This document shows positions 1-64,000 of a DNA stretch of 64,000 nt, one piece after another. The first letter of the stretch is position 1, and each line of letters begins with the position of its first letter. The notes below the pieces were generated by a model. It was given only the letters and a program-made list of their open reading frames with translations. It had not been told where the DNA came from and did not search any database. This stretch comes from Cognataquiflexum nitidum (GTDB lineage Bacteria; Bacteroidota; Bacteroidia; Cytophagales; Cyclobacteriaceae). The DNA is taken from NCBI RefSeq assembly GCF_022538055.1, contig NZ_JAKZAM010000003.1:124001-188000 (forward strand), written 5' to 3'. Both the position numbers and the translations under genes were made by a program.

Positions 1-1
1 T

Positions 2-163
2 GATGAAATAATCCATAACACTAGTTGGGGGGAATGTTTTTTCCTACTCATATGGCTTTTCGGATACGCCCCGTTTGAATGGTCTCTGGACTCCATTATT
101 GAAATAATAAAGGGGCAGCGGGTAATGTTGGCATCAGAAAATCTAAAAAAACAGATTTCTTAA
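2..163 (+). CDS. C-terminal fragment of an unknown protein (partial)
   Basis: An open frame enters from the left edge and runs 53 codons to a TAA at 161-163. The tail contains a hydrophobic stretch (ECFFLLIWLFGYAPF) followed by a short amphipathic end. I do not recognise the family from this fragment. Support for it being a gene is the uninterrupted frame from the edge and a strong plus-strand terminator about 110 bases downstream. The product cannot be named without the sequence to the left. Confidence 0.5.
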   Translation, partial: DEIIHNTSWGECFFLLIWLFGYAPFEWSLDSIIEIIKGQRVMLASENLKKQIS

Positions 164-203
164 TCCTAAAATAGGAAGTATTAATTAATTAAACAATAGT
201 TTT

Positions 204-315
204 ATGGGCTTAAATAAATACAATTTTTCGAACATACATTCTTTAATAAAAAGTAATCTTTCAAAATAACATCTCCATCTCAATGCTGCTAATCCAAGCA
301 TTGAGATGGTTTTTC
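204..315 (+). terminator. Rho-independent terminator
   Basis: A perfect 13-bp inverted repeat, CCATCTCAATGCT at 275-287 and its complement at 297-309, is followed by a T-tract (309-315) on the plus strand. It would end transcription from the truncated gene on the left, about 110 bases away. A 21-codon frame at 204-269 precedes the hairpin but has no recognisable ribosome binding site, so I do not call it. The complementary strand lacks a T-tract, so the signal is one-directional. Confidence 0.75.
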
Positions 316-337
316 ATTTGGATCAAAATTATCAGAG

Positions 338-1462
338 CTATTTCCTACAATTGGAAAAAATATTGTCCCTGAATTTTCTGTCGTCTTTGAGGATATCAAA
401 ATAGGCTGTCAGGAATTTTTTGGTGTTTTCCTGTTCGTTGGGACTCAGGCTTGGGGAGACTTTACCGTAGGCATCCCAAATATTGTTTTCGATCGACAGG
501 TAATATTCCCTTGTATTTTTGAACAAGCTTTCGTCCCTGCATACTCCCCAATAGTAGCGTTCGGTGACGGAATTGATCGGAATCAGGGGATTGACCACGG
601 CATAGGGGGCATTTACCAAGCCCGACATGTCAAAGTCGTAGCATAAGGGAATGTAATCTTTGTTGGTTAGCTGCATGACGGCGATATTATGTTGGACGAC
701 AGTCGACCAATCTGTATTTCCGATCATAAACTGGAAAAAATCCTGCCTGATCGAAACCGTATCCTTGAATCTGAAGGGATTCAACTGAATGTCTTTTCTC
801 AAGGTGGCCTCAAACCTATCTGCTATTTTGGAATCATCTTCAATCAGGAATGCTTTGATTTCATAGGTTTTTCCCTGCTTGCCACTCCTGTCTGTGATGC
901 TGAGGTTTACCAATCTGGTATGGAAATGATAGGGAGAGACTTCCTCGTACATTTTGTAAATCATGTATTCTTTGATAGTCAGGTCATCCGCTGTTTTGTT
1001 GTTTTGGCAGGGCATCACTAATTTCAGAGTTTTGTTGCCTTTAAAAATCGTCCCCTTCCTTTCTTTTTTGCTTATCTTGATTTTGAGTGGGGTGAAGAAG
1101 CAATGGTCCTTCCGGAAATTTCCTCTGGCAAACAATTCCACTTCCAGAGAATCCCATTCCCCAGATTTATCCTTATAATAAAGCCACTCCTGTGATACAG
1201 CTTGTTCTTTGTCTGACTTTTTGATGTCTTTGAAGGAAAAACCCAATTTGAGATCCAAGGGGGTTTCATCTCTGAAAAGCTTGGAAACATCCTCCTCCTT
1301 CTCCTGTGAAAAGGAATCAAAAATGGGAACATGAATTAAGAAAATTAAAAAAGTGAAGAGAAACCAATTTCTATTTGTCTGACTTTTTGAAGGCTTCTTG
1401 CCCGAAATGTGGGTAGGACTTTGGGCAAGAGACAATGCAGGTACTGAAAATGATTTTTCCAT
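338..1462 (-). CDS. Secreted CotH-like (kinase-fold-like) protein
   Basis: About 374 residues. I chose the ATG at 1462 (MEKSF...) because it follows an A-rich stretch; an in-frame ATG at 1516 would add 18 residues. A hydrophobic segment near residues 32-50 (WFLFTFLIFLIHVPIF) looks like a signal anchor, so the rest should be exported. The second half carries FFQFMIGNTDWS, HNIAVM and YDFDMSGLVNAPYA, a pattern I associate with CotH-type spore-coat/secretory kinase-like proteins (an Asn/Asp-rich catalytic-type loop followed by a DFD-like element). That is family resemblance only; substrate and activity are unknown. It lies 59 bases downstream of the DUF5706 gene on the same strand and may be co-transcribed with it. 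Confidence 0.65.
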   Translation of the reverse strand: MEKSFSVPALSLAQSPTHISGKKPSKSQTNRNWFLFTFLIFLIHVPIFDSFSQEKEEDVSKLFRDETPLDLKLGFSFKDIKKSDKEQAVSQEWLYYKDKSGEWDSLEVELFARGNFRKDHCFFTPLKIKISKKERKGTIFKGNKTLKLVMPCQNNKTADDLTIKEYMIYKMYEEVSPYHFHTRLVNLSITDRSGKQGKTYEIKAFLIEDDSKIADRFEATLRKDIQLNPFRFKDTVSIRQDFFQFMIGNTDWSTVVQHNIAVMQLTNKDYIPLCYDFDMSGLVNAPYAVVNPLIPINSVTERYYWGVCRDESLFKNTREYYLSIENNIWDAYGKVSPSLSPNEQENTKKFLTAYFDILKDDRKFRDNIFSNCRK

Positions 1463-1521
1463 ATTCTTTAATTTTTTTAAATACTGTGAAAATCCTGAAA
1501 CAATACTAAGCCCCATTCAAA

Positions 1522-2103
1522 TCATGAGGACACTATCAAATGGATCAAAAACGTAACTACCCCAACTCCCAATCCTAGGATGAAAACATTGTAGGCATGT
1601 CCAAGGAGGTTATACTTTCTATTCAAAACTTTCCCCTGATAAAAAAGCGCAATGGACATTTGTTGGTTAATTTCCTGTTTTGAAGGAAGTATCCTATCGA
1701 TTTCTTCAAGATATTCCTCGAGGTTATAGGTAGCACTTTCTCCAAAAAACAACATGCTTGATTTTCCTTTTTCCAGGGTCTTTTGATTTTGACCGAGGAT
1801 CTTTGGCTTTGCAGCACGTACCGCCAGAATCGTCGAAAAAAGGCAGGTAGAAAGTAACAATAATATCGGTATTAGTGTCATTGGACCTTGCACATCTAGT
1901 TGATGGGAAATGGTCCCGTAACCTGTAATGGCAATAATGGATGAGATCACTAGCGCATTGATACTAATGATCATATTGGCTTTGTTGTCTGCTATCTGAA
2001 GAAGATTGCAATTGTTTTTGAAAGTAACTCTAAAGAAAGTCTGTCTTTCTCTTTCGGTTTTGTCTTTTTCTTTCTCTTTCTTTTCAGGTGGTGTATCTGC
2101 CAT
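1522..2103 (-). CDS. DUF5706 / Pycsar effector-type (PycTM) membrane protein
   Basis: 193 residues. A charged N-terminus rich in Lys/Glu is followed by the family signature NNCNLLQIADNKANMIISI, then a transmembrane helix (about residues 44-65), a second helix (about 75-97) ending AAKPKI, a soluble part, and a last helix near the C-terminus (about 165-190). This matches the domain formerly DUF5706, which in Pycsar anti-phage defence forms the cyclic-nucleotide-triggered membrane-damaging effector. Family members also occur outside defence operons, often fused to HD hydrolases. No pyrimidine cyclase (PycC) gene lies next to it; its only close same-strand partner is the CotH-like gene downstream. 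A defence role is therefore inference. Confidence 0.75.
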   Translation of the reverse strand: MADTPPEKKEKEKDKTERERQTFFRVTFKNNCNLLQIADNKANMIISINALVISSIIAITGYGTISHQLDVQGPMTLIPILLLLSTCLFSTILAVRAAKPKILGQNQKTLEKGKSSMLFFGESATYNLEEYLEEIDRILPSKQEINQQMSIALFYQGKVLNRKYNLLGHAYNVFILGLGVGVVTFLIHLIVSS

Positions 2104-2180
2104 AGGTTGATATTTTGTAAATCATGAAAATACAAAATATTTTCCCAACAAATCCTCATGAACTTGCAATAAGATTTTTT

Positions 2181-2753
2181 TTATGGAGCTATCCATTTCT
2201 TTATCCATATGTTCTCCTCAAGTTTAAAAAGAACTCTCAGATGCTCTGTTCCATTCAGTTGAAGGGCATCTATTTTCACCGGCTTGACTTGGATAAGGGT
2301 AAAGTTGGTATCTATCAAAGGTTCGTTCCAATCAAAAGCATTTCGTGGGTCCTGAATGGCAGTTCCCGGGGCAAGGATCTGATTATATGCTTTTCGGGCA
2401 TCTCCCTGGATTCTGGACCAAAATGTTGCTGTTAACTCATCATTTCTATGGATTTGGGCTTTACCCAAAATTTTGATTTGGGTTCTTTTGGCAGGATGGT
2501 AAAATAAAAGTGCCATTTCCGGAGAGTTTATCAACTGCTCCACTTTGGAACTCCGGGAATCGGTATAGAGGAAAACATTCAACGCATCGTCTATTGACCT
2601 GACCACCACATACCGGGCATCTACACCATTTTGAGATTTGGTTGCCAGTGTGACAAATCGAAAAGGATGCTTGGCGTCCAGTGCTCCCCGATGGAGTTCA
2701 TGTTTGACAGAATGAAAAATTTCTTCCAAAGAATTGTTTTGGTGGAAAAGCAT
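2181..2753 (-). CDS. Pyridoxamine 5'-phosphate oxidase-fold FMN-binding protein
   Basis: 190 residues. The N-terminal region has PFRFVTLATKSQNGVDARYVVVR, followed by VFLYTDSRSSKVEQL and a strand ending MALLFYHPAKRTQIKILGKA: the split-barrel FMN-binding layout of the pyridoxamine-phosphate-oxidase superfamily. Its C-terminus lacks the typical PdxH ending, and the overall shape fits the Alr4036-like FMN-binding subfamily better than true PdxH, so I give no gene symbol. It probably binds FMN or a related cofactor in the cytoplasm; the substrate is unknown. It sits downstream of clpB on the same strand but behind a terminator, so it is probably transcribed separately. Confidence 0.8.
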   Translation of the reverse strand: MLFHQNNSLEEIFHSVKHELHRGALDAKHPFRFVTLATKSQNGVDARYVVVRSIDDALNVFLYTDSRSSKVEQLINSPEMALLFYHPAKRTQIKILGKAQIHRNDELTATFWSRIQGDARKAYNQILAPGTAIQDPRNAFDWNEPLIDTNFTLIQVKPVKIDALQLNGTEHLRVLFKLEENIWIKKWIAP

Positions 2754-2814
2754 AGGTTTTAAGAATTTACAGTATCTATTTTAACTTTGGTCAAAGGTAT
2801 TGGTTTGGTTACCA

Positions 2815-2852
2815 AACAAAAAAACCTGCACGGCATCTGATCCCGTGCAGGT
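2815..2852 (-). terminator. Rho-independent terminator of clpB
   Basis: A 10-bp stem, ACCTGCACGG at 2824-2833 paired with 2843-2852, sits between an A-run and a T-run, so it could work on both strands. Its position 34 bases past the clpB stop indicates it ends clpB transcription on the minus strand. Confidence 0.8.
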
Positions 2853-2885
2853 TTTTTAATTATTTGTCATTTATGATCAGGCATA

Positions 2886-5501
2886 TTATACCATTTCTGC
2901 ATGTTCTATATTTTTGAAATAGACCTGATTTTCAGCATCCAAATCCACCAAAACTGCGGAATCGTTTTTGATGTATCCGGAAAGAATCTGCTTGGAGAGT
3001 TCATTCAGAATCAGTTTTTGAATTGTTCTCTTCAAAGGCCTTGCACCAAAATTCGGATCAAAACCAACTTCTCCCAAATAATCCAAAACCTCTTGGGTGG
3101 CATCAATCTCGATATTGGACTCGGCCAATCTTTTTTGGATCTCTCTCCATTGGATGTCGACGATTTTTCGGATCACTTTTTTATTGAGTGGTTCAAACAT
3201 GATCGTCTCATCGATCCTATTTAGGAATTCGGGTCTCACGGATTTTTTGAGCAAATCATACACTTCTGATTTGGTTTTTTCCATGATCTCTTCCTCGTTC
3301 CATTCCTCCATTTCGGCAAAACGCTCCTGAATCAGGTGTGAACCGATGTTGGTAGTCAGGATGATAATGGTGTTCTTGAAGTTGGCAATCCTTCCTTTAT
3401 TGTCTGTCAATCGCCCATCATCCAATACCTGAAGCAGAATGTTGAAAACATCAGGATGTGCCTTTTCAATTTCGTCCAAAAGTACCACCGAATAGGGCTT
3501 TCTTCTCACAGCTTCGGTCAGCTGACCGCCTTCATCGTAGCCCACATATCCCGGAGGCGCTCCTACTAAGCGGCTGACTGAGTGTCTTTCCTGGTATTCT
3601 GACATGTCTATCCTTACTATGGCATTGTCATCATTGAAGAGGTACTCAGCCAGGGCTTTGGCCAGTTCGGTTTTTCCTACACCAGTGGTCCCCATAAAGA
3701 TAAAGGAACCTATAGGCCTTCTCGGATCCTGCAGGCCCGCCCTGCTTCTTCTGACCGCGTCAGACAAAGCGACGATGGCTTCATGTTGTCCTGCAACTCT
3801 TTTTCCAAGTTCATCTTCGAGGTGAAGGAGTTTTTCTCTTTCACTTTGGATCATTTTGGAAAGCGGAATTCCTGTCCACTTCGAAACAACAGCCGCGATA
3901 TCCTCATTATCGACTTCTTCTTTCAAAAGAGGAGAACCTTGCTGCATTTCCTCTAGCTGGAATTTGAAGCCTTCGAGTTTCTTTTCTGCCTCTACAATTT
4001 TGCCATACCTGATTTCGGCAACTTTCCCAAAGTCACCTGCTCTTTCCGCCTGTTCGGCTTCGAGTTTCAGTTTGTCAATATTTTCCTTTTCGTTTCTGAT
4101 ACCGACTATTACTGCCTTTTCACTTTCCCATTTGGCTTTTACATTTTGCCTTTTTTCAGACAGTTCGGCAATTTCCTTGCTCAATACCGTTTCCTTGTCT
4201 TTGTTATTCTCTCTTCGGATAGCTTCTCTTTCGATCTCAAGCTGCATGATTCGTCGGTTGAATTCATCGAGTTCCTGTGGAAGGGAATCTATTTCCATTC
4301 TCAGTTTTGCTGCTGCCTCATCCATAAGGTCAATGGCTTTGTCAGGAAGAAACCTGTCTGAGATATACCTTTGGGAAAGTTCTACCGCAGCGATTACCGC
4401 ATCATCTTTGATCCTGACACCATGGTGAAGTTCATACTTATCTTTGATACCCCTCAGGATAGAGATTGCATCGGCTGCATCAGGTTCATCGACCATTACT
4501 GCCTGAAACCTTCTTTCCAGTGCCTTGTCTTTCTCTATGTATTTTTGATATTCCTTCAAAGTGGTGGCACCGATGGCATGCAGTTCTCCTCTTGCCAAAG
4601 CCGGTTTCAATAGATTTGCTGCATCCATCGCCCCATCTCCGCCTCCTCCTGCACCGATCAGGGTATGAATCTCATCGATAAAAAGAAGAATTTCACCCTC
4701 GGAATCAGTAACCTCTTTGATGACGGCCTTCAATCTTTCCTCAAATTCCCCTTTGTATTTTGCTCCTGCGACAAGCAAGCCCATGTCCAGGGAGATCAAC
4801 GTTTTTGATTTGAGGTTTTCAGGAACGTCGCCGCTGACGATTCTTTGGGCCAAGCCCTCCACGATGGCGGTTTTTCCCACACCCGGTTCTCCGAGGAGAA
4901 TAGGATTGTTTTTGGTTCTTCTTGCCAAAATCTGCAAGACTCTTCTGATCTCTTCATCCCGGCCAATAACGGGATCTATTTTCCCCTTCTTGGCAAGTTC
5001 ATTCAGGTTTTTGGAGTATTTCTCCAAAGCCCGGTATTTGGATTCTGCGTTTTGGTCGGTCACTTTATTTCCTTTTCTTAGTTCCTTGATTGATTCGATA
5101 AGTGGTTTTTCTGATAGACCGTTGTCCTTCAATAGCTGGGATGTTTTATCAGATCCAGCCAAGATGGCCAGAAGCAGGTGCTCTATGGCCACAAACTCGT
5201 CTCCAAAAGTCTTTAGAAAATCCTTCGCTTTGGACAATACCTGATTGGAGGCATTGGAAAGATAGGACTGCTGCCCGCTTACTTTGGGCAATGACTTGAT
5301 AATATCATCGGTTTTTTGTGCAACAAGTCCTTTGTGGACATTTAACTTCTTGAATAAAAAATCTGTGACATTTTCATCTTCCGAAAATATCCCTTTGAGG
5401 ATATGTGCAGGCTCGATGGCCTGCTGCTGTTCGGCCATGGCAAGCTCTGCTGCCTTTTGAATGGCTTCCTGTGATTTTATGGTAAATTTTTTAAAGTCCA
5501 T
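2886..5501 (-). CDS. clpB: ATP-dependent disaggregase ClpB
   Basis: 871 residues from the ATG at 5501 (MDFKKFTIKSQEAI), which matches the usual ClpB N-terminus; an ATG at 5525 would add only eight atypical residues. Domain order: N-terminal Clp repeat domain (about 1-150), first AAA+ module with Walker A GEPGVGKT (about residue 200) and LFIDEIHTL, the coiled-coil middle domain (about 400-520), second AAA+ module with GTTGVGKT and LLDEIEKAHPDVFNILLQVL, and the C-terminal D2-small domain. It is full length. ClpB is a cytosolic hexamer that, with DnaK, pulls proteins out of aggregates after heat stress. It is a single-gene unit with a terminator behind it. The middle domain rules out ClpA or ClpC. 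Confidence 0.98.
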   Translation of the reverse strand: MDFKKFTIKSQEAIQKAAELAMAEQQQAIEPAHILKGIFSEDENVTDFLFKKLNVHKGLVAQKTDDIIKSLPKVSGQQSYLSNASNQVLSKAKDFLKTFGDEFVAIEHLLLAILAGSDKTSQLLKDNGLSEKPLIESIKELRKGNKVTDQNAESKYRALEKYSKNLNELAKKGKIDPVIGRDEEIRRVLQILARRTKNNPILLGEPGVGKTAIVEGLAQRIVSGDVPENLKSKTLISLDMGLLVAGAKYKGEFEERLKAVIKEVTDSEGEILLFIDEIHTLIGAGGGGDGAMDAANLLKPALARGELHAIGATTLKEYQKYIEKDKALERRFQAVMVDEPDAADAISILRGIKDKYELHHGVRIKDDAVIAAVELSQRYISDRFLPDKAIDLMDEAAAKLRMEIDSLPQELDEFNRRIMQLEIEREAIRRENNKDKETVLSKEIAELSEKRQNVKAKWESEKAVIVGIRNEKENIDKLKLEAEQAERAGDFGKVAEIRYGKIVEAEKKLEGFKFQLEEMQQGSPLLKEEVDNEDIAAVVSKWTGIPLSKMIQSEREKLLHLEDELGKRVAGQHEAIVALSDAVRRSRAGLQDPRRPIGSFIFMGTTGVGKTELAKALAEYLFNDDNAIVRIDMSEYQERHSVSRLVGAPPGYVGYDEGGQLTEAVRRKPYSVVLLDEIEKAHPDVFNILLQVLDDGRLTDNKGRIANFKNTIIILTTNIGSHLIQERFAEMEEWNEEEIMEKTKSEVYDLLKKSVRPEFLNRIDETIMFEPLNKKVIRKIVDIQWREIQKRLAESNIEIDATQEVLDYLGEVGFDPNFGARPLKRTIQKLILNELSKQILSGYIKNDSAVLVDLDAENQVYFKNIEHAEMV

Positions 5502-5988
5502 TTGATAGTTGGTTAGGTTGGTCAATTTGCTAATAGTTCTCTGTACTCAGCTTAATACAGCTTTTCAATCAAAATGCTAACCAAAGCTAAAAAGACATTG
5601 AAATCGGAAATTCTGTCTTACAAATTCTTTGTAAATTCTTAAAAAATGGACTTTTTGACATTTTATTCTTACACAAAGCAAATTTCATATGAAATCCTTT
5701 AACAAATTACGGACTTTAATCAAGAACCTGAGTCAATCACTAGCAGGTGATATTTTTTTAATTTGGCAAATCAAACTTTTTAAAAATCAAAGCAAAATTA
5801 ACCGTATTATTTAATTCATTTCACCTAAGTTTTATAATCAAAAATTAAGTTATACGATAAGTTTATTTCAAAAAATTTAATTTTACCTTATATAGTTTTT
5901 TTAGGAAGGTAAAAGAATTATTTTTACTAAGTTTAATCTACTAAATCCCGATAGTTAAATACCTTTCTCTTTTGAATTTAAGCTATTT
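5502..5988. other. AT-rich divergent intergenic region clpB / histidine kinase
   Basis: About 490 bases between two divergently transcribed genes. It is strongly AT-rich and holds no convincing open frame or repeat. It should contain the promoters of clpB (one -7-like box noted separately) and of the hybrid kinase, for which I could not find a TAnnTTTG box. Confidence 0.6.
5582..5589 (-). promoter_or_regulatory. Putative -7 box (TAnnTTTG) for clpB
   Basis: The minus strand reads TAGCTTTG about 80 bases before the clpB start, which fits the Bacteroidota -7 consensus TAnnTTTG. I do not see a clear TTTG at -33, so this rests on one element only. Confidence 0.35.
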
Positions 5989-8900
5989 ATGAACCTCGAA
6001 TTTTCGTTTAATCCTTTTGCCACTCCTATATTTCTGACAAGCTTACTCTTTGTTGTTTTGGCATTTTTTTCTTTCAGCAAAAACAACCAACACGGAGAAC
6101 GGTATTTTTCATTCTTCATGTTGAGTTCCTTTTTCTATTCCTTTTTTTACGGCATTGAGTTAATCGCGACTACCCCTGAAGGGATCAAGCTGTTTTACAT
6201 GTTGGAATTTATCGGAGGTGCATTTGTGACCCCATTTTTATTTCTGTTTGTATTAAAGTACACTGACCAGGCCAAATTTATCAGCAATAATTGGTTGAAT
6301 CTAATATTTGGCATTTCCGGATTTTTTCTGTTAATGATATTTACCAATGACTACCACCATCTTTTTTACAAAGAAATTTCGGCTGCCAACAATTCCTATT
6401 TTTTGTCGGTTTCTCTCGAAAGAGGTCTGTTACATTGGATGTATGCCAGTTACAATTCAATCCTGATTATTTTTTCAAACCTGTTGCTTTTTAGAATGCT
6501 TTTCTCGATTCCTGAAATCTACAGAGGGCAGGTTTTGATTATGCTCTTTGGGACCTTGATTCCATGGATTGCCTACTTGTTTGTTGTTTTTGGTTTTTAT
6601 CCTTTCGGCCTAGATCCTGTACCATTCTGCCTTGCGATAAGTGGCGTCACATTATTTTGGGCCTTATTTCAATATCAGTTATTCAGGGCAAATCCTATTG
6701 CATTCAAGACCATATTCGAAAATATCACAGACGGCATCGTTATTTTGGACAGATTGGGTGAAGTGGTAGCATTGAACTACGCTGCACGGAAATTTTTCTC
6801 AAAATTAAGCCCTCAAAAAATCTACAAAAAAGAACAGTTGATAGGCCTTTCAAATGACCTTGAAGAACTTTTTTCTGCCAATTCCCCTAACCACAAAATA
6901 GAAATTGTAATACCTGAGGAGAAAGAGGTCTATGAGATTTATCTGAAAAATATTGAGAAAGATTCCTTTGAAATTGGTACACCTAATTTTCAATATTTAT
7001 TTTTAAGGGATATCACCGAACAGAAATCGACAGAGGAACTGATTATGGCAAATGAACTTACGTTGCAAAACGTAAACAGCAACCTGATCAGAAACGAGAA
7101 AATGCTCACCTCGATTGCATTTGCAACGAAGGAATTGCTATCCAACCACGATTTTGCCACTGCCACACAAAAAGCCATTACCTTGCTCGGTGATGGAGCG
7201 GGAGTAGACAGAGCGTATCTTTTTGAAAACAGTCTGGATGAAAACGGAAATCTTCTTAGCTCACAAAGATTTGAGTGGAGTGCATTGGGTGTTCCGGCCG
7301 AAATCGACAACCCAAATTTGCAAGGATTACCGATCGGATTATTTGGTGAAGGTTCTCGCGTCATGGCTCAAAACAAATTGTACCAAGCCATAGTGGATCA
7401 AATGGAAACGGATCCCGAGCTGAAAGAATTACTGCAAAGCCAGGATATCAAATCCATTCTTCTCATCCCGATTTATGTAGAAGATTATTTTTGGGGTTTT
7501 GTGGGATTCGATGATTGTACCAACGAAAGGAAATGGAGTGAGGCCGAAACAGCTTTGTTGATCAGCTTTGCAGACAGTATTTCAAATGCAATTGAGAGGA
7601 AAAACATGGAGAGAAACCTGATCAAATCCATGGAAGCGGCAAATGAAGCAAGCATCGCAAAATCAGAGTTTTTGGCAAACATGAGCCATGAAATCCGCAC
7701 ACCTCTCAACGGAGTTATCGGATTTTCGGATTTACTGATGAAAACCAATCTGGATGAAAACCAGCGGGGCTTTCTGCAATCCATTCTTCAGTCCGGAACC
7801 TTATTATTAGATTTGATTAACGACATCCTGGACTTTTCAAAAATCGAAGCAGGGAAACTTGAATTAAGCCCTGAATGGGTAAATATAAAGGACTTGGTGT
7901 CTGACACCCTGAAAATCATCCAGCCAATTGCAAGCGAGAAAAACTTAAAGCTTAATCTAAATCTGGATGAGAACCTCCCCAAATCAGTATTTGTGGATTC
8001 CACAAGGATCAAGCAGGTATTGATTAATCTCCTAAGCAATGCCGCTAAGTTTACACACCAAGGCCACATTGAACTGGGAGTTACAATTGATGGACAAATC
8101 TCAGCTGATGGAGTTATGCCGATTGTATTTTCGGTAGAAGATACAGGAATCGGAATTTCAAAAGAAAAGGAGCGTACTATTTTTGAAGCTTTTGCTCAGG
8201 AAGATAATTCTACCACAAGAAAATATGGGGGAACCGGTTTGGGTCTTTCCATTTGCAGTAAGTTACTTGACCTTATGCAAAGTAAACTAGAGCTACAAAC
8301 TAGTTTAGGAAAGGGAAGTAAGTTCTATTTCAAGCTTGACTTGTCTGTTTCCGAAGAAACTGTCAAGCCAAAAAATGAAGAAAAAATGAATGGCAGTAGT
8401 CAGCCGGCAACATCCAAAAAGGAAAACATATCCTCTTCTGCTTTCAAGATATTGCTTGTAGATGACAACCCTGTCAATATGTTACTCGCCAAAGCAATTG
8501 TAAAAAAGCTATTGCCGACATCCATTATATCTGAAGCGTACAATGGACTCGAGGCTTTGGAAGAATACAAAAAGCAAGTGCCTGATTTGATCTTTATGGA
8601 CATTCAAATGCCCGAAATGAGTGGTTATGAGGCGACAAAAGAAATCAGAAAAATAGAGACTGATGTTAGAACTCCAATAGTTGCTTTAACTGCCGGTACA
8701 GTGAAGGGAGAATACCAAAGATGTCTCGAAGCTGGCATGGATGACTATCTGAGTAAGCCTGTCCTGGTATCTGATATATCAGGGATGATCGAAAAACACC
8801 TTGGATCTGCCCCTAGTACCTCTCAGTATATCGCCTCCTCAAAATTTGAAGAATACAGATTGTCTGACCCTGAATTTTTTAAAGAATTGCTGGAAGTCAG

Positions 8901-9162
8901 TATTTCAAATATCGAAAAGCTCCAAAAGGCTTTGATTTTAAACCTCGGGGAAAACAACTTACATGTGGTGAAACAAACCGGACACGCACTCAAAGGGGTA
9001 GGTTTGAACCTAGACTTCAAAGAGCTTGTGACGACATCCTCGGCAGTTGAGTTATTAGTTAGTCTGGATGAGGAAAATAAAACCGTGGTGGACAAGACTA
9101 TTCAGGAAGTCCACAAAATCCTTGAAAGCTTGAAATCTGAATGGGAGTCTGTAAAAGACTAA
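5989..9162 (+). CDS. Hybrid histidine kinase (7TM-PAS-GAF-HisKA-HATPase-REC-HPt)
   Basis: 1057 residues. The first about 220 residues form roughly seven membrane helices of the N-terminal 7TM histidine-kinase sensor type. Then come a PAS-like region (about 235-350, FENITDGIVILDRLG), a GAF domain (about 365-540), HisKA with the phospho-acceptor His567 in NMSHEIRTPLNG, and HATPase_c with DTGIGI and KYGGTGLGLSI. A receiver domain follows (VDDNPVN, acceptor Asp871 in FMDIQMPEMSG), then a C-terminal HPt domain with His999 in QTGHALKG. All phosphorelay residues are present, so it can pass phosphate His-Asp-His to an unlinked response regulator. No regulator gene is adjacent, so its target is unknown. 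It is a stand-alone transcription unit. Confidence 0.95.
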   Translation: MNLEFSFNPFATPIFLTSLLFVVLAFFSFSKNNQHGERYFSFFMLSSFFYSFFYGIELIATTPEGIKLFYMLEFIGGAFVTPFLFLFVLKYTDQAKFISNNWLNLIFGISGFFLLMIFTNDYHHLFYKEISAANNSYFLSVSLERGLLHWMYASYNSILIIFSNLLLFRMLFSIPEIYRGQVLIMLFGTLIPWIAYLFVVFGFYPFGLDPVPFCLAISGVTLFWALFQYQLFRANPIAFKTIFENITDGIVILDRLGEVVALNYAARKFFSKLSPQKIYKKEQLIGLSNDLEELFSANSPNHKIEIVIPEEKEVYEIYLKNIEKDSFEIGTPNFQYLFLRDITEQKSTEELIMANELTLQNVNSNLIRNEKMLTSIAFATKELLSNHDFATATQKAITLLGDGAGVDRAYLFENSLDENGNLLSSQRFEWSALGVPAEIDNPNLQGLPIGLFGEGSRVMAQNKLYQAIVDQMETDPELKELLQSQDIKSILLIPIYVEDYFWGFVGFDDCTNERKWSEAETALLISFADSISNAIERKNMERNLIKSMEAANEASIAKSEFLANMSHEIRTPLNGVIGFSDLLMKTNLDENQRGFLQSILQSGTLLLDLINDILDFSKIEAGKLELSPEWVNIKDLVSDTLKIIQPIASEKNLKLNLNLDENLPKSVFVDSTRIKQVLINLLSNAAKFTHQGHIELGVTIDGQISADGVMPIVFSVEDTGIGISKEKERTIFEAFAQEDNSTTRKYGGTGLGLSICSKLLDLMQSKLELQTSLGKGSKFYFKLDLSVSEETVKPKNEEKMNGSSQPATSKKENISSSAFKILLVDDNPVNMLLAKAIVKKLLPTSIISEAYNGLEALEEYKKQVPDLIFMDIQMPEMSGYEATKEIRKIETDVRTPIVALTAGTVKGEYQRCLEAGMDDYLSKPVLVSDISGMIEKHLGSAPSTSQYIASSKFEEYRLSDPEFFKELLEVSISNIEKLQKALILNLGENNLHVVKQTGHALKGVGLNLDFKELVTTSSAVELLVSLDEENKTVVDKTIQEVHKILESLKSEWESVKD

Positions 9163-9171
9163 AAATCAAGA

Positions 9172-9200
9172 TAAAAAAAAGTGAAGGATTATTCCTTCAC
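9172..9200 (-). terminator. Terminator overlapping the DUF4834 stop codon
   Basis: GTGAAGGA (9181-9188), a 4-base loop and TCCTTCAC (9193-9200) are followed on the minus strand by a run of eight T. The stop codon of the DUF4834 gene (9189-9191) lies in the loop, so the last codons form one side of the hairpin. Confidence 0.8.
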
Positions 9201-9446
9201 TTCCTCATAATCGATATAATCACCGCCTTTGATTTCTTTTGACCTCTTTTGTTCGTATTCTTTTGGAATGTGGTCAACATTAACATTTGATCCCGGTGGT
9301 TTTCTTCTCCTATCTTCCTCTCTCTTCAGGTCATTGGCATGGTCCACAAACTGTTTGAGTTTACTTTTCACAAAAAACTGAAGCAACTTGGAGAATATCC
9401 ATGAAAGGGCAATTGCAATAAGAAGAAATTTGAAAATAAATCCCAT
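9189..9446 (-). CDS. DUF4834 family small membrane protein
   Basis: 85 residues: one N-terminal membrane helix (GFIFKFLLIAIALSWIFSKL), a basic linker, and the C-terminal motif GGDYIDYEEVK. The short length and this ending match DUF4834, a family of unknown function in Bacteroidota. The soluble tail should face the cytoplasm. It follows carB on the same strand and is closed by a hairpin that uses its own stop-codon region as loop. Function is not known. Confidence 0.75.
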   Translation of the reverse strand: MGFIFKFLLIAIALSWIFSKLLQFFVKSKLKQFVDHANDLKREEDRRRKPPGSNVNVDHIPKEYEQKRSKEIKGGDYIDYEEVKE

Positions 9447-9467
9447 TTTTTAGACTTTTAGATTTTA

Positions 9468-9518
9468 GAACCGAGAATCAAGACAAATCTTGGTTCTCGG
9501 CTCTCGGTTCTCGGCTCT
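9468..9518. repeat. Intergenic word tract (TCTCGG words) with inverted repeat
   Basis: CCGAGAATCAAGA (9471-9483) is complementary, with one G-T pair, to 9488-9500. The words GGTTCTCGG and CTCTCGG then repeat up to the carB stop. No T-run follows, so it is not a standard terminator. It belongs to the class of short-word intergenic tracts seen throughout this window. Confidence 0.6.
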
Positions 9519-12338
9519 TTATCTACTCAGGTAAAGGTTTCTTTCAGAATAAATCTTCAAGAAATAATCATCCATCAAATCATCAATGAAGTAAATGGCT
9601 TCACCTGTTGACTTCATTTCAGGACCCAATTCTTTGTTTACATTGGGGAATTTGTGGAAGGAGAAAATAGGTTCTTTAATGGCATAGCCCTTTTTGACAG
9701 GGTTGAATTCAAAATCAGTCACTTTTTTCTCTCCCAACATCACCTTTACGGCATAATTGACATAAGGTTCCTGATAAGCTTTGCAAATAAACGGAACAGT
9801 CCTTGATGCCCGCGGATTGGCTTCGATGACGTAGACTTTGTCATTTTTGATCGCAAATTGGATATTAATCAAACCAACTGTTCGGAGTGCCAAGGCAATT
9901 TTTTTGGTATAGTTTTCAATCTGTCGCATGACAAAATCACCAAGATTATATGGAGGCAATACAGCATAAGAATCTCCTGAATGAATTCCTGCCGGCTCTA
10001 TATGCTGCATGATTCCGATGATATATACATTCTCCCCATCACAAATAGCATCCGCTTCCGCTTCAATTGCATTTTCCAAGAAATGGTCCAAGAGGATTTC
10101 ATTATTTGGAATATCCCTAAGCACTTTTACAACATGCTCCTCAAGTTCTTTTTCATTGATGACAATCTTCATCCCCTGTCCACCGAGGACATAGGAAGGT
10201 CTTACCAATAGCGGAAAACCAATTGTCTTGCACAGCTCCAAAGCTTCATCTGTATTGTGGATAGTTCCGAACTCAGGATAGTGAACATCATTTTCCTTCA
10301 GCAAAGTGGAGAATCTTCCCCTATCTTCTGCCAAATCCAATGCCTCGTAGCTTGTTCCGATGATCTTGATTCCGTATTTGTCCAACTTCTCGGCAAGCTT
10401 CAGAGCAGTCTGCCCTCCCAACTGAACAATCACACCCAAGGGCTTTTCGTGCAGGATGATTTCATAGATATGTTCCCAAAAGACCGGCTCAAAATAAAGC
10501 TTGTCAGAAATATCGAAATCCGTAGAGACCGTTTCGGGGTTACAGTTGATCATGATGGTCTCGTAGCCACATTCTTTGGCAGCCAAAACACCATGGACAC
10601 AAGAGTAATCAAACTCTATACCCTGTCCTACCCTATTGGGACCTGAACCCAAGACCACCACTTTTTTCCTGTTGGTGACCGGGGATTCATTTTCGTCTCC
10701 AAATGTCGAATAGTAATAGGGAGTCTGTGCATCAAATTCAGCAGCACAGGTATCTACGAGTTTGTAAACCCGCTTGATTCCCATTTCGTCATACCTTTTT
10801 GTAAAGACTTCACTTTCCTTACAGCCCAATAGATGGGCCAACTGACGGTCGGCATAGCCTTTTTTCTTAGCCGTATCCATCAATTCCCTTGAAATGGTAT
10901 TGATATTGAATTTTTCAATCTGATCTTCCAAGTGGATCAGTTCTTCAATCTGTCTGAGAAACCACTTGTCGATTTTGGTCAGGTCATGTATGGTTCTGAA
11001 CGAAATACCCAATTTGAAGGCATCGTAGATATGGAAAAGCCTGTCCCAGCTTGGGTTGGCAAGGCTATATAAAATCTTCTGTTGGTCTCGGAGTTCTTTG
11101 CCATCGGCTCCCAATCCGTTTCTTTTAATTTCGAGTGATTGACAGGCTTTTTGCAAAGCTTCCTGGAAATTGCGCCCTATGCCCATCACTTCTCCGACCG
11201 CTTTCATGGAGAGTCCCAATCTTCTGTCCGCACCTTTGAATTTGTCAAAGTTCCATCTTGGGATTTTGACAATCACATAATCAATGGCAGGCTCAAAAAA
11301 CGCGGAGGTATTTCCTGTAATTGAATTGGTCAGCTCATCAAGGTTGTACCCCACGGCCAACTTAGCGGCAACTTTAGCAATAGGGTAACCTGTGGCTTTG
11401 GAAGCCAAGGCAGAGGATCGCGACACCCTTGGGTTGATTTCGATACCGATGATCTGGGTATTGTCAGGACTGACAGAGAACTGCACATTACAGCCTCCGG
11501 CAAAATTCCCGATACTGTTCATCATCGTGATGGCATAATTCCTCATCCTTTGGTAAACCGTATCCGGCAAAGTCATCGCAGGGGCCACGGTGATGGAATC
11601 GCCTGTATGCACGCCCATCGGATCGAAGTTTTCGATGGAACAGATGACAATCATGTTGCCTATATTGTCCCTCATGACTTCGAGTTCATACTCCTTCCAG
11701 CCCATGATACTCTGCTCGATAAGCACTTCATGGACGGGAGATGCCTGAAGTCCGGCGACAAGGGCTTTTTCAAAATCTTCTTCTTTTTCTACAAAAGCGC
11801 CACCGGCACCTCCCAATGTATAGGAAGCCCTGATAATCAAAGGAAATCCAATCTCCTGAGCGATTTCTTTTCCCTGAAGGAAAGAAGTGGCAGTATCTCC
11901 TTTGCAGACACCAACACCGATTTTTTCCATCAGTGCTTTGAATTTTTCTCTGTTCTCGGCAGTATCGATCGCATCGATATCCACACCGATCATCCTGACT
12001 CCGTATTTTTGCCAAATACCTGATTTATCACAATCAATGGCAAGGTTCAATGCAGTCTGTCCACCCATCGTCGGCAAAACCGAATCGATATCCGGATGCT
12101 CCTGGAGGATTTTGATAATGGATTTTTTGTCAAGAGGCAGCAAATACACATTGTCGGCGGTCACCGGATCTGTCATGATCGTCGCAGGATTGGAATTGAT
12201 CAAAGTGACTTTGATCCCTTCCTCCCTGAGTGACCTGGAAGCCTGTGAACCGGCATAATCAAATTCGCAAGCCTGACCGATGACAATGGGTCCTGAACCG
12301 ATGATGAGTGTGTGCTTGATGCTAGTTTCCTTAGGCAT
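9519..12338 (-). CDS. carB: Carbamoyl-phosphate synthase large subunit, lacking MGS domain
   Basis: 939 residues. Both CarB halves are present: the first (HTLIIGSGPIVIGQACEFDY, ATP-grasp around 120-390 with NVQFSVSPDNTQIIGIEINPR) and the second (VVVLGSGPNRVGQGIEFDYS, ATP-grasp around 660-870 with NIQFAIKNDKVYVIEANPRASR). With CarA it makes carbamoyl phosphate from glutamine-derived ammonia, bicarbonate and two ATP for pyrimidines and arginine. Usual length is about 1070. This protein stops soon after GPEMKSTGEAIYFIDD, so the C-terminal MGS-like allosteric domain that binds UMP or ornithine in E. coli is missing. I believe shortened CarB is common in this lineage; the frame shows no sign of damage. 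carA is not in the window. Confidence 0.97.
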   Translation of the reverse strand: MPKETSIKHTLIIGSGPIVIGQACEFDYAGSQASRSLREEGIKVTLINSNPATIMTDPVTADNVYLLPLDKKSIIKILQEHPDIDSVLPTMGGQTALNLAIDCDKSGIWQKYGVRMIGVDIDAIDTAENREKFKALMEKIGVGVCKGDTATSFLQGKEIAQEIGFPLIIRASYTLGGAGGAFVEKEEDFEKALVAGLQASPVHEVLIEQSIMGWKEYELEVMRDNIGNMIVICSIENFDPMGVHTGDSITVAPAMTLPDTVYQRMRNYAITMMNSIGNFAGGCNVQFSVSPDNTQIIGIEINPRVSRSSALASKATGYPIAKVAAKLAVGYNLDELTNSITGNTSAFFEPAIDYVIVKIPRWNFDKFKGADRRLGLSMKAVGEVMGIGRNFQEALQKACQSLEIKRNGLGADGKELRDQQKILYSLANPSWDRLFHIYDAFKLGISFRTIHDLTKIDKWFLRQIEELIHLEDQIEKFNINTISRELMDTAKKKGYADRQLAHLLGCKESEVFTKRYDEMGIKRVYKLVDTCAAEFDAQTPYYYSTFGDENESPVTNRKKVVVLGSGPNRVGQGIEFDYSCVHGVLAAKECGYETIMINCNPETVSTDFDISDKLYFEPVFWEHIYEIILHEKPLGVIVQLGGQTALKLAEKLDKYGIKIIGTSYEALDLAEDRGRFSTLLKENDVHYPEFGTIHNTDEALELCKTIGFPLLVRPSYVLGGQGMKIVINEKELEEHVVKVLRDIPNNEILLDHFLENAIEAEADAICDGENVYIIGIMQHIEPAGIHSGDSYAVLPPYNLGDFVMRQIENYTKKIALALRTVGLINIQFAIKNDKVYVIEANPRASRTVPFICKAYQEPYVNYAVKVMLGEKKVTDFEFNPVKKGYAIKEPIFSFHKFPNVNKELGPEMKSTGEAIYFIDDLMDDYFLKIYSERNLYLSR

Positions 12339-12385
12339 TCCAAAAGAGGTTTTAAGAGGTTTAAATACTTACGGCTAAATTGGTC

Positions 12386-12393
12386 CAAAATTA
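12386..12393 (-). promoter_or_regulatory. Putative -7 box (TAnnTTTG) for carB
   Basis: The minus strand reads TAATTTTG about 48 bases before the carB start codon, matching the Bacteroidota -7 element. A -33 TTTG at the expected spacing is not clear. Confidence 0.4.
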
Positions 12394-12654
12394 GGGAAAT
12401 AATTTAAAGTAGCCTGACCATATCCAAAAAAAGGGCAGAAAGATTATGTGAATGGAGACAAATTGTAAACCGTATTATTTGGAACTATCTTTTGTAGGAG
12501 GCAGGGGCATTTTACCTTTTGGTTAGGTTATGCGATTTAATTCCAATTACAAATTGGAAAGCATAAATGGGAGAAATTGAAAATGAATTGATCAATCAGC
12601 CTTTCCTGTTTTTGGTGTAAACCCTATTGCTCAATGTACCTTTTTGCTCCCAAA

Positions 12655-12781
12655 AACAACAGACATCGCATTTTCAATACCCCGAGCGGCGGTGCAGGGA
12701 GATTTGTTGAAGTATAAAAACCGGGGAAGCACCTTGCACGGGGTTAATATTATTTCGCTCCGCCGCGGCGAACTGTTAGCC
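12655..12781. repeat. GC-rich imperfect palindrome, possibly attC-like
   Basis: Within an AT-rich 469-base gap between carB and the deformylase gene there is a compact GC-rich element. Nested complementary pieces are AACAG/CTGTT at its ends (near 12658 and 12773), CCCCG (12680-12684) with CGGGG (12739-12743), and GTGCAGGG (12692-12699) with CCTTGCAC (12732-12739). It ends in CGAACTGTTAGCC. The rest of the gap shows no gene. The layout recalls integron attC sites but the core is not canonical GTTRRRY, and no integrase or cassette is present. Confidence 0.5.
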
Positions 12782-12807
12782 AAAGGAGCCAAAATCTGGA
12801 GATTTCT

Positions 12808-13293
12808 TCATCCTTTCCACTTAAACGACTTGTCGTCAATGGCACGCATGGTGCAGAGTACCCCGTTTAGGTGATCATATTCATGTTGGATAAGTTCTGA
12901 GATTGGGCCTTCAACATTCCAAGATTGCTTTTCCCAGTTTTCATCCAGGTATTCCAAGGTCAAGGATTGGTGTCTTTTGACTTTGACAAGGAGATTGGGA
13001 AAACTCATGCAATCATCCCAAAGCTCAAACATGTCCTTACTTGGGTTGACTATTTCGGGATTGATGATAATGTAAGGTTTGTCAAGATTGAGGTAAAAAA
13101 GCCGCTTCATAATCCCCAGCTGCGGTGCTGCAATCCCTCTCCCAAATCCATATCTTTTTCGGATATCTTCCATGGCTTCGTGAAGGTCTTTTACCCATTC
13201 CATTACCAGAGGAAGTTCTTCCCTTGTTAGTGGCACACAATTTTCGTAAAGGCGGGGATCACCGAGTTTGAGGATATTATCAACTGTTATCAT
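12808..13293 (-). CDS. Peptide deformylase-like metalloprotein
   Basis: 161 residues. It has the three deformylase motifs in order: GRGIAAPQLG (residues 51-60), DDCMSFPNL with metal ligand Cys95, and QHEYDHLNG with His137, Glu138 and His141. The fold and zinc/iron ligands are therefore intact. Motif 2 departs from the canonical EGCLS(x)P, with DDCMS in its place. Length is slightly short compared with typical Def (about 165-190). It probably removes formyl or related groups from peptides in the cytoplasm, but may be a paralogue of the housekeeping Def with another role. No fmt gene is next to it. Confidence 0.8.
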   Translation of the reverse strand: MITVDNILKLGDPRLYENCVPLTREELPLVMEWVKDLHEAMEDIRKRYGFGRGIAAPQLGIMKRLFYLNLDKPYIIINPEIVNPSKDMFELWDDCMSFPNLLVKVKRHQSLTLEYLDENWEKQSWNVEGPISELIQHEYDHLNGVLCTMRAIDDKSFKWKG

Positions 13294-13444
13294 AGAATCG
13301 AAGATAATGGGATTTTCAATCTTATGTCCTTGAATGAACCTTAAAAATGGATATTCATGGATATTGGATATTGATTGGTATTACCTAGCTGGTGATCTAA
13401 ATGAGGATATGGTGAAAAGAAAAAAATTACCGCAAAGAGATTCC

Positions 13445-13478
13445 AAAAAAAACCTGTCAGAATTGAATGCTGACAGGT
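13445..13478 (-). terminator. Rho-independent terminator after lpdA
   Basis: ACCTGTCAG (13452-13460) pairs with CTGACAGGT (13470-13478), and the minus strand continues into eight T. It lies about 90 bases beyond the lpdA stop and closes the odhA-odhB-lpdA direction of transcription. Confidence 0.75.
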
Positions 13479-13525
13479 CTGGTTTTCTCTAAAATCAAAA
13501 CTTGAAGGCTTATTTCTTTTATGAA

Positions 13526-13558
13526 AACCTTCGAGGTCAAAAAAAGACCTCAAAGGTT
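13526..13558. repeat. 13-bp inverted repeat just past the lpdA stop
   Basis: AACCTTCGAGGTC (13526-13538), seven A, then GACCTCAAAGGTT (13546-13558) form a near-perfect hairpin seven bases after lpdA. There is no T-run, so it may be an mRNA 3' stability structure ahead of the real terminator. Confidence 0.55.
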
Positions 13559-13564
13559 TGGGTT

Positions 13565-14962
13565 TTAAATATGCAGCGCCCTGTTGTCCGTGGCGGCTAG
13601 GCAGGCCTCTTTGAAAGCTTCTGTGTAAGTGGGATGCGCATGCGACATTCTTGCTATATCCTCAGCCGATGCACGGAATTCCATCGCAACGACCGCTTCA
13701 GCAATCATGTCGGCAGTCCTTGGTCCGATCATGTGTACACCAAGGATTTCATCCGTACTCGCATCTGCCAATACTTTGACAACGCCATCGGTATCCATGG
13801 AAGCCCGTGCACGGCCTGAGGCCATAAAAGGGAATTTTCCGGTTTTGTATTTGACTCCCTGCTCTTTGAGCTGCTCCTCGGTATATCCAACTGAAGCCAC
13901 TTCCGGCCAAGTGTAGACTACTCCAGGGATCAAAAGGTAGTTGATATGTGGCTTTTGTCCAGCGATGGTTTCTGCTACGAAGACGCCCTCCTCCTCTGCC
14001 TTATGCGCCAACATCGCTCCTTTGACCACGTCTCCAATGGCGTAGATATTTGGCACATTTGTTCTCAGATGCCCATCCACTTCAACCAATCCCCTCTCCG
14101 TGATCTTCACTCCTGCCGCTTCGGCATTCAGTCCTGCGGTATATGCTTTTCTACCGATAGAAACCAAGACATAGTCTCCTACGATTTCGACGGTTTCTCC
14201 TTTGCTGTTTTCTGCTTTGACGATGACCTCTTTACCGGTGTTTTCCACAGCCGTCACTTTGTGTTTCAGGTAAAAGTCAAAATTCAGTTTTTTTAATGAC
14301 TTCTGAAGTTCTTTGCCCATAGTGCGGTCCATAGAGGGAATGATGGCATCTAGGTATTCTACTACAGATACTTTTGCTCCAAGCCTGCCATAGACAGAAC
14401 CCAATTCCATACCGATCACTCCACCGCCGATGACGATCATGTGCTTGGGGATTTCTTTTAGTTTCAAAGCTTCGGTAGAGGTGATGACCCTGTCTTTGTC
14501 AATCTTGATAAAAGGCAAAGAAGCTGGCTTAGACCCTGTCGCAATGATGATATTTTTTCCTTTGATCTCTTCAGATGAACCATCGTCCTTCGTCACTTTG
14601 ACGGTTGTGGCATCTACAAAAGAACCCAAACCATGGTGCACGTCAATTTTGTTTTTCTTCATCAAAAACTGGATGCCATCCACATTTTGCTTGACCACCT
14701 CGGCTTTGCGGGCAATCATCTGCTCAAGGTTCACCTCCAGGTTGTCAAGGTTGATACCGTGGGTTTTAAAAGTATGGGCAGCATTGTGGTAATGCTCTGA
14801 GGAGTCCAAAAGTGCTTTGGAAGGGATGCAGCCTACATTGAGGCAGGTTCCTCCAAGCGTCGGGTATTTCTCAATGATGGCGGTTTTCATACCCAATTGT
14901 GCTGCCCTGATGGCTGCTACATATCCTCCCGGGCCTGAACCGATTACTATGACGTCGTACAT
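13565..14962 (-). CDS. lpdA: Dihydrolipoyl dehydrogenase (E3)
   Basis: 465 residues, full length. The N-terminus has the FAD-binding GSGPGGYVAAIRAAQLG; the redox-active disulfide is Cys40/Cys45 in GGTCLNVGCIPSKALL. The NAD-binding GGGVIGMELGSVYGRLG sits mid-protein, and the C-terminal dimerisation domain contains HAHPTYTEAF with the catalytic His-Glu pair. It re-oxidises lipoamide on 2-oxoglutarate, pyruvate or branched-chain dehydrogenase complexes. It lies on the same strand as odhB and odhA, so it most likely serves the 2-oxoglutarate complex, though a gene and word tracts now separate it from odhB by about 730 bases. Confidence 0.97.
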   Translation of the reverse strand: MYDVIVIGSGPGGYVAAIRAAQLGMKTAIIEKYPTLGGTCLNVGCIPSKALLDSSEHYHNAAHTFKTHGINLDNLEVNLEQMIARKAEVVKQNVDGIQFLMKKNKIDVHHGLGSFVDATTVKVTKDDGSSEEIKGKNIIIATGSKPASLPFIKIDKDRVITSTEALKLKEIPKHMIVIGGGVIGMELGSVYGRLGAKVSVVEYLDAIIPSMDRTMGKELQKSLKKLNFDFYLKHKVTAVENTGKEVIVKAENSKGETVEIVGDYVLVSIGRKAYTAGLNAEAAGVKITERGLVEVDGHLRTNVPNIYAIGDVVKGAMLAHKAEEEGVFVAETIAGQKPHINYLLIPGVVYTWPEVASVGYTEEQLKEQGVKYKTGKFPFMASGRARASMDTDGVVKVLADASTDEILGVHMIGPRTADMIAEAVVAMEFRASAEDIARMSHAHPTYTEAFKEACLAATDNRALHI

Positions 14963-15040
14963 TTTTTAATAGATTTTAGACATGAGACACAAGACGTGAG
15001 ACTTGGTATCACTGAAGATTGAATTTTGTTGATGTATAAA

Positions 15041-15071
15041 GTACCAAGTACTAAGTACTAGGTACCAAGTA
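15041..15071. repeat. Left copy of imperfect inverted repeat around four-helix-bundle gene
   Basis: A 31-base AGTAC-rich tract (starting GTACCAAGTACTAAG) is complementary, at about 25 of 31 positions by eye, to 15568-15598 on the other side of the 15111-15470 gene. It lies in a longer word tract that starts near 14969 (GAGACACAAGACGTGAGAC words). Confidence 0.6.
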
Positions 15072-15110
15072 TATAGAATCTTGCTGACGTATTCTGGATC
15101 AAGAATCGAA

Positions 15111-15470
15111 TTAAGTATCAATATTCAAACTCATTTTGAGCTTGACAATCATATTTTGTAAATGCTCCCATTCTTTTTCAACATTTTTAAAATCTTCGTC
15201 ATTCAGATAATTCAGGCGATTTGAAATCACCATTTGTGTATCCAATTCGAATGAAGATCCTAGAGCAATTCCTAAGAAATTATGAAATTCTTTTTTGCCG
15301 TTTCTACCTGCACCCTCAGCAATATTGGAAGGAATAGAAACCACCGCCCGATTCATTTGACTTATCAAACCGAATTTTTCATCTTTCGGCAGTTTCTCCG
15401 TAATCTTGTAAACCTCAACTGCTAAGTCAATGGCCTTTTGCCAAACTTTTAACTCTTTATACCTGTGCAT
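15111..15470 (-). CDS. Four-helix bundle protein (23S rRNA intervening-sequence protein family)
   Basis: 119 residues. It opens YKELKVWQKAIDLAVEVYKI and contains the family signature SIPSNIAEGAGRNGKKEFHNFLGIALGSSFELDTQ, split over helices two and three; the whole is predicted as four helices. The family is known from ORFs inside 23S rRNA intervening sequences and as scattered chromosomal copies; its biochemical role is not established. Here it interrupts odhB-lpdA and is flanked by imperfect 31-base inverted repeats within low-complexity tracts, which suggests insertion as a unit. It is not inside an rRNA gene. Confidence 0.9.
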   Translation of the reverse strand: MHRYKELKVWQKAIDLAVEVYKITEKLPKDEKFGLISQMNRAVVSIPSNIAEGAGRNGKKEFHNFLGIALGSSFELDTQMVISNRLNYLNDEDFKNVEKEWEHLQNMIVKLKMSLNIDT

Positions 15471-15567
15471 TTTCCTTGGGATTTTAGTGAAGTTATAATT
15501 TAACTGAATTTTAAATTTTCTTCACTCCAATACATTCTCAAGGAGACAATTTATTCGACTATTTAAA

Positions 15568-15598
15568 TACTTGGTTCTTGGTACATAATACTTTGTAC
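15568..15598. repeat. Right copy of imperfect inverted repeat; start of a pyrimidine word tract
   Basis: This is the complementary partner of 15041-15071 (TACTTGGTTCTTGGTAC at its start). From 15600 to about 15685 it runs into a C/T-rich tract of CCTCTTAC, CTTCCTAC and CTTCCTTC words that ends at the odhB stop codon. Confidence 0.6.
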
Positions 15599-15690
15599 TC
15601 AATTTCACCTCTTACCTCTCACCTTTTACCTCCTACTCTCCAACTTCCTACTTCTTCCTTCTTCCTTCATCCTTCTGACTTCTAACTTTA

Positions 15691-17229
15691 TCAAACTCCA
15701 AAAAGCAGTCTTGTCGGGTCTTCGAGCAATTGCTTGACACGTACTAAGAAACTGACTGACTCTCTGCCGTCGATAATTCTGTGGTCGTAAGAAAGTGCCA
15801 GGTACATCATTGGTAAGATTTTGACCTCACCGTTAACAGCCATTGGCCTCTCCACGATATTGTGCATACCAAGTATGGCTGATTGAGGCGCATTGATAAT
15901 CGGGGTGGACATCATTGAACCAAAAACACCGCCATTGGTGATGGTAAAGGTTCCTCCGGTCATTTCCTCGATCGACAATTTGTTATCTCTAGCCTTGACA
16001 GCCAATCTTACCACTTCTTTTTCGATTTGGTCGAAGCTCATGGCTTCTGCATTTCTGATTACAGGTACTACCAATCCTTTTGGTGCAGAAACAGCAATGG
16101 AAATGTCGCAGAAGTCATTGTAGATGATTTCGTTGCCATCGATCATGGCATTGACAGCAGGCCATTCCTGAAGGGCCACGCAAACAGCTTTGGTAAAAAA
16201 AGACATGAAGCCAAGGTTGACGCCATGCTTTTCTTTGAACTGGTCTTTGTATTTCTTACGGATATCCATGATAGGACCCATGTTGACTTCATTGAAAGTG
16301 GTCAGCATGGCAGTCTCATTCTTCACGGCCACCAATCTCCTGGAAACTGTTCTTCTCAGGGAGGTCATTTTTTCTCTCCTACTTTCTCTGCTTCCTGCTA
16401 TTCTTGGAGCAGAAGGTGCTTCAGCTTTCGGAGCGACTGGTTTTACCTCAGGGGCTTTTGGAGCTTCTTTTGGCTTTGCCTCAGCGCTGACGGCATCCTC
16501 TTTGGTGATGCGTCCATCCTTACCTGTTCCTTTGACATCATCGGTGCTGATTCCTTTTTCAGCAATGATTTTGGCAGCAGCCGGAGAAGCATGGCCGGTA
16601 GCATAGGTTTCGTTTCCTGAGGTTGTGGCTTTAGCCTGTTCTGCTTCAGCCGGGGCAGAAGCAGCTGATACAGGAGCGCCACCTTCGACCACTTCGATTT
16701 TGCAGATCAAGCCGCCAATTTCCAAGATGTCTCCTTCTTTGGCAACGTGGCGAAGTATGCCATTGGCTTCGGCAGGCAATTCAAAAGTAGCTTTGTCAGA
16801 GTCGACTTCAGCGATGATTTCATCCAAAGTCACATAATCTCCATCTGCCTTCAACCAAGATGCCAATGTCACTTCGGTGATTGATTCTCCGACGGTAGGA
16901 ACGATCATGTCTTTGATCTCACCTGTTTTGCCTCCTTGGCTTGATTTTGCTGCTTCCATAACAATTGTTTTTTCTTCTTTGCTTTCTGAATTTGATGATG
17001 AATCAATTACACAAATGACTGCCCCAATTTCTAAAGTTTCTCCTTCTTGGGCTTTGATTTTCAATGTACCGGCAGCTTCTGCCGTCAGTTCAAAGGTGGC
17101 TTTGTCGGATTCCAACTCGCAGATTACCTCGTCCATCTGTACATTGTCTCCGTCTTTTTTAAACCACTGACCAATGGTAACTTCGGTTATTGACTCTCCC
17201 ACAGTGGGGACTTTCATTTCTAGGTTCAT
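15691..17229 (-). CDS. odhB: 2-oxoglutarate dehydrogenase E2 (dihydrolipoyl succinyltransferase), two lipoyl domains
   Basis: 512 residues. Two lipoyl domains are present, with lipoyl-lysines Lys43 ([11 protein letters not shown]) and Lys146 ([11 protein letters not shown]). An Ala/Pro/Glu-rich linker leads to a peripheral subunit-binding domain ([15 protein letters not shown], about residues 220-255), another flexible linker, and the catalytic acyltransferase domain ending [19 protein letters not shown] with the active-site His and Asp. It transfers succinyl from lipoamide to CoA in the TCA cycle. Classical SucB has one lipoyl domain and about 400 residues, so the extra domain explains the length. 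The [10 protein letters not shown] motif is of the succinyl type. odhA lies 93 bases upstream on the same strand. Confidence 0.95.
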
Positions 17230-17322
17230 TGTTCTTATTTTTTAAGGCCAAAATCAGCCAAATATATCCCTTATCCTTAATCAATCGCTCGCATAGAGTG
17301 ATTATTCCATGTCCAAGGCGGA

Positions 17323-20121
17323 TTAAGAAAGTTTCAATGCTTTCCTGACAATCTTGCCTTGTTCTTCCACATGGACTTTATTATAACCTGTGGCAGGAGA
17401 GGCAGAAGTTTTTCTGGAAATGATGTCCATTGGTATTTCTTTGTACATCATTCTCAAGATATAGTTCCAATATCCCATATTTTCAGGTTCTTCCTGCACC
17501 CATACGATTTCAGCACCTTTGTAGACTTGAAGCGCTTCCATTATCTGTTTTTTAGGGAAAGGATGCAGCTGCTCAATTCTGATAATGGCCACATCAGCTA
17601 CTTTTTCTTTTTCCCTAGCTTCATCAAGATCATAATAAATTTTTCCTGAGCAAAGTATTACCCTGTTTACATTTTTGGGGTCTACCACATTGTCAGTTAA
17701 AATCTCTCTGAAACCACCTTTGGTAAACTCTTCCAAAGGAGAAACCACCTTTGGATGTCTTAACAAAGATTTGGGAGACATGACCACACATGGTTTTCTA
17801 AAATCCCAAGCTTGCTGCCTTCTCAAAAGATGGAAGAAGTTAGACGGCTCAGTGATATTGGCCACTACCATATTGTATTCTGCGGATAATTGAAGGAATC
17901 TTTCAGGTCTGGCATTGGAATGTTCAGGACCCTGACCTTCATATCCGTGAGGCAATAGCATGACGATACCGTTCATTTTTCCCCATTTGGATTCACCCGA
18001 AGAAATAAATTGGTCTATCATTGTCTGGGCACCATTGGCAAAATCCCCGAATTGGGCTTCCCAGATCGTCAGTGAATGTGGGTTGGCCATGCCATATCCA
18101 TATTCAAATCCAAGGACCGCATATTCTGAAAGTAGGGAGTTATAAATATGGAACTGTCCTTTGCTGTCTTTCAGTTCTTTTAGAAAATTGTGAGGCTTGT
18201 TGGTGTTTGCATCATGAACCACAGCATGACGGTGGGAGAATGTTCCTCTCTGACAATCCTGTCCGGTGATTCTGACTGTTTTACCTTCAAGAAGAAGAGA
18301 CCCATATGCCAACAATTCAGCCGCTGCCCAGTTGAGAGATTTGGCTGTGAAATACATGTCTTTCCTTTGTTTGAGCTGTACTTCTATCTGCTTGATGGGC
18401 TTGAATCCCTTCGGGATGGTAGTCAAAGCCTCTGCTACTTTTTCAATTTTATCAATAGAAACACCTGTTTCCGGAGATTGGTCAAAATCCTCCGGAGTGG
18501 ATCTCCTCAATGATTGCCATTCTCTTTCAAATTTTGTGAATTGGTAAGGCAAGGGTTTTTCTTTGACCATGTTCAACCTGTCCTGGAGCAACTGTCTGAA
18601 TTCTTCATCCATGACCTTGGCTATCTCCGCATCTATATCCCCTCTTTCTGTCAATCTTTTGACATAGATTTCTCTTGGGTTAGGATGCTTGGAAATGATA
18701 TTATAAAGCTCAGGTTGAGTGAATTTAGGCTCGTCAGACTCATTATGACCATGTCTTCTATAGCAAACCATATCGACAAAAATGTCTTTTTTAAATTTCT
18801 GCCTAAACTCGGCTGCAATATTGGCTGCAAAAACAACTGCTTCGGCATTGTCTCCATTGACGTGGATGACCGGAGCATCTATAATTTTGGCGACGTCTGT
18901 ACAATATATAGATGTCCTTGCATCGTCAAAATCGGTGGTGAAACCGACTTGGTTATTGATAACAAAATGGATGGTTCCACCGGAATTATAGCCTTTCAAG
19001 CCTGCCATTTGAGTTACCTCGTAGACAATTCCTTGGCCTGCCACCGCTGCATCACCATGTATCAAAATAGGAAGCGCTTTGTTGGAATCATTTTTATGTT
19101 GAGAATCAATTTTAGCTCTCATAAAACCAACAACAACAGGATTAACTGCCTCTAGGTGTGAAGGGTTTGGAGCGAGCTTTAGATTCACTTTCTTATCTCC
19201 TGTGGTAATGATATCAGAAGAATAACCCATATGGTACTTCACATCACCATCACCCATGGTAAGGTCCGGCTTGGCAGTACCTTCAAACTCTGAAAAAATT
19301 TGCTCATAAGTTTTACCCATGATATTGGAAAGGACATTGAGCCTGCCCCTATGGGCCATACCTATCATTACTTCCTCTACGCCATACTCAGCAGCGGTGT
19401 TGATGACAGCATCCAAAAAAGGGATGGTACTTTCGCCCCCTTCCAAGGAAAATCGTTTTTGGCCAAGGTATTTTGTATGTAGAAAATTCTCAAAAACTAC
19501 GGCTTGGTTTAATTTAAAAAGGATCCTTTTTTTGGCCTCTACGCTGGGATTAAATGATAAAGCTTCTTTTTCAAACTTGGTTTTCAGCCAATCTAGCATC
19601 TCAGGATCCCTGATATAGGTATATTCAAAACCGATCGCTCCTTCATAAATTATTTTGAGTGATTCGATAAGCTTTGAAAGCTTTACTGTACCTATACCGA
19701 TTTCTTTCCCTGCTTGGAATTCTGTATTGAGATCATTTTGATCCAATCCAAAATCTTCTAAATCCAAGAGGGCCTTCCTATCTCTCCTTTCCCTTACCGG
19801 ATTGGTCTTTGACCTAAGGTGCGCCCTGGAGCGATATGCATGTATCAATGCCCTTACTTTGATTTCTTTGGGCAATTGCTCCATGTCCATAATCGTACCG
19901 GGCGTGAGCAATGAACCACTTACAGCTTCTTTGGCTGACTCAGAAGTTTTTGACTGAGGCAATGAATCCTGATCATCACCATATTTAGCAATAGCAAAAT
20001 CAAAACCATCAAAAAAAACCTTCCAACTAGGGTCTATTGATTCGGGGTTGTTTTTATAGTCAGCATACAACTCATCGATATAAGCTACATGCGCATTGGA
20101 GATGTAAGAGAATTTATCCAT
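17323..20121 (-). CDS. odhA: 2-oxoglutarate dehydrogenase E1
   Basis: 932 residues from the ATG at 20121 (MDKFSYISNAHVAYIDELY), which matches typical E1o N-termini; an ATG at 20145 would add eight residues. The N-terminal stretch SYISNAHVAYIDELYADYK is the E2-binding region. Further on are IGMAHRGRLNVLSNI, the thiamine-diphosphate site IHGDAAVAGQGIVYE with VINNQVGFTT, CYRRHGHNESDEP, and the transketolase-type domain with GQDCQRGTFSHRHAV and LLPHGYEGQGPEHSNAR. It decarboxylates 2-oxoglutarate and succinylates the E2 lipoyl groups in the cytosol. It is the first gene of the odhA-odhB-(insert)-lpdA series. Confidence 0.97.
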   Translation of the reverse strand: MDKFSYISNAHVAYIDELYADYKNNPESIDPSWKVFFDGFDFAIAKYGDDQDSLPQSKTSESAKEAVSGSLLTPGTIMDMEQLPKEIKVRALIHAYRSRAHLRSKTNPVRERRDRKALLDLEDFGLDQNDLNTEFQAGKEIGIGTVKLSKLIESLKIIYEGAIGFEYTYIRDPEMLDWLKTKFEKEALSFNPSVEAKKRILFKLNQAVVFENFLHTKYLGQKRFSLEGGESTIPFLDAVINTAAEYGVEEVMIGMAHRGRLNVLSNIMGKTYEQIFSEFEGTAKPDLTMGDGDVKYHMGYSSDIITTGDKKVNLKLAPNPSHLEAVNPVVVGFMRAKIDSQHKNDSNKALPILIHGDAAVAGQGIVYEVTQMAGLKGYNSGGTIHFVINNQVGFTTDFDDARTSIYCTDVAKIIDAPVIHVNGDNAEAVVFAANIAAEFRQKFKKDIFVDMVCYRRHGHNESDEPKFTQPELYNIISKHPNPREIYVKRLTERGDIDAEIAKVMDEEFRQLLQDRLNMVKEKPLPYQFTKFEREWQSLRRSTPEDFDQSPETGVSIDKIEKVAEALTTIPKGFKPIKQIEVQLKQRKDMYFTAKSLNWAAAELLAYGSLLLEGKTVRITGQDCQRGTFSHRHAVVHDANTNKPHNFLKELKDSKGQFHIYNSLLSEYAVLGFEYGYGMANPHSLTIWEAQFGDFANGAQTMIDQFISSGESKWGKMNGIVMLLPHGYEGQGPEHSNARPERFLQLSAEYNMVVANITEPSNFFHLLRRQQAWDFRKPCVVMSPKSLLRHPKVVSPLEEFTKGGFREILTDNVVDPKNVNRVILCSGKIYYDLDEAREKEKVADVAIIRIEQLHPFPKKQIMEALQVYKGAEIVWVQEEPENMGYWNYILRMMYKEIPMDIISRKTSASPATGYNKVHVEEQGKIVRKALKLS

Positions 20122-20142
20122 CTTAATTTTTTGTATAGTACA

Positions 20143-20150
20143 CAAATGTA
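20143..20150 (-). promoter_or_regulatory. Putative -7 box (TAnnTTTG) for odhA
   Basis: The minus strand reads TACATTTG 22 bases before the odhA start, implying a very short leader. The upstream sequence at -33 is T-rich but not a clean TTTG. Confidence 0.45.
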
Positions 20151-20276
20151 AGTCAGAATAAACACTAATAAAAACCGCTTAAACGGTTTTCCAATTTCTA
20201 TAAAATTTGAATAAAATAGAAGTAAATAATAAAGACTCAGAAATAAAATCAGAAAATAAAATTTGGTAATATGTGT

Positions 20277-20460
20277 ATCCGCTTTATTGAACGTAGCCAA
20301 ACAATAATTTGTAAAAAGAGCCATTAAACACCCGGTGGTCACTGTACTGACGTCTGTGGACGAGTATCCGCATTGGATACAAGCTCCTATAGCCCGACGT
20401 GCTACATTGCGGATACTCATATACGATAATCCGCTTTCATAACGCTAGCCAAATTTCATT
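20277..20460. repeat. Structured repeat element, left of the first SusCD locus
   Basis: Within the 557-base gap between odhA and the SusCD operon, TATCCGCTTTATTGAACGT (from 20276) recurs as a diverged copy at about 20429-20456. Between them GAGTATCCGCA (20362-20372) is perfectly complementary to 20408-20418, giving a long hairpin. Two pieces, TTATTG..CGT.GCCAAACA (20284-20308) and GC.ACATTGCG (20401-20418), reappear in order at 27411-27436 and 27514-27531. The rest of the gap has no convincing gene. Confidence 0.5.
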
Positions 20461-20625
20461 TTTCTTAAGCTAAGAAAGCCGGGTAAACGGAAAACTTTAG
20501 ACTTAAGAAGCCGATAATACCCAGGCTGTTCTGTAAGAAATCACATTCCGATAGGAAGGTAGATATCATAAAAAATAAAAAACGTCTATTAGAAACGATT
20601 GTATTCGACGTCTGCATCCATTAAA

Positions 20626-20658
20626 ACAAAAAAAGGCTGACCCTTTTCAGGATCAGCC
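20626..20658 (-). terminator. Terminator of the first SusC/SusD operon
   Basis: On the minus strand GGCTGATCC, a short loop and GGGTCAGCC are followed by seven T. It lies 21 bases after the stop of the lipoprotein gene at 20679. Confidence 0.8.
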
Positions 20659-20678
20659 CTCTTAAAAGCAATACAATC

Positions 20679-21659
20679 TTACAGTTTAGTCAAAACAAAC
20701 TCAACAGGCGCTGTGATACCACAACTTGACTGAGAATCATCAATGAACTTAACAGTGATAGATGCATCACTTGCTGGATTATAATTAGCAAGGTTACCAG
20801 GGTCAGATATCCAAGTGATACCAGGACCACCGCAACCGGCACCTGCAGATTCCAATGGCTTGATCACCTTACCACAAGAAAACTCTATGGTAAATGTCCT
20901 AGTAGTAAAGCCACCAAGATATTTTACAGTGAATCTCCTTTGCGTTCCAGTATTGCCTGCACTCAAGGTAACTACCTCTTCTACAAACCTTGTTGGATTA
21001 CCGAAGAATGGATCAGCTCCACCAACAGGTTGGGTAAGTCTATACTGACCCAAACCATAACCATTAGTCAAAGGACAAACAACAGTGACGTTGTATAAGA
21101 AAGGAGAATCATAAAATAAACCTCCTTTGATATCCGCACTTGCATTGACATCATTGAAAACTCGACCAAACTTGTCAGTCAATCTCAAACGAAATTCAAA
21201 TACATCACCACCATTTACTTGAGCTGGAGTAAGACCAAGTGCAGTAATCGCCTCAGCAGCAGTTACGCTGATACCGGTTCTTAAAAATTTGCTATCGCCT
21301 GTAACAGCAAAGGCTGAAGCCGGTATTTTTTTCACTTCTACATCTACTACATTGGTACCTGTACCTACCGGCACATATTGCAAGCCTACACCAGGGATAA
21401 GTCTTCTACGTCTTACCCTTACTTCAACAGATTCAATAGTTGCACCATTTTCAGCATCAACACCTTCTACGGTAATGTCAAACTTTGAGTTAGGCAAATC
21501 GAAGAAGTTAAATGAAACGCTCGTACGCGCAACAGTCCTGAGATAGGCTCCTGTATCGAAAGAGGAATAAGGAATCCTTGGCTCAACAAAGTCAGTACAT
21601 GAGGTTAAAAAAACCAACATGGTGACTAACATTCCTAAACTATATTTTATCAATTTCAT
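20679..21659 (-). CDS. SusCD-associated surface lipoprotein, unknown family
   Basis: 326 residues. A lipoprotein signal ends in VFLTSC with Cys21 as the acylated residue. The remainder is rich in beta-strand-like segments, with two Cys-containing parts near the C-terminus (VVCPLTNGYGLGQYRL and EFSCGKVIKPL). I do not recognise a named family. Its place, 19 bases after a susD gene and before the terminator, is that of SusE/SusF-like or accessory glycan/peptide-binding lipoproteins of uptake loci, so a role in binding the substrate at the cell surface is a reasonable inference. Confidence 0.7.
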   Translation of the reverse strand: MKLIKYSLGMLVTMLVFLTSCTDFVEPRIPYSSFDTGAYLRTVARTSVSFNFFDLPNSKFDITVEGVDAENGATIESVEVRVRRRRLIPGVGLQYVPVGTGTNVVDVEVKKIPASAFAVTGDSKFLRTGISVTAAEAITALGLTPAQVNGGDVFEFRLRLTDKFGRVFNDVNASADIKGGLFYDSPFLYNVTVVCPLTNGYGLGQYRLTQPVGGADPFFGNPTRFVEEVVTLSAGNTGTQRRFTVKYLGGFTTRTFTIEFSCGKVIKPLESAGAGCGGPGITWISDPGNLANYNPASDASITVKFIDDSQSSCGITAPVEFVLTKL

Positions 21660-21678
21660 ATTTTATCAATTTAAGGAG

Positions 21679-23334
21679 TTAGTTAATCCAGCCATTACCT
21701 TCAGGATTGGTATCCCAGAACACCCTTTGACCAAGATTTGGCTTTTGCGCAGGAGCATTTTTGTTGGTAACAACAAAATCCGTCGGATACAAGAAAGATC
21801 TTGGGAATAATCCCGGATCAACTACCAAACTAGGCTGCATACCATCAGGCTGACCTGTTCTTCTGTAAAGGTTGTAAGACTCTACACCATTACCAAAAAG
21901 AGACAACCAATATTCTCTACCGATGATATTCATTTTTCTGTTTGCAGGAGCAGCATCCCAATCTTCACCTACTTTGGTTAAGTAAGCTGCAACTGCTGTA
22001 TCCCAAGTAGCGGTTGGATAGAAGGCAGTCACAACACTAGCTTGTGAAGAAGCAAGTGAAAATGCCCTTACAAAATCCATGTGTTTTTTGATACCATCAA
22101 GCGTTCTCTGTTTTGCATTACCCGGTACATTTAGCGTCTGAATAGCTTCAGCCACCATAAAGTCCACAAAAGAAGCCAACATGATAGGCTGAAGACCTGC
22201 ACCACCCGCACCTAAAGTAGGAGAATTGACAGGAGATCCAGAGTTTTCGTCAAATCTACCACCTGCAGGATACAATCCATACATGGTTCTTTCAAAGCCA
22301 TCCGGTGGAATACCTTCGTTGTTCAAGTGGTCTCTACCCCAATATCCACGACCTGTAGCAGTCATATTAGGTAAACAGAAAGGGAAACTACCTGCCAAAT
22401 AATGGCCCGGAGCAATTTCACCCAGGCATCTCAATAAATCAGGATTAGTTGGGTTTCTGGTTACTTGACGATAAAGGTAATATCTAGCCCTAGGATCTTC
22501 CAATCCTTTTGCCTCAGTTAGGTTAAACATGAACCATGTGCTTTGATAGGCACCACCACCTCCACCATACTGACCAAACTTCGGCGCTCTGGAATCAGGG
22601 TTGGTTTGGCTGGTACCATATCTAAAGACAAAGTCATCACCTGCCTTTAGTAGGTTATCTTCAGCTACCAAAGCAGCAATCCTAGCAGCTGAACCACTGT
22701 TGACCAATTTGGTATTGAGATAATACTTCAATTCCAAAGTGTTTATCAATCGCTGCCATCTTGTAACGTTATTGTTATAATACAAATCCGTAGGAAGTGA
22801 AGCAGTAGCAATGGCAAAAGCCGCTCTAGCTGCTACCAATTCGTCCAATGCAACCTTATATACATCGGCCGCACTGTCTACAGTTGGCGCTAAGTCACTT
22901 GAGTTTAATGCCTTAGAATAAGGAACATCACCAAGATGATCTACCAGATGCATCAAAACCATCGCTTTGATTACTTTTCCTATGGCAACGTGTCTTGGTA
23001 ATGGTCTAGCTTCCGTATTAAGTACGTTTTCAATAAATTGAATATCACTCAATATAGTAGCATAAGAGGTATTCCAAACACCGTTCAAAGCCGTAGCATT
23101 GTATGCATTTTGGTAATTCACGTTTGGTTGGGAAAGTATTCTGGTAAGGTTTGCACCGGTATTGCTAATACCTTCAAACATACCCGCATAAGACAACTGA
23201 ACTTGATTGAGTACCCAACTTGGATCAGCTGTAGAAGCTGTTACCTCATTCGGGGAATCCAAAAGATCAAGGTCACAAGATGTGGCAAATACCATGGTAA
23301 ATGCAACGATCAGACTATATATTTTTCTTTTCAT
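21679..23334 (-). CDS. SusD/RagB-family nutrient-binding lipoprotein (SusD-like 2 type)
   Basis: 551 residues with lipobox AFTMVFATSC (Cys20). The mature start, DLLDSPNEVTASTADPSWVLNQVQLSYAGMF (helical, TPR-like), and the later RWQRLINTLELKYYLNTKLV and FMVAEAIQTL fit the SusD-like 2 branch of the family. It caps its TonB-dependent partner on the outer surface and captures the nutrient. It lies 19 bases downstream of the susC gene at 23354, and the C-terminus is complete. The substrate cannot be told from sequence, since no glycoside hydrolase or peptidase lies in the locus. Confidence 0.92.
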   Translation of the reverse strand: MKRKIYSLIVAFTMVFATSCDLDLLDSPNEVTASTADPSWVLNQVQLSYAGMFEGISNTGANLTRILSQPNVNYQNAYNATALNGVWNTSYATILSDIQFIENVLNTEARPLPRHVAIGKVIKAMVLMHLVDHLGDVPYSKALNSSDLAPTVDSAADVYKVALDELVAARAAFAIATASLPTDLYYNNNVTRWQRLINTLELKYYLNTKLVNSGSAARIAALVAEDNLLKAGDDFVFRYGTSQTNPDSRAPKFGQYGGGGGAYQSTWFMFNLTEAKGLEDPRARYYLYRQVTRNPTNPDLLRCLGEIAPGHYLAGSFPFCLPNMTATGRGYWGRDHLNNEGIPPDGFERTMYGLYPAGGRFDENSGSPVNSPTLGAGGAGLQPIMLASFVDFMVAEAIQTLNVPGNAKQRTLDGIKKHMDFVRAFSLASSQASVVTAFYPTATWDTAVAAYLTKVGEDWDAAPANRKMNIIGREYWLSLFGNGVESYNLYRRTGQPDGMQPSLVVDPGLFPRSFLYPTDFVVTNKNAPAQKPNLGQRVFWDTNPEGNGWIN

Positions 23335-23353
23335 TATAGTAAAATTTAGTGGT

Positions 23354-26300
23354 TTAGAATGCTAAAGTTAATGTACCACCGAATCTTCTTGAACTAGGAC
23401 CAGTCACAAAGTCAAAACCTTGACCGTTACCAACACCTGTTCCCAACACGTCTACGTCAAAGTTCATGTTTGGAGGGAAGTTAAGTGCTCTGAACCAAAG
23501 GTTAGTTCCACTTAGTGCAACAGAAGCACGTTTGAAAGGAGTCTTAGAAAGAAGTGAAGAAGGAAGGTCATAACCAAATGACAATTCTCTCAATTTCACA
23601 GCTGAACCATCAAAAACGTTTGACTCATCAGCACCTACGTGATAACCATCGAAGAAATAGTTGGCAGCAGTGATCTGAATATCATTAGGAGTTCCGTCTC
23701 TCTTCACACCAGGAAGGATAAAACTGAATTCTCTATCTACTACCGGATCTTTGGTTACACCCCTTGCAAGGGTAGCAGTCACAGTGTTAGAGAAGATAAT
23801 ACCACCTCTTCTGTATTCCAACATGAAGTTCATGAAGAATCCTTTGTATCTCAAAGTGTTGATCCAAGAACCTGTCCATGTAGGGTTTGGATCACCCAAA
23901 ATACCGATTTCAGGGTCTTCAAGGTAAGTACCGTTTGTGTCTACAATAGGCTGACCTGACTGCTCATCACGGGCAAATCTAGTACCTTTGATAATACCTA
24001 AAGACTGTCCAGGTATTGCAAAGTTACCCAAGTTGGTAAATCCTGCATATACTACCTCTTCAAGACCTTCGCCTAACTCCATAACGATATTTCTATAGGC
24101 AGTGAAATTGACGATGGTTTCCCAGCTAAATCCACTTGCAGTCGTTACCGGAGTTGCAGTACCCTGTAATTCTACACCCCTGTTTCTAACTCTACCAAGG
24201 TTAATTGTAGTATTGGTAAATCCTGTAGCAGGATCGATAGGAGTATTTGTAATCAAGTCTTTGGTATTTCTCTCATAAAGAGAGATATCAAATCTTACTT
24301 TGTTATTGAACATGGCAGCTTCAACCCCAAATTCAAACTCCTGAATAAGTTCCGGCCTCAAGTTTGGATTACCCAAAGTGTTGTTCAATGATTGAGTTTG
24401 AAACAATGCACCACCTGCATTTTGGAAAGCCCTTGAAGATTGGTTGAGGATATTTCTTGTTCTGTATGGAGTAGGAAAACCTGCAGAAGAACCAAAAGCA
24501 GCTCTCAATTTCAAATCGTTAAGTGTTGACGAATTCCAGTTGAAAGCATCAGTAGGAATGAAAGAAACTGAAGTTCCCGGATAAAGGATTCTTCTGTTTT
24601 CAGGTTCTACAGTGGAAGTCCAGTCATTTCTAGCAGAAATATTCAAGAACAAATAGTTGCTATAATCCAAAGTAGCTTGTGCATAAACACCCATTCTTCT
24701 TTCTTCTACCAAGAAGTCCATTCGACCGGCACCTAGTGGGTCAATGTTTGCAGAAGTAAGGAAGTTGGTATGTCTGAAAAGATCAAAAGCCAATTGACCT
24801 GTAGAAGAGATACCATTCTGCTGGTAGTTGTCATATCTTGAGTTACCTCCTAAGAGTGCACTGATTCCAACTTTCTCAGAAAGTGTTTTTCTCCAGTTCA
24901 ACACCAAATCTTGGTTCCAGATGGTATTCTGAATGTTGATGGTTCTATAATAACCTTGTCTTACGTCCAATGTTACACCTGCACCCCCACCTTTATTGTA
25001 CATAGCTTCCTGTACTTCTGTATAAGTATCCAATCCTAGACGGTAGGTTACTGAGAAGTTGTCATTGAAATCATAGTTCAAAGAAGTAGAGTTGAAGAAA
25101 CGGTTTACTTCAGAGGTATTTTTGTAATTTTTAACTAACCACAATGGGTTAACTATATCATTTCCAGATCTGAAATACACTGAACTTCTATCGACAGGAT
25201 TTTCGAAAGGAAGTCCGGCCAAATCTACTGATCGAGGAGTATACAAGACGTTGGCATAAGCTGAAGGAATACCGCCGTTAGGACCTGAACCGAAAGCAGC
25301 ATTCACAGGAGGAGAATCCACACCTGTTCTAGCAAAGGTAAAGGAAGAATTGATGGTAAATTTCTCGCTGATCGCAGAGTTTACACCCAAACCAAAGTTA
25401 TATTTAGTCAACTTGTTGCCCGGAAGGAAACCTTCGTCAGAAGTATAACCGAAGGAGGCGCTGTAGCCTGTGCTTTCACCACCACCTTGGATCTGTACCG
25501 AAGTATTGCTCACCAAACCTGTTTGAAAGAAAACCTTACTTGGGTCATCATACGCCTTGTAGTCATATCTAATAGGTGTAGTAGTAGCGTTTCCATTGGC
25601 ATCTTTTTCAAAAAACTCCGGGAAGGCATTTCTGATACTCGCCAAGGATGACGCCGCTACAGGGTGATTGATCTGCAGACCAAGGTCCATTCTAGGACCG
25701 AAGTTAGAGAAGAAAAAACCCGGTTGCTGCTGGAAACCATTACCATAAACCTGTCCGAAAGTAGGAAGTGAAGCAGCCTCGTTGGTGAAAATTGACTGGT
25801 TGACAGTCACTTCAGCTTTCTTTCTCTTTTTAGAACCTGATTTGGTTGTTACCAAAATTACACCGTTTCTACCTTGGTCACCGTACAATACTGTAGCAGA
25901 AAGACCTTTCAACACAGAGATATTTTCAATGTTGTTTGGATCTATATCCAAGAAACGGCTTGAAGTGGTAGCACCACCCGAACCAAATCCTGTAGCCGCA
26001 TTTGTATTGGTGTTGAAAGGAACACCATCGACAACGAACAAAGGCTGGTTAGAACCCGTAACTGAAGAATAACCCCTGATGATGATGTTTGTACCAGCAC
26101 CTGAGTTACCGTTAGTAGCAGTGATGTTTACACCGGCTACTTTACCTTGAAGAACCCTTGCAACGTCAGCTTCCGGTCTGTTTTGGAGTTGTTCATCCCC
26201 TACAGTGGTTACCGCGTAGCCCAAGGCTTTCTTTTCTTTCTCAATACCGATTGCCGTTACTACCACTTCTGATAGTTGAGACGCATCAGTAGTGAGCGTT

Positions 26301-26584
26301 ACATTGATAACGGATCTGTTACCGATTGCCTCTTCAAGGGTTTTCAAACCCACAAAAGAATAGATCAATACATTAGATCCTTCCGGTACATTAATAGAGT
26401 AATTACCATCCAAATCGGTGGTAGTACCTACTGTTGTACCCTTCACGAGGACGGTAGCGCCTGGGAGGCCCTGACCATCTTCATCGGAAATTACCTTTCC
26501 GGTAATTACCCGTTGTTGCGCCGACACCTCGATACTGAGTGTCATGGTGAAAAGCGCAATAACAAAGAGTAAAGCTTTTCTCAT
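23354..26584 (-). CDS. SusC/RagA-family TonB-dependent outer-membrane transporter
   Basis: 1076 residues from the ATG at 26584 (MRKALLFVIALFTMTL), which gives a clean signal peptide ending VSAQQ; an ATG at 26632 would bury it. A carboxypeptidase-D-like regulatory domain follows (VITGKVISDEDGQGLPGATV, about 25-110). Then come a plug domain with SQLSEVVVTAIGIEKEKKA and the SusC signature LFVVDGVPF, and a large beta-barrel ending in a terminal Phe (GGTLTLAF). It imports a SusD-captured nutrient with TonB energy. It is the first gene of a three-gene operon and is preceded by about 1 kb of AT-rich DNA. No FecR/sigma pair is adjacent. Confidence 0.95.
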   Translation of the reverse strand: MRKALLFVIALFTMTLSIEVSAQQRVITGKVISDEDGQGLPGATVLVKGTTVGTTTDLDGNYSINVPEGSNVLIYSFVGLKTLEEAIGNRSVINVTLTTDASQLSEVVVTAIGIEKEKKALGYAVTTVGDEQLQNRPEADVARVLQGKVAGVNITATNGNSGAGTNIIIRGYSSVTGSNQPLFVVDGVPFNTNTNAATGFGSGGATTSSRFLDIDPNNIENISVLKGLSATVLYGDQGRNGVILVTTKSGSKKRKKAEVTVNQSIFTNEAASLPTFGQVYGNGFQQQPGFFFSNFGPRMDLGLQINHPVAASSLASIRNAFPEFFEKDANGNATTTPIRYDYKAYDDPSKVFFQTGLVSNTSVQIQGGGESTGYSASFGYTSDEGFLPGNKLTKYNFGLGVNSAISEKFTINSSFTFARTGVDSPPVNAAFGSGPNGGIPSAYANVLYTPRSVDLAGLPFENPVDRSSVYFRSGNDIVNPLWLVKNYKNTSEVNRFFNSTSLNYDFNDNFSVTYRLGLDTYTEVQEAMYNKGGGAGVTLDVRQGYYRTINIQNTIWNQDLVLNWRKTLSEKVGISALLGGNSRYDNYQQNGISSTGQLAFDLFRHTNFLTSANIDPLGAGRMDFLVEERRMGVYAQATLDYSNYLFLNISARNDWTSTVEPENRRILYPGTSVSFIPTDAFNWNSSTLNDLKLRAAFGSSAGFPTPYRTRNILNQSSRAFQNAGGALFQTQSLNNTLGNPNLRPELIQEFEFGVEAAMFNNKVRFDISLYERNTKDLITNTPIDPATGFTNTTINLGRVRNRGVELQGTATPVTTASGFSWETIVNFTAYRNIVMELGEGLEEVVYAGFTNLGNFAIPGQSLGIIKGTRFARDEQSGQPIVDTNGTYLEDPEIGILGDPNPTWTGSWINTLRYKGFFMNFMLEYRRGGIIFSNTVTATLARGVTKDPVVDREFSFILPGVKRDGTPNDIQITAANYFFDGYHVGADESNVFDGSAVKLRELSFGYDLPSSLLSKTPFKRASVALSGTNLWFRALNFPPNMNFDVDVLGTGVGNGQGFDFVTGPSSRRFGGTLTLAF

Positions 26585-27310
26585 AAGGTATTTTAGTTTA
26601 GTTGATGTGTAAAGAAAATTTATTTCCTCCACATTTCAAAATAAGGTATTTTTCGATTTTATTGTTATTTTTTTATATCTTTTTATTTGTTTATTTATAT
26701 TTTAACATATTTTAACTTATTTAAATAAGTGATGAATATTGTTAAAGTTAAATTTAAGGGTTAAAAATGATTTGTTAGGGTAAATACTTACAAAAGCAGT
26801 CTAAAAAGTCGATTATTTGGAAATCAAATTTATTTCGAACATTGAGTTTTTTTAAAATAGATTCAAGTGTCAATACACAAAATTTTATTCTGATTAAGAT
26901 GAAGAAAATATTTTTACTTTTTTTAAAAAAAAATTACTTTAAATACATATTTGATATTGTATAAGGTTAATTTTTAAATATTTCATAAATATTACCGCAA
27001 AATAATGCCATAACATGAATTTGTATGGAATAGAATTAAAAAGAATGATACTTTGATTTATTAAATGTTAAAAATTTTTTATCCCTTAACGATTTAAGGT
27101 CTTTTAGATCATGTTTTTTAGAATTATCCACAGAAAAATGTATTTCAGGCTAAAATATTTACCTCGATGTTATTTTTTTTAAAATTCAAGAAAACATAGG
27201 CTCATTTTTGAGTCTTAAATCCAAAGAACAGCACAAAAAGAATCCATAGAACCACAAAATAAAATTTGGAATTGAATTCATCTCAAAGCAAGCTTTGATC
27301 AACGACATTC
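26585..27310. other. AT-rich intergenic region upstream of SusC
   Basis: This region is extremely AT-rich with long A and T runs, especially 26640-27180. I see no supportable gene. It should hold the promoter of the SusC operon, but I found no TAnnTTTG box close to the start codon. A 60-codon frame at 27186-27368 overlaps a terminator hairpin and is not supported. Confidence 0.55.
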
Positions 27311-27314
27311 TGCA

Positions 27315-27356
27315 TAAAAAAAGGATGCAGAAGGCAACCTTGGCAGCCCTGCATCC
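27315..27356 (-). terminator. Rho-independent terminator in the 26.6-27.6 kb gap
   Basis: GGATGCAG (27323-27330) pairs with CTGCATCC (27349-27356), and the minus strand continues into seven T. It is about 255 bases past the stop of the outer-membrane barrel gene, so either that gene has a long 3' untranslated region or a small RNA ends here. Confidence 0.75.
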
Positions 27357-27403
27357 TGCTGATACCATTTTACAATGGCTATTCCAATTTAAGTATTATG
27401 TCT

Positions 27404-27531
27404 GCACGCATTATTGTGCGTCGCCAAACAAATAATGCTTCGATTCTGTAAGTAGTGGAAAATCGTCTAAAGACAATTATCTGTATCTATTAAGGAGTTT
27501 TTGTGCCCAACTTGCAACATTGCGTACACTC
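27404..27531. repeat. Repeat element, right of the first SusCD locus
   Basis: TTATTG..CGT.GCCAAACA..ATAAT at 27411-27436 and GCAACATTGCG (from 27514) match two blocks of the element at 20277-20418 in the same order, orientation and similar spacing (103 versus 117 bases). The two elements bracket the SusC/SusD/lipoprotein operon. Confidence 0.45.
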
Positions 27532-27612
27532 CCATCAAACCTTATCAAGGATGGTTAAAACCCTTAATCTTCCAATCAGCGGGAGAAATGTTAAAACTAA
27601 TATTTAACCCTA

Positions 27613-28092
27613 TCAAAAAGCAAACCTCACAGACAAGGCTACCTCATCCCACCAAAGGCCTCCATTGTCACTGATATTGACAGCCGGCTTCCAATCAAGT
27701 GACAAGTTGATAGGGGCATTATCAAATTTGTAATCCAAGCCAATGATGCCATCTAGGCCTACTACTGTTGAACTACTGTTTGGATCACCCCAAGGAGTGT
27801 TTCTTCTATTGGCATTCCATGTGCCGATATGTGCACCACCTCCATAAAACCACTGCAACCCTTTTACGCCATCCACGTCCTTATGCACCTCATACAAGCC
27901 TGTAATGATAAATCCCTGCCACCTTGTATAGAGAATACCTTCTATGGCTGCTCCGCTTTGGATAAAGTGCTTAACTGTTAGACCGTTTCCTGAACCGAGT
28001 CTAAGCCCGATACCGGTATTGTATTGTGCCATGGAATCATTGACAAAAGCCAAGGAAAATAATAGCGCAAGAAATAAAATCGACTTTTTCAT
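27613..28092 (-). CDS. Small outer-membrane beta-barrel protein, unknown function
   Basis: 159 residues: signal peptide MKKSILFLALLFSLAFVNDSMAQ, then short alternating strands (IGLRLGSGNGLTVKHFI, IEGILYTRWQGFIITGLYE, WFYGGGAHIGTW, GLDGIIGLDYKF, INLSLDWKPAVNI) and a C-terminal Phe (ALSVRFAF), typical of an eight-stranded outer-membrane barrel. The precise family is not recognised. It is transcribed away from the SusC operon and lies 71 bases downstream of the cyclo-ligase gene. Confidence 0.75.
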   Translation of the reverse strand: MKKSILFLALLFSLAFVNDSMAQYNTGIGLRLGSGNGLTVKHFIQSGAAIEGILYTRWQGFIITGLYEVHKDVDGVKGLQWFYGGGAHIGTWNANRRNTPWGDPNSSSTVVGLDGIIGLDYKFDNAPINLSLDWKPAVNISDNGGLWWDEVALSVRFAF

Positions 28093-28163
28093 AAATTTTC
28101 AAATGGATTTAGGTTTCAAATAAAATAATGGATGAAATAAATTAATTCTTTCAACAATTTCCA

Positions 28164-28739
28164 TCAAAGATGGCCGAAATGATACATCTTTTCAGGTGTA
28201 ATACAAATATCAAGCCCAATATCATGGGATTCAGCTGGAATTTCCTCTATCGGAGGAAAAAACGACAATCCAACCTTGATTATTTGATGATTAAAGGAAG
28301 ATAAAAATTGATCGTAATATGCTTTGCCGTAACCCAGGCGATTTCCTCTCTCATCAAAGGCAAGAAGAGGAATAAGGACCATTTGAATCTTTGTATTCTC
28401 TACTACTGTAAAATCCTCAGGAACCGGAATTCCAAAAGCATCAGACTTGAATTCTCTAGATCCGGAAATTTCCAAAGTATCTAAAACTCCCGATCCGGGA
28501 TTGATATATGAGGTGTACAAAATATATCCCATATGCTGCAACTTCCCGACCAAAGGGAAGGTATTGATCTCATTAAGCCGACTAATGGTAAGAAAAATAT
28601 GAATATGCCTTATGGAGGGATTGATTTTTAGAAAATCCAAAACCCTTTCGGAAATCTTTTCAGAATACTCCTCTCTTTTTTCATTCGAAATCTCACGTCG
28701 CAGTTCGTGGTATTTTTTCCGGATGGTAGGTTTATCCAT
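28164..28739 (-). CDS. 5-formyltetrahydrofolate cyclo-ligase
   Basis: 191 residues, the usual length. The N-terminal basic helix (KPTIRKKYHELRREIS) holds the ATP-phosphate-binding residues. The C-terminal signature MVLIPLLAFDERGNRLGYGKAYYDQFL is the nucleotide/metal site, followed by KVGLSF. It converts 5-formyl-THF to 5,10-methenyl-THF with ATP in the cytosol, recovering a dead-end folate. Its start overlaps the end of bshC by 8 bases, so the two are probably translationally coupled. Confidence 0.93.
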   Translation of the reverse strand: MDKPTIRKKYHELRREISNEKREEYSEKISERVLDFLKINPSIRHIHIFLTISRLNEINTFPLVGKLQHMGYILYTSYINPGSGVLDTLEISGSREFKSDAFGIPVPEDFTVVENTKIQMVLIPLLAFDERGNRLGYGKAYYDQFLSSFNHQIIKVGLSFFPPIEEIPAESHDIGLDICITPEKMYHFGHL

Positions 28740-30303
28740 GTTCGAGCCTCAAAATCATATAAGAGAAATCAAAAGGATCAAATTGTTCCTGAAGCTGCTC
28801 AATGAAATCAGGTTCTTTAAGGTAAAACCTCATGAAGTTTTCAACCCGTTCCTGTGGACTCCCTCCCGGATTCATATATTCGAAGATCGCTTCCCTTTGT
28901 TTGATATTAATTTCCCATTTCCTTTCTTCCGCTTTCTTCACTTTCTCCCCCAATTGATCCAAAATCTTCAAAGCCCTGATTTTGGCAGCTTCAAAAGCAC
29001 TGCCAAGGCTTTTCTCCAGATCGGCAGCAGTTTTTCCAGACTCCTCAAAAATAGACTCCAAGGCTTCTTTTTCCTTGCTTAATCTGATATCCATGGAAGC
29101 ATTTTTGGAAATAAAATCCTTTTTCCACTCTTCTACTGACCCAAAGAGCGATTTATCTGAAAGCTGTAGCTTTTGGATTTTTCTTTCTATGCCCTGATCC
29201 AAGACCAGGGCAAAGTTCCTTGGCATCAAGGCAGGGAATGGAACTTCAAAATGATCAAAAATCCCCTTCAATTGTAGCCAATATACCACTTCGGCCGGTC
29301 CACCAAGATAGGCGAGATTGGGAAGTACCATTTCTTGGTAAAGAGGACGAAGGACCACATTGGGACTAAACCGCTCCGGATGTGTTTCGATCAGGTCCAA
29401 TAGCTCATTTTCAGAAAATGAAATCTCCGAATTCAACACCTTATATATAGTACCGGATTTCTCGATCCTTTCCCTTATCCCTTTATCCATGTAGAAAAAA
29501 TTGATCTCTCTGGGAAAAATCTGACTTTTGTATCCAAGATCTTGCAGTTTTTTTGTCCGGTTATCCGCTAGTACCTGCGGAGTATGCTGAAACAAATCCT
29601 CCTGAATGACCGGAACAAAAATTCTTTTTAATGCGTGTTCATTGCCGTCGACAATCAAAAGTCCTTTTGTTCCAAACAAATGGTGCACGTACTTTCTGAC
29701 TGCCTCTGATAATTTGCCGGAGCTTTGATAGGCATCTTTAAAGAAATCAGGAACAAAACCTGACACTTCCTTAAAGTACGCTTTGAAACTTTGGTCCAAT
29801 TCAAAATCTCCCACGGCTCCTGATTGATCCGATCTCCATTGGTATTTTTTACCGTCAAGTTTGAAATAGCTGATTTCATCAAAATCATGGTCTTCGGTCG
29901 CCATCCAATAAACAGGCACAAAATGCTTGTCTGGATAAGCCATATTCAACCTATCGGCAAGGTTGATCGTAGAGACAATTTTATATATAAAGTACAGCGG
30001 TCCCGTAAACAAATTTAGCTGATGTCCTGTGGTTACCGTAAAGGTGTTGGAGTCAGCCAAGGATTTAATCTGTTGATTTGTAATTTCGCTTTCCTTGATA
30101 GCTTGGTATTGTTTGATAAGAGATTCAACCAAAATCTCCCTGTGGGAATCTTTAAATTTTTTCCCTTCCATCAGTTTTTTGAAATTTCCAATTGTTGGAA
30201 ATTGGTTATAAAAAGGAAAAATCTCTGGCTTTTGGTGAATATAGTCTAAAAATAAGGCCGAAAATTGTCCGGTACAATCCGGATCAACTGTGCTTTTTAT
30301 CAT
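28732..30303 (-). CDS. bshC: Bacillithiol synthase (cysteine-adding enzyme)
   Basis: 523 residues from the ATG at 30303 (MIKSTVDPDCTGQFSALFLDYI); the frame extends 15 bases further only to a TTG. Features of BshC: FTVTTGHQLNLFTGPLYFIYKI, HFVPVYWMATEDHDFDEI (HxGH-like and ATP-dependent-ligase-like parts), a Rossmann-type core, FSPNVVLRPLYQEMVLPNLAYLGGPAEVVYWLQL, and a C-terminal coiled coil (about 390-490). It adds cysteine to glucosaminyl-malate, the last step of bacillithiol synthesis in Bacillota and Bacteroidota. It lies back to back with the copper ATPase and upstream of the cyclo-ligase. Confidence 0.95.
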   Translation of the reverse strand: MIKSTVDPDCTGQFSALFLDYIHQKPEIFPFYNQFPTIGNFKKLMEGKKFKDSHREILVESLIKQYQAIKESEITNQQIKSLADSNTFTVTTGHQLNLFTGPLYFIYKIVSTINLADRLNMAYPDKHFVPVYWMATEDHDFDEISYFKLDGKKYQWRSDQSGAVGDFELDQSFKAYFKEVSGFVPDFFKDAYQSSGKLSEAVRKYVHHLFGTKGLLIVDGNEHALKRIFVPVIQEDLFQHTPQVLADNRTKKLQDLGYKSQIFPREINFFYMDKGIRERIEKSGTIYKVLNSEISFSENELLDLIETHPERFSPNVVLRPLYQEMVLPNLAYLGGPAEVVYWLQLKGIFDHFEVPFPALMPRNFALVLDQGIERKIQKLQLSDKSLFGSVEEWKKDFISKNASMDIRLSKEKEALESIFEESGKTAADLEKSLGSAFEAAKIRALKILDQLGEKVKKAEERKWEINIKQREAIFEYMNPGGSPQERVENFMRFYLKEPDFIEQLQEQFDPFDFSYMILRLEHG

Positions 30304-30465
30304 GGATTTGGGGTTCAACGTTCTCTTTGTCGATACAAGTCAGTTTAACTTCGCAACAAATGATAAAGTTCGCATTTTTTTCCTTATTACAAGAGTGGCG
30401 ATAGGATGGTTTAATTTTTTCAAAAATTGTATAACAGGGGATGGGGTTTGAAAGGGTAGATTTGT

Positions 30466-30512
30466 AGAGAAGTTGGGAAGGAGGAAGTTAGGAAGCAGGA
30501 AGTTGGGACACC
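30466..30512. repeat. Intergenic word tract (GGAAGTT words) before copA
   Basis: AGTTGGGAAGGAGGAAG and related GGAAGTTAGG/GGAAGTTGGG words repeat just before the copA start. They resemble the longer tract at 35757-35850. Confidence 0.55.
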
Positions 30513-30527
30513 TATAAGATTCAAAAA

Positions 30528-32717
30528 ATGAAAAAGAAAGAAATACCAGTGACGGGGATGAGTTGTGCGGCATGTGCCCTTTCTGTGGAAAAAACACTTT
30601 CAAACAGTCACGGAGTCAAATCGGTTTCAGTCAATTATGCCAACCATGTAGCGCTACTCGAATGGGAAGAGGATGTCGTATCCTTGGAAAAGCTTCAGCA
30701 AGAAATCCAATCTACAGGTTACGACTTGATGATTGAAGATGTCTTGCAGGAGGATCTGGAAAGAATGCAGCTCGAAGCATATCAAAAACTCAGGAAAAAA
30801 ACGTTGTACGCGGGCATCTTAGCCTTGCCTGTTTTCCTGATCGGCATGTTTTGGATGAATATGCCTTATGGCAATTATATCATGTGGGCTTTGACCACTC
30901 CGGTGTTGCTGGTAATGGGAAGACAGTTTTTTACCCAAGCCTGGAAATTAGCCGGAAACCGACAGGCAAATATGGACACGCTTGTCGCCCTTAGTACAGG
31001 GATTGCCTATATATACAGCTCATTCAATACCTTTTTTCCTGAATACCTTGCCGCAAGAGGCCTTGAAGTCCATGTGTATTTCGAAGCAGCCTCGGTGATC
31101 ATATTCTTTATTCTATTGGGAAAAACCCTTGAATCAGGTGCGAAAGCCGGTACAGGTGCAGCACTCAAAAAATTAATGGACCTACAGCCGACTGACCTTA
31201 TTGTCCTGAAAGATGGAAAGGAAATTTCCATGAAAACCGGCGAAGTCAAAAAAGGAGAGATTATATTGATCAAACCCGGCCAAAAAATCCCTTTGGATGG
31301 AAAAGTCCTCGAAGGTTCATCTTATGTCAATGAAAGTATGCTGACCGGTGAACCCCTTCCCGTCCTAAAAGAAAAAGTCGCCCAAGTTTTTGCCGGAACC
31401 ATCAACAGCTCGGGAAGTTTCACCTTCATTGCGGAGCAGGTTGGAAGTGAAACTTTCCTAGCCCAGATTATCCAAAGGGTCAAATCAGCCCAAGGTTCCA
31501 AAGCCCCCATCCAAAAAATGGTTGATAAAGTGGCAGGGATTTTTGTCCCGGTGGTGTTGGCTATCGGGATAATCACCTTCTTTATTTGGGGGTTTAGCGG
31601 AATCGAAGATTCTTGGTTAAGGGGAATGCTGGCGCTGATTACCGTCTGGGTGATTGCCTGTCCCTGCGCATTGGGCTTGGCCACGCCGACAGCGATCATG
31701 GCGGCCATGGGCAAAGGCGCAGAAATGGGGATTTTGATCAAAGATGCCGAAAGCCTGGAAAAAGGAAAAACGATTGACACCTTGATTTTGGACAAAACAG
31801 GAACGATTACAGAGGGAAATCCGAAAGTAATTGACGTCATTTTCCATGAATCTTGGAATGAGTCAGACGCTGCTGTAGTCAAAGCCATTGAATCCAAAAG
31901 TGAACATCCCTTGGCAAAAGCCATTTCAGGATATTTTGAGAAAGTTAATTTAGGAAGCAATATCACTGAATTCGAAAGTGAAACAGGAAAAGGAGTGAGT
32001 GCAAAATCCGGGGATGACATCTACCGCATCGGCACCATGAAGTGGCTCTCCTCCTTCAAAATAGAATTGACCGGAACGCTTCTGGTACAATCCAACAAAG
32101 CCCTCGTGGAGGGAGCGATTGTTGTATTTGTGGCAAAAAACATGGAGCTGGTTGCAATTTTCAAAATAGCAGATCCTATCAAAACCACTTCTATAAAAGC
32201 AATTGCCGAATTGAAGCAAATGGGCATCACCATCCATATGCTCACGGGAGACCAAACCAAAACCGCAGCATGGGTAGCCAAAGAAACAGGCATCGACCAT
32301 TTCAAAGCGGAAATGTTGCCTCAGGATAAAGCGGCTTACCTCAAGGACTTGCAGTCACAGGGAAAACATGTGGCTATGGCCGGCGATGGAATCAATGACA
32401 GCGAAGCACTCAGCTTGGCAGATCTGAGTATTGCCATGGGGAAAGGAACTGATATTGCGATGGAAGTCGCTGAGGTGACTTTGGTACATTCGGACTTATC
32501 TCAAATCCCAAAAACACTTCATCTGACCAAAAAAACAGTCAAAATAATCAGTCAGAATCTCTTTTGGGCTTTTATTTACAATATTATCGGAATACCTGTT
32601 GCAGCGGGTATCTTATACCCAGCATTCGGATTCCTGCTCAACCCAATGATCGCCGGGGCTGCCATGGCACTCAGTTCGGTCTCAGTAGTCACCAATAGCC
32701 TCAGATTAAGAAAATAA
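30528..32717 (+). CDS. copA: Copper-type heavy-metal translocating P-type ATPase
   Basis: 729 residues. A single N-terminal HMA domain has the metal-binding GMSCAAC (Cys13, Cys16). Then come eight membrane helices, the actuator domain with MLTGEPLPV, the transmembrane metal site Cys378-Pro-Cys380 in ACPCALGLATPTA, the phosphorylation Asp422 in LDKTGTITEG, SEHPLAKAI in the nucleotide domain, and MAGDGINDSEAL. CPC together with GMSCAAC points to Cu(+) export from cytosol to periplasm. A separate small HMA protein follows 320 bases downstream, making a copper-handling pair. The gene is complete. Confidence 0.95.
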   Translation: MKKKEIPVTGMSCAACALSVEKTLSNSHGVKSVSVNYANHVALLEWEEDVVSLEKLQQEIQSTGYDLMIEDVLQEDLERMQLEAYQKLRKKTLYAGILALPVFLIGMFWMNMPYGNYIMWALTTPVLLVMGRQFFTQAWKLAGNRQANMDTLVALSTGIAYIYSSFNTFFPEYLAARGLEVHVYFEAASVIIFFILLGKTLESGAKAGTGAALKKLMDLQPTDLIVLKDGKEISMKTGEVKKGEIILIKPGQKIPLDGKVLEGSSYVNESMLTGEPLPVLKEKVAQVFAGTINSSGSFTFIAEQVGSETFLAQIIQRVKSAQGSKAPIQKMVDKVAGIFVPVVLAIGIITFFIWGFSGIEDSWLRGMLALITVWVIACPCALGLATPTAIMAAMGKGAEMGILIKDAESLEKGKTIDTLILDKTGTITEGNPKVIDVIFHESWNESDAAVVKAIESKSEHPLAKAISGYFEKVNLGSNITEFESETGKGVSAKSGDDIYRIGTMKWLSSFKIELTGTLLVQSNKALVEGAIVVFVAKNMELVAIFKIADPIKTTSIKAIAELKQMGITIHMLTGDQTKTAAWVAKETGIDHFKAEMLPQDKAAYLKDLQSQGKHVAMAGDGINDSEALSLADLSIAMGKGTDIAMEVAEVTLVHSDLSQIPKTLHLTKKTVKIISQNLFWAFIYNIIGIPVAAGILYPAFGFLLNPMIAGAAMALSSVSVVTNSLRLRK

Positions 32718-32770
32718 AAATTTCATTCAACAAGCAAACCGCATTATTACCAGTTGTTGTTTTGGGAGGC

Positions 32771-32843
32771 GTCACCCTGAGTGAAGCGAAGGGTCTCTCC
32801 TAAAGTAAATGAGATCCTTCACTCGTACCTCCTTCAGGATGAC
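32771..32843. repeat. Interspersed inverted-repeat element (GTCACCCTGA type)
   Basis: GTCACCCTGAGTGAAGCGAA at the left is imperfectly complementary to the sequence ending CTTCAGGATGAC at the right, with GGGTCTC/GAGATCC facing inside. I recognise this as a widespread short interspersed palindrome in bacterial genomes. It lies in the 321-base gap copA-HMA, which otherwise holds only CT-rich word tracts (32930-33035). Confidence 0.65.
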
Positions 32844-33038
32844 GGAGAAAACGGTGTCCTTTTCATGTCGGTATATTTTATTTAATGTTTACTCGAAATG
32901 AAAGGGTGAAGTCTTTTTACAAGATTGCGTCTTCTGCTTCTTCGTTGTTATTCATTCTTCTCTATTAATTGAGAATTTTAACCCTTGCTCCCTGATTTTA
33001 ATCTCATGTCTCACGTCTCAAATCTTACATCTATTTAT

Positions 33039-33242
33039 ATGAAAAAGCAATTCAAAACCAATGTCAAATGTGGCGCCTGTGTGGCCTCCATCACTCCCGA
33101 AATGGAAAAAATCGCTGCCGGTTTATGGCAGGTGGACCTGACAAGTCCGGACAGGATTCTCACTGTGGAAAGTGAGAAAGAATCAGCTGAGATCATCAAG
33201 GCACTTGAAAACGCCGGATACAAAGGAGAACTGCTTTGCTAA
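33039..33242 (+). CDS. Small HMA-domain metal (copper) chaperone-like protein
   Basis: 67 residues from the ATG at 33039 (MKKQFKTNVKCGACVASITPEM). An upstream frame extension to 32985 reads through a low-complexity tract and is rejected. The single HMA fold has the metal motif Cys11-Gly-Ala-Cys14 and ends IKALENAGYKGELLC, the typical ferredoxin-like HMA pattern. Lacking the usual GMxCxxC (it has VKCGAC), it may differ in affinity. It probably carries copper to the ATPase encoded just upstream. Confidence 0.85.
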   Translation: MKKQFKTNVKCGACVASITPEMEKIAAGLWQVDLTSPDRILTVESEKESAEIIKALENAGYKGELLC

Positions 33243-33294
33243 AACAATTGCCCTTCAAATTGCTTTTATTTCTTAGCTTTGCCGAAAATTTCCA

Positions 33295-34533
33295 ATGATC
33301 AATTACCAACAATTTGTACTGGATAATGGCCTTCAGGTGCTCGTCCATGAGGACAAGAGTACCAAAATCGCTGTTTTAAACATCCTTTACAAAGTAGGCT
33401 CAAGGAATGAAGTAGCAGGAAAAACAGGCCTTGCGCATTATTTTGAGCACCTGATGTTTGGCAGCTCTAAGAATGTCCCTGTCTTTGACACCGAGTTGGA
33501 AAAAGTCGGGGGCTCATGCAATGCCTTCACCAATACGGACATCACCAATTTCTACATCACCCTTCCGGCGACTAATATTGAAACTGCCTTTTGGCTGGAA
33601 TCTGACAGGATGCTACAGCTCAACCTCTCAGAAAAAACCATTGAAGCCCAGCGGAAGGTGGTGATCGAAGAGTTTAAGCAGCGGTACATCAACCAACCCT
33701 ATGGAGATGTCCACCACCACATCCGGGGATTGGCATACGAAAGGCATCCTTACCAATGGCCCACCATTGGCAAAAACCTGGAGGACATCGTCAACTACCA
33801 AAAAGCGGATGTGGAAGAATTCTATTATACCCATTACCGTCCCGACAATGCAGTGTTGGTCGTGGCAGGAGATGTGACTTTGGAGCAGGTGAAAGTATTA
33901 TCCGAAAAATGGTTTGGAGGCATTCCATCAGGTCAGATTCATATAAATTCTGTTTTGCAGGAATTGCCTCAGGATAAAAAGAAGACAAAGACCGTAGAGG
34001 CAGATGTACCGACTGATGCTTTGTATAAGGTCTACCATATGCCGGGAAAATTGCAGGACGGCTATCTTGAATCTGATTTGATTACAGACATCCTTGGGTT
34101 TGGCCGCTCTTCAATTCTGGAGCAGCAATTGGTCAAAAACGGAAATTTGTTTGCTTCCATCGGAGCTTATATCTTCGGTACGGTGGATCCGGGATTGTTG
34201 GTTTTTTCAGGCAAAATGGAAAAAGGCCAACCTGCAGAACTGGCTGAAAAGGCTTTGGATGAAGTCGTGGCTACCTTTCTCGGTTCTACAGTTTCTGAAA
34301 ACACCCTGACCAAAATCAAAAATCAGGCAGAGGCTATGAAAACCTATGAATCTGTTCAACTGCTGAACAGGGCCATGAGTCTGGCGTATAATGCCCACCT
34401 CGGCAACCCTGATTACCAACAATTGGAATACGAAAAGAAAATCAAAATCCCTTCGGAGGAAATAATAAAGCAAGCAAATAAAATCCTTGTAGAAGAAAAC
34501 TCTTCCGTCGTCTATTACAAAGCTAAAAATTGA
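33295..34533 (+). CDS. M16-family zinc peptidase
   Basis: 412 residues, the size of a single M16 half (pitrilysin-like/insulinase pair of domains). The inverted zinc motif is HYFEH (His48, Glu51, His52) in GLAHYFEHLMFGSSKN, with the downstream Glu in the IEAQRKVVIEEFKQR region, and the second domain carries the YHMPGKLQDGYLESDLITDIL part. It has no signal peptide, so it is likely cytosolic or a subunit. Many Bacteroidota encode M16 pairs, but no second copy lies next to this one. Substrate unknown. Confidence 0.92.
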   Translation: MINYQQFVLDNGLQVLVHEDKSTKIAVLNILYKVGSRNEVAGKTGLAHYFEHLMFGSSKNVPVFDTELEKVGGSCNAFTNTDITNFYITLPATNIETAFWLESDRMLQLNLSEKTIEAQRKVVIEEFKQRYINQPYGDVHHHIRGLAYERHPYQWPTIGKNLEDIVNYQKADVEEFYYTHYRPDNAVLVVAGDVTLEQVKVLSEKWFGGIPSGQIHINSVLQELPQDKKKTKTVEADVPTDALYKVYHMPGKLQDGYLESDLITDILGFGRSSILEQQLVKNGNLFASIGAYIFGTVDPGLLVFSGKMEKGQPAELAEKALDEVVATFLGSTVSENTLTKIKNQAEAMKTYESVQLLNRAMSLAYNAHLGNPDYQQLEYEKKIKIPSEEIIKQANKILVEENSSVVYYKAKN

Positions 34534-34535
34534 AT

Positions 34536-34586
34536 AACCTAGCCTTTGTCTCTTGTCTCTTGTCTCAAATCTCATGTCTAGTAAAA
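34536..34586. repeat. Intergenic word tract (TGTCTC / CTCAAATCTC) before ispF
   Basis: The words TTGTCTC and TCAAATCTCATGTCT repeat and end 1-2 bases before the ispF start. The same words occur at 33003-33030 before the HMA gene and at 52830-52862 before ridA. Confidence 0.55.
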
Positions 34587-34587
34587 T

Positions 34588-35070
34588 ATGACAAATTTCA
34601 GAATCGGCTTCGGCTATGACGTACACCAACTCCAGGAAGGCTATGAATTTTGGCTCGGAGGCATCAAATTGGAACATGAAAAAGGAGCCGTAGGGCACTC
34701 AGATGCAGATGTATTGATCCATGTGATCTGTGATGCACTTTTGGGTGCTGCCAATTTAAGGGATATCGGATATCATTTTTCAGACAAAGATCCAAAATAC
34801 AAAGGCATCGACAGCAAAATCCTCCTCCGGGAAGTAATGCAGCTGATCAGACAAGAAGGCTATGAAATCGGAAATATCGATTCTACGGTCTGTCTTCAGA
34901 TTCCAAAACTGAATCCACATATTCCATCGATGAAAGCATGCCTTGCTGAGGTGATGGGCACTGAGATTTCCAATATCTCGATCAAAGCCACCACCACCGA
35001 ACAATTGGGTTTTGTGGGAAGGCAGGAGGGTATCTCTGCCTATTGCGTAGTGCTGATCCATAAAGTCTAA
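34588..35070 (+). CDS. ispF: 2-C-methyl-D-erythritol 2,4-cyclodiphosphate synthase
   Basis: 160 residues, full length. The metal ligands are Asp11 and His13 in GFGYDVHQL and His45 in ADVLIHVICDALLGA; GHSDADV (37-43) and the C-terminal IKATTTEQLGFVGRQEGISAY are the other family hallmarks. It forms MEcPP in the non-mevalonate isoprenoid pathway as a cytosolic trimer. mnmD starts only four bases after its stop, so the two are co-transcribed. The MEP partner ispD is not adjacent. Confidence 0.97.
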   Translation: MTNFRIGFGYDVHQLQEGYEFWLGGIKLEHEKGAVGHSDADVLIHVICDALLGAANLRDIGYHFSDKDPKYKGIDSKILLREVMQLIRQEGYEIGNIDSTVCLQIPKLNPHIPSMKACLAEVMGTEISNISIKATTTEQLGFVGRQEGISAYCVVLIHKV

Positions 35071-35073
35071 AGT

Positions 35074-35757
35074 ATGGGAAGAGAAGTCAAAATCATCACT
35101 ACTGAGGATGGGTCACATTCCTTATATCTTCCCGAACTGAAGGAATCCTACCATTCTTTCCACGGCGCATATCGGGAATCTATCCACGTTTTTATGCTCT
35201 ACGGGCTCGAGGCATGGTTCATGCGCAATCCAGACAGATTTCCCATCAGGATTTTTGAAGTAGGATTCGGCACCGGACTGAATGCCTGGCTGACACTCGT
35301 GTGGGCTGAGCAATACAAAGTACCCGTCCTTTACCATACGATAGAACCCTTTCCATTGCCAAAGGAAATCTATGATCAGCTGAACTATACTGAAGTAGAT
35401 ACCTCTATTTACCATTATGCCCATTTTTTCAAGAAACTCCACCAATCTCCCTGGGATCAGGGGCTGGTCTATTCTGAGTATTTTAATATGAAAAAGGATC
35501 AGACCACTTTGGAAGAAGCCGTCTTATACCCTTCAGACATTGTTTTTTATGATGCTTTTGCACCCAAAAAACAGCCTGAGCTCTGGACAAAAGAAATTTT
35601 GGAAAAAGTCACAGACACTATGAATCCGGGAGGAGTATTTGTCACCTACAGTGCAACAGGAAAATTGAAAAGAACCCTTCAGGAACTGGGATTGATTGTA
35701 GAAACGCTTCCCGGGCCTCCCGGAAAAAACGAAATGGTCAGAGGGACTAAGGGTTAG
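35074..35757 (+). CDS. mnmD: tRNA (mnm5s2U34) methyltransferase MnmD
   Basis: 227 residues. It has the SAM-binding motif IFEVGFGTGLNAWLTL (about residues 60-75) and, later, VFYDAFAPKKQPELWTKEIL and PGGVFVTYSATGKLKRTLQELG, typical of the MnmC methyltransferase domain (DUF752). The oxidase half of E. coli MnmC is absent, so this is the stand-alone MnmD form. It would complete the 5-methylaminomethyl-2-thiouridine at the tRNA wobble position. It is transcribed with ispF. Confidence 0.93.
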   Translation: MGREVKIITTEDGSHSLYLPELKESYHSFHGAYRESIHVFMLYGLEAWFMRNPDRFPIRIFEVGFGTGLNAWLTLVWAEQYKVPVLYHTIEPFPLPKEIYDQLNYTEVDTSIYHYAHFFKKLHQSPWDQGLVYSEYFNMKKDQTTLEEAVLYPSDIVFYDAFAPKKQPELWTKEILEKVTDTMNPGGVFVTYSATGKLKRTLQELGLIVETLPGPPGKNEMVRGTKG

Positions 35758-35977
35758 GAGGTTGGAGGTTGGGAAGGTGGGAAGTAGGGAGGGTTGGAAG
35801 TAAGGAGGTCGGGAGGTTAGGAAGTTAGGGAGATTGGAAAGTTAGAAGGTCAAAAGGTTTTAAAGTTAAAAGTCCTGTTTTTACAAATCCCTGCCTCCTG
35901 TTACTGAAAAACTGATTACTACCCACTGAAAACTGCCAACTGATCACTGAAAACTGCCTACTGCTACCGCAAACTGA
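35757..35977. repeat. Intergenic word tract between mnmD and the AsmA-like gene
   Basis: From the mnmD stop to about 35850 the sequence is a purine-rich series of GGAGGTTGG, GGAAGGTGGG, GAAGTAGGGA and GTTAGGAAG words. From about 35880 to 35975 it changes to another series, CTGAAAACTGCC and AACTGATCACT, repeated about four times. There is no open frame and no terminator hairpin. Confidence 0.65.
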
Positions 35978-38900
35978 TCACTCCTCCTCTTTTATCCCTT
36001 CATCCTTCTTCTTGTTTTTTGGATCTTTTTTGGGTTTTACCGGTGCTGCCTGTCCAAGGCCAAGACTTCCCTTCAAGCCACTGAAGGTTGTTTTCCACCA
36101 ATAATTGAATATAAATTTCTCCTTGTCCCTTTCTTGATAAATCTTCCCTTCTATCGGATTTCTCAGGTATCTCCTTGGATTATTTGCCCTTAAAGCAAAG
36201 GAATTCAAAACAAAAGTCAGGATTGCATCCCTGCCTTTTGCATGTTCGAGGGTGCGGTGATCTAACAAGATCACGTGCAGATCAGAGTATAGAAATGCCA
36301 TTTGTCCCACTGCTTTATCGTTATCAGCCACAAATGACCAGTCTGCACCATTGACTGTTCCCCTTTTGATATTTACAAATGCATTGGTCTCCAAAATAGA
36401 ATTCAGTGTCCTCATGTCAAATTCTCCCAGTTGGGCATTGATCCTCATAGGATATGGATCCTGAAAAAACAAATGACCCTGCAGATTCAAGTCTGCTACT
36501 CCGTTCAGCTTGGTTGTGGCAATTAAAAACGATTCTACCAAAGGATAAGGATTTTCACTTTTGGATAAGTGGAATGGGTACAAACCGGCGTTGATATCCG
36601 TAAATAAAAGCTCTCCGGGAACCATTCCTTTTTCAAAAAACTCGGAATATCTGATGGTGGCATTTTGAATAACGAAAGTGTCCAATCTCAATTCGATACC
36701 CGAATTCCTCATCAATTCTTGAGGCATGGGTCGATACACTCCTGTTTCCCTCGGATATCTTTTGTCCCTAAACATGACGGCATCAATGTCAGAAACTTTA
36801 AGAGATTTTGCGGCCAAGACCTCATGTTCAAGAAACCTATCGTAATCCGGCTTGTCCAAAACCAACAGGGGAACATGGATATTCATCACATCGGTCTGTT
36901 TTCCAAGGATCCTTCCGTATTGGTACCTTCCGAACCGGGGAGAGTAATTCAGGTCACTGACCCTTATCTCATGGTTATTGATTGAAATCAGGCCAATAGC
37001 GACTTTGTTAAGGCTATCCTTCATGAGGATTTCATAATTGGGAATAGAAAATTTAAACTCTTGGTTCAGCAACGCATTCCTATCCAATTTGTCAAGGTTT
37101 TTTAAATCAATTTTCGTCCCAAAAACTTCAAAATTTACACCGTTGAAAAGTTGGGGCTTTTTGGACCCATCTTTGTCAAATATTGAAAAATTACCTTCCA
37201 CAATTTCAAAGTCATCAACCTGAAAAAACTCAAACCATTCCCGGTTTGACTCTTTATGTTGTTTTTCTTTTTTGGGAATCTTCACTTCATCCAAAAACAC
37301 TTCTAGATCCGGCCTATACAACCTGAGCTGCTTGAGCCAAAGATCTTTGCTTGCCTGCATTTCTATCAAAGAATTTACCTTGATCAGGATCGTCGGTATG
37401 TGCCCGGAAAAAACAGGCAATCCAGGTTTGCCTCCCAAGCTTCTTGGAATCACCCTGAAATTATTGACAAGAACCCCATCGTATTTGGTGTCAAGTTCAA
37501 CTTTGGAAAAAGTCACCTGATGCACACTGTCATTTAGGGTCAACCAAAATTCGTCCAGCTCCAAAGTAATCCCATCAAAAAATCCTGCTATTTCACCTTT
37601 TTGGATATTTGCCGAGTCAAGTAAAAAGTCAAATACGTTCAAATTTATTTGTGTATTGATCAGTTCGCGCTGTGTGCCTTGTTCTTTAAATCCCAAACTG
37701 AATTTAGCATCGATAGTCTCAATGGTATCAATGGCAACATTTCCTATGTTTTTTGGAAGGGTTCTGTCTTTTCTAGCTTTCTTTAGGGTTCCTTGGCTTC
37801 CTCCCTCCTGCCAATCTTTGTCTATTAGAAGCTCAACTGAAGATCCCATAAGCCCAACTTTCTGCAAGCTAAGCGTATTGTCAAAAAGAAATGCTTCCAA
37901 ATCAACCCCCCTAAAGGAAAGTATTGGAATTGTGGCGGTCACTTTGGTCTTATCTGAAAAATTCCTGTTAGGACTTAACTTGACGTTTCTAGTGATGATC
38001 TCTTCTCTAGATGTATTGAAATTGATACCATCGGCCTGAATGGTATATTTTCCATTGCCGATATTGAATACATAATTGCTGAGGTTCAGATCAAGTTCCT
38101 CCGAAAAAAATGAGTTGATTCGGTCAGTCACAGTAGCTTCGTTTATGAAAAAATTCTTGACTGAAACAGTTACATTTTCCTCTGTAAAACTTCTTGTTTT
38201 GTCTGCAATAAAATTCTGATAATTCAGTTTTGCATTCTTGACATTGATCGAATCCACTTGTATTTCAGAAAAATAATTGGTCAAAAGCTCCGAAATCTCC
38301 CCTCTTTTCAACTCATTTTCTGTTCCGTCCTCGATTTTTTGTTTGTACCGATACAAACTGATATCAGGGGAAGGAACCAAAATCTCATTAATTCTTAAAA
38401 TTCCGTCAAAGTAAGCTTTAGGGATATTCACTCCTTTGGCCATAAATTTTGGCACATAAATATCCAATGTGGTGCTCTTACCATACCTATCAAGGGTCTG
38501 TTGGATCTGCGCCTTATAAAGTGGACGGATAGCAAAACCGTCAATTTCTATTAAATACTTCTTGGTATCGAGAAAAATCCTATCTGCCTTAAATATATGC
38601 AGGTTATCCGCAAGCTTGAGGGCATAATCTTTAATTTCAAGCTGAAGGTTTTCAGCCAAAAACACCTCTTTGGAATCTGCATTCTCAGTTTTGTCGTCCA
38701 ATTCAAAGTTCTCTAAAACCAGATTTATTCTGCCAAAGGAAAGACTGTCCTGTCTAATCCTTACCCTATTATCCAGGATGAGGGAACCCTGACGGATTTC
38801 AAATCTTTCAACATAAATTCCATTAAGGTATTCGCTATAAATCTCCTTAATGTCAAGTTTAGACTCTTTTTCCTTGCCGCCCTGAATATTTTTGAGCAAA

Positions 38901-40351
38901 ATTTCAGGTTCATCGAGGATCACTTCTTTCAAGTCCACAATCCCAAGATTATAGACCTTTTTGAGGTTGGCCTCTGTGATGACCAATCCGGAAACATCGA
39001 TATCGAGATGGGCTTTTTGGCCATCAAGCTCTAGTCCCTCTATAGGATAAAGCTTAAACCCATCAATCTCTATTTTATCGTCAAAAGAAGAAAGTCGAAC
39101 AAAATCCCCTTTCAATCTGTGGATGCTGTCATTTAATGCAAACTCTACCATGTGAATTTCCACAGAAGCATTATCTGCATAGAAAAACTGATTTTTCTTT
39201 TTGGACTCATCAGAACCGATGTAAAAGTCTTCCATTTTAAAATCAATTCGGTCTGTTTTGATCATATAGGTATCCTTGGAATCGGCAAGACGTTTTCCAA
39301 ACTTCCCTTCCTCAATTTCAAAATCATGGATTTGAATAGACTCTAAGAAACCCTCGACCAAGTCATATAAATCAAAAGGCTCAGTACCCCTGTCTTTTTT
39401 CAAAACCTCCTTTGTATAAAGATTAAATTCAGGGTTCTCGATTTTCAGTTCTCCAACAGTGACTTCAGAGGTATAAAACACCCTGTTGATATCTGCATCT
39501 TTTAATAAAAGTTCTTCTAGATCAAGTTGGAAATAAGTATTGGCGGGTTTGCTAAAATCAGGGATTATTTTGACCTTTTTTGCATCTATGAATTGTTTGA
39601 GCGAAGATACATTCACTGTCTCGGCTTGGATTGTATGAATGCTGTCAGCGAGTAAAACTTCGAAATTGTCAAATCCGAATGAAAATCCTTTAGCATTGAA
39701 CGGGGTCTCCGGGTTTCTTTGCTGCAACAGCTGAATATCTTCCAAAAGGAGTCTTGTGTTTTCGGCTTTAATGGCTTTTTGGGAAATAAAATTTTTCAAC
39801 AATAGATCCGCCTCGTCTATTTTAAGTTTGTTGATCCGGATTTCCTTAACCTGCGACCCAAGAAAAGATTTTTTGATTTCTTCCTGCAGGATTAAAATAG
39901 GAGAAATATCAGGTTTTGAAACCTCAATAGTATCTTTTAAAACAAGTTTAAAATCTACATCAGGATTGACAAGTTCTATGCTCCCAATAACAAATTCTTT
40001 TCTAAAAAAACGGTAATTGAGACCCGTAATATGGATATCCGGAATAGAAATTCGATAATACGGCGTGTTCCCAAGATCTTGAAATTGGTTCTCTACAGGG
40101 TTCAGCTTCAATCCTTTGAATGTAATCCCCCTCTGTAAAAAAAGGATATGAAACTCTTCAAAATCAATTTCATACTTATTCCCAGAAGCTACATTTACTT
40201 TTTCTTTAAGAAAATTTCGAAGTAAAAAATCAGATCCAAAATAAAAAACTAACTGCAATGAAAACAAAACCAAGATAGTAATACCGCCTAACTTCAGGTA
40301 CTTTCTTTTTTTCTTAGATTTAAGAGTTTGTTGATTTTGATTTTCTTCCAT
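35978..40351 (-). CDS. Giant AsmA/DUF748-like envelope protein
   Basis: 1457 residues. A basic N-terminus is followed by one membrane helix (about 22-42, LGGITILVLFSLQLVFYFG). A very long periplasmic region made of repeated short beta-strand blocks follows (patterns such as IRINKLKIDEADLLLKN, VERFEIRQGSLILDN, VDSINVKNAKLNYQN, IQNATIRYSEFFEKG). The C-terminal part contains a DUF748/AsmA-like section (LNGVADLNLQGHLFFQDPYPM, FDMRTLNSILETNAFVNI). The tail is highly charged (Lys/Glu). This architecture is that of inner-membrane-anchored AsmA/TamB-type bridges implicated in lipid transport between membranes; the role here is inference. It is a single-gene unit. Confidence 0.7.
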   Translation of the reverse strand: MEENQNQQTLKSKKKRKYLKLGGITILVLFSLQLVFYFGSDFLLRNFLKEKVNVASGNKYEIDFEEFHILFLQRGITFKGLKLNPVENQFQDLGNTPYYRISIPDIHITGLNYRFFRKEFVIGSIELVNPDVDFKLVLKDTIEVSKPDISPILILQEEIKKSFLGSQVKEIRINKLKIDEADLLLKNFISQKAIKAENTRLLLEDIQLLQQRNPETPFNAKGFSFGFDNFEVLLADSIHTIQAETVNVSSLKQFIDAKKVKIIPDFSKPANTYFQLDLEELLLKDADINRVFYTSEVTVGELKIENPEFNLYTKEVLKKDRGTEPFDLYDLVEGFLESIQIHDFEIEEGKFGKRLADSKDTYMIKTDRIDFKMEDFYIGSDESKKKNQFFYADNASVEIHMVEFALNDSIHRLKGDFVRLSSFDDKIEIDGFKLYPIEGLELDGQKAHLDIDVSGLVITEANLKKVYNLGIVDLKEVILDEPEILLKNIQGGKEKESKLDIKEIYSEYLNGIYVERFEIRQGSLILDNRVRIRQDSLSFGRINLVLENFELDDKTENADSKEVFLAENLQLEIKDYALKLADNLHIFKADRIFLDTKKYLIEIDGFAIRPLYKAQIQQTLDRYGKSTTLDIYVPKFMAKGVNIPKAYFDGILRINEILVPSPDISLYRYKQKIEDGTENELKRGEISELLTNYFSEIQVDSINVKNAKLNYQNFIADKTRSFTEENVTVSVKNFFINEATVTDRINSFFSEELDLNLSNYVFNIGNGKYTIQADGINFNTSREEIITRNVKLSPNRNFSDKTKVTATIPILSFRGVDLEAFLFDNTLSLQKVGLMGSSVELLIDKDWQEGGSQGTLKKARKDRTLPKNIGNVAIDTIETIDAKFSLGFKEQGTQRELINTQINLNVFDFLLDSANIQKGEIAGFFDGITLELDEFWLTLNDSVHQVTFSKVELDTKYDGVLVNNFRVIPRSLGGKPGLPVFSGHIPTILIKVNSLIEMQASKDLWLKQLRLYRPDLEVFLDEVKIPKKEKQHKESNREWFEFFQVDDFEIVEGNFSIFDKDGSKKPQLFNGVNFEVFGTKIDLKNLDKLDRNALLNQEFKFSIPNYEILMKDSLNKVAIGLISINNHEIRVSDLNYSPRFGRYQYGRILGKQTDVMNIHVPLLVLDKPDYDRFLEHEVLAAKSLKVSDIDAVMFRDKRYPRETGVYRPMPQELMRNSGIELRLDTFVIQNATIRYSEFFEKGMVPGELLFTDINAGLYPFHLSKSENPYPLVESFLIATTKLNGVADLNLQGHLFFQDPYPMRINAQLGEFDMRTLNSILETNAFVNIKRGTVNGADWSFVADNDKAVGQMAFLYSDLHVILLDHRTLEHAKGRDAILTFVLNSFALRANNPRRYLRNPIEGKIYQERDKEKFIFNYWWKTTFSGLKGSLGLGQAAPVKPKKDPKNKKKDEGIKEEE

Positions 40352-40556
40352 AAAGCTTAATCCGCTACTAAAAGTAATACAAAAGAGGCGGAAAATTTAC
40401 TGCCATCAACTTAGATTTTGATTTCAGAATTTGGAGTAGACTGTCAACCGGAAAACATTTAAAAATTACAGATGAAAACAAGGTAAAGTAACCAAAGAAT
40501 TGCAAAATCTTTCTTACCCTTTCATTAAAGTGTCAAAAAAATAATGTCGATTTTCT

Positions 40557-40604
40557 CAAAAAAAAGAGACAATCCGATCTTGGCTGACCAATTCCGATTG
40601 TCTC
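40557..40604 (-). terminator. Terminator of tRNA-like RNA 1
   Basis: GAGACAATC (40566-40574) pairs with GATTGTCTC (40596-40604), and the minus strand then reads eight T. It lies 31 bases past the 3' end of the tRNA-like core. Confidence 0.8.
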
Positions 40605-40635
40605 AATAGTAAAATAACCCAAATATAAATAAAGC

Positions 40636-40773
40636 TGTAGGAGAAGGATTCGAACCTCCACGGAGAAGTTAGGCAACAAAAGAGCTCTTTGTGTGCTTTG
40701 TCCAATCCTGATATTTTTCAGGTACTCCACCCCCGAGACAGGAGGGCATGTCTGCCAGTTTCAACATCCTACA
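40636..40773 (-). ncRNA. tRNA-like RNA 1 (class-II-like, odd anticodon arm, long insert)
   Basis: Read on the minus strand, this has a perfect 7-bp acceptor stem TGTAGGA/TCCTACA and a T-arm at 40643-40659 with loop TTCGAAT. The D-arm-like sequence TGTTGAAACTGGCAGACA resembles tRNA-Leu. A 5-bp anticodon-type stem at 40730-40746 has the 7-base loop CTGTCTC. The variable region is about 70 bases long, closed by GGAG/CTCC and holding two further hairpins. The loop would read GTC at the anticodon, with a pyrimidine at position 37, and the D-stem is weak. There is no encoded CCA. A -7 box and a leader hairpin (CAAAGC...GCTTTG) precede it and a terminator follows, so it looks expressed. It could be a decayed tRNA or a separate tRNA-like RNA. 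Confidence 0.6.
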
Positions 40774-40811
40774 ATGTGTGTATTTTCAAAGCCTTCTGCT
40801 TTGTAGCGGGT

Positions 40812-40819
40812 CAAAATTA
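40812..40819 (-). promoter_or_regulatory. Putative -7 box for tRNA-like RNA 1
   Basis: The minus strand reads TAATTTTG (TAnnTTTG), 39 bases before the acceptor stem. The second tRNA-like RNA has the same kind of box at nearly the same distance, which raises confidence in both. Confidence 0.45.
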
Positions 40820-41200
40820 ACAAACCGAGTCATTTATTAAAATTATTTTAAATAAAAGTAGTTATTTTTACACTTTATTTAAATTTAGTAATTTTTTTTT
40901 ACCACATACATAATAAGATCAGGGATTTTTCGGTTTTATTGACAAATCTTTAATGACCATTTATATCCTTAATGATCATGATTTTAAAAAAAACATAATA
41001 TATGGCTGCATTCGAAATGCATTATCTTAAATTTTTCATTTTAAGATAATCCAAAAAAGTAATTTCCCTTAAACCATAAATCTCCCAACAAAAGAGTGAA
41101 AAAATAATCCGGCAATTTCTGCTACCCTTTTTTAGGAAAATAAAATTTGGGAAAGGGAAACATTTAGGAAAAAGACGAAAAACCAAAAGCCCATAAAATC

Positions 41201-41232
41201 AAAAAAGCTGTGAAACAAAATCTCACAGCTTT
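41201..41232 (-). terminator. Terminator of tRNA-like RNA 2
   Basis: AAAGCTGTGA (41204-41213) pairs with TCACAGCTTT (41223-41232), followed on the minus strand by a T-run. It lies about 32 bases past the tRNA-like core, the same spacing as for RNA 1. Confidence 0.8.
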
Positions 41233-41264
41233 AGTCAATTAACAATAAACCCAAAATAACCAGA

Positions 41265-41320
41265 TGTAGGAGAAGGACTCGAACCTTCGGGGTAATCCCC
41301 ACCACTTTTTCAATCCTACA
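41265..41320 (-). ncRNA. tRNA-like RNA 2 (minimal acceptor/T-arm form)
   Basis: This 56-base element on the minus strand has the same acceptor stem TGTAGGA/TCCTACA as RNA 1. It has a perfect T-arm (41272-41288, stem GAAGG/CCTTC, loop TTCGAGT) and a small GGGG-ATTA-CCCC hairpin (41289-41300). Thirteen unpaired bases stand where the D and anticodon arms should be, so it cannot decode. A -7 box and a short leader hairpin (TTGG...CCAA) lie upstream and a terminator downstream, in the same arrangement as RNA 1, showing that the two are related transcription units. Confidence 0.6.
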
Positions 41321-41354
41321 GTTCAGTTGGCATTTTCACCAATTGATTACTCGA

Positions 41355-41362
41355 CAAAAGTA
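41355..41362 (-). promoter_or_regulatory. Putative -7 box for tRNA-like RNA 2
   Basis: The minus strand reads TACTTTTG (TAnnTTTG), 35 bases before the acceptor stem. No clear -33 element is seen. Confidence 0.45.
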
Positions 41363-41723
41363 ACACCTTATCTGATTCTTTAATAATATTATAAATATTT
41401 AGCTAAAAATTTACAGTATTTTTATTTTAAGAGATATTTTTTGAATTAACCTCATTCTACATCGATTGCGGAAAGCCCTTTTTTAGATACTTGATAATTG
41501 GTTTTGGGTTTCCTGAGGCAGAATTATAAATTTTTAGAGTAAATACCCGCCACTTTTATAAATTTTTTGTTCATCAATAGACAAATTGCTTTCTCTAATT
41601 TCAGAAAAATTGAAGAAATAAGTTCTTTTCAAGCCGAAATGGAATTGATTTTTCAAAAATACACAATTTAAAAACCAATCACTTACAGGTACTTAGCCAA
41701 AAATTGGGTTTTAAACCTCCTGG
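41363..41723. other. AT-rich intergenic region, no gene seen
   Basis: About 360 bases between the second tRNA-like RNA and the rluD stop. It is AT-rich, without open frames, terminators or clear repeats. Confidence 0.5.
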
Positions 41724-42770
41724 TTATTCTTCATATTTGACATAGTTCTCCCATTTTTCAAGAACAGCCGCAAAATCACCCGGAAGCGGGGTTTCGAAAT
41801 AAATCCTGTTTTTTGTTATCGGATGGATAAATCCCAAGGACATCGCATGCAAGGCCTGTCTTGGCATGAGGTCAAAGCAATTTTGGATAAACATTTTGTA
41901 TTTTGAAAACTGTGTCCCTTTTCGGATTTTGTCCCCTCCATACATGGCATCGTTGAACAAAGGATGGCCAAGGTACTTCATATGGGCACGGATTTGATGG
42001 GTACGGCCTGTTTCCAGGTTGCATTGCACCAAGGTCACGTACCGCAACCTTTTGATCACCTTCCAATGCGTCACTGCATGCTTGCCCTGCGAACCGTCAG
42101 GAAAAGTATCCATTACTTTTCGGTCTTTGGCACTTCTACCCACATTGGCAATGATCGTCCCTTGGTCCTCTACAGGTTCTCCCCAAACCAAAGCCAGGTA
42201 AGTCCTGTCAATATCATGGTTAAAAAACTGCTTGGCCAGGTCTGTCATGGTGGTTTCAGATTTGGCAATTACCAGCAATCCAGAAGTATCTTTATCTATC
42301 CGGTGTACCAATCCCGGCCTACCTGAATTTCCTGGCATGGTAGGAAGTTGGTTGAAATGGTACACCAAGGCGTTGACCAAAGTACCTGTCCAATTGCCAT
42401 GTGCCGGATGGACGACCATCCCCGGAGGTTTATTGACAATCATCAGGTACTCATCTTCGAATACAATGTCCAAAGGAATATTCTCAGGAATAACCTCAGT
42501 GTCCCTGGGCGGTTTTTCAAGAAAAACCTTGATTTCATCCGAAGGTTTGACCTTATAATTTGCTTTGGTAGGCTTGCCATTGATCTGAACAAAACCTGCG
42601 TCTATCGCATTCTGAACCCTGTTTCGGGTGGCATTTGGCAACCTGTCAGTTAAAAATTTATCGACCCGAGTCGGAGTCTGTCCTTTGTCAATCGTAAAAC
42701 TAAAGTGCTCAAAGAGTTCTACATCCAACTCTTCCTCATCAAAATTATCCTGATCCATCATGTCTGCCAT
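41724..42770 (-). CDS. rluD: 23S rRNA pseudouridine synthase, RluD type
   Basis: 348 residues from the ATG at 42770 (MADMMDQDNF). The frame runs 26 codons further upstream, but that part is atypical. An acidic N-terminus precedes an S4 RNA-binding domain (about 34-85, TRVDKFLTDRLPNATRNRVQNAI). The catalytic domain has LMIVNKPPGMVVHPAHGNWTGTLVNAL and the active Asp159 in GLVHRIDKDTSGLLVIAK. It isomerises uridines in helix 69 of 23S rRNA if it is true RluD; close RluC/RluA relatives cannot be fully excluded. It is divergent from the PLP enzyme gene, with only 60 bases between starts. Confidence 0.9.
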   Translation of the reverse strand: MADMMDQDNFDEEELDVELFEHFSFTIDKGQTPTRVDKFLTDRLPNATRNRVQNAIDAGFVQINGKPTKANYKVKPSDEIKVFLEKPPRDTEVIPENIPLDIVFEDEYLMIVNKPPGMVVHPAHGNWTGTLVNALVYHFNQLPTMPGNSGRPGLVHRIDKDTSGLLVIAKSETTMTDLAKQFFNHDIDRTYLALVWGEPVEDQGTIIANVGRSAKDRKVMDTFPDGSQGKHAVTHWKVIKRLRYVTLVQCNLETGRTHQIRAHMKYLGHPLFNDAMYGGDKIRKGTQFSKYKMFIQNCFDLMPRQALHAMSLGFIHPITKNRIYFETPLPGDFAAVLEKWENYVKYEE

Positions 42771-42830
42771 CCTGCAAAAATAAGGGCATTTGCCAAAGAT
42801 TTGGTTATTTGCAGGAATATTGAAAAAACA

Positions 42831-43745
42831 TTGCTTCTCCCAAATCATATATCAACCCAGGAAATCCATCTTCCTCTTTTGGAGGAAAAAGGAATCAGGC
42901 TTTCAATCAAGAGATTGGATCGAGTCCATGACCTTGTATCCGGAAATAAATTCTACAAGCTTAAATACAACCTTGAGGAAGCCAAAAAGTCAGGATTTTC
43001 CTCCTTGCTGACTTTCGGAGGAACATTTTCCAACCATATCTATGCCACTGCCGCAGCAGCAAGAATTGAAGGATTCAAGTCAATTGGAATCATCAGAGGC
43101 GAAGAAACAATCACTTTGAACCCAACCCTATCTTTTGCAAAATCGGAAGGAATGCGATTGGTTTTTATCAGCCGGGAGGATTATAGAAAAAAGGCAGAGG
43201 ATTCATTTATTGAAAAACTGAAAGAAAAATTCGGGGTTTTTTATCTGATCCCCGAGGGAGGAACAAATGAATTGGCTATAAAAGGAACAAAAGAAATCCT
43301 AGGAAAAGAAGATAAAGAAATTACCCATATTGGTTGTTCCGTCGGTACAGGGGGAACTTTTGCAGGTTTGGCCGAAAGCATTCATTCTAACCAACAATTG
43401 CTAGGATTTTCTTCTTTGAAAGGGGATTTTATCCATTCTGAAATCAATCACTTGCTTGAAGAAAACAAGATCCGTCCTAATGGGAAGTACCGGATTTTTG
43501 ACAATTATCACTTTGGCGGATATGGAAAGTCAGGGACTCCACTGCTTGATTTTATAGGATGGTTTCATTCCCAAACCCGAATTCCTTTGGACCCTATCTA
43601 TACCGGAAAAATGATGTTTGGGATTTTTGACCTGATCAAAAACGATTTTTTCGAAAAAGGATCCCATATTTTAGCTATCCATTCAGGTGGCTTACAAGGG
43701 ATCGCAGGATTCAACCAACGATTGGGCACTTCCTTGCCCCTATGA
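42831..43745 (+). CDS. PLP-dependent D-cysteine desulfhydrase / ACC-deaminase-like enzyme
   Basis: About 304 residues if it starts at the TTG at 42831. No ATG is available nearby, and the upstream frame back to 42705 runs antisense to rluD codons. The PLP-lysine motif is RVHDLVSGNKFYKLKYNL, followed by TFGGTFSNHIYATAAAA (phosphate-binding, Ser/Asn), IPEGGTNELAIKG, and VGTGGTFAGL. This is the fold-type II group that includes D-cysteine desulfhydrase and 1-aminocyclopropane-1-carboxylate deaminase; the exact substrate is uncertain. Its stop overlaps the convergent AlbA_2 gene by six bases. Confidence 0.85.
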   Translation: MLLPNHISTQEIHLPLLEEKGIRLSIKRLDRVHDLVSGNKFYKLKYNLEEAKKSGFSSLLTFGGTFSNHIYATAAAARIEGFKSIGIIRGEETITLNPTLSFAKSEGMRLVFISREDYRKKAEDSFIEKLKEKFGVFYLIPEGGTNELAIKGTKEILGKEDKEITHIGCSVGTGGTFAGLAESIHSNQQLLGFSSLKGDFIHSEINHLLEENKIRPNGKYRIFDNYHFGGYGKSGTPLLDFIGWFHSQTRIPLDPIYTGKMMFGIFDLIKNDFFEKGSHILAIHSGGLQGIAGFNQRLGTSLPL

Positions 43746-44378
43746 TTCCTTGAGTACATAAAAGTCCTCTTTTTCTTGGGGCACGATTTTGATGACATTG
43801 GCCAATACTAACCTTACCAATGTTTTTGAGGCTAAAAACTTTGGCAGTTTGGCCAAAAACTGAAATTCTTTGAGGGTGATTTTACCGTTTTCCCCAAGGG
43901 ATTTCATCAGGATATTCTCCTTTTCCCCATAAGTAAAAACAATATCTTTTGGGTTTTTGCCTCTTTTCAATATCTCCCACATTTCTTTGCTTGCCTGGAT
44001 ACTGCGGTCTTTGACCCTGACAAAGGCCTTTCTTCTATTTTCCTCCATCAAAAAATGGGGTCGCTCAGTCGATTTTGGGATTGAAAAAACCGCTATTCCC
44101 TTTTTTGGTGTGAGCTTGATGATTTCCACTTGGTACTCCAGCTTGGGCTGAATATGTTGCCCGATGGCTTTTTGCATCACAAAAACCTCTTCCTCAATAA
44201 ACCGCTGTCCACTCACAGTCCCGTCATCATCCACCCCGATCAACAAATAACCGCCTTCCGTATTGGCCAAAGCGATGATCTCCCTGACGATTTTTTCAGG
44301 AAAAGCAGCTTTTTTCTTGAATTCAACCTTCAAGCCTTCCCCTAGTTGGGCGATTCTATGAATTTCTTGAAGGGTCAT
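43740..44378 (-). CDS. AlbA_2 (Schlafen-type) domain protein
   Basis: 212 residues. The AlbA_2 domain covers about residues 1-130, with GEGLKVEFKKKAAFPEKIV, REIIALANTEGGYLLIGVDDDG and the later FVRVKDRSIQAS. The C-terminal 70 residues look like a winged-helix-type DNA-binding module (ITLKEFQFLAKLPKFLASKTLVRLV). AlbA_2 proteins include putative transcription regulators and Schlafen-like nucleases/ATP-binding proteins, so function is open. It converges on the desulfhydrase gene with overlapping stops. Confidence 0.8.
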   Translation of the reverse strand: MTLQEIHRIAQLGEGLKVEFKKKAAFPEKIVREIIALANTEGGYLLIGVDDDGTVSGQRFIEEEVFVMQKAIGQHIQPKLEYQVEIIKLTPKKGIAVFSIPKSTERPHFLMEENRRKAFVRVKDRSIQASKEMWEILKRGKNPKDIVFTYGEKENILMKSLGENGKITLKEFQFLAKLPKFLASKTLVRLVLANVIKIVPQEKEDFYVLKES

Positions 44379-44414
44379 TTTGGAGGGATGAAGTTAGAGG
44401 GTAGAAGTATGAGG

Positions 44415-44560
44415 TGAATGGTTGTGGGGTTTTTGTGGTTGTAATTGTTGTAGTGGTTGTTATTGTTGTAATTGTTGTCTGCTGCGCGTTGTATGGTTGT
44501 CAAGTTATAGGGATACCCCGATCTTGGTACTTAGTACATCGTACTTGGTTCTAAAAACGG
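44415..44560. repeat. Intergenic word tract (TTGT and AGTAC words) upstream of the AlbA_2 gene
   Basis: From 44420 to 44505 the sequence repeats GTGGTTGT, TAATTGTTGT and similar words and contains CTGCTGCGCGTTGTATGG. The GCTGCGCG part is the same punctuation used in the GATAT array at 51.7 kb. From 44524 a second style starts (TTGGTACTTAGTACATCGTAC), like the AGTAC tracts near 15.05 and 15.58 kb. Confidence 0.6.
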
Positions 44561-44572
44561 TCTTTTGGTCCC

Positions 44573-44622
44573 TAGGCAGGGTCGAAGGGCTCGGTTCCTG
44601 AGCATAGTCGAAGGGCTCGCTT
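44573..44622. repeat. Interspersed GTCGAAGGGCTCG repeat pair
   Basis: GGGTCGAAGGGCTCGGTTCC and, directly after it, CATAGTCGAAGGGCTCGC form two tandem copies of a short CTGAG..GTCGAAGGGCTC element, ending just before the uvrB stop. I recognise this as a common dispersed repeat type in bacterial genomes. Confidence 0.55.
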
Positions 44623-44627
44623 CTCCC

Positions 44628-46664
44628 TTAGACACCTCTTTTCAAATCTTCCAGTCTATTTTTCATACCCTGCCATTCATCTCTCAGTCGGGCAGCTTCC
44701 ATAAAGTTGAGTTCTTTGGCGGCTTTTTCCATTTGCTTCTGCGTTTGGCTGATAAGTTTTTCAAGTTTGTCCTTACTGAGATATTGGACTAGCGGATCGG
44801 CTGCGACCAATGAAGGAGAATCGATGGATTCTTCGTATAGTTTGGCGTTTCTCTTGTTGTCCGCAACCGTGGTTTGCCCCATGATTTTTTCCTTGGACTT
44901 CTTAATGGTCTTTGGTACAATCCCGTGTTCAAGGTTATAAGCAATCTGAAGACTTCTTCTCCTTTTGGTCTCATCGATGGCAAGCTGCATGGAGGCGGTC
45001 ACCTTGTCCGCGTACATGATCACTTTCCCGTTTTCATTCCTTGCCGCCCTTCCGATAGTCTGTACCAAACTCCTTTCATTCCTTAGAAATCCCTCTTTGT
45101 CCGCGTCCAAAATCGCCACCAAAGAAACCTCAGGCAAATCCAACCCTTCTCTGAGGAGGTTCACTCCTACCAACACATCAAAAACACCAAGCCTGAGTTC
45201 CCTCAATATTTCCACCCGGTCCAATGGTTTGACTTCGGAGTGGATATAGCGGCTGTTTACTCCTGCCCTTTCGAGAAACTTCTGCAGTTCTTCGGCCATT
45301 CTTTTAGTCAAAGTAGTCACCAAAACCCGGTCGCCGGCTTTGATCCGTTCATCTATTTCTTCCAACAAATCATCGATCTGATTGGCACTTGGCTTCACTT
45401 CAATGATCGGATCCAACAAACCTGTGGGACGGATGATCTGCTCGACCACGATTCCTTCTGTTTTGTTCAACTCATAATCCGCCGGCGTGGCACTGACATA
45501 TATAGCTTGGTTGATGAGGCTTTCAAATTCATCAAAATTCAAAGGCCTGTTGTCTAATGCTGATGGTAACCTGAATCCATACTCCACGAGGTTGACTTTC
45601 CTGGAGCGGTCTCCTCCCCACATTCCCCTGACCTGGGGCAAAGTGACGTGGCTTTCGTCCACTACCAACATGTAATCATCAGGGAAATAATCAAGGAGAC
45701 AGAAGGGTCTTGTCCCAGGTTTTCTTCGGTCAAAGTATCTGGAGTAGTTTTCCACTCCCGAGCAATAACCCAGTTCACGGATCATCTCCAGGTCAAATTC
45801 CGTCCTTTCTTTGAGTCTCTTGGCTTCAATCAGCTTCATATCACGCTCAAAAAAAGCCACTTGGGCCATCATGTCATCCTGGATCTCGTGGATGGCAGTA
45901 TCAATCACATCCCTTCCTGTGACAAAAAGATTGGCCGGAAATATGGAAATGATCTTTTCATCTGAAAGCTTCTTTCCTGTCGCCGGATCAATTCTTTGGA
46001 TGGCTTCAATCTCGTCTCCCCAAAAGAAAATCCTGTAAGCAAAATCCGCATAAGCAACAAAAATATCCACAGTGTCACCTTTTACCCTGAAGTTACCGTG
46101 GCTGAGGTCTTGATTGACGCGGCTGTAAAGTATGTCCACCAATTTGAAGAGCAACTGATTCCTCGGAATCCGGTCGCCTTCCTGCAGTCGGATGACGTTT
46201 TTCCCAAATTCTTCCGGGTTTCCGATACCATATATGCAAGAAACCGAGGCCACTACGATGACATCCCTTCTTCCCGACAACAAGGCCGATGTAGCACTCA
46301 ATCTTAATTTTTCTATCTCTTCATTGATCGAAAGGTCCTTTTCGATATAAGTTCCACTGGTAGGGATAAATGCCTCAGGCTGGTAGTAATCATAGTAGGA
46401 AATGAAGTATTCCACTGCATTCTCAGGAAAAAACTGCTTGAATTCCCCATACAGCTGTGCGGCCAAAGTCTTATTATGACTCAGCACCAAGGTTGGTTTC
46501 TGCACCTGTTGGATAACATTGGCTACAGTAAAAGTCTTCCCTGAACCTGTCACACCGAGCAAAACCTGCGATTGTTCACCGGCATTGACACCCTCGGTCA
46601 ACAATTTGATCGCCTGGGGTTGGTCGCCGGTTGGTTTGTATTCCGAAACTAATTTGAATTCCAT
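44628..46664 (-). CDS. uvrB: Excinuclease ABC subunit B
   Basis: 678 residues, full length. Walker A is LLGVTGSGKTFTVANVI (near residue 40), and the beta-hairpin region carries FISYYDYYQPEAFIPTSGTYIEKD. Helicase motifs include VVDESHVTLPQ, GVNLLREGLDLPEVSLVAILDADKEGFLR (split) and QTIGRAARN. The C-terminal UVR domain is LISQTQKQMEKAAKELNFMEAARLRDEW, which binds UvrC. It loads damaged DNA from UvrA and prepares incision in nucleotide excision repair. It is a single-gene unit. Confidence 0.98.
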   Translation of the reverse strand: MEFKLVSEYKPTGDQPQAIKLLTEGVNAGEQSQVLLGVTGSGKTFTVANVIQQVQKPTLVLSHNKTLAAQLYGEFKQFFPENAVEYFISYYDYYQPEAFIPTSGTYIEKDLSINEEIEKLRLSATSALLSGRRDVIVVASVSCIYGIGNPEEFGKNVIRLQEGDRIPRNQLLFKLVDILYSRVNQDLSHGNFRVKGDTVDIFVAYADFAYRIFFWGDEIEAIQRIDPATGKKLSDEKIISIFPANLFVTGRDVIDTAIHEIQDDMMAQVAFFERDMKLIEAKRLKERTEFDLEMIRELGYCSGVENYSRYFDRRKPGTRPFCLLDYFPDDYMLVVDESHVTLPQVRGMWGGDRSRKVNLVEYGFRLPSALDNRPLNFDEFESLINQAIYVSATPADYELNKTEGIVVEQIIRPTGLLDPIIEVKPSANQIDDLLEEIDERIKAGDRVLVTTLTKRMAEELQKFLERAGVNSRYIHSEVKPLDRVEILRELRLGVFDVLVGVNLLREGLDLPEVSLVAILDADKEGFLRNERSLVQTIGRAARNENGKVIMYADKVTASMQLAIDETKRRRSLQIAYNLEHGIVPKTIKKSKEKIMGQTTVADNKRNAKLYEESIDSPSLVAADPLVQYLSKDKLEKLISQTQKQMEKAAKELNFMEAARLRDEWQGMKNRLEDLKRGV

Positions 46665-46726
46665 TTGATCTCAATTGAAGGATGGTAACAAGTTTCAGGT
46701 GGTAAATAGTTTTGATTTCTGAAATT

Positions 46727-47932
46727 TTATCCTTTCAGAATCGGTTTAAATTTGTCCAAGTTATAATACAGGAAATTGGTTCGGAGAATCAGGACCAACA
46801 GCAAAGGCACAAGGCTCGGATGAAAAGACTGCCAGCCGAAGATCCAAAACACCAAACCAACATTTGCCGAAATCAGGGCAAAAAGCAAGTATTTTTTCAC
46901 CCATGCAGGAATGGATTTTCTCAAAAGCATGATGGCCAAGATCAGGTGGCCTGGAAAAGCCCAAAGGATATTCCAGTTGTATTTGGTCTGGGAATGGAAA
47001 GTGAAAAACCAAAGCATGGTAATCAGCAATCCCAATAAGCCTAAAACAGTAAAGAAACCAACATCAAATCCGATGAAAAGTCGTTTTTTCTTAAAACCAA
47101 AATAAGTCAAGGCCATCACAAGTATGGCAAATACCCACCAAAGGATGTATGGGTTGAACAAGTCTATTTGGGATTCCTGTTCCGGAAACTCTAAGATTAC
47201 TTTGTTTTCTTTGACTAACGGCCGTGTAGGACCATCACCGACGATCAAGGCTTTGCCAAAAGCCGATTCCATATAATCCGGTAGGAACTGTTTTTCCCTT
47301 TCAGAGGCATTGACATCGATTACCGAACCTAGGGCAAGGTCTATTCCAAAATCCGCCCAAGGCAATGGATACACATATTCATCGATCAGATTTCTGAAGG
47401 TTTTGCGTTCTGGATTTTGCTCTTCATTCCAGTCAAGCTGTTTTCCCAAAACCCTGTCCATTACATCTCTGATCCTCGTTGCGCAATTGTCATAGAAAAA
47501 ATCGTAGCGGTAAAACCTGTTTTGTGGCTGATAATTGACCTGGAGAAATTGGACGAGTCTTTCAATCTGTTCGGGACTGAGATCCAAAACCTGCTCCCTG
47601 ACATCCCTTTGGTAGTAATTATATTCTGTAATAAACCGCTCATATGTCGATACGCTCAGCATATAATCCAAAGTCCTTTGGGTGAATTTGACATAAAAAT
47701 AAGGTGTATTGAAGTCGAAAGTCCCATAGTTGAATACCAGGTCCTGACCGGTTTGTCTCTCCAAAACCCGGATCGCACTGTGCCCAAAAGCAGAGTAGAG
47801 CTGGTCCCCCGGATCACAAGTCAAAAGACTTATTTGGTAATCCTGTGCGGACGCAAAAAAAATAGTCGAATAAATAAACGAATAAGTGAGTAAGAACTTT
47901 TTCAAATGAACAAGCATAAAACTAAATTTCAT
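46727..47932 (-). CDS. DUF4105 integral membrane protein (possible lipoprotein acyltransferase)
   Basis: 401 residues; an alternative start is five codons in. A signal-type helix ends FFASAQ near residue 30. The N-terminal domain carries SAFGHSAIRV (His51) and FYDNCATRIRDVM (Cys150), a His/Cys pair as in circularly permuted NlpC/P60-like thiol enzymes. The C-terminal third has about five membrane helices (from about residue 265). This is DUF4105. I recall that the Bacteroides lipoprotein N-acyltransferase Lnb was assigned to a protein of this general kind, but I cannot verify it here. The gene is divergent from the T9SS protein with 24 bases between starts. Confidence 0.8.
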   Translation of the reverse strand: MKFSFMLVHLKKFLLTYSFIYSTIFFASAQDYQISLLTCDPGDQLYSAFGHSAIRVLERQTGQDLVFNYGTFDFNTPYFYVKFTQRTLDYMLSVSTYERFITEYNYYQRDVREQVLDLSPEQIERLVQFLQVNYQPQNRFYRYDFFYDNCATRIRDVMDRVLGKQLDWNEEQNPERKTFRNLIDEYVYPLPWADFGIDLALGSVIDVNASEREKQFLPDYMESAFGKALIVGDGPTRPLVKENKVILEFPEQESQIDLFNPYILWWVFAILVMALTYFGFKKKRLFIGFDVGFFTVLGLLGLLITMLWFFTFHSQTKYNWNILWAFPGHLILAIMLLRKSIPAWVKKYLLFALISANVGLVFWIFGWQSFHPSLVPLLLVLILRTNFLYYNLDKFKPILKG

Positions 47933-47956
47933 GGATAGGTCAAAACTTTTTCAAAT

Positions 47957-50284
47957 ATGGCTTTTTACAAACGTTATTCCGTCCTTGCCTTTTTAAATTC
48001 AATACGAATTTATAGGAATAATCTTGTAATCTGTTTTTTCACATTTGTAAATCCTTTCATCGCCCAGGGACAAATCGTCCTCGAACTCAATGATTACAAA
48101 AGTATTGCTTCCGGAGATTACAACAATCCCGCGGTTTGGGAGATTTGGGATGGGGGAACATGGATTGCTGCATCTTCAAAACCCAATCTCAACAACAATA
48201 TTTTCATTGAGCAGGGACATGAAATCAGGCTGACAGGCAATGAAGAAGCAAAAAATGTTTATTTATTCAGTGCAGCTTTACCCGGTCGGAAACTGAATCT
48301 TCAGACTTTTGAATTGCAGGTGTATGGCGCATTGAGGGCGATGGAAAAATCCGGGTCCGATTTTATATTGAATAATGGGTCAAGTTTATTGACTGATTGG
48401 ATATATCCGGAAACAGGTAAAATTGTGTTTAAAGGAACCTCACGAACAGTTGTCGATCGGGCTTCTTGGAGCGCCCAAAATTCAAACAGCAGGTATGTGG
48501 TGGTTTTCAATCCCAATCCCGGAGAAACATTGACTGTGAATTCCGCTTTTAAAGCCAATGCATTTATAGTCCTAAGCGGGACTCTTGTCCAGACAGTCAA
48601 TACCATGGGGATTCCTGCCTGTTCTACTTTCTCGTTTAATAACCAAATAGCATTCAATGGAACGGGGCCTTATGGTGACTTTATAATAGAACCCGGTGCA
48701 ACCTTCATTTCCAACTGCTCTGCTCCATTGGATCAAATTATCAGAAGATCTGCATCCATCACTGCGGGCTTATTCCAGGTAAAACCCGGAGCAAACTTGG
48801 TACTTTTTGGAAACGATCCTACCATGGATGCGGCAGAATTAAGGTTTGAAGGAAATGTGTATTACCGCTCCAATTCCGGAAACCAACGTTTGGTAAGGAC
48901 TACTTTTGCAACTTCAGGAAATCCCAAAACCTACAATAACATCCTTTTTGAAAATACCTCCAACAAGCTATTGACCGATTCTCTGTTTTTGAATGGTGAC
49001 TTTGCAAGGCTTACAGGCGGAAATATAGTAGAAGCACCCACTTTCCTGAGATTTCAAGGAACCGGAATTCAACAAGTCATCGGTTTTGATATCGATGTAC
49101 AGCAATTGGAAGTCAATAAACCGACGGGAAGTTTGATTTTCTATTCAGATGTGAGGACCAAGGCCAACTTCATCATGAAAAACGGGCAAGTGGATTTCAC
49201 GGGATTTGACCTTTATGTGAATACAGGGGGAGGCGGAGCTTTGACTTATGAAGGAGGAAAATGGCTCAATTTGAATCAGTTATACTATAACCAAATCCCT
49301 GCAACATTGACTTCCGACAATGCTACATTCCCATTTGAAGACTTGTACCAAGGTGGAATTAGAAAAGTGCAGCTTTTGGGCAATTCTCCGGGTGGAAATA
49401 TTTCCGTCCGTTTCATAGAAATTCCCGGGAGCAATGATGACCCGATGTACGATGATTTGGATGGAACCCCGATTCTCTATCAACTGAACAGCTATTTTGA
49501 GTTTTCGGGAATGAGTCCAAGCACAAACCCCATTGAAATGAGAATATCGGCTGAAAATCTCGTGGTGGACGATGTGGACGACCTGAGAATCACCGGAAAT
49601 GGAAACGCATCCAGTGGTAATCATTTGCCGGGATTGGACCCGACCTTGCTTTGGGCTAGAAGGGAATTAGAATATGGTCAGATCAACGGAAATCCATTTA
49701 CTGTCGGTAGTTTTCGGATACTATCAGTTTTGCCTGTGACCTGGCTTGAGGTATCAGCAAAATGGAACAAACAAAACATTGATGTTTATTGGACTACCGC
49801 CAAGGAGTCAAATAACGAACGGTTTATCGTCCATCGCTCGATGGATGGCATTGGAAATTTTGAAATCATAGGAGAAGTTGACTCCAAAGGAGATAGTGAT
49901 CAAATCCAGGAATACCGGTTTTCGTATTTCGAAAAAATGCGCGATGCCCAAACTTACTTTCAAATCGAACAGAGGGATTTCGATGGAAAAAGCTCTTTCA
50001 GCAAAGTATTTAGAACTGAAGGAAATCCAGAGAATAATACCCAAAAGGTAAATGTCTGGCCTAATCCTTATGAAAATGGCCAAATCCATTTCGTATTTCC
50101 GAAAGGGACCAACCAAGACAAAGTGCAAATTAGAATCTCGGATTTGAAAGGGCAACCACTCTATTTTGGCAATTTTTCCCAAGGCATGATGGAAGAATTG
50201 CTTGAAAAACTCAGTTCCGGAATGTACCTCATGGAGCTGATAACAAACGATAAGAAATATGTATTGAAGCTACTGAAGAAATAA
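47957..50284 (+). CDS. Type IX secretion cargo protein with C-terminal sorting domain
   Basis: 775 residues. A long N-terminal signal region ends near FVNPFIAQGQ (about residue 39). The body is beta-strand rich (repeated short strands, NIFIEQGHEIRLTGN, ILSGTLVQTVN-like parts) and resembles parallel beta-helix surface proteins. A module with LPVTWLEVSAKWNKQNIDVYW precedes the C-terminal domain. The ending, VNVWPNPYENGQIHFVF ... ISDLKGQPLYFGNFSQG ... GMYLMELITNDKKYVLKLLKK, is a T9SS type A sorting signal, so the protein is secreted or anchored at the cell surface. No catalytic domain is recognised. Confidence 0.88.
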   Translation: MAFYKRYSVLAFLNSIRIYRNNLVICFFTFVNPFIAQGQIVLELNDYKSIASGDYNNPAVWEIWDGGTWIAASSKPNLNNNIFIEQGHEIRLTGNEEAKNVYLFSAALPGRKLNLQTFELQVYGALRAMEKSGSDFILNNGSSLLTDWIYPETGKIVFKGTSRTVVDRASWSAQNSNSRYVVVFNPNPGETLTVNSAFKANAFIVLSGTLVQTVNTMGIPACSTFSFNNQIAFNGTGPYGDFIIEPGATFISNCSAPLDQIIRRSASITAGLFQVKPGANLVLFGNDPTMDAAELRFEGNVYYRSNSGNQRLVRTTFATSGNPKTYNNILFENTSNKLLTDSLFLNGDFARLTGGNIVEAPTFLRFQGTGIQQVIGFDIDVQQLEVNKPTGSLIFYSDVRTKANFIMKNGQVDFTGFDLYVNTGGGGALTYEGGKWLNLNQLYYNQIPATLTSDNATFPFEDLYQGGIRKVQLLGNSPGGNISVRFIEIPGSNDDPMYDDLDGTPILYQLNSYFEFSGMSPSTNPIEMRISAENLVVDDVDDLRITGNGNASSGNHLPGLDPTLLWARRELEYGQINGNPFTVGSFRILSVLPVTWLEVSAKWNKQNIDVYWTTAKESNNERFIVHRSMDGIGNFEIIGEVDSKGDSDQIQEYRFSYFEKMRDAQTYFQIEQRDFDGKSSFSKVFRTEGNPENNTQKVNVWPNPYENGQIHFVFPKGTNQDKVQIRISDLKGQPLYFGNFSQGMMEELLEKLSSGMYLMELITNDKKYVLKLLKK

Positions 50285-50380
50285 ATCCTGAATATTTGCC
50301 TTCTGTAAAATTATGAAGTGCTTCAAAAGCGCCTATTTCGATTAATTTTTTAACTTGTTGGTCAAACCCAACCGCAACCT

Positions 50381-51694
50381 ATGACCATTTTATTTGTTTT
50401 CGTCAGCATCTTGGTTCTGATCTTATTTATCACTTGGCTGAAGCTTAATCCGTTTTTGGCTTTTTTGATTTCTTCTATTCTGGCAGGTTTCTTATTGGGA
50501 ATTCCCCCTGAACAAATCGCAGGTTCCATCCAAAAAGGAATCGGCGGATTGCTCGGAGACTTGGTCATCGTCATCGTGATGGGTGCCATGTTGGGCAAGC
50601 TGGTAGCAGAAAGCGGTGCAGCACAAAGAATCGCCGATACGCTGATGTCCATCTTTGGGGTAAAAAACGTGACTTGGGCCATGATGGTCACAGGCTTGGT
50701 TGTTGGAATTCCTCTGTTTTACAATGTCGGCTTTGTATTGCTCGTTCCTTTGGTTTTTTCAGTTTCCTACAGGTACAAACTTCCCGCGGTCTATGTTGGC
50801 ATTCCGATGCTGGCAGCACTTTCAGTTACCCACGGATTTTTACCACCTCATCCATCGCCTGCAGCATTGGTTGCTCAGTTTGGGGCCAATATGGGACTCA
50901 CCTTGGCTTATGGATTGATCGTGGTTATTCCAACGATTATCATCGCCGGCCCACTCTTCGCTAAGTTTTTGAAGGGAATTGATTCAAAACCTTTACAAAC
51001 CTTTCAGGCCAAACAAAGAGAAGAAGCGGATTTGCCTGGCACCTTCAACAGTTTCTTTTCGGCCCTTTTTCCTGTTTTCCTATTGGTAGGCACTACGGTA
51101 GTCAGCCTACAGATGTCACCTGACCACGTCCTGTTTCCCTATTTCAAATTTGTGGGCGATCCGGGAATGGTGATGTTGCTCTCCTTGTTGATAGCAACTT
51201 TCACTTTGGGTGTCAAAATGAAGTTTAAAATCCCTCAATTAATGGATATCTATGTCGTGGCTGCCAAAGACGTCGCCATGATTTTGTTGATCATTGCAGG
51301 GGCAGGGGCATTGAAGCAGGTTTTGATGGACTCAGGGGTCAGTCAGACTATCGCAGATTCACTTCAGGGATGGGATGTCCATCCGTTGATTTTGGCTTGG
51401 TCGATCACTGCCATCATCCGGGTATGCGTGGGTTCGGCGACTGTCGCAGGACTGACGACCGCAGGCATCATAGCACCCATGGTCAGTGGCGGAAATGTTG
51501 ACCCAAATTTATTGGTATTGGCGATCGGCGCAGGGAGCTTGATGTTTTCCCATTTTAATGATGCAGGATTTTGGCTTTACAAAGAATACTTCAATGTCAG
51601 CGTCAAAGACACCATCAAATCCTGGTCTGTGATGGAAACAATCGTGGCGGTAGTTGGATTGGGAGGGGTTTTGATTTTGGATGTTTTTATTTGA
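50381..51694 (+). CDS. GntP-family permease
   Basis: 437 residues, nearly all hydrophobic, with about 12-14 membrane helices. Family marks include PFLAFLISSILAGFLLGIP near the start, MLGKLVAESGAAQRIADTL, GIPLFYNVGFVLLVPLVFS, LPPHPSPAALVAQFGANMG and, near the end, SLMFSHFNDAGFWLYKEYF. GntP members import gluconate, other sugar acids or D-serine with protons. The downstream ridA and M19 dipeptidase genes favour an amino-acid-derived substrate, but this is inference. The GATAT array starts three bases after its stop. Confidence 0.92.
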   Translation: MTILFVFVSILVLILFITWLKLNPFLAFLISSILAGFLLGIPPEQIAGSIQKGIGGLLGDLVIVIVMGAMLGKLVAESGAAQRIADTLMSIFGVKNVTWAMMVTGLVVGIPLFYNVGFVLLVPLVFSVSYRYKLPAVYVGIPMLAALSVTHGFLPPHPSPAALVAQFGANMGLTLAYGLIVVIPTIIIAGPLFAKFLKGIDSKPLQTFQAKQREEADLPGTFNSFFSALFPVFLLVGTTVVSLQMSPDHVLFPYFKFVGDPGMVMLLSLLIATFTLGVKMKFKIPQLMDIYVVAAKDVAMILLIIAGAGALKQVLMDSGVSQTIADSLQGWDVHPLILAWSITAIIRVCVGSATVAGLTTAGIIAPMVSGGNVDPNLLVLAIGAGSLMFSHFNDAGFWLYKEYFNVSVKDTIKSWSVMETIVAVVGLGGVLILDVFI

Positions 51695-51697
51695 AAT

Positions 51698-52647
51698 GAT
51701 ATATGCTTCGCGATATTTAATTGATATATGCTTCGCGATATAAGATTGATATAAATGGATATAAAATTGATATATGGTGGATATTAGCTGCGCGATATTT
51801 AATTGATATTTGCTGCGCGATATTTAACTGACATAAAGTTGATATATGCTTCGCGATATAGGGTCTATATAAATGGATATATAATTGATATTGGTGGATA
51901 TTGGCTGCGCGATATTTAATTGATATATGCTTCGCGATATAGGGTCGATATAAATGGATATATAATTGATATTGGTGGATATTGGCTGCGCGATATTTAA
52001 CTGATATAAAGTTGATATATGCTTCGCGATATAGGGTCGATATAAATGGATATATAATTGATATTGGTGGATATTGGCTGCGCGATATTTAACTGATATA
52101 AAGTTGATATATGCTTCGCGATATAGGGTCGATATAAATGGATATATAATTGATATTGGTGGATATTGGCTGCGCGATATTTAAATGATATAAAGTTGAT
52201 ATATGCTGCACGATATAAATGGATATATAATTGATATTGGTGGATATTGGCTGCGCGATATTTAATTGATATATGCTGCGCGATATAGGGTCTATATAAA
52301 TGGATATATAATTGATATTGGTGGATATTGGCTGCGCGATATTTAACTGATATAAAGTTGATATATGCTGCGCGATATAAATGGATATATAATTGATATT
52401 GGTGGATATTGGCTGCGCGATATTTAATTGATTTAAAGTTGATATATGCTTCGCGATATAGGGTCGATATAAATGGATATATAATTGATATTGGTGGATA
52501 TTGGCTACGCGATATTTAAATGATATAAAGTTGATATATGCTTTGCGATATAAATGGATATATACTTCGTGAAATACGTTGATATAGGCTTCGCGATATT
52601 TAATTGATATATGCTGCGCGATATATGGTTGATATAAATGGATATAG
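51698..52647. repeat. GATAT word array (92/81-bp units)
   Basis: About 950 bases made of words beginning GATAT. A full unit reads GATATATGCTTCGC, GATATAGGGTC, GATATAAATG, GATATATAATT, GATATTGGTG, GATATTGGCTGCGC, GATATTTAACT, GATATAAAGTT: lengths 14, 11, 10, 11, 10, 14, 11, 11, total 92. The marker TTGGCTGCGC recurs at 51901, 51982, 52074, 52166, 52247, 52328 and 52409, with a TTGGCTACGC variant at 52501. The intervals are 81, 92, 92, 81, 81, 81 and 92. The 81-bp units lack exactly one 11-bp word. No frame stays open across it. The remaining bases to 52866 hold the direct repeat and a TATTTCTAC/CTCAAAT word tract. Confidence 0.9.
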
Positions 52648-52770
52648 GTCCTGAATCAAACGCTATTCGAGGTTTCGACATATTAAAATTTCATCAATAT
52701 CCTATTGATTCAAAAAATGGTTGATCGTAATCAAACCTCAAGACCCAATCCTATTTCAATTTATTTCTAC
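52533..52770. repeat. 238-bp direct repeat, copy 1
   Basis: Read by eye, this is identical to 53375-53612, 842 bases further on. It covers the last part of the GATAT array plus about 123 bases of non-array sequence (GGTCCTGAATCAAACGCTAT onward) up to the first TATTTCTAC words. It precedes ridA. Confidence 0.9.
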
Positions 52771-52866
52771 TTTATTTCTACTTTATTTCTACAGTATTTC
52801 CACCTTATTTCTATCATACTTCAACCGAATCTCAAATCTCCTGTCTCAAATCTCAAATCTAATTTC

Positions 52867-53331
52867 ATGAAAACTGCTGAAGAAAACTTTGCCTCACTTG
52901 GACTAACTTTACCTCCACCACCAAAACCTCTTGGTGTTTATAAACCCTGCTTGGTTGATGGAAAATACCTCTACCTCTCCGGACACGGAACAGTCCAAGA
53001 AGACGGAACCCTTATCATCGGCCGTGTAGGCAAAGACATGGACATGGATGCGGGGAAATTGGCTGCAAGACAAGTCGGGCTCGCCATGTTGGCCACCATC
53101 AAAGCCAATATCGGTTCACTCAATAAAGTCAAACGTGTCATCAAAGTATTGGGAATGGTCAACTGTACACCGGAATTTGAAAGACATCCTTATGTCATCA
53201 ATGGCTGCAGCGAATTGTTTGCGTCGGTATGGGGAACTGAGAATGGCATCGGCGTAAGAAGTGCAGTAGGATTTGGTTCTTTGCCTGATAATATTCCTGT
53301 GGAGATTGAGGCACTTTTTGAGTTGGAGTAA
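52867..53331 (+). CDS. RidA/YjgF-family protein
   Basis: 154 residues from the ATG at 52867 (MKTAEENFASLGLTLPPP). The frame is open back to 52705 but only through repeat DNA, so I reject that longer start. The core YLYLSGHGTVQEDG, IIGRVGKDMDMDAGKLAARQVGLAMLATIKANIGSL, KRVIKVLGMVNCTPEFERHPYVINGCSELFASVWG and VRSAVGFGSLPDNIPVEIEALFEL (shown in parts) fits the longer RidA subfamily. Relatives hydrolyse reactive enamine/imine intermediates made by PLP enzymes. It lies between a GntP permease and a dipeptidase, separated from each by array DNA. Confidence 0.9.
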   Translation: MKTAEENFASLGLTLPPPPKPLGVYKPCLVDGKYLYLSGHGTVQEDGTLIIGRVGKDMDMDAGKLAARQVGLAMLATIKANIGSLNKVKRVIKVLGMVNCTPEFERHPYVINGCSELFASVWGTENGIGVRSAVGFGSLPDNIPVEIEALFELE

Positions 53332-53338
53332 TTTTAAG

Positions 53339-53489
53339 GATATATACTTCGCGATATTTAATTGATATAAAGTGGATATATGCTTTGCGATATAAATGGA
53401 TATATACTTCGTGAAATACGTTGATATAGGCTTCGCGATATTTAATTGATATATGCTGCGCGATATATGGTTGATATAAATGGATATAG
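53339..53489. repeat. Second, short GATAT array
   Basis: About 150 bases of GATAT words (including GATATATGCTTTGC and GATATATGCTGCGC) begin eight bases after the ridA stop. Most of it belongs to copy 2 of the direct repeat; only the first about 35 bases are outside it. Confidence 0.85.
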
Positions 53490-53612
53490 GTCCTGAATCA
53501 AACGCTATTCGAGGTTTCGACATATTAAAATTTCATCAATATCCTATTGATTCAAAAAATGGTTGATCGTAATCAAACCTCAAGACCCAATCCTATTTCA
53601 ATTTATTTCTAC
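53375..53612. repeat. 238-bp direct repeat, copy 2
   Basis: This is the second exact copy of 52533-52770. It is followed by TATTTCTAC words again and then by the dipeptidase start, so ridA and the dipeptidase gene share the same upstream DNA. Confidence 0.9.
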
Positions 53613-53669
53613 CATATTTCTACTGTATTTCAATAATATTTCTACCTTATTTCAATTTAAATTAAAAAA

Positions 53670-54743
53670 ATGTTCACCATAGACGCCCACCTCGATCTCA
53701 GCATGAATGCCCTGGAATGGAACAGGGACCTGACAAAATCTTTATCGGAGATCAATTCTCGGGAGAAAGGTTTGAAAGATAAGCCGGATCGGGGAAACGC
53801 AGTGGTTTCACTTCCTGAACTCCGCAAAGGGAATATAGGGTTGGTGGTGGCTACTCAGATTGCAAGGTATGTAGCAAAAGACAATCCTTTGCCTGGTTGG
53901 CACTCTCCTGAGCAGGCTTGGGCCCAGACTCAAGGACAATTGGCATGGTACAAAGCCATGGAGGATGCGGGAGAAATGACCCAAATCACAGACCTTGATA
54001 GTCTTGAGAAGCACATTCATTTATGGCTACACGAGCTTCCTTGGAGTACCAAACCCATCGGTTACATTCTTTCTTTGGAAGGTGCTGATTCCATCGTAAA
54101 AGTCAATTATCTGGAAAAAGCATATGAATCGGGCCTTCGGGCTTTGGGTCCTGCGCATTACGGGCCGGGCAGGTATGCGAATGGCACGGATGCTACTGGT
54201 GGATTAGAAAAAAACGGCAGGGAACTACTCAAAGAAATGGAGCGGTTGAATATCATCCTCGATGCCACACACCTTTGTGATGACAGTTTTTGGGAGGCTT
54301 TGGATCATTTCAATGGACACATTTGGGCAAGTCATAACAATTGCCGCGCCTTAGTCAATCATAACAGACAATTTTCCGACGAACAAATCAAGGTCCTGAT
54401 TGAAAGAGGTGCGGTCATCGGCGGCGCCTTGGATGCCTGGATGATGGTACCCAATTGGGTGAGGGGAAAATCCAATCCCAAAGAAATGGGCTGCAATTTG
54501 GAAAAAATGATTGACCATATGGACCATATCTGTCAACTTGCCGGAAATGCAAATCATATCGGTATCGGGTCTGACTTAGATGGGGCTTTTGGTAAAGAAC
54601 AATGCCCCCATGACTTAGAAACTATCGCTGACCTACAAACCTTACCCGGCTTACTTTCAAAAAGAGGATATTCTGCACAGGATACTGAAAAAGTGATGTT
54701 CGGCAATTGGTTGGGATTTTTGAGGAAAGCCTGGGCAAAATAG
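53670..54743 (+). CDS. Membrane-dipeptidase-type metallopeptidase (M19)
   Basis: 357 residues, no signal peptide. The N-terminal zinc motif is IDAHLDLSMNALEW. Further on are LEGADSIVKVN (bridging Glu), LGPAHYGPGRYANGTDATGGL, ILDATHLCDDSFWEAL, IWASHNNCRALVNHNRQ and IGIGSDLDGAFG, the ordered ligands of the M19 renal-dipeptidase amidohydrolase fold. M19 enzymes cleave L-D or D-containing dipeptides and related compounds. With ridA and gntP upstream it suggests uptake and breakdown of D-amino-acid-containing substrates. A word tract of A/T-rich TATTTCTAC repeats lies just before the start. Confidence 0.9.
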   Translation: MFTIDAHLDLSMNALEWNRDLTKSLSEINSREKGLKDKPDRGNAVVSLPELRKGNIGLVVATQIARYVAKDNPLPGWHSPEQAWAQTQGQLAWYKAMEDAGEMTQITDLDSLEKHIHLWLHELPWSTKPIGYILSLEGADSIVKVNYLEKAYESGLRALGPAHYGPGRYANGTDATGGLEKNGRELLKEMERLNIILDATHLCDDSFWEALDHFNGHIWASHNNCRALVNHNRQFSDEQIKVLIERGAVIGGALDAWMMVPNWVRGKSNPKEMGCNLEKMIDHMDHICQLAGNANHIGIGSDLDGAFGKEQCPHDLETIADLQTLPGLLSKRGYSAQDTEKVMFGNWLGFLRKAWAK

Positions 54744-54791
54744 GATTTGCATAATACAATAACATTAGTATCTGCATTAATCCGACCTTGT

Positions 54792-55172
54792 TCACTTCAG
54801 AACATAAGTAGCCAGAACTTTTTGTACATCATACACATTTACAGATTTAGAGAATTGTTTTTTGATGCTTGGATCCTGTTCGCTTGATACCCATATTTTC
54901 AGTTCTGCATCCAAGTCAAAAGTACCTGTCGTCTCCACGCTGAATCTGGAGATACTTTTATAAGAAATAGACTTATATTCTACCTTGCTACCCGTGACCC
55001 CTTGTTTTTCCACCAAGATCAATCTCCTGTTGGTAAAAATAAAAACATCTCTGATCAGTTTGAAGCCCATTTCGATTTCCTCTCCCTCAATCAATAGTCT
55101 TCCATAATCTTTGACAAGGTCTTCCTTGTTGGCGTGGCCTGCGTTGCCGAGAAGTGCAGAAAATAATCCCAT
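54792..55172 (-). CDS. Bacterial PH-domain protein
   Basis: 126 residues: NKEDLVKDYGRLLIEGEEIEMGFKLIRDVFIFTNRRLILVEKQG followed by KVEYKSISYKSISRFSVETTG and ELKIWVSSEQDPSIKKQFSK, given here in parts. This is the single-domain bacterial pleckstrin-homology-like family (PF08000 type). It is cytosolic and its ligand is unknown. It converges with the dipeptidase gene; the 48-base gap shows no terminator. Confidence 0.85.
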   Translation of the reverse strand: MGLFSALLGNAGHANKEDLVKDYGRLLIEGEEIEMGFKLIRDVFIFTNRRLILVEKQGVTGSKVEYKSISYKSISRFSVETTGTFDLDAELKIWVSSEQDPSIKKQFSKSVNVYDVQKVLATYVLK

Positions 55173-55691
55173 ATTTCAAAATTTTTAATATTTTAATTTT
55201 ATATTCAATAAAGGAAATTTAATTCAATAATCCAGCGAGGTCATACTTAAAACACGTTGATTTGAATTCTCATTTTTAGTGCACAGGTAGGCAGGATTTT
55301 TTTTTCAATGATGTGTAAAAAAAAAACTTCACCTATGGAAAAATGCAAAGGTTTGCATAAGTAAAAATAGTTTATATTAATTATTTTAAACATGTATATA
55401 TTACGTAAATTAATATTTTAAATTATTATTTTTTATTTTTTTTATTATATTTTTTTGAAAAATGACGATAAAATTTAATTTCCTGACACGTCAAACTATA
55501 AAATTAAAGTAATATTAAATTTGCCATAGTCAAATCTTTTATTGCAAAGTGTTGTTTTTAAGATTTTTTAACTTGAAATTAAACAGCATTTTCTATCCAA
55601 ATTCTGTTTAAATCCCTTTTCAAAGGATTTTAATTAAGAAAAAAGATAGGGATGTGTTAATTAAAAATCAACAATCAAACCCCATTAACCC
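55173..55691. other. AT-rich divergent region upstream of the second SusC
   Basis: About 520 bases, very AT-rich, with long A/T runs at 55310-55460 and no open frame. It should contain promoters for the PH-domain gene and the second SusC/SusD operon. Confidence 0.55.
55516..55523 (+). promoter_or_regulatory. Putative -7 box (TAnnTTTG) for the second SusC operon
   Basis: The plus strand reads TAAATTTG, 168 bases before the SusC start. No TTTG at -33 was found, so this is weak evidence; the implied leader is long. Confidence 0.3.
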
Positions 55692-58658
55692 ATGAAAAAA
55701 CAATGGAATTTTGCTTTCCTTTTGTTTTGTCTTTTGTGCCTGAGTGTTCCGAACCTCAGTTTTGCACAACAAAGCCAAATAACTGGAAAAGTTACGGACA
55801 CTGATTCTGGAGAAGGAATCCCAGGGGTCAGTGTTTTGGTAAAGGGTACCACTAGAGGTGCCATTTCTGATTTGGACGGGAATTTTTCGATTGCGGCTGC
55901 CGCAGATGAAATCCTAGTCTTCTCATTTATTGGATACGAATCCTTGGAGCAACCTGTGGCAAACAGGTCTGTGATCAATGTCGGATTAAAAGTATCTGTA
56001 CAAGCCCTTAATGAAGTCATCGTAGTAGGTTACGGTACTCAGGAAAGGAAAGAAATCACAAGTGCCGTGACAAGTGTCAAAGCTGAGGATTTCAACCAGG
56101 GAACTGTCAATGATCCTCGTCAGTTGCTTCAGGGCAAAGTGGCAGGTCTAAACATTGCAAGACCGGGTGGTAACCCCAACGGAGGCTTTGCTATGCGTCT
56201 GAGAGGTATTTCCTCTATTGGAGAAAACGCCGAGCCGCTCATAGTAATTGATGGTGTGATTGGTGGTTCTTTGAGTACAGTGGATCCTAATGACATTGAA
56301 TCTATGGATGTTCTTAAAGACGGATCTGCAGCTGCAATCTATGGTACTAGGGGTTCTGCAGGGGTTATTTTGGTAACAACCAAAACAGGAAAAACCGGCA
56401 GAACAGTTGTAGAATTCAACAGCAGTGCTGCAGTAGAAAATGTGGCAAGGACAATCAGCGTCATGAATGCTGAAGAATACAAGCAGATTCCTAACTCCAG
56501 GGACCTTGGTGGAAATACCGACTGGATGGACGAAGTAACAAATACTGGATTAAGCTTTATCAATAACCTCTCCCTTGGAGGTGGCAATGCGAGTACAAGC
56601 TACAGGATTTCGATCAACTCACGTAATGTAAAAGGTGTCGGGATCAATTCAGGTTTTGACCAATTGAATGCAAGAATCAACCTCACCCAAAAAGCACTGA
56701 ATGACAAAGCAATCTTTACTGTAAACATTTCGAATACATCTATTGATAGAGAGTTTGGAAACGAAAACTCTTTCAGATATGCCATCATAAGCAATCCGAC
56801 AGTTCCTATTCGCGATCCAAACCCACAGAGTCCTAACTTTGGTGGCTATTATGAGCGTGATATATTTGACTGGTTCAATCCTGTTTCCATTGCAGAGCAA
56901 AACATTGCTGATGGTAGAGACAGTAGGCTTCTTGCCAGTATCCGTGGAGAATATAATTTCACCAGCAAGTTAAGAGGCGCTATATTCTATGCCAGCCAAA
57001 GAGAAACTGATTGGAGAGGTTCTTATTCACCAAAGACGGCTAAATTTGGAGGAGGATTTGGAAGGAATGGCCTCGCAAGAGTAGAAAACAGAGAAAGGCT
57101 TAATGACCTCATTGAAACTACCCTTAATTATGATGAAACAATAGGTAAAGTTGGAATGGCTTTCTTGGCCGGATATTCTTACCAGGAGTTTTTCAACCAA
57201 GGAAACTTCACTGAAGCAGGAAATTTCCTTACAGATGCATTCACTTACAATAATATCGGTGCAGCACTTGATATCGCCAACGGTTTGGCATCAGTTTCAA
57301 GTTTTGCCAATTCAAACAGGTTGGTAGCATTCTTTGGACGTGCCAACTTCAATATAGAAGACACCTACCTTTTGTCAGTCAGCGCAAGATATGAAGGTTC
57401 TTCTCGATTCGGAGCAAACAACAAATGGGGATTGTTCCCTGCGATCAGTGCGGGTGTAAACATCGCCAACTTGATTGACATGACAGGCGTAAGTGCTATG
57501 AAATTCAGAGCGAGTTACGGAAGAACGGGTACACAGCCTGGTCAATCTTATTTGTCATTGCTAAGATTTGGCCGTCAGGGGAACTTCTTCTTTAATGGTC
57601 AATTTGTTCCTTCTTTCGGACCTGTATCAAATGCCAACCCGGACCTTGCATGGGAAACCAAAGACGAATACAATGTGGGATTGGACTTTGTGATTCTTAA
57701 CAACAAATTAGACGGTACAATAGATTATTACTCAAGGGTTACCACAGGAATGATATTGCCTATCAACGTTCCTGTTCCACCAAACCTTTTCCCAACTACC
57801 CAGTTAAACATTGGAGAACTTCAGAATTCAGGTCTAGAGGTAATGTTGAACTATAGGGCGATCCAAAAATCAAACTTCAGATGGACAACAGGAGTCAATT
57901 TCTCCACCTTGAGAACAAATCTAAGGAGCTTGTCAGCAGGTGATCTAAGTTTTGGAGAGGTAAATTACCGATCTAACTTCGGATCTCCGGGTCAAAACCT
58001 AACCCAACTTATCCGAATCCAAGAAAACGGACCACTTGGACAGATTTGGGGTCCAATCAAACAAGGCGTAAGTGAAACCGGTGCTCCGATAATGCAGGTA
58101 ATCAACGGTACAGCCAGAGATGCAAACGGAAACCCTGTGTATTGTAACTGTAATGATGACAGAACCCAATTGGGAACTGCCTATCCAACATTGAACTTTG
58201 GTATCAATAACAGCTTTGGCTATAAAAACTGGGACTTGAATTTCTTCTTTAGAGGAGCTGTAGGTCACTATCTAATCAATAGCTACAGAGGCTTCTATGA
58301 AAATACAGAAAGTACTACTGTTCAAAACTGGAATATCGTGAATACCAAGTATTTCGATCCTGCAGTTACAAAAGCAGAATACAACAGTTCTCACGTTGAA
58401 AAAGCTGATTTTGTGGTATTGGATAATGCTACCCTTGGTTACAACTTCAATGTTGGACCAGGCAAAGCAATCGGAAGAATCAGAACTTTCATCTCTATAC
58501 AAAATCCATTCATGTTTACAGGATACACTGGTGTAGATCCTGAGGTAAGATATGGTGATTCGGAGTCGGGCAATGATCCACTTGCACCAGGTATCGAGCG
58601 TAGAGCTACTTACTTCACTACTACGATCACTACCCTTGGCCTTAATTTAAGTTTCTAA
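55692..58658 (+). CDS. SusC/RagA-family TonB-dependent outer-membrane transporter
   Basis: 988 residues. A signal peptide ends PNLSFAQQ, then come a carboxypeptidase-D-like domain (ITGKVTDTDSGEGIPGVSV) and a TonB-box-like stretch ALNEVIVVGYGTQERKEIT. The plug has LLQGKVAGLNIARPGGNPNGG and the SusC signature PLIVIDGVIGG, and the barrel ends with a terminal Phe (TLGLNLSF). It shares the overall plan of the transporter at 23354 but is shorter and clearly divergent, so the two loci probably import different substrates. It is followed 18 bases later by its SusD partner. Confidence 0.95.
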   Translation: MKKQWNFAFLLFCLLCLSVPNLSFAQQSQITGKVTDTDSGEGIPGVSVLVKGTTRGAISDLDGNFSIAAAADEILVFSFIGYESLEQPVANRSVINVGLKVSVQALNEVIVVGYGTQERKEITSAVTSVKAEDFNQGTVNDPRQLLQGKVAGLNIARPGGNPNGGFAMRLRGISSIGENAEPLIVIDGVIGGSLSTVDPNDIESMDVLKDGSAAAIYGTRGSAGVILVTTKTGKTGRTVVEFNSSAAVENVARTISVMNAEEYKQIPNSRDLGGNTDWMDEVTNTGLSFINNLSLGGGNASTSYRISINSRNVKGVGINSGFDQLNARINLTQKALNDKAIFTVNISNTSIDREFGNENSFRYAIISNPTVPIRDPNPQSPNFGGYYERDIFDWFNPVSIAEQNIADGRDSRLLASIRGEYNFTSKLRGAIFYASQRETDWRGSYSPKTAKFGGGFGRNGLARVENRERLNDLIETTLNYDETIGKVGMAFLAGYSYQEFFNQGNFTEAGNFLTDAFTYNNIGAALDIANGLASVSSFANSNRLVAFFGRANFNIEDTYLLSVSARYEGSSRFGANNKWGLFPAISAGVNIANLIDMTGVSAMKFRASYGRTGTQPGQSYLSLLRFGRQGNFFFNGQFVPSFGPVSNANPDLAWETKDEYNVGLDFVILNNKLDGTIDYYSRVTTGMILPINVPVPPNLFPTTQLNIGELQNSGLEVMLNYRAIQKSNFRWTTGVNFSTLRTNLRSLSAGDLSFGEVNYRSNFGSPGQNLTQLIRIQENGPLGQIWGPIKQGVSETGAPIMQVINGTARDANGNPVYCNCNDDRTQLGTAYPTLNFGINNSFGYKNWDLNFFFRGAVGHYLINSYRGFYENTESTTVQNWNIVNTKYFDPAVTKAEYNSSHVEKADFVVLDNATLGYNFNVGPGKAIGRIRTFISIQNPFMFTGYTGVDPEVRYGDSESGNDPLAPGIERRATYFTTTITTLGLNLSF

Positions 58659-58676
58659 GCTAAAACAAAAGATATC

Positions 58677-60311
58677 ATGAAAAAATTAATCAATATAAGA
58701 TACTTCTTGATTGGCCTTGGAATGAGTTATTTCGCTTCATCATGCGTCGATTTGGAAGAGGAAGTATTCAGCGAAGTTACAGCGGATAACTTCTTCAAAA
58801 CCGATGAGGAATTTATTTCTGCACTTGGACAAGCATATACATCCTTAAGTGGATTGGGTAACCACTCCGGACTATGGTCAATCAATGAAATCGCTTCTGA
58901 TGAAATCGTAGTCTCCCACAAAGGTGGTGACTGGTTTGATGGAGGTGTGCTTCTGCAATTGCACCAGCATGAATTCCAGCCTGATAACCCTTTCTTGCAG
59001 AACTCTTGGAATTTCCTCTTTGGAGGTATTAATAACTGTAACAGGTTGATCTTTTCCTTTGAACAATTAGATAATCCAAATTCTCCTGCCTTCATCGCAG
59101 AACTCAGGGCATTGAGGGCTTTGTATTATTACTGGGCAATGGATGCTTTTGGAAACGTTCCGATTGTAATCGACTTTACAGATGAAGAAGCACCTGCTAC
59201 CAAATCAAGAAAAGAAGTTTATGATTTCATATTGAGCGAACTCAATGAAATCATTCCTTTGCTACCTGTAGCAAGAGATGGAACCACTTATGGAAGGATG
59301 ACCAAATGGAGTGCTTTGATGATCAGAATGAAGCTTTACCTGAACTCGGAAGTGTATACAGGTACTGCGCAGTGGGCATTGGCTGCGGCGGATGCCTCTG
59401 AAATCATCAACACAGGTCCTTACAGCTTGATGCCGTCTTACAGGGATAACTTCGTTATCAACAACAGCCGGTCAACAGAAAATATCTTCGTCTATCCTTA
59501 TGACAAGGTATTTGCAAGAGGCTTCAACTGGCCAATGATGGCACTTCATATTGTGAGTCAAGCAACCTTCAACTTTACCACTCAACCTTGGAATGGTTAT
59601 CAGACTGTAGAGGAATTTTATAATTCTTATGTAGATCCTGCAAAAAATCCAGGTGTTCAGGGCCCAGTTTGGACAGGTTTGGCTTTGACACAATCGACAG
59701 GTACGATAGATGGCAGGTTGAGCAATTTCTTGGTTGGACCTCAATTCAGGGCAGACGGCACTACATTAATAGATCCAGGAGTGGAACCTACCGATCCAAC
59801 AGGAAGAAACGGTGATCCAAATGGCCCACCACTTACTTTCATGCCATTCCTCAACGAAATTTCTCCGGGAGGACTTCGTCAGGCAGGAGCACGTATTGCA
59901 AAGTATGAATATGAGAGAGGTGGCACAGAAAACATGAGCAATGACTTCGTAATATTCAGACTTTCTGATGTGATCCTTTCACTTGCAGAAGCAAGATTCA
60001 GATTAGGACAAACCACCGAAGCATTGGCCTTGGTCAATCAGATCCGTGCCAGAGCAGGTAATCTTACTCCATTCGCCACTTTGACAGAAGAAAATCTTCT
60101 AGCAGAAAGAGGTAGAGAGATGTATGTGGAGATGACCAGAAGACAGGACCTTATCCGATTCAAAAAATATGGAGATGCATGGTGGCCTTTTGCAGGTATG
60201 AACAGACCTAAGAGAGTACACACTCCAGGTAGCTTCTTGGAATTGTTCCCAATTCCAGCACCTCAGCTTCTTGCTAACCCAAGATTACAACAAAATCCAG
60301 GATACAATTAA
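58677..60311 (+). CDS. RagB/SusD-family nutrient-binding lipoprotein
   Basis: 544 residues with lipobox YFASSC (Cys23). Canonical SusD layout: VDLEEEVFSEVTADNFFKTDEEF at the start, an N-terminal helical part with LRALRALYYYWAMDAFGNVPIV, GRMTKWSALMIRMKLYLN (TPR-like), and the C-terminal RLSDVILSLAEARFRLG, ALALVNQIRARAG and LLAERGREMYVEMTRRQDLIRF. It belongs to the main SusD branch, unlike the SusD-like 2 protein at 21679. It caps the upstream SusC; a terminator follows. Confidence 0.95.
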   Translation: MKKLINIRYFLIGLGMSYFASSCVDLEEEVFSEVTADNFFKTDEEFISALGQAYTSLSGLGNHSGLWSINEIASDEIVVSHKGGDWFDGGVLLQLHQHEFQPDNPFLQNSWNFLFGGINNCNRLIFSFEQLDNPNSPAFIAELRALRALYYYWAMDAFGNVPIVIDFTDEEAPATKSRKEVYDFILSELNEIIPLLPVARDGTTYGRMTKWSALMIRMKLYLNSEVYTGTAQWALAAADASEIINTGPYSLMPSYRDNFVINNSRSTENIFVYPYDKVFARGFNWPMMALHIVSQATFNFTTQPWNGYQTVEEFYNSYVDPAKNPGVQGPVWTGLALTQSTGTIDGRLSNFLVGPQFRADGTTLIDPGVEPTDPTGRNGDPNGPPLTFMPFLNEISPGGLRQAGARIAKYEYERGGTENMSNDFVIFRLSDVILSLAEARFRLGQTTEALALVNQIRARAGNLTPFATLTEENLLAERGREMYVEMTRRQDLIRFKKYGDAWWPFAGMNRPKRVHTPGSFLELFPIPAPQLLANPRLQQNPGYN

Positions 60312-60336
60312 TTAGGGTTTGATACAAATTAAAAAA

Positions 60337-60370
60337 GCAGGCTGAAGATTTTTCAGCTTGCTTTTTTTTT
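60337..60370 (+). terminator. Terminator of the second SusC/SusD operon
   Basis: GCAGGCTGAA and TTCAGCTTGC form a stem around GATTT, followed by nine T on the plus strand. It lies 26 bases after the SusD stop and separates the pair from the lipoprotein and VCBS genes. Confidence 0.85.
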
Positions 60371-60504
60371 ATATAATTTTCTGACCCATATTTTATCCAA
60401 AAGGATTGAAGTATAGACACAAATTCCTTTAATTTAAATCCTCAAACCCTCCAAATATTCCAAAAGGAGAAAATTTAAAACTTTGCTTGACACTCAAATA
60501 AACT

Positions 60505-61107
60505 ATGCGCAGTTACATAACCATATTGTTCCCTCTATTCATTCTTGTCCTGCTAATCCAAAGTTGTGACTCTTCCATATTTACCTCCTCGGACAATAAT
60601 TTATCCAAATCCGACAGTCTGTTTTTAGGATTTCATTTGGGTATGCCCCAAAAAGATTTTTTTGATCTCTGTACCGAATTGAATAAACAACAAAAAATCA
60701 CCCAAGGTCCCGGGGGGACTACTAATGTGGAATATAGGATCGTAGATGAATACGACAGCGAAATCAGCATGCGGTTTTACCCGACCTTTATTGAAGAAAA
60801 AATATTCGAAATGCCTGTCACCTATTCTTATGTCGCTTGGGCTCCTTGGAATAGACAATATTGGGCCGAAAAATTATTGCCGAAAGTTTTGGAGAGATAC
60901 AAAGAAATCTATGGCGATGATTTCAAGTTGATCAACCATCCTACGCAAGGAAAGGTCTATTATAAAATCGACGGCAAAAGAAGGATTAACTTATTTATCA
61001 AGGACGACCAACATGTACAAGCCGTCTTCTCCGATTTAAGGGTAGAAAAGAGACTTAAAGAAGAATTTGAAAAAAGCCAAACCCAAGAACAGGCACCTAC
61101 GAATTGA
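60505..61107 (+). CDS. Small lipoprotein of unknown function
   Basis: 200 residues. A signal peptide ends LLIQSC (Cys21), predicting a lipoprotein. The mature part is mixed alpha/beta with FLGFHLGMPQKDFFDLCTELNKQQKI near the start and a charged helical end (LRVEKRLKEEFEKSQTQEQ). I do not recognise the family. It lies behind the SusD terminator and 35 bases before the VCBS lipoprotein gene, with which it may be co-transcribed. Confidence 0.7.
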   Translation: MRSYITILFPLFILVLLIQSCDSSIFTSSDNNLSKSDSLFLGFHLGMPQKDFFDLCTELNKQQKITQGPGGTTNVEYRIVDEYDSEISMRFYPTFIEEKIFEMPVTYSYVAWAPWNRQYWAEKLLPKVLERYKEIYGDDFKLINHPTQGKVYYKIDGKRRINLFIKDDQHVQAVFSDLRVEKRLKEEFEKSQTQEQAPTN

Positions 61108-61142
61108 ACAGAAAAAGAGTGAGTTTGTGAAAAATCCATCAG

Positions 61143-64000
61143 ATGAAATATGCCCGATTGCCATTATTATTTTTACCGCTGTACATCCTGATTTCATGTT
61201 CCCAAAAAACTGATTTAAAGCAAACATTACCCCTTTTTGAAAGTCTGAGTCCAAAAACAACAGGCATAGATTTCACCAATACATTGGACGAAACAGAGGA
61301 ATTCAACATCATTGAATACCTCTATTTCTATAATGGAGGCGGAGTGGCTGTTGGAGACATCAATAATGATGGGCTGTTGGATATCTATCTCTCCTCCAAC
61401 CAACTTCCAAACAAACTTTTCCTCAACAAAGGAAATATGGCCTTTGAGGATATTACGGCACAAAGTGGAGTGGGATCGCCCGGGCCCTGGAAGACAGGCA
61501 TCAGCATGGTTGATATCAATGGTGACGGGCTATTGGACATCTATGTTTGCAGACTCGGGGATTGGAAGGGAGTCAAAGGCAAAAACGAGCTATACATCAA
61601 CAACGGAGACCTGACATTTACGGAAAGTGCCAATAAATATGGTTTGGATTTTCAGGGATTCAGTACCCAAGCAGCATTTTTTGATTTTGACCGAGACGGT
61701 GATCTCGACATGTACCTTCTCAACCATGCCGTTCACACAGAGAACAGCTACGGCAGGGCTTCACTCCGCTACATGGACAGCGGCCCTGAAGGAGACAGGC
61801 TCTATAGAAACAATGCGGAAAAGGGAGAACTGAAGTTTACTCCTGTGACCAATGAAGCAGGGATTTATTCCAGTCAGATAGGCTACGGCTTGGGAATCGG
61901 AATAGCAGACCTCAATAACGACGGGTGGCCTGACATTTATGTGTCCAATGATTTCAATGAAAATGACTACCTCTACATCAATCAGGCCGATGGAACCTTC
62001 AAAGAATCCAGCAAAGAAGCCTTAAGCTATATGAGTAGGTTTTCGATGGGAAATGATTTGGCTGATTTCAACAATGACGGATGGATTGACATCATAAGTC
62101 TTGACATGTTACCGGAGGACGAAATCGTCCAAAAAATGTCTGCCGCCGAAGACAGCTATGAAATATACCAACTCAAACTGAATTTCGGTTACGGCAGACA
62201 GACTACCCGAAACAGCCTGCAGCTAAACAATGCTAACGGCACTTTTTCGGAAATAAGCCAACTTGCAGGAGTCAATGCCACAGACTGGAGTTGGTCCCCT
62301 TTGTTCGCGGATTTTGACAATGACGGTTGGAAGGATTTGTTTATTTCCAATGGCATTGCACGCCGGCCAAATGATATGGATTATATCAACTTCATCACCA
62401 ATCCCGAAATAAGAGATGGACTGGTACAAAGACCAGATATCAGCGATTTGAAAATTTCGGGTCAGATGCCTCCCGGAGAAGTTCCCAATTATTTTTTCAG
62501 AAATTCGGGAAACCTGACATTTGAAAATGTAAGTGAGGCTTGGGGAATAACCGAAGCTACGATTTCCAATGGGGCAGTCTATGCTGACTTGGACAATGAC
62601 GGAGATCTTGATTTGATAGTCAACCATATCAATCAACCCTCCGAAATATATGAAAACAAGCTGAATCAATTTACAAATGGTGAAAAACCATCCTTTCTGA
62701 AAATCAGGTTTGATGGATCAGGAAACAATAAGTTTGGGATCGGGGTGAGGGTAGAGGCCTACTTAGGTGATGCGAAAATCATTCAGGAAAACTTCACTAC
62801 AAGAGGATTCCAGTCTTCCGTTGCGCCGGAGATCAATTTGGGATTGGGAAAAGCTACTAATATTGATTCTCTAAAAGTTATTTGGCCTTCAGGGAAGAGA
62901 GAAACTTTCCTCAACCTAGAAGTAAACAAACTGATTACCGTAAAAGAGGAAAATGCATTGCTTGTCTCCATTCCCAAAATTGAAAAAAAGCTTTTTTTAA
63001 CCCAAAAACTCAGTTCGGAGGAAACAGGCTTGGATTTTTTACACGTAGAGGACGATTACAATGACTTCAACAAAGAGCCCCTCCTGCCTCACAAACTTTC
63101 TCATGAAGGACCTGCATTAGCCACTGGGGATGTCAATGGAGATGGATTGGAAGACATATTTATCGGTGGGGCATTAGGTCAGGAGTCAGTTCTATTCCTC
63201 CAAAACAAAAACGGAAAATTTCAGAAGTCTCTGCAAGCGGTTTTTGAAAAAGGCTTGGAATCCGAAGATACCTATGCTGCCTTTGTGCAAAGTGACACAA
63301 AGGAATTTGCAAATTTACTTTTGCTGAATGGAGGAAACAATCCTTCAATTCCACATTCCAATAAAATCCATCAAAATCACGGTTCATATTTCGAATCAAT
63401 TGATCTTCCTATTGATCCGGAAATCCAATATGTAATAGCACTTCCACAAGATTTAGATGGCGATGGTTTGGAGGATTTGTTTGTAGGTGGAAGGAATGTC
63501 ACAGGGAAATATGGACAGCTTCCCAGAAGTTATATCCTCAAGAACAGTGGAAATGGAACCTACATGGATATCACTTCCCAAATGGCACCTGACTTAGCCA
63601 CTATCGGAATGGTCAAGTCCGCTGCTTGGGTAGACTTGGATCAGGATGGTAATATGGATTTGGTTGTGACCGGAGAATGGATGCCGATCAGCATTTTGAT
63701 GCACCGCAATGGGAAATTGGTCAACGAAACTGAAAAATTCGGGTTAGCCAATACTTCAGGCTGGTGGAATACGGTAGAAATTGGAGATTTGAACGGAGAT
63801 GGTTTCCCGGATTTGGTACTAGGAAATCTTGGATTGAACAGCCGGCTAAAAGCCTCCACAGAAGCACCTGTAAGGATGTATGTCAGGGACTTTGACGGAA
63901 ACGGCAGTCTAGAACAAATCCTGACTTACCAAAATAAAGGCAAAGAATATACCATCGCCACACGGGATGAATTGGTGAAGCAAATACCAGTGCTCAAAAA
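61143..64000 (+). CDS. VCBS/FG-GAP repeat lipoprotein with ASPIC/UnbV domain (CRTAC1-like), partial
   Basis: The frame starts at ATG 61143 and is still open at the right edge (952 codons). A lipoprotein signal ends LYILISC (Cys19). Then come many calcium-binding FG-GAP/VCBS repeats with DxNxDGxxD loops: DINNDGLLDIYL, DINGDGLLDIYV, DFDRDGDLDMYL, DLNNDGWPDIYV, DFNNDGWIDIIS, DFDNDGWKDLFI, DLDNDGDLDLIV. An ASPIC/UnbV-type domain follows (FGIGVRVEAYLGD, NLGLGKA, LKVIWPSGKRETF; about residues 525-600), and then a second set of repeats (DVNGDGLEDIFI, DLDGDGLEDLFV, DLNGDGFPDLVL). Such proteins often accompany SusC/SusD loci and are thought to bind substrates at the surface. Its end lies outside the window. 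Confidence 0.9.
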   Translation, partial: MKYARLPLLFLPLYILISCSQKTDLKQTLPLFESLSPKTTGIDFTNTLDETEEFNIIEYLYFYNGGGVAVGDINNDGLLDIYLSSNQLPNKLFLNKGNMAFEDITAQSGVGSPGPWKTGISMVDINGDGLLDIYVCRLGDWKGVKGKNELYINNGDLTFTESANKYGLDFQGFSTQAAFFDFDRDGDLDMYLLNHAVHTENSYGRASLRYMDSGPEGDRLYRNNAEKGELKFTPVTNEAGIYSSQIGYGLGIGIADLNNDGWPDIYVSNDFNENDYLYINQADGTFKESSKEALSYMSRFSMGNDLADFNNDGWIDIISLDMLPEDEIVQKMSAAEDSYEIYQLKLNFGYGRQTTRNSLQLNNANGTFSEISQLAGVNATDWSWSPLFADFDNDGWKDLFISNGIARRPNDMDYINFITNPEIRDGLVQRPDISDLKISGQMPPGEVPNYFFRNSGNLTFENVSEAWGITEATISNGAVYADLDNDGDLDLIVNHINQPSEIYENKLNQFTNGEKPSFLKIRFDGSGNNKFGIGVRVEAYLGDAKIIQENFTTRGFQSSVAPEINLGLGKATNIDSLKVIWPSGKRETFLNLEVNKLITVKEENALLVSIPKIEKKLFLTQKLSSEETGLDFLHVEDDYNDFNKEPLLPHKLSHEGPALATGDVNGDGLEDIFIGGALGQESVLFLQNKNGKFQKSLQAVFEKGLESEDTYAAFVQSDTKEFANLLLLNGGNNPSIPHSNKIHQNHGSYFESIDLPIDPEIQYVIALPQDLDGDGLEDLFVGGRNVTGKYGQLPRSYILKNSGNGTYMDITSQMAPDLATIGMVKSAAWVDLDQDGNMDLVVTGEWMPISILMHRNGKLVNETEKFGLANTSGWWNTVEIGDLNGDGFPDLVLGNLGLNSRLKASTEAPVRMYVRDFDGNGSLEQILTYQNKGKEYTIATRDELVKQIPVLK

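Follow-up and report, generated by a model that had tools for sequence, protein, structure and literature searches.

The window, a stretch of 64,000 nucleotides of the Cognataquiflexum nitidum genome, carries a tRNA-like RNA on its minus strand (40773-40634; the parts and flanks described below lie on the same strand). It was matched by R1, a covariance model of the RNA family, with 126 bits over model positions 1-125, G73 being at 40635 and C74 at 40634. As described in the initial annotation, the acceptor stem is perfect, with TGTAGGA (40773-40767) and TCCTACA (40642-40636) forming 7 of 7 pairs that begin with U1-A72 and G2-C71, and a T-arm (GGAGG-TTCGAAT-CCTTC, 40659-40643) and a tRNA-Leu-like D-arm with a 3-bp stem (40764-40748, from an alignment of 25 copies) are both present. 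The anticodon-like arm (40746-40730) consists of the stem CCCTC/GGGGG and the loop CTGTCTC (40741-40735), with G34, U35 and C36 at 40739-40737. The variable region, described earlier as about 70 bases with two hairpins, measures 67 nt (40728-40662); covariation was used to place its base stem GGAG/CTCC, hairpin 1 (40722-40707), a conserved internal loop GGACAAA/CTAAC (40703-40697 and 40672-40668) and hairpin 2, which contains GAGCTC (40696-40673).

The flanking signals reported earlier were also found. A -7 box, TAATTTTG (40819-40812), is of the TAnnTTTG type, which we take to be the Bacteroidetes promoter -7 type. It is separated from the RNA by a leader of 38 nt with a hairpin, CAAAGC/GCTTTG (40803-40787), and an intrinsic terminator (40604-40558; hairpin at 40604-40566 followed by a T-run) lies downstream; leader hairpin and terminator were read from this copy in the window. 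With its box and terminator, the RNA looks like a stand-alone transcription unit.

No tRNA was called by ARAGORN in the window, and Rfam gave no match at the RNA either at the gathering score or up to E 1, so that a known tRNA or tmRNA, which would have spoken against the initial annotation, was found by neither program. The RNA is not among the 41 RF00005 matches of the genome, whose normal tRNAs include four tRNA-Leu and two tRNA-Asp(GTC); two more copies of the RNA are present in tandem. The single-sequence folding energy of the window RNA is unremarkable (z -0.72), and copies from four relatives gave z values of -0.54, -2.04, -1.12 and +0.07.

Two other RNA elements were observed in the window. 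A mini tRNA-like element of 58 nt (41263-41320, minus strand; 30.9 bits with R1; U73) has the acceptor TGTAGGA/TCCTACA and T-arm of the main RNA, without D arm or anticodon arm; its 3' flank and terminator are similar to those of the copy C15. Such elements are also found near the RNA in loci L005-L008 of the same genus and in L010 of another genus. A DUF805 RNA (RF03081, 77 bits) lies at 37-101 on the minus strand.

A covarying RNA family in Bacteroidota and phages

When the window RNA was used as a BLAST query, matches were found in 29 of 39 relatives. Twenty-five aligned copies form a class II cloverleaf in which 96.4% of cells pair, with a covariation score of 0.265; shuffling gave a mean of 0.141, and none of 500 shuffles reached the observed score. 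In the base stem of the variable arm both sides change in three of four pairs, with no broken cell. An alignment of 100 distinct further rows from the listed named-genome matches, fitted to the covariance model, has two-sided change in 20 of 28 pairs, again with none of 500 shuffles as high. This conservation and covariation in relatives rules out a decaying tRNA and bears out the earlier view of a maintained tRNA-like RNA.

R1 reached at least 70 bits in 40 of 395 genomes of the phylum (the RNA+ set), a cut-off chosen after a gap in the scores was seen; the unfiltered tally of 361 of 395 includes ordinary tRNAs. Each of eleven weak matches that were retrieved (L360-L370, scoring at most 62.8 bits) is a tRNA-Leu according to ARAGORN. 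The cut-off drops G036 (69.1 bits), whose relative of the RNA (L359, 1501-1577) is 77 nt long with a short variable loop and is called tRNA-Asp(atc) by ARAGORN; its loop is CTATCTC, and U35 C36 U37 C38 and G73 are retained. A pattern search with the end of the D-arm and the anticodon-like arm returned at least 120 stretches in named genomes and at least 120 in IMG/VR. Among the matches listed, the named genomes belong to Cytophagales, Chitinophagaceae, Pedobacter and other Sphingobacteriaceae, Saprospiraceae and an Ignavibacteriales MAG. At least 70 bits were obtained with R1 in 119 of 120 listed genome stretches (L226 gave no match at E 1e-12) and in 114 of 120 listed viral stretches, the remaining six scoring 60-69 bits. 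The RNA is thus a covarying family of Bacteroidota, present in several orders and in phages and missed by ARAGORN and Rfam; an Rfam scan of 18 other loci also gave no match to the RNA above the gathering score.

The family is built from a 7-bp acceptor, a 3-bp tRNA-Leu-like D stem, a 5-bp anticodon-like stem and a T-arm. Among the matches listed, whole-RNA length ranges from 109 to 211 nt in 162 distinct host copies and from 91 to 172 nt in 66 phage copies, and this spread sits in the variable arm. A conserved internal loop of GGAUAAA-type/CUAAC lies above the covarying base stem, CUAAC being present in 149 of the 162 host and 20 of the 66 phage copies listed. The apical stem on this loop starts with a CG, GC or UA pair. 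Apical motifs are clade-specific, with GAGCUC in the group of the window; GGUNGACCAC occurs in 60 of 162 host and 52 of 66 phage copies among the matches listed. The D-arm measures 26-39 nt in 13 of the 66 listed phage copies, and hairpin insertions in the D-loop, with GGCAG kept, were seen in L022 (1185-1353) and several phage copies.

Among the matches listed, a TAnnTTTG box lies within 100 nt upstream of 92 of 162 host copies (about 12 in letter-shuffled sequence), and a terminator-like hairpin follows 115 of 160 (3 when shuffled); for phage copies the counts are 6 of 64 and 2 of 65. Judged by these flanks, host copies are predicted to be separate transcription units and phage copies mostly not. 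A Flavo-1-like RNA (40.7 bits; gathering score 42) was observed near the copy in L094 (633-700, plus strand).

Two candidate identities were rejected. Mimicry of the 16S anti-Shine-Dalgarno sequence by CCUCC in the anticodon-like stem was discarded because the stem also reads CCUUC, CCCGC or CCCCC. Bacterial Y RNA (YrlA) has a tRNA-like module with an insert, as does this RNA; no Rfam match was obtained, and a TROVE gene was found in 3 of 30 genomes, that of the window not among them.

Of the 120 listed IMG/VR loci, 43 contain a terminase-like gene and 26 a portal-like gene. Twenty phage loci were scanned for tRNAs; several have large arrays (up to 25 tRNAs; three with tmRNA), in which the RNA often lies beside tRNA-Ser, and two are without any tRNA. 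One copy is carried by a 636-kb uncultured phage record. The RNA is present in record LR756504.1 (97.6 bits); two tRNA-Leu were found in MT835737.1. In known phage records two queries gave no match and two further queries weak or unrelated ones; one query of known plasmid records gave no match. Palindromes of at least 8 nt were found in 40 of 57 phage inserts (shuffled mean 13, maximum 18) and in 49 of 148 host inserts (shuffled mean 31, maximum 42). L241, L251, L258, L266 and others have varying A-flanked apical palindromes of 6 nt (GCGCGC, GCATGC, GCTAGC) that resemble kissing dimers. Homodimerization through palindromic loops was set aside as an explanation, with phage inserts enriched and host inserts at 49 against 31.

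Identity bases and the anticodon-like loop

A decoding loop has U33 and a purine at position 37. The loop CTGTCTC had been called abnormal in the initial annotation; it is indeed a poor decoding loop, but it is not a random one, since CUGUCUC differs from the tRNA-Asp loop of the same genome, CUGUCAC, at position 37 only (A37 to U). Identity bases were counted in 69 distinct copies whose detection did not depend on a set loop pattern, L031 (74.5 bits) being excluded because a contig end cuts it. G73, C74, U35, C36, C38, G2-C71 and U1-A72 are present in 69 of 69, so that G1-C72 is absent; G34 is present in 64 and U33 in 55. Position 37 is U in 66 copies and C in three, and never a purine. In the copies inspected, a single base lies between G19 and A21 of the D loop, leaving no U20a. 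The loop form NNGUCUC together with G73 in all 69 departs from tRNA-Leu, which has A73 and a Leu anticodon. Charging with serine, considered for a class II RNA with G73, was set aside since the GUC and C38 loop was seen to be fixed. Among the 162 listed host copies, U1-A72 is found in 161 and G2-C71 and G73 in 162, and pairs 4-7 vary; because the pattern search mostly fixed the loop letters, the acceptor end alone is informative in pattern-found copies.

G73, G34, U35, C36 and C38 are described as five strong aspartate determinants, and G1-C72 and G2-C71 as crucial for bacterial aspartate identity (PMC9976931, in excerpt). According to the same excerpt, amidation of Asp-tRNA-Asn is marked by U1-A72, with G1-C72 and U20a as counter-marks. 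Set against our counts, this list gives the RNA all five strong determinants and G2-C71, with the GatCAB mark in place of G1-C72. The RNA appears from its bases to carry aspartate identity and the GatCAB mark on a poor decoding loop. The presence of U1-A72 where AspRS would look for the important pair G1-C72 counts against an asparagine-forming role. A bacterial-type AspRS is encoded in the window genome.

A rival reading is an odd but decoding tRNA-Asp isoacceptor with the anticodon GUC. Short phage copies without the extra domain were called tRNA-Asp by ARAGORN in 6 of the 20 phage loci scanned, and the frequency of U33 fits such a tRNA. We nevertheless give this very little credence: the window genome already has its two normal tRNA-Asp, position 33 varies and 37 is never a purine, U1-A72 would make the RNA a GatCAB substrate, and the co-occurrence with GatB described below speaks against it. 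The presence of a normal tRNA-Asp in some of the same phage arrays speaks for a supply role rather than the decoding of Asp codons.

Co-occurrence with GatB and the AsnC-like gene

Before GatB was searched for, it was predicted that the RNA would occur with GatCAB and against asparagine synthetase. Presence of GatCAB was gauged by GatB alone, in the 40 RNA+ genomes and in RNA- genomes picked by hand, 27 from the same class and 12 from other classes. A second R1 search with relaxed filters, covering 32 of these 39 and among them all 27 of the same class, gave no match of 70 bits or more; the status of the remaining seven was taken from the search of 395 genomes. GatB was found in 40 of 40 RNA+ genomes and in 1 of 27 RNA- genomes of the same class (Fisher's test within the class, 4.5e-17, for genomes that are related). 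In the other classes, RNA- genomes generally have GatB (11 of 12), which counts against the asparagine reading. The sole RNA- genome of the class with GatB, G030, is without GlnRS, which could explain its GatCAB.

AsnRS was over the cut-off in 76 of 79 genomes, including all 40 RNA+, and GlnRS in 33 of 40 RNA+ genomes, 26 of 27 RNA- genomes of the same class and 3 of 12 of other classes. Where both are present, as in these 33 RNA+ genomes, GatCAB is unneeded for either classical product. The window genome has no GlnRS over the cut-off, so that its GatCAB has another job, and it is to that extent a case against the proposed role. The best GlnRS match in genome G000 is below the cut-off (71 bits), whereas most of the genomes compared from that family carry the enzyme; the tRNA-Gln of G000 shows U1-A72 and has its CCA encoded.

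AsnA was found in 3 of 40 RNA+ genomes, 7 of 27 RNA- genomes of the same class and 0 of 12 of other classes. For E. coli-type AsnB (NF006949) the counts over the cut-off were 0 of 40, 21 of 27 (one of the 21 with stops in frame, and two more genomes just below the cut-off) and 1 of 12. With the two near misses included, AsnA or NF006949-type AsnB is present in 3 of 40 RNA+ genomes, 25 of 27 RNA- genomes of the class and 1 of 12 others. The broad AsnB family TIGR01536, a possible source of Asn in these genomes, was over the cut-off in 35 of 40 RNA+ genomes and is a further point against the asparagine reading. Most of its frames measure about 570-720 aa, and a genome often has several of them; the frame in the window genome is 595 aa long. 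Neither AsnA nor TIGR01536 was over the cut-off in the RNA+ genomes G355, G186, G304, G284 and G034. One genome, G152, has no RNA, no GatB and no synthetase over the cut-off.

At least eight changes of the RNA label are required on a tree built from the AsnRS of 73 genomes. In six independent pairs on this tree, GatB changes with the RNA in four to six and never against it (sign test, p 0.0625 at the median and between 0.031 and 0.125 overall). In the same pairs, a change of AsnA/AsnB opposite to that of the RNA was counted in 3.4 of six on average. In one sister pair, G355 has the RNA and GatB and no AsnA/AsnB, whereas G014 has AsnA and neither RNA nor GatB; a further example is G117/G175 versus G040/G159.

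The co-occurrence could in principle reflect asparagine formation by GatCAB on ordinary tRNA-Asn after charging by a non-discriminating AspRS, as in Bdellovibrio, with the RNA unrelated. The tRNA-Asn of the window genome does have U1-A72, and the excerpt of PMC4206432 describes this route with a single AspRS and places Bacteroidetes among the candidate clades. It would leave unexplained both the aspartate identity bases of the RNA and the joint loss of RNA and GatB inside families, and we give it scarcely any weight.

An AsnC-like gene lies head-to-head with the RNA, starting within 500 nt, in 105 of 167 distinct host loci among the listed matches; 61 are without such a gene and one has it placed otherwise. 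The distance is 121-253 nt in 85 of 135 listed loci (repeats kept). The protein belongs to Pfam Lrp/AsnC; among proteins of solved structure, E. coli AsnC matches it best (124 bits; next 88). The gene was found beside the RNA in 0 of 92 distinct phage loci among the listed matches, in none of 10 AsnA/AsnB-family loci and in none of 40 own tRNA loci, the last a weak control because ten of the loci are shorter than 700 nt. It is also absent near the RNA copies of the window genome, which does not favor the asparagine reading there, and of the Algoriphagus-Cyclobacterium group. In E. coli, AsnC is an activator of asnA, with a weaker effect when Asn is present, and is counted among the regulators divergent to their own target (PMC8707732, PMC4482635, both in excerpt). 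Other recurrent neighbors among the listed loci are a SufB-type gene (24 of 136) and an AMP-binding gene (22 of 136).

Proposed asparagine synthesis on a tRNA, and known systems

Taken as sequence evidence, these results make it probable that asparagine is synthesized on this RNA as a dedicated tRNA that takes no part in decoding. The RNA would be transcribed alone, trimmed and given CCA. AspRS would then load Asp by way of G73, G34 U35 C36, C38 and G2-C71, and GatCAB, reading U1-A72, would amidate Asp-RNA to Asn-RNA; we infer both steps from the identity bases and the co-occurrence. Asn would finally leave the RNA through a putative deacylase or transfer and feed AsnRS, which these genomes keep; no candidate for the release enzyme was found. 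Exclusion from decoding is suggested by the loop: variable 33, pyrimidine 37 and the large variable-arm domain would stop Asn-RNA from misreading Asp codons. Of the readings offered in the initial annotation (a tRNA-derived regulatory RNA, an RNase P or EF-Tu substrate, or an unusual tRNA), the last comes nearest, the aspartate bases, the GatB and AsnC-like links and the spread of the family having gone unseen there.

The RNA might instead be a sensor, charged or bound by AspRS and GatCAB, with its charging state controlling transcription, AspRS or GatCAB, and bulk Asn made elsewhere. The adjoining AsnC-like gene, the RNA's own promoter and terminator, the clade-specific apical motifs and palindromes and the persistence of AsnB-like proteins would suit a regulatory RNA. 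We regard it as unlikely, as it would leave unexplained why AsnA and E. coli-type AsnB are nearly absent, and an unsystematic look found no conserved target pairing. A role as amino-acid donor, in which the Asn or Asp on the RNA would pass into something made off the ribosome, for instance a lipid, a peptide or a cell-wall bridge, seems quite improbable. Non-translating donor tRNAs exist (PMC8007984, in excerpt) and the AMP-binding gene is a recurrent neighbor, yet no recurrent transferase gene was found among the neighbors examined, and the AsnA/AsnB link would again be unexplained.

We would give somewhat less than even weight to the wider proposal built on the asparagine-forming tRNA, namely that a tRNA outside translation acts as a reusable metabolic cofactor on which AspRS and GatCAB turn Asp into Asn that is given up free, that it replaces asparagine synthetase in several Bacteroidota orders under an AsnC-type regulator, and that phage copies sustain Asn during infection. 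If correct, an RNA family absent from Rfam would carry amino-acid synthesis on a tRNA not used in decoding, which would explain the source of Asn in many Bacteroidota with AsnRS and without AsnA or E. coli-type AsnB, and the retention of GatCAB in those that also have GlnRS. Were free Asn the product, a tRNA would be serving a new purpose.

That Asp can be converted to Asn on tRNA is already known; the new element is the separate non-decoding carrier, and the part of the literature surveyed holds no description of this RNA or of such a carrier. The Bdellovibrio AspRS charges tRNA-Asn, and 18 genera, Bacteroidetes included, have AsnRS, GlnRS and GatCAB without Asn synthetase, for which tRNA-Asn was proposed as carrier (PMC4206432, in excerpt). 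That route (non-discriminating AspRS and GatCAB; Bdellovibrio, Deinococcus, Thermus) has in common with the proposed one, as far as the excerpt goes, the order AspRS then GatCAB, the presence of AsnRS, U1-A72 and the lack of AsnA/AsnB; its carrier is the decoding tRNA-Asn, whereas here it would be a separate, non-decoding RNA with an aspartate loop.

With tRNA-Asp(GUC) the RNA shares G73, G34 U35 C36, C38, G2-C71 and the loop except at 37; it differs in U1-A72 instead of G1-C72, pyrimidine 37, the Leu-like D-arm and a class II arm with an extra domain. Body and D-arm are common to tRNA-Leu, and own tRNA-Leu score 42-54 bits with R1, but the RNA has G73 rather than A73, an aspartate loop and a long structured insert. 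In Staphylococcus aureus, tRNA-Gly(UCC) serves pentaglycine bridges as a charged tRNA outside translation (PMC8007984, in excerpt); there the amino acid is another one, and neither amidation nor an extra domain is involved. E. coli asnC-asnA likewise has an AsnC-type regulator divergent from an asparagine-making gene (PMC8707732, in excerpt), and here an RNA gene stands in the place of asnA.
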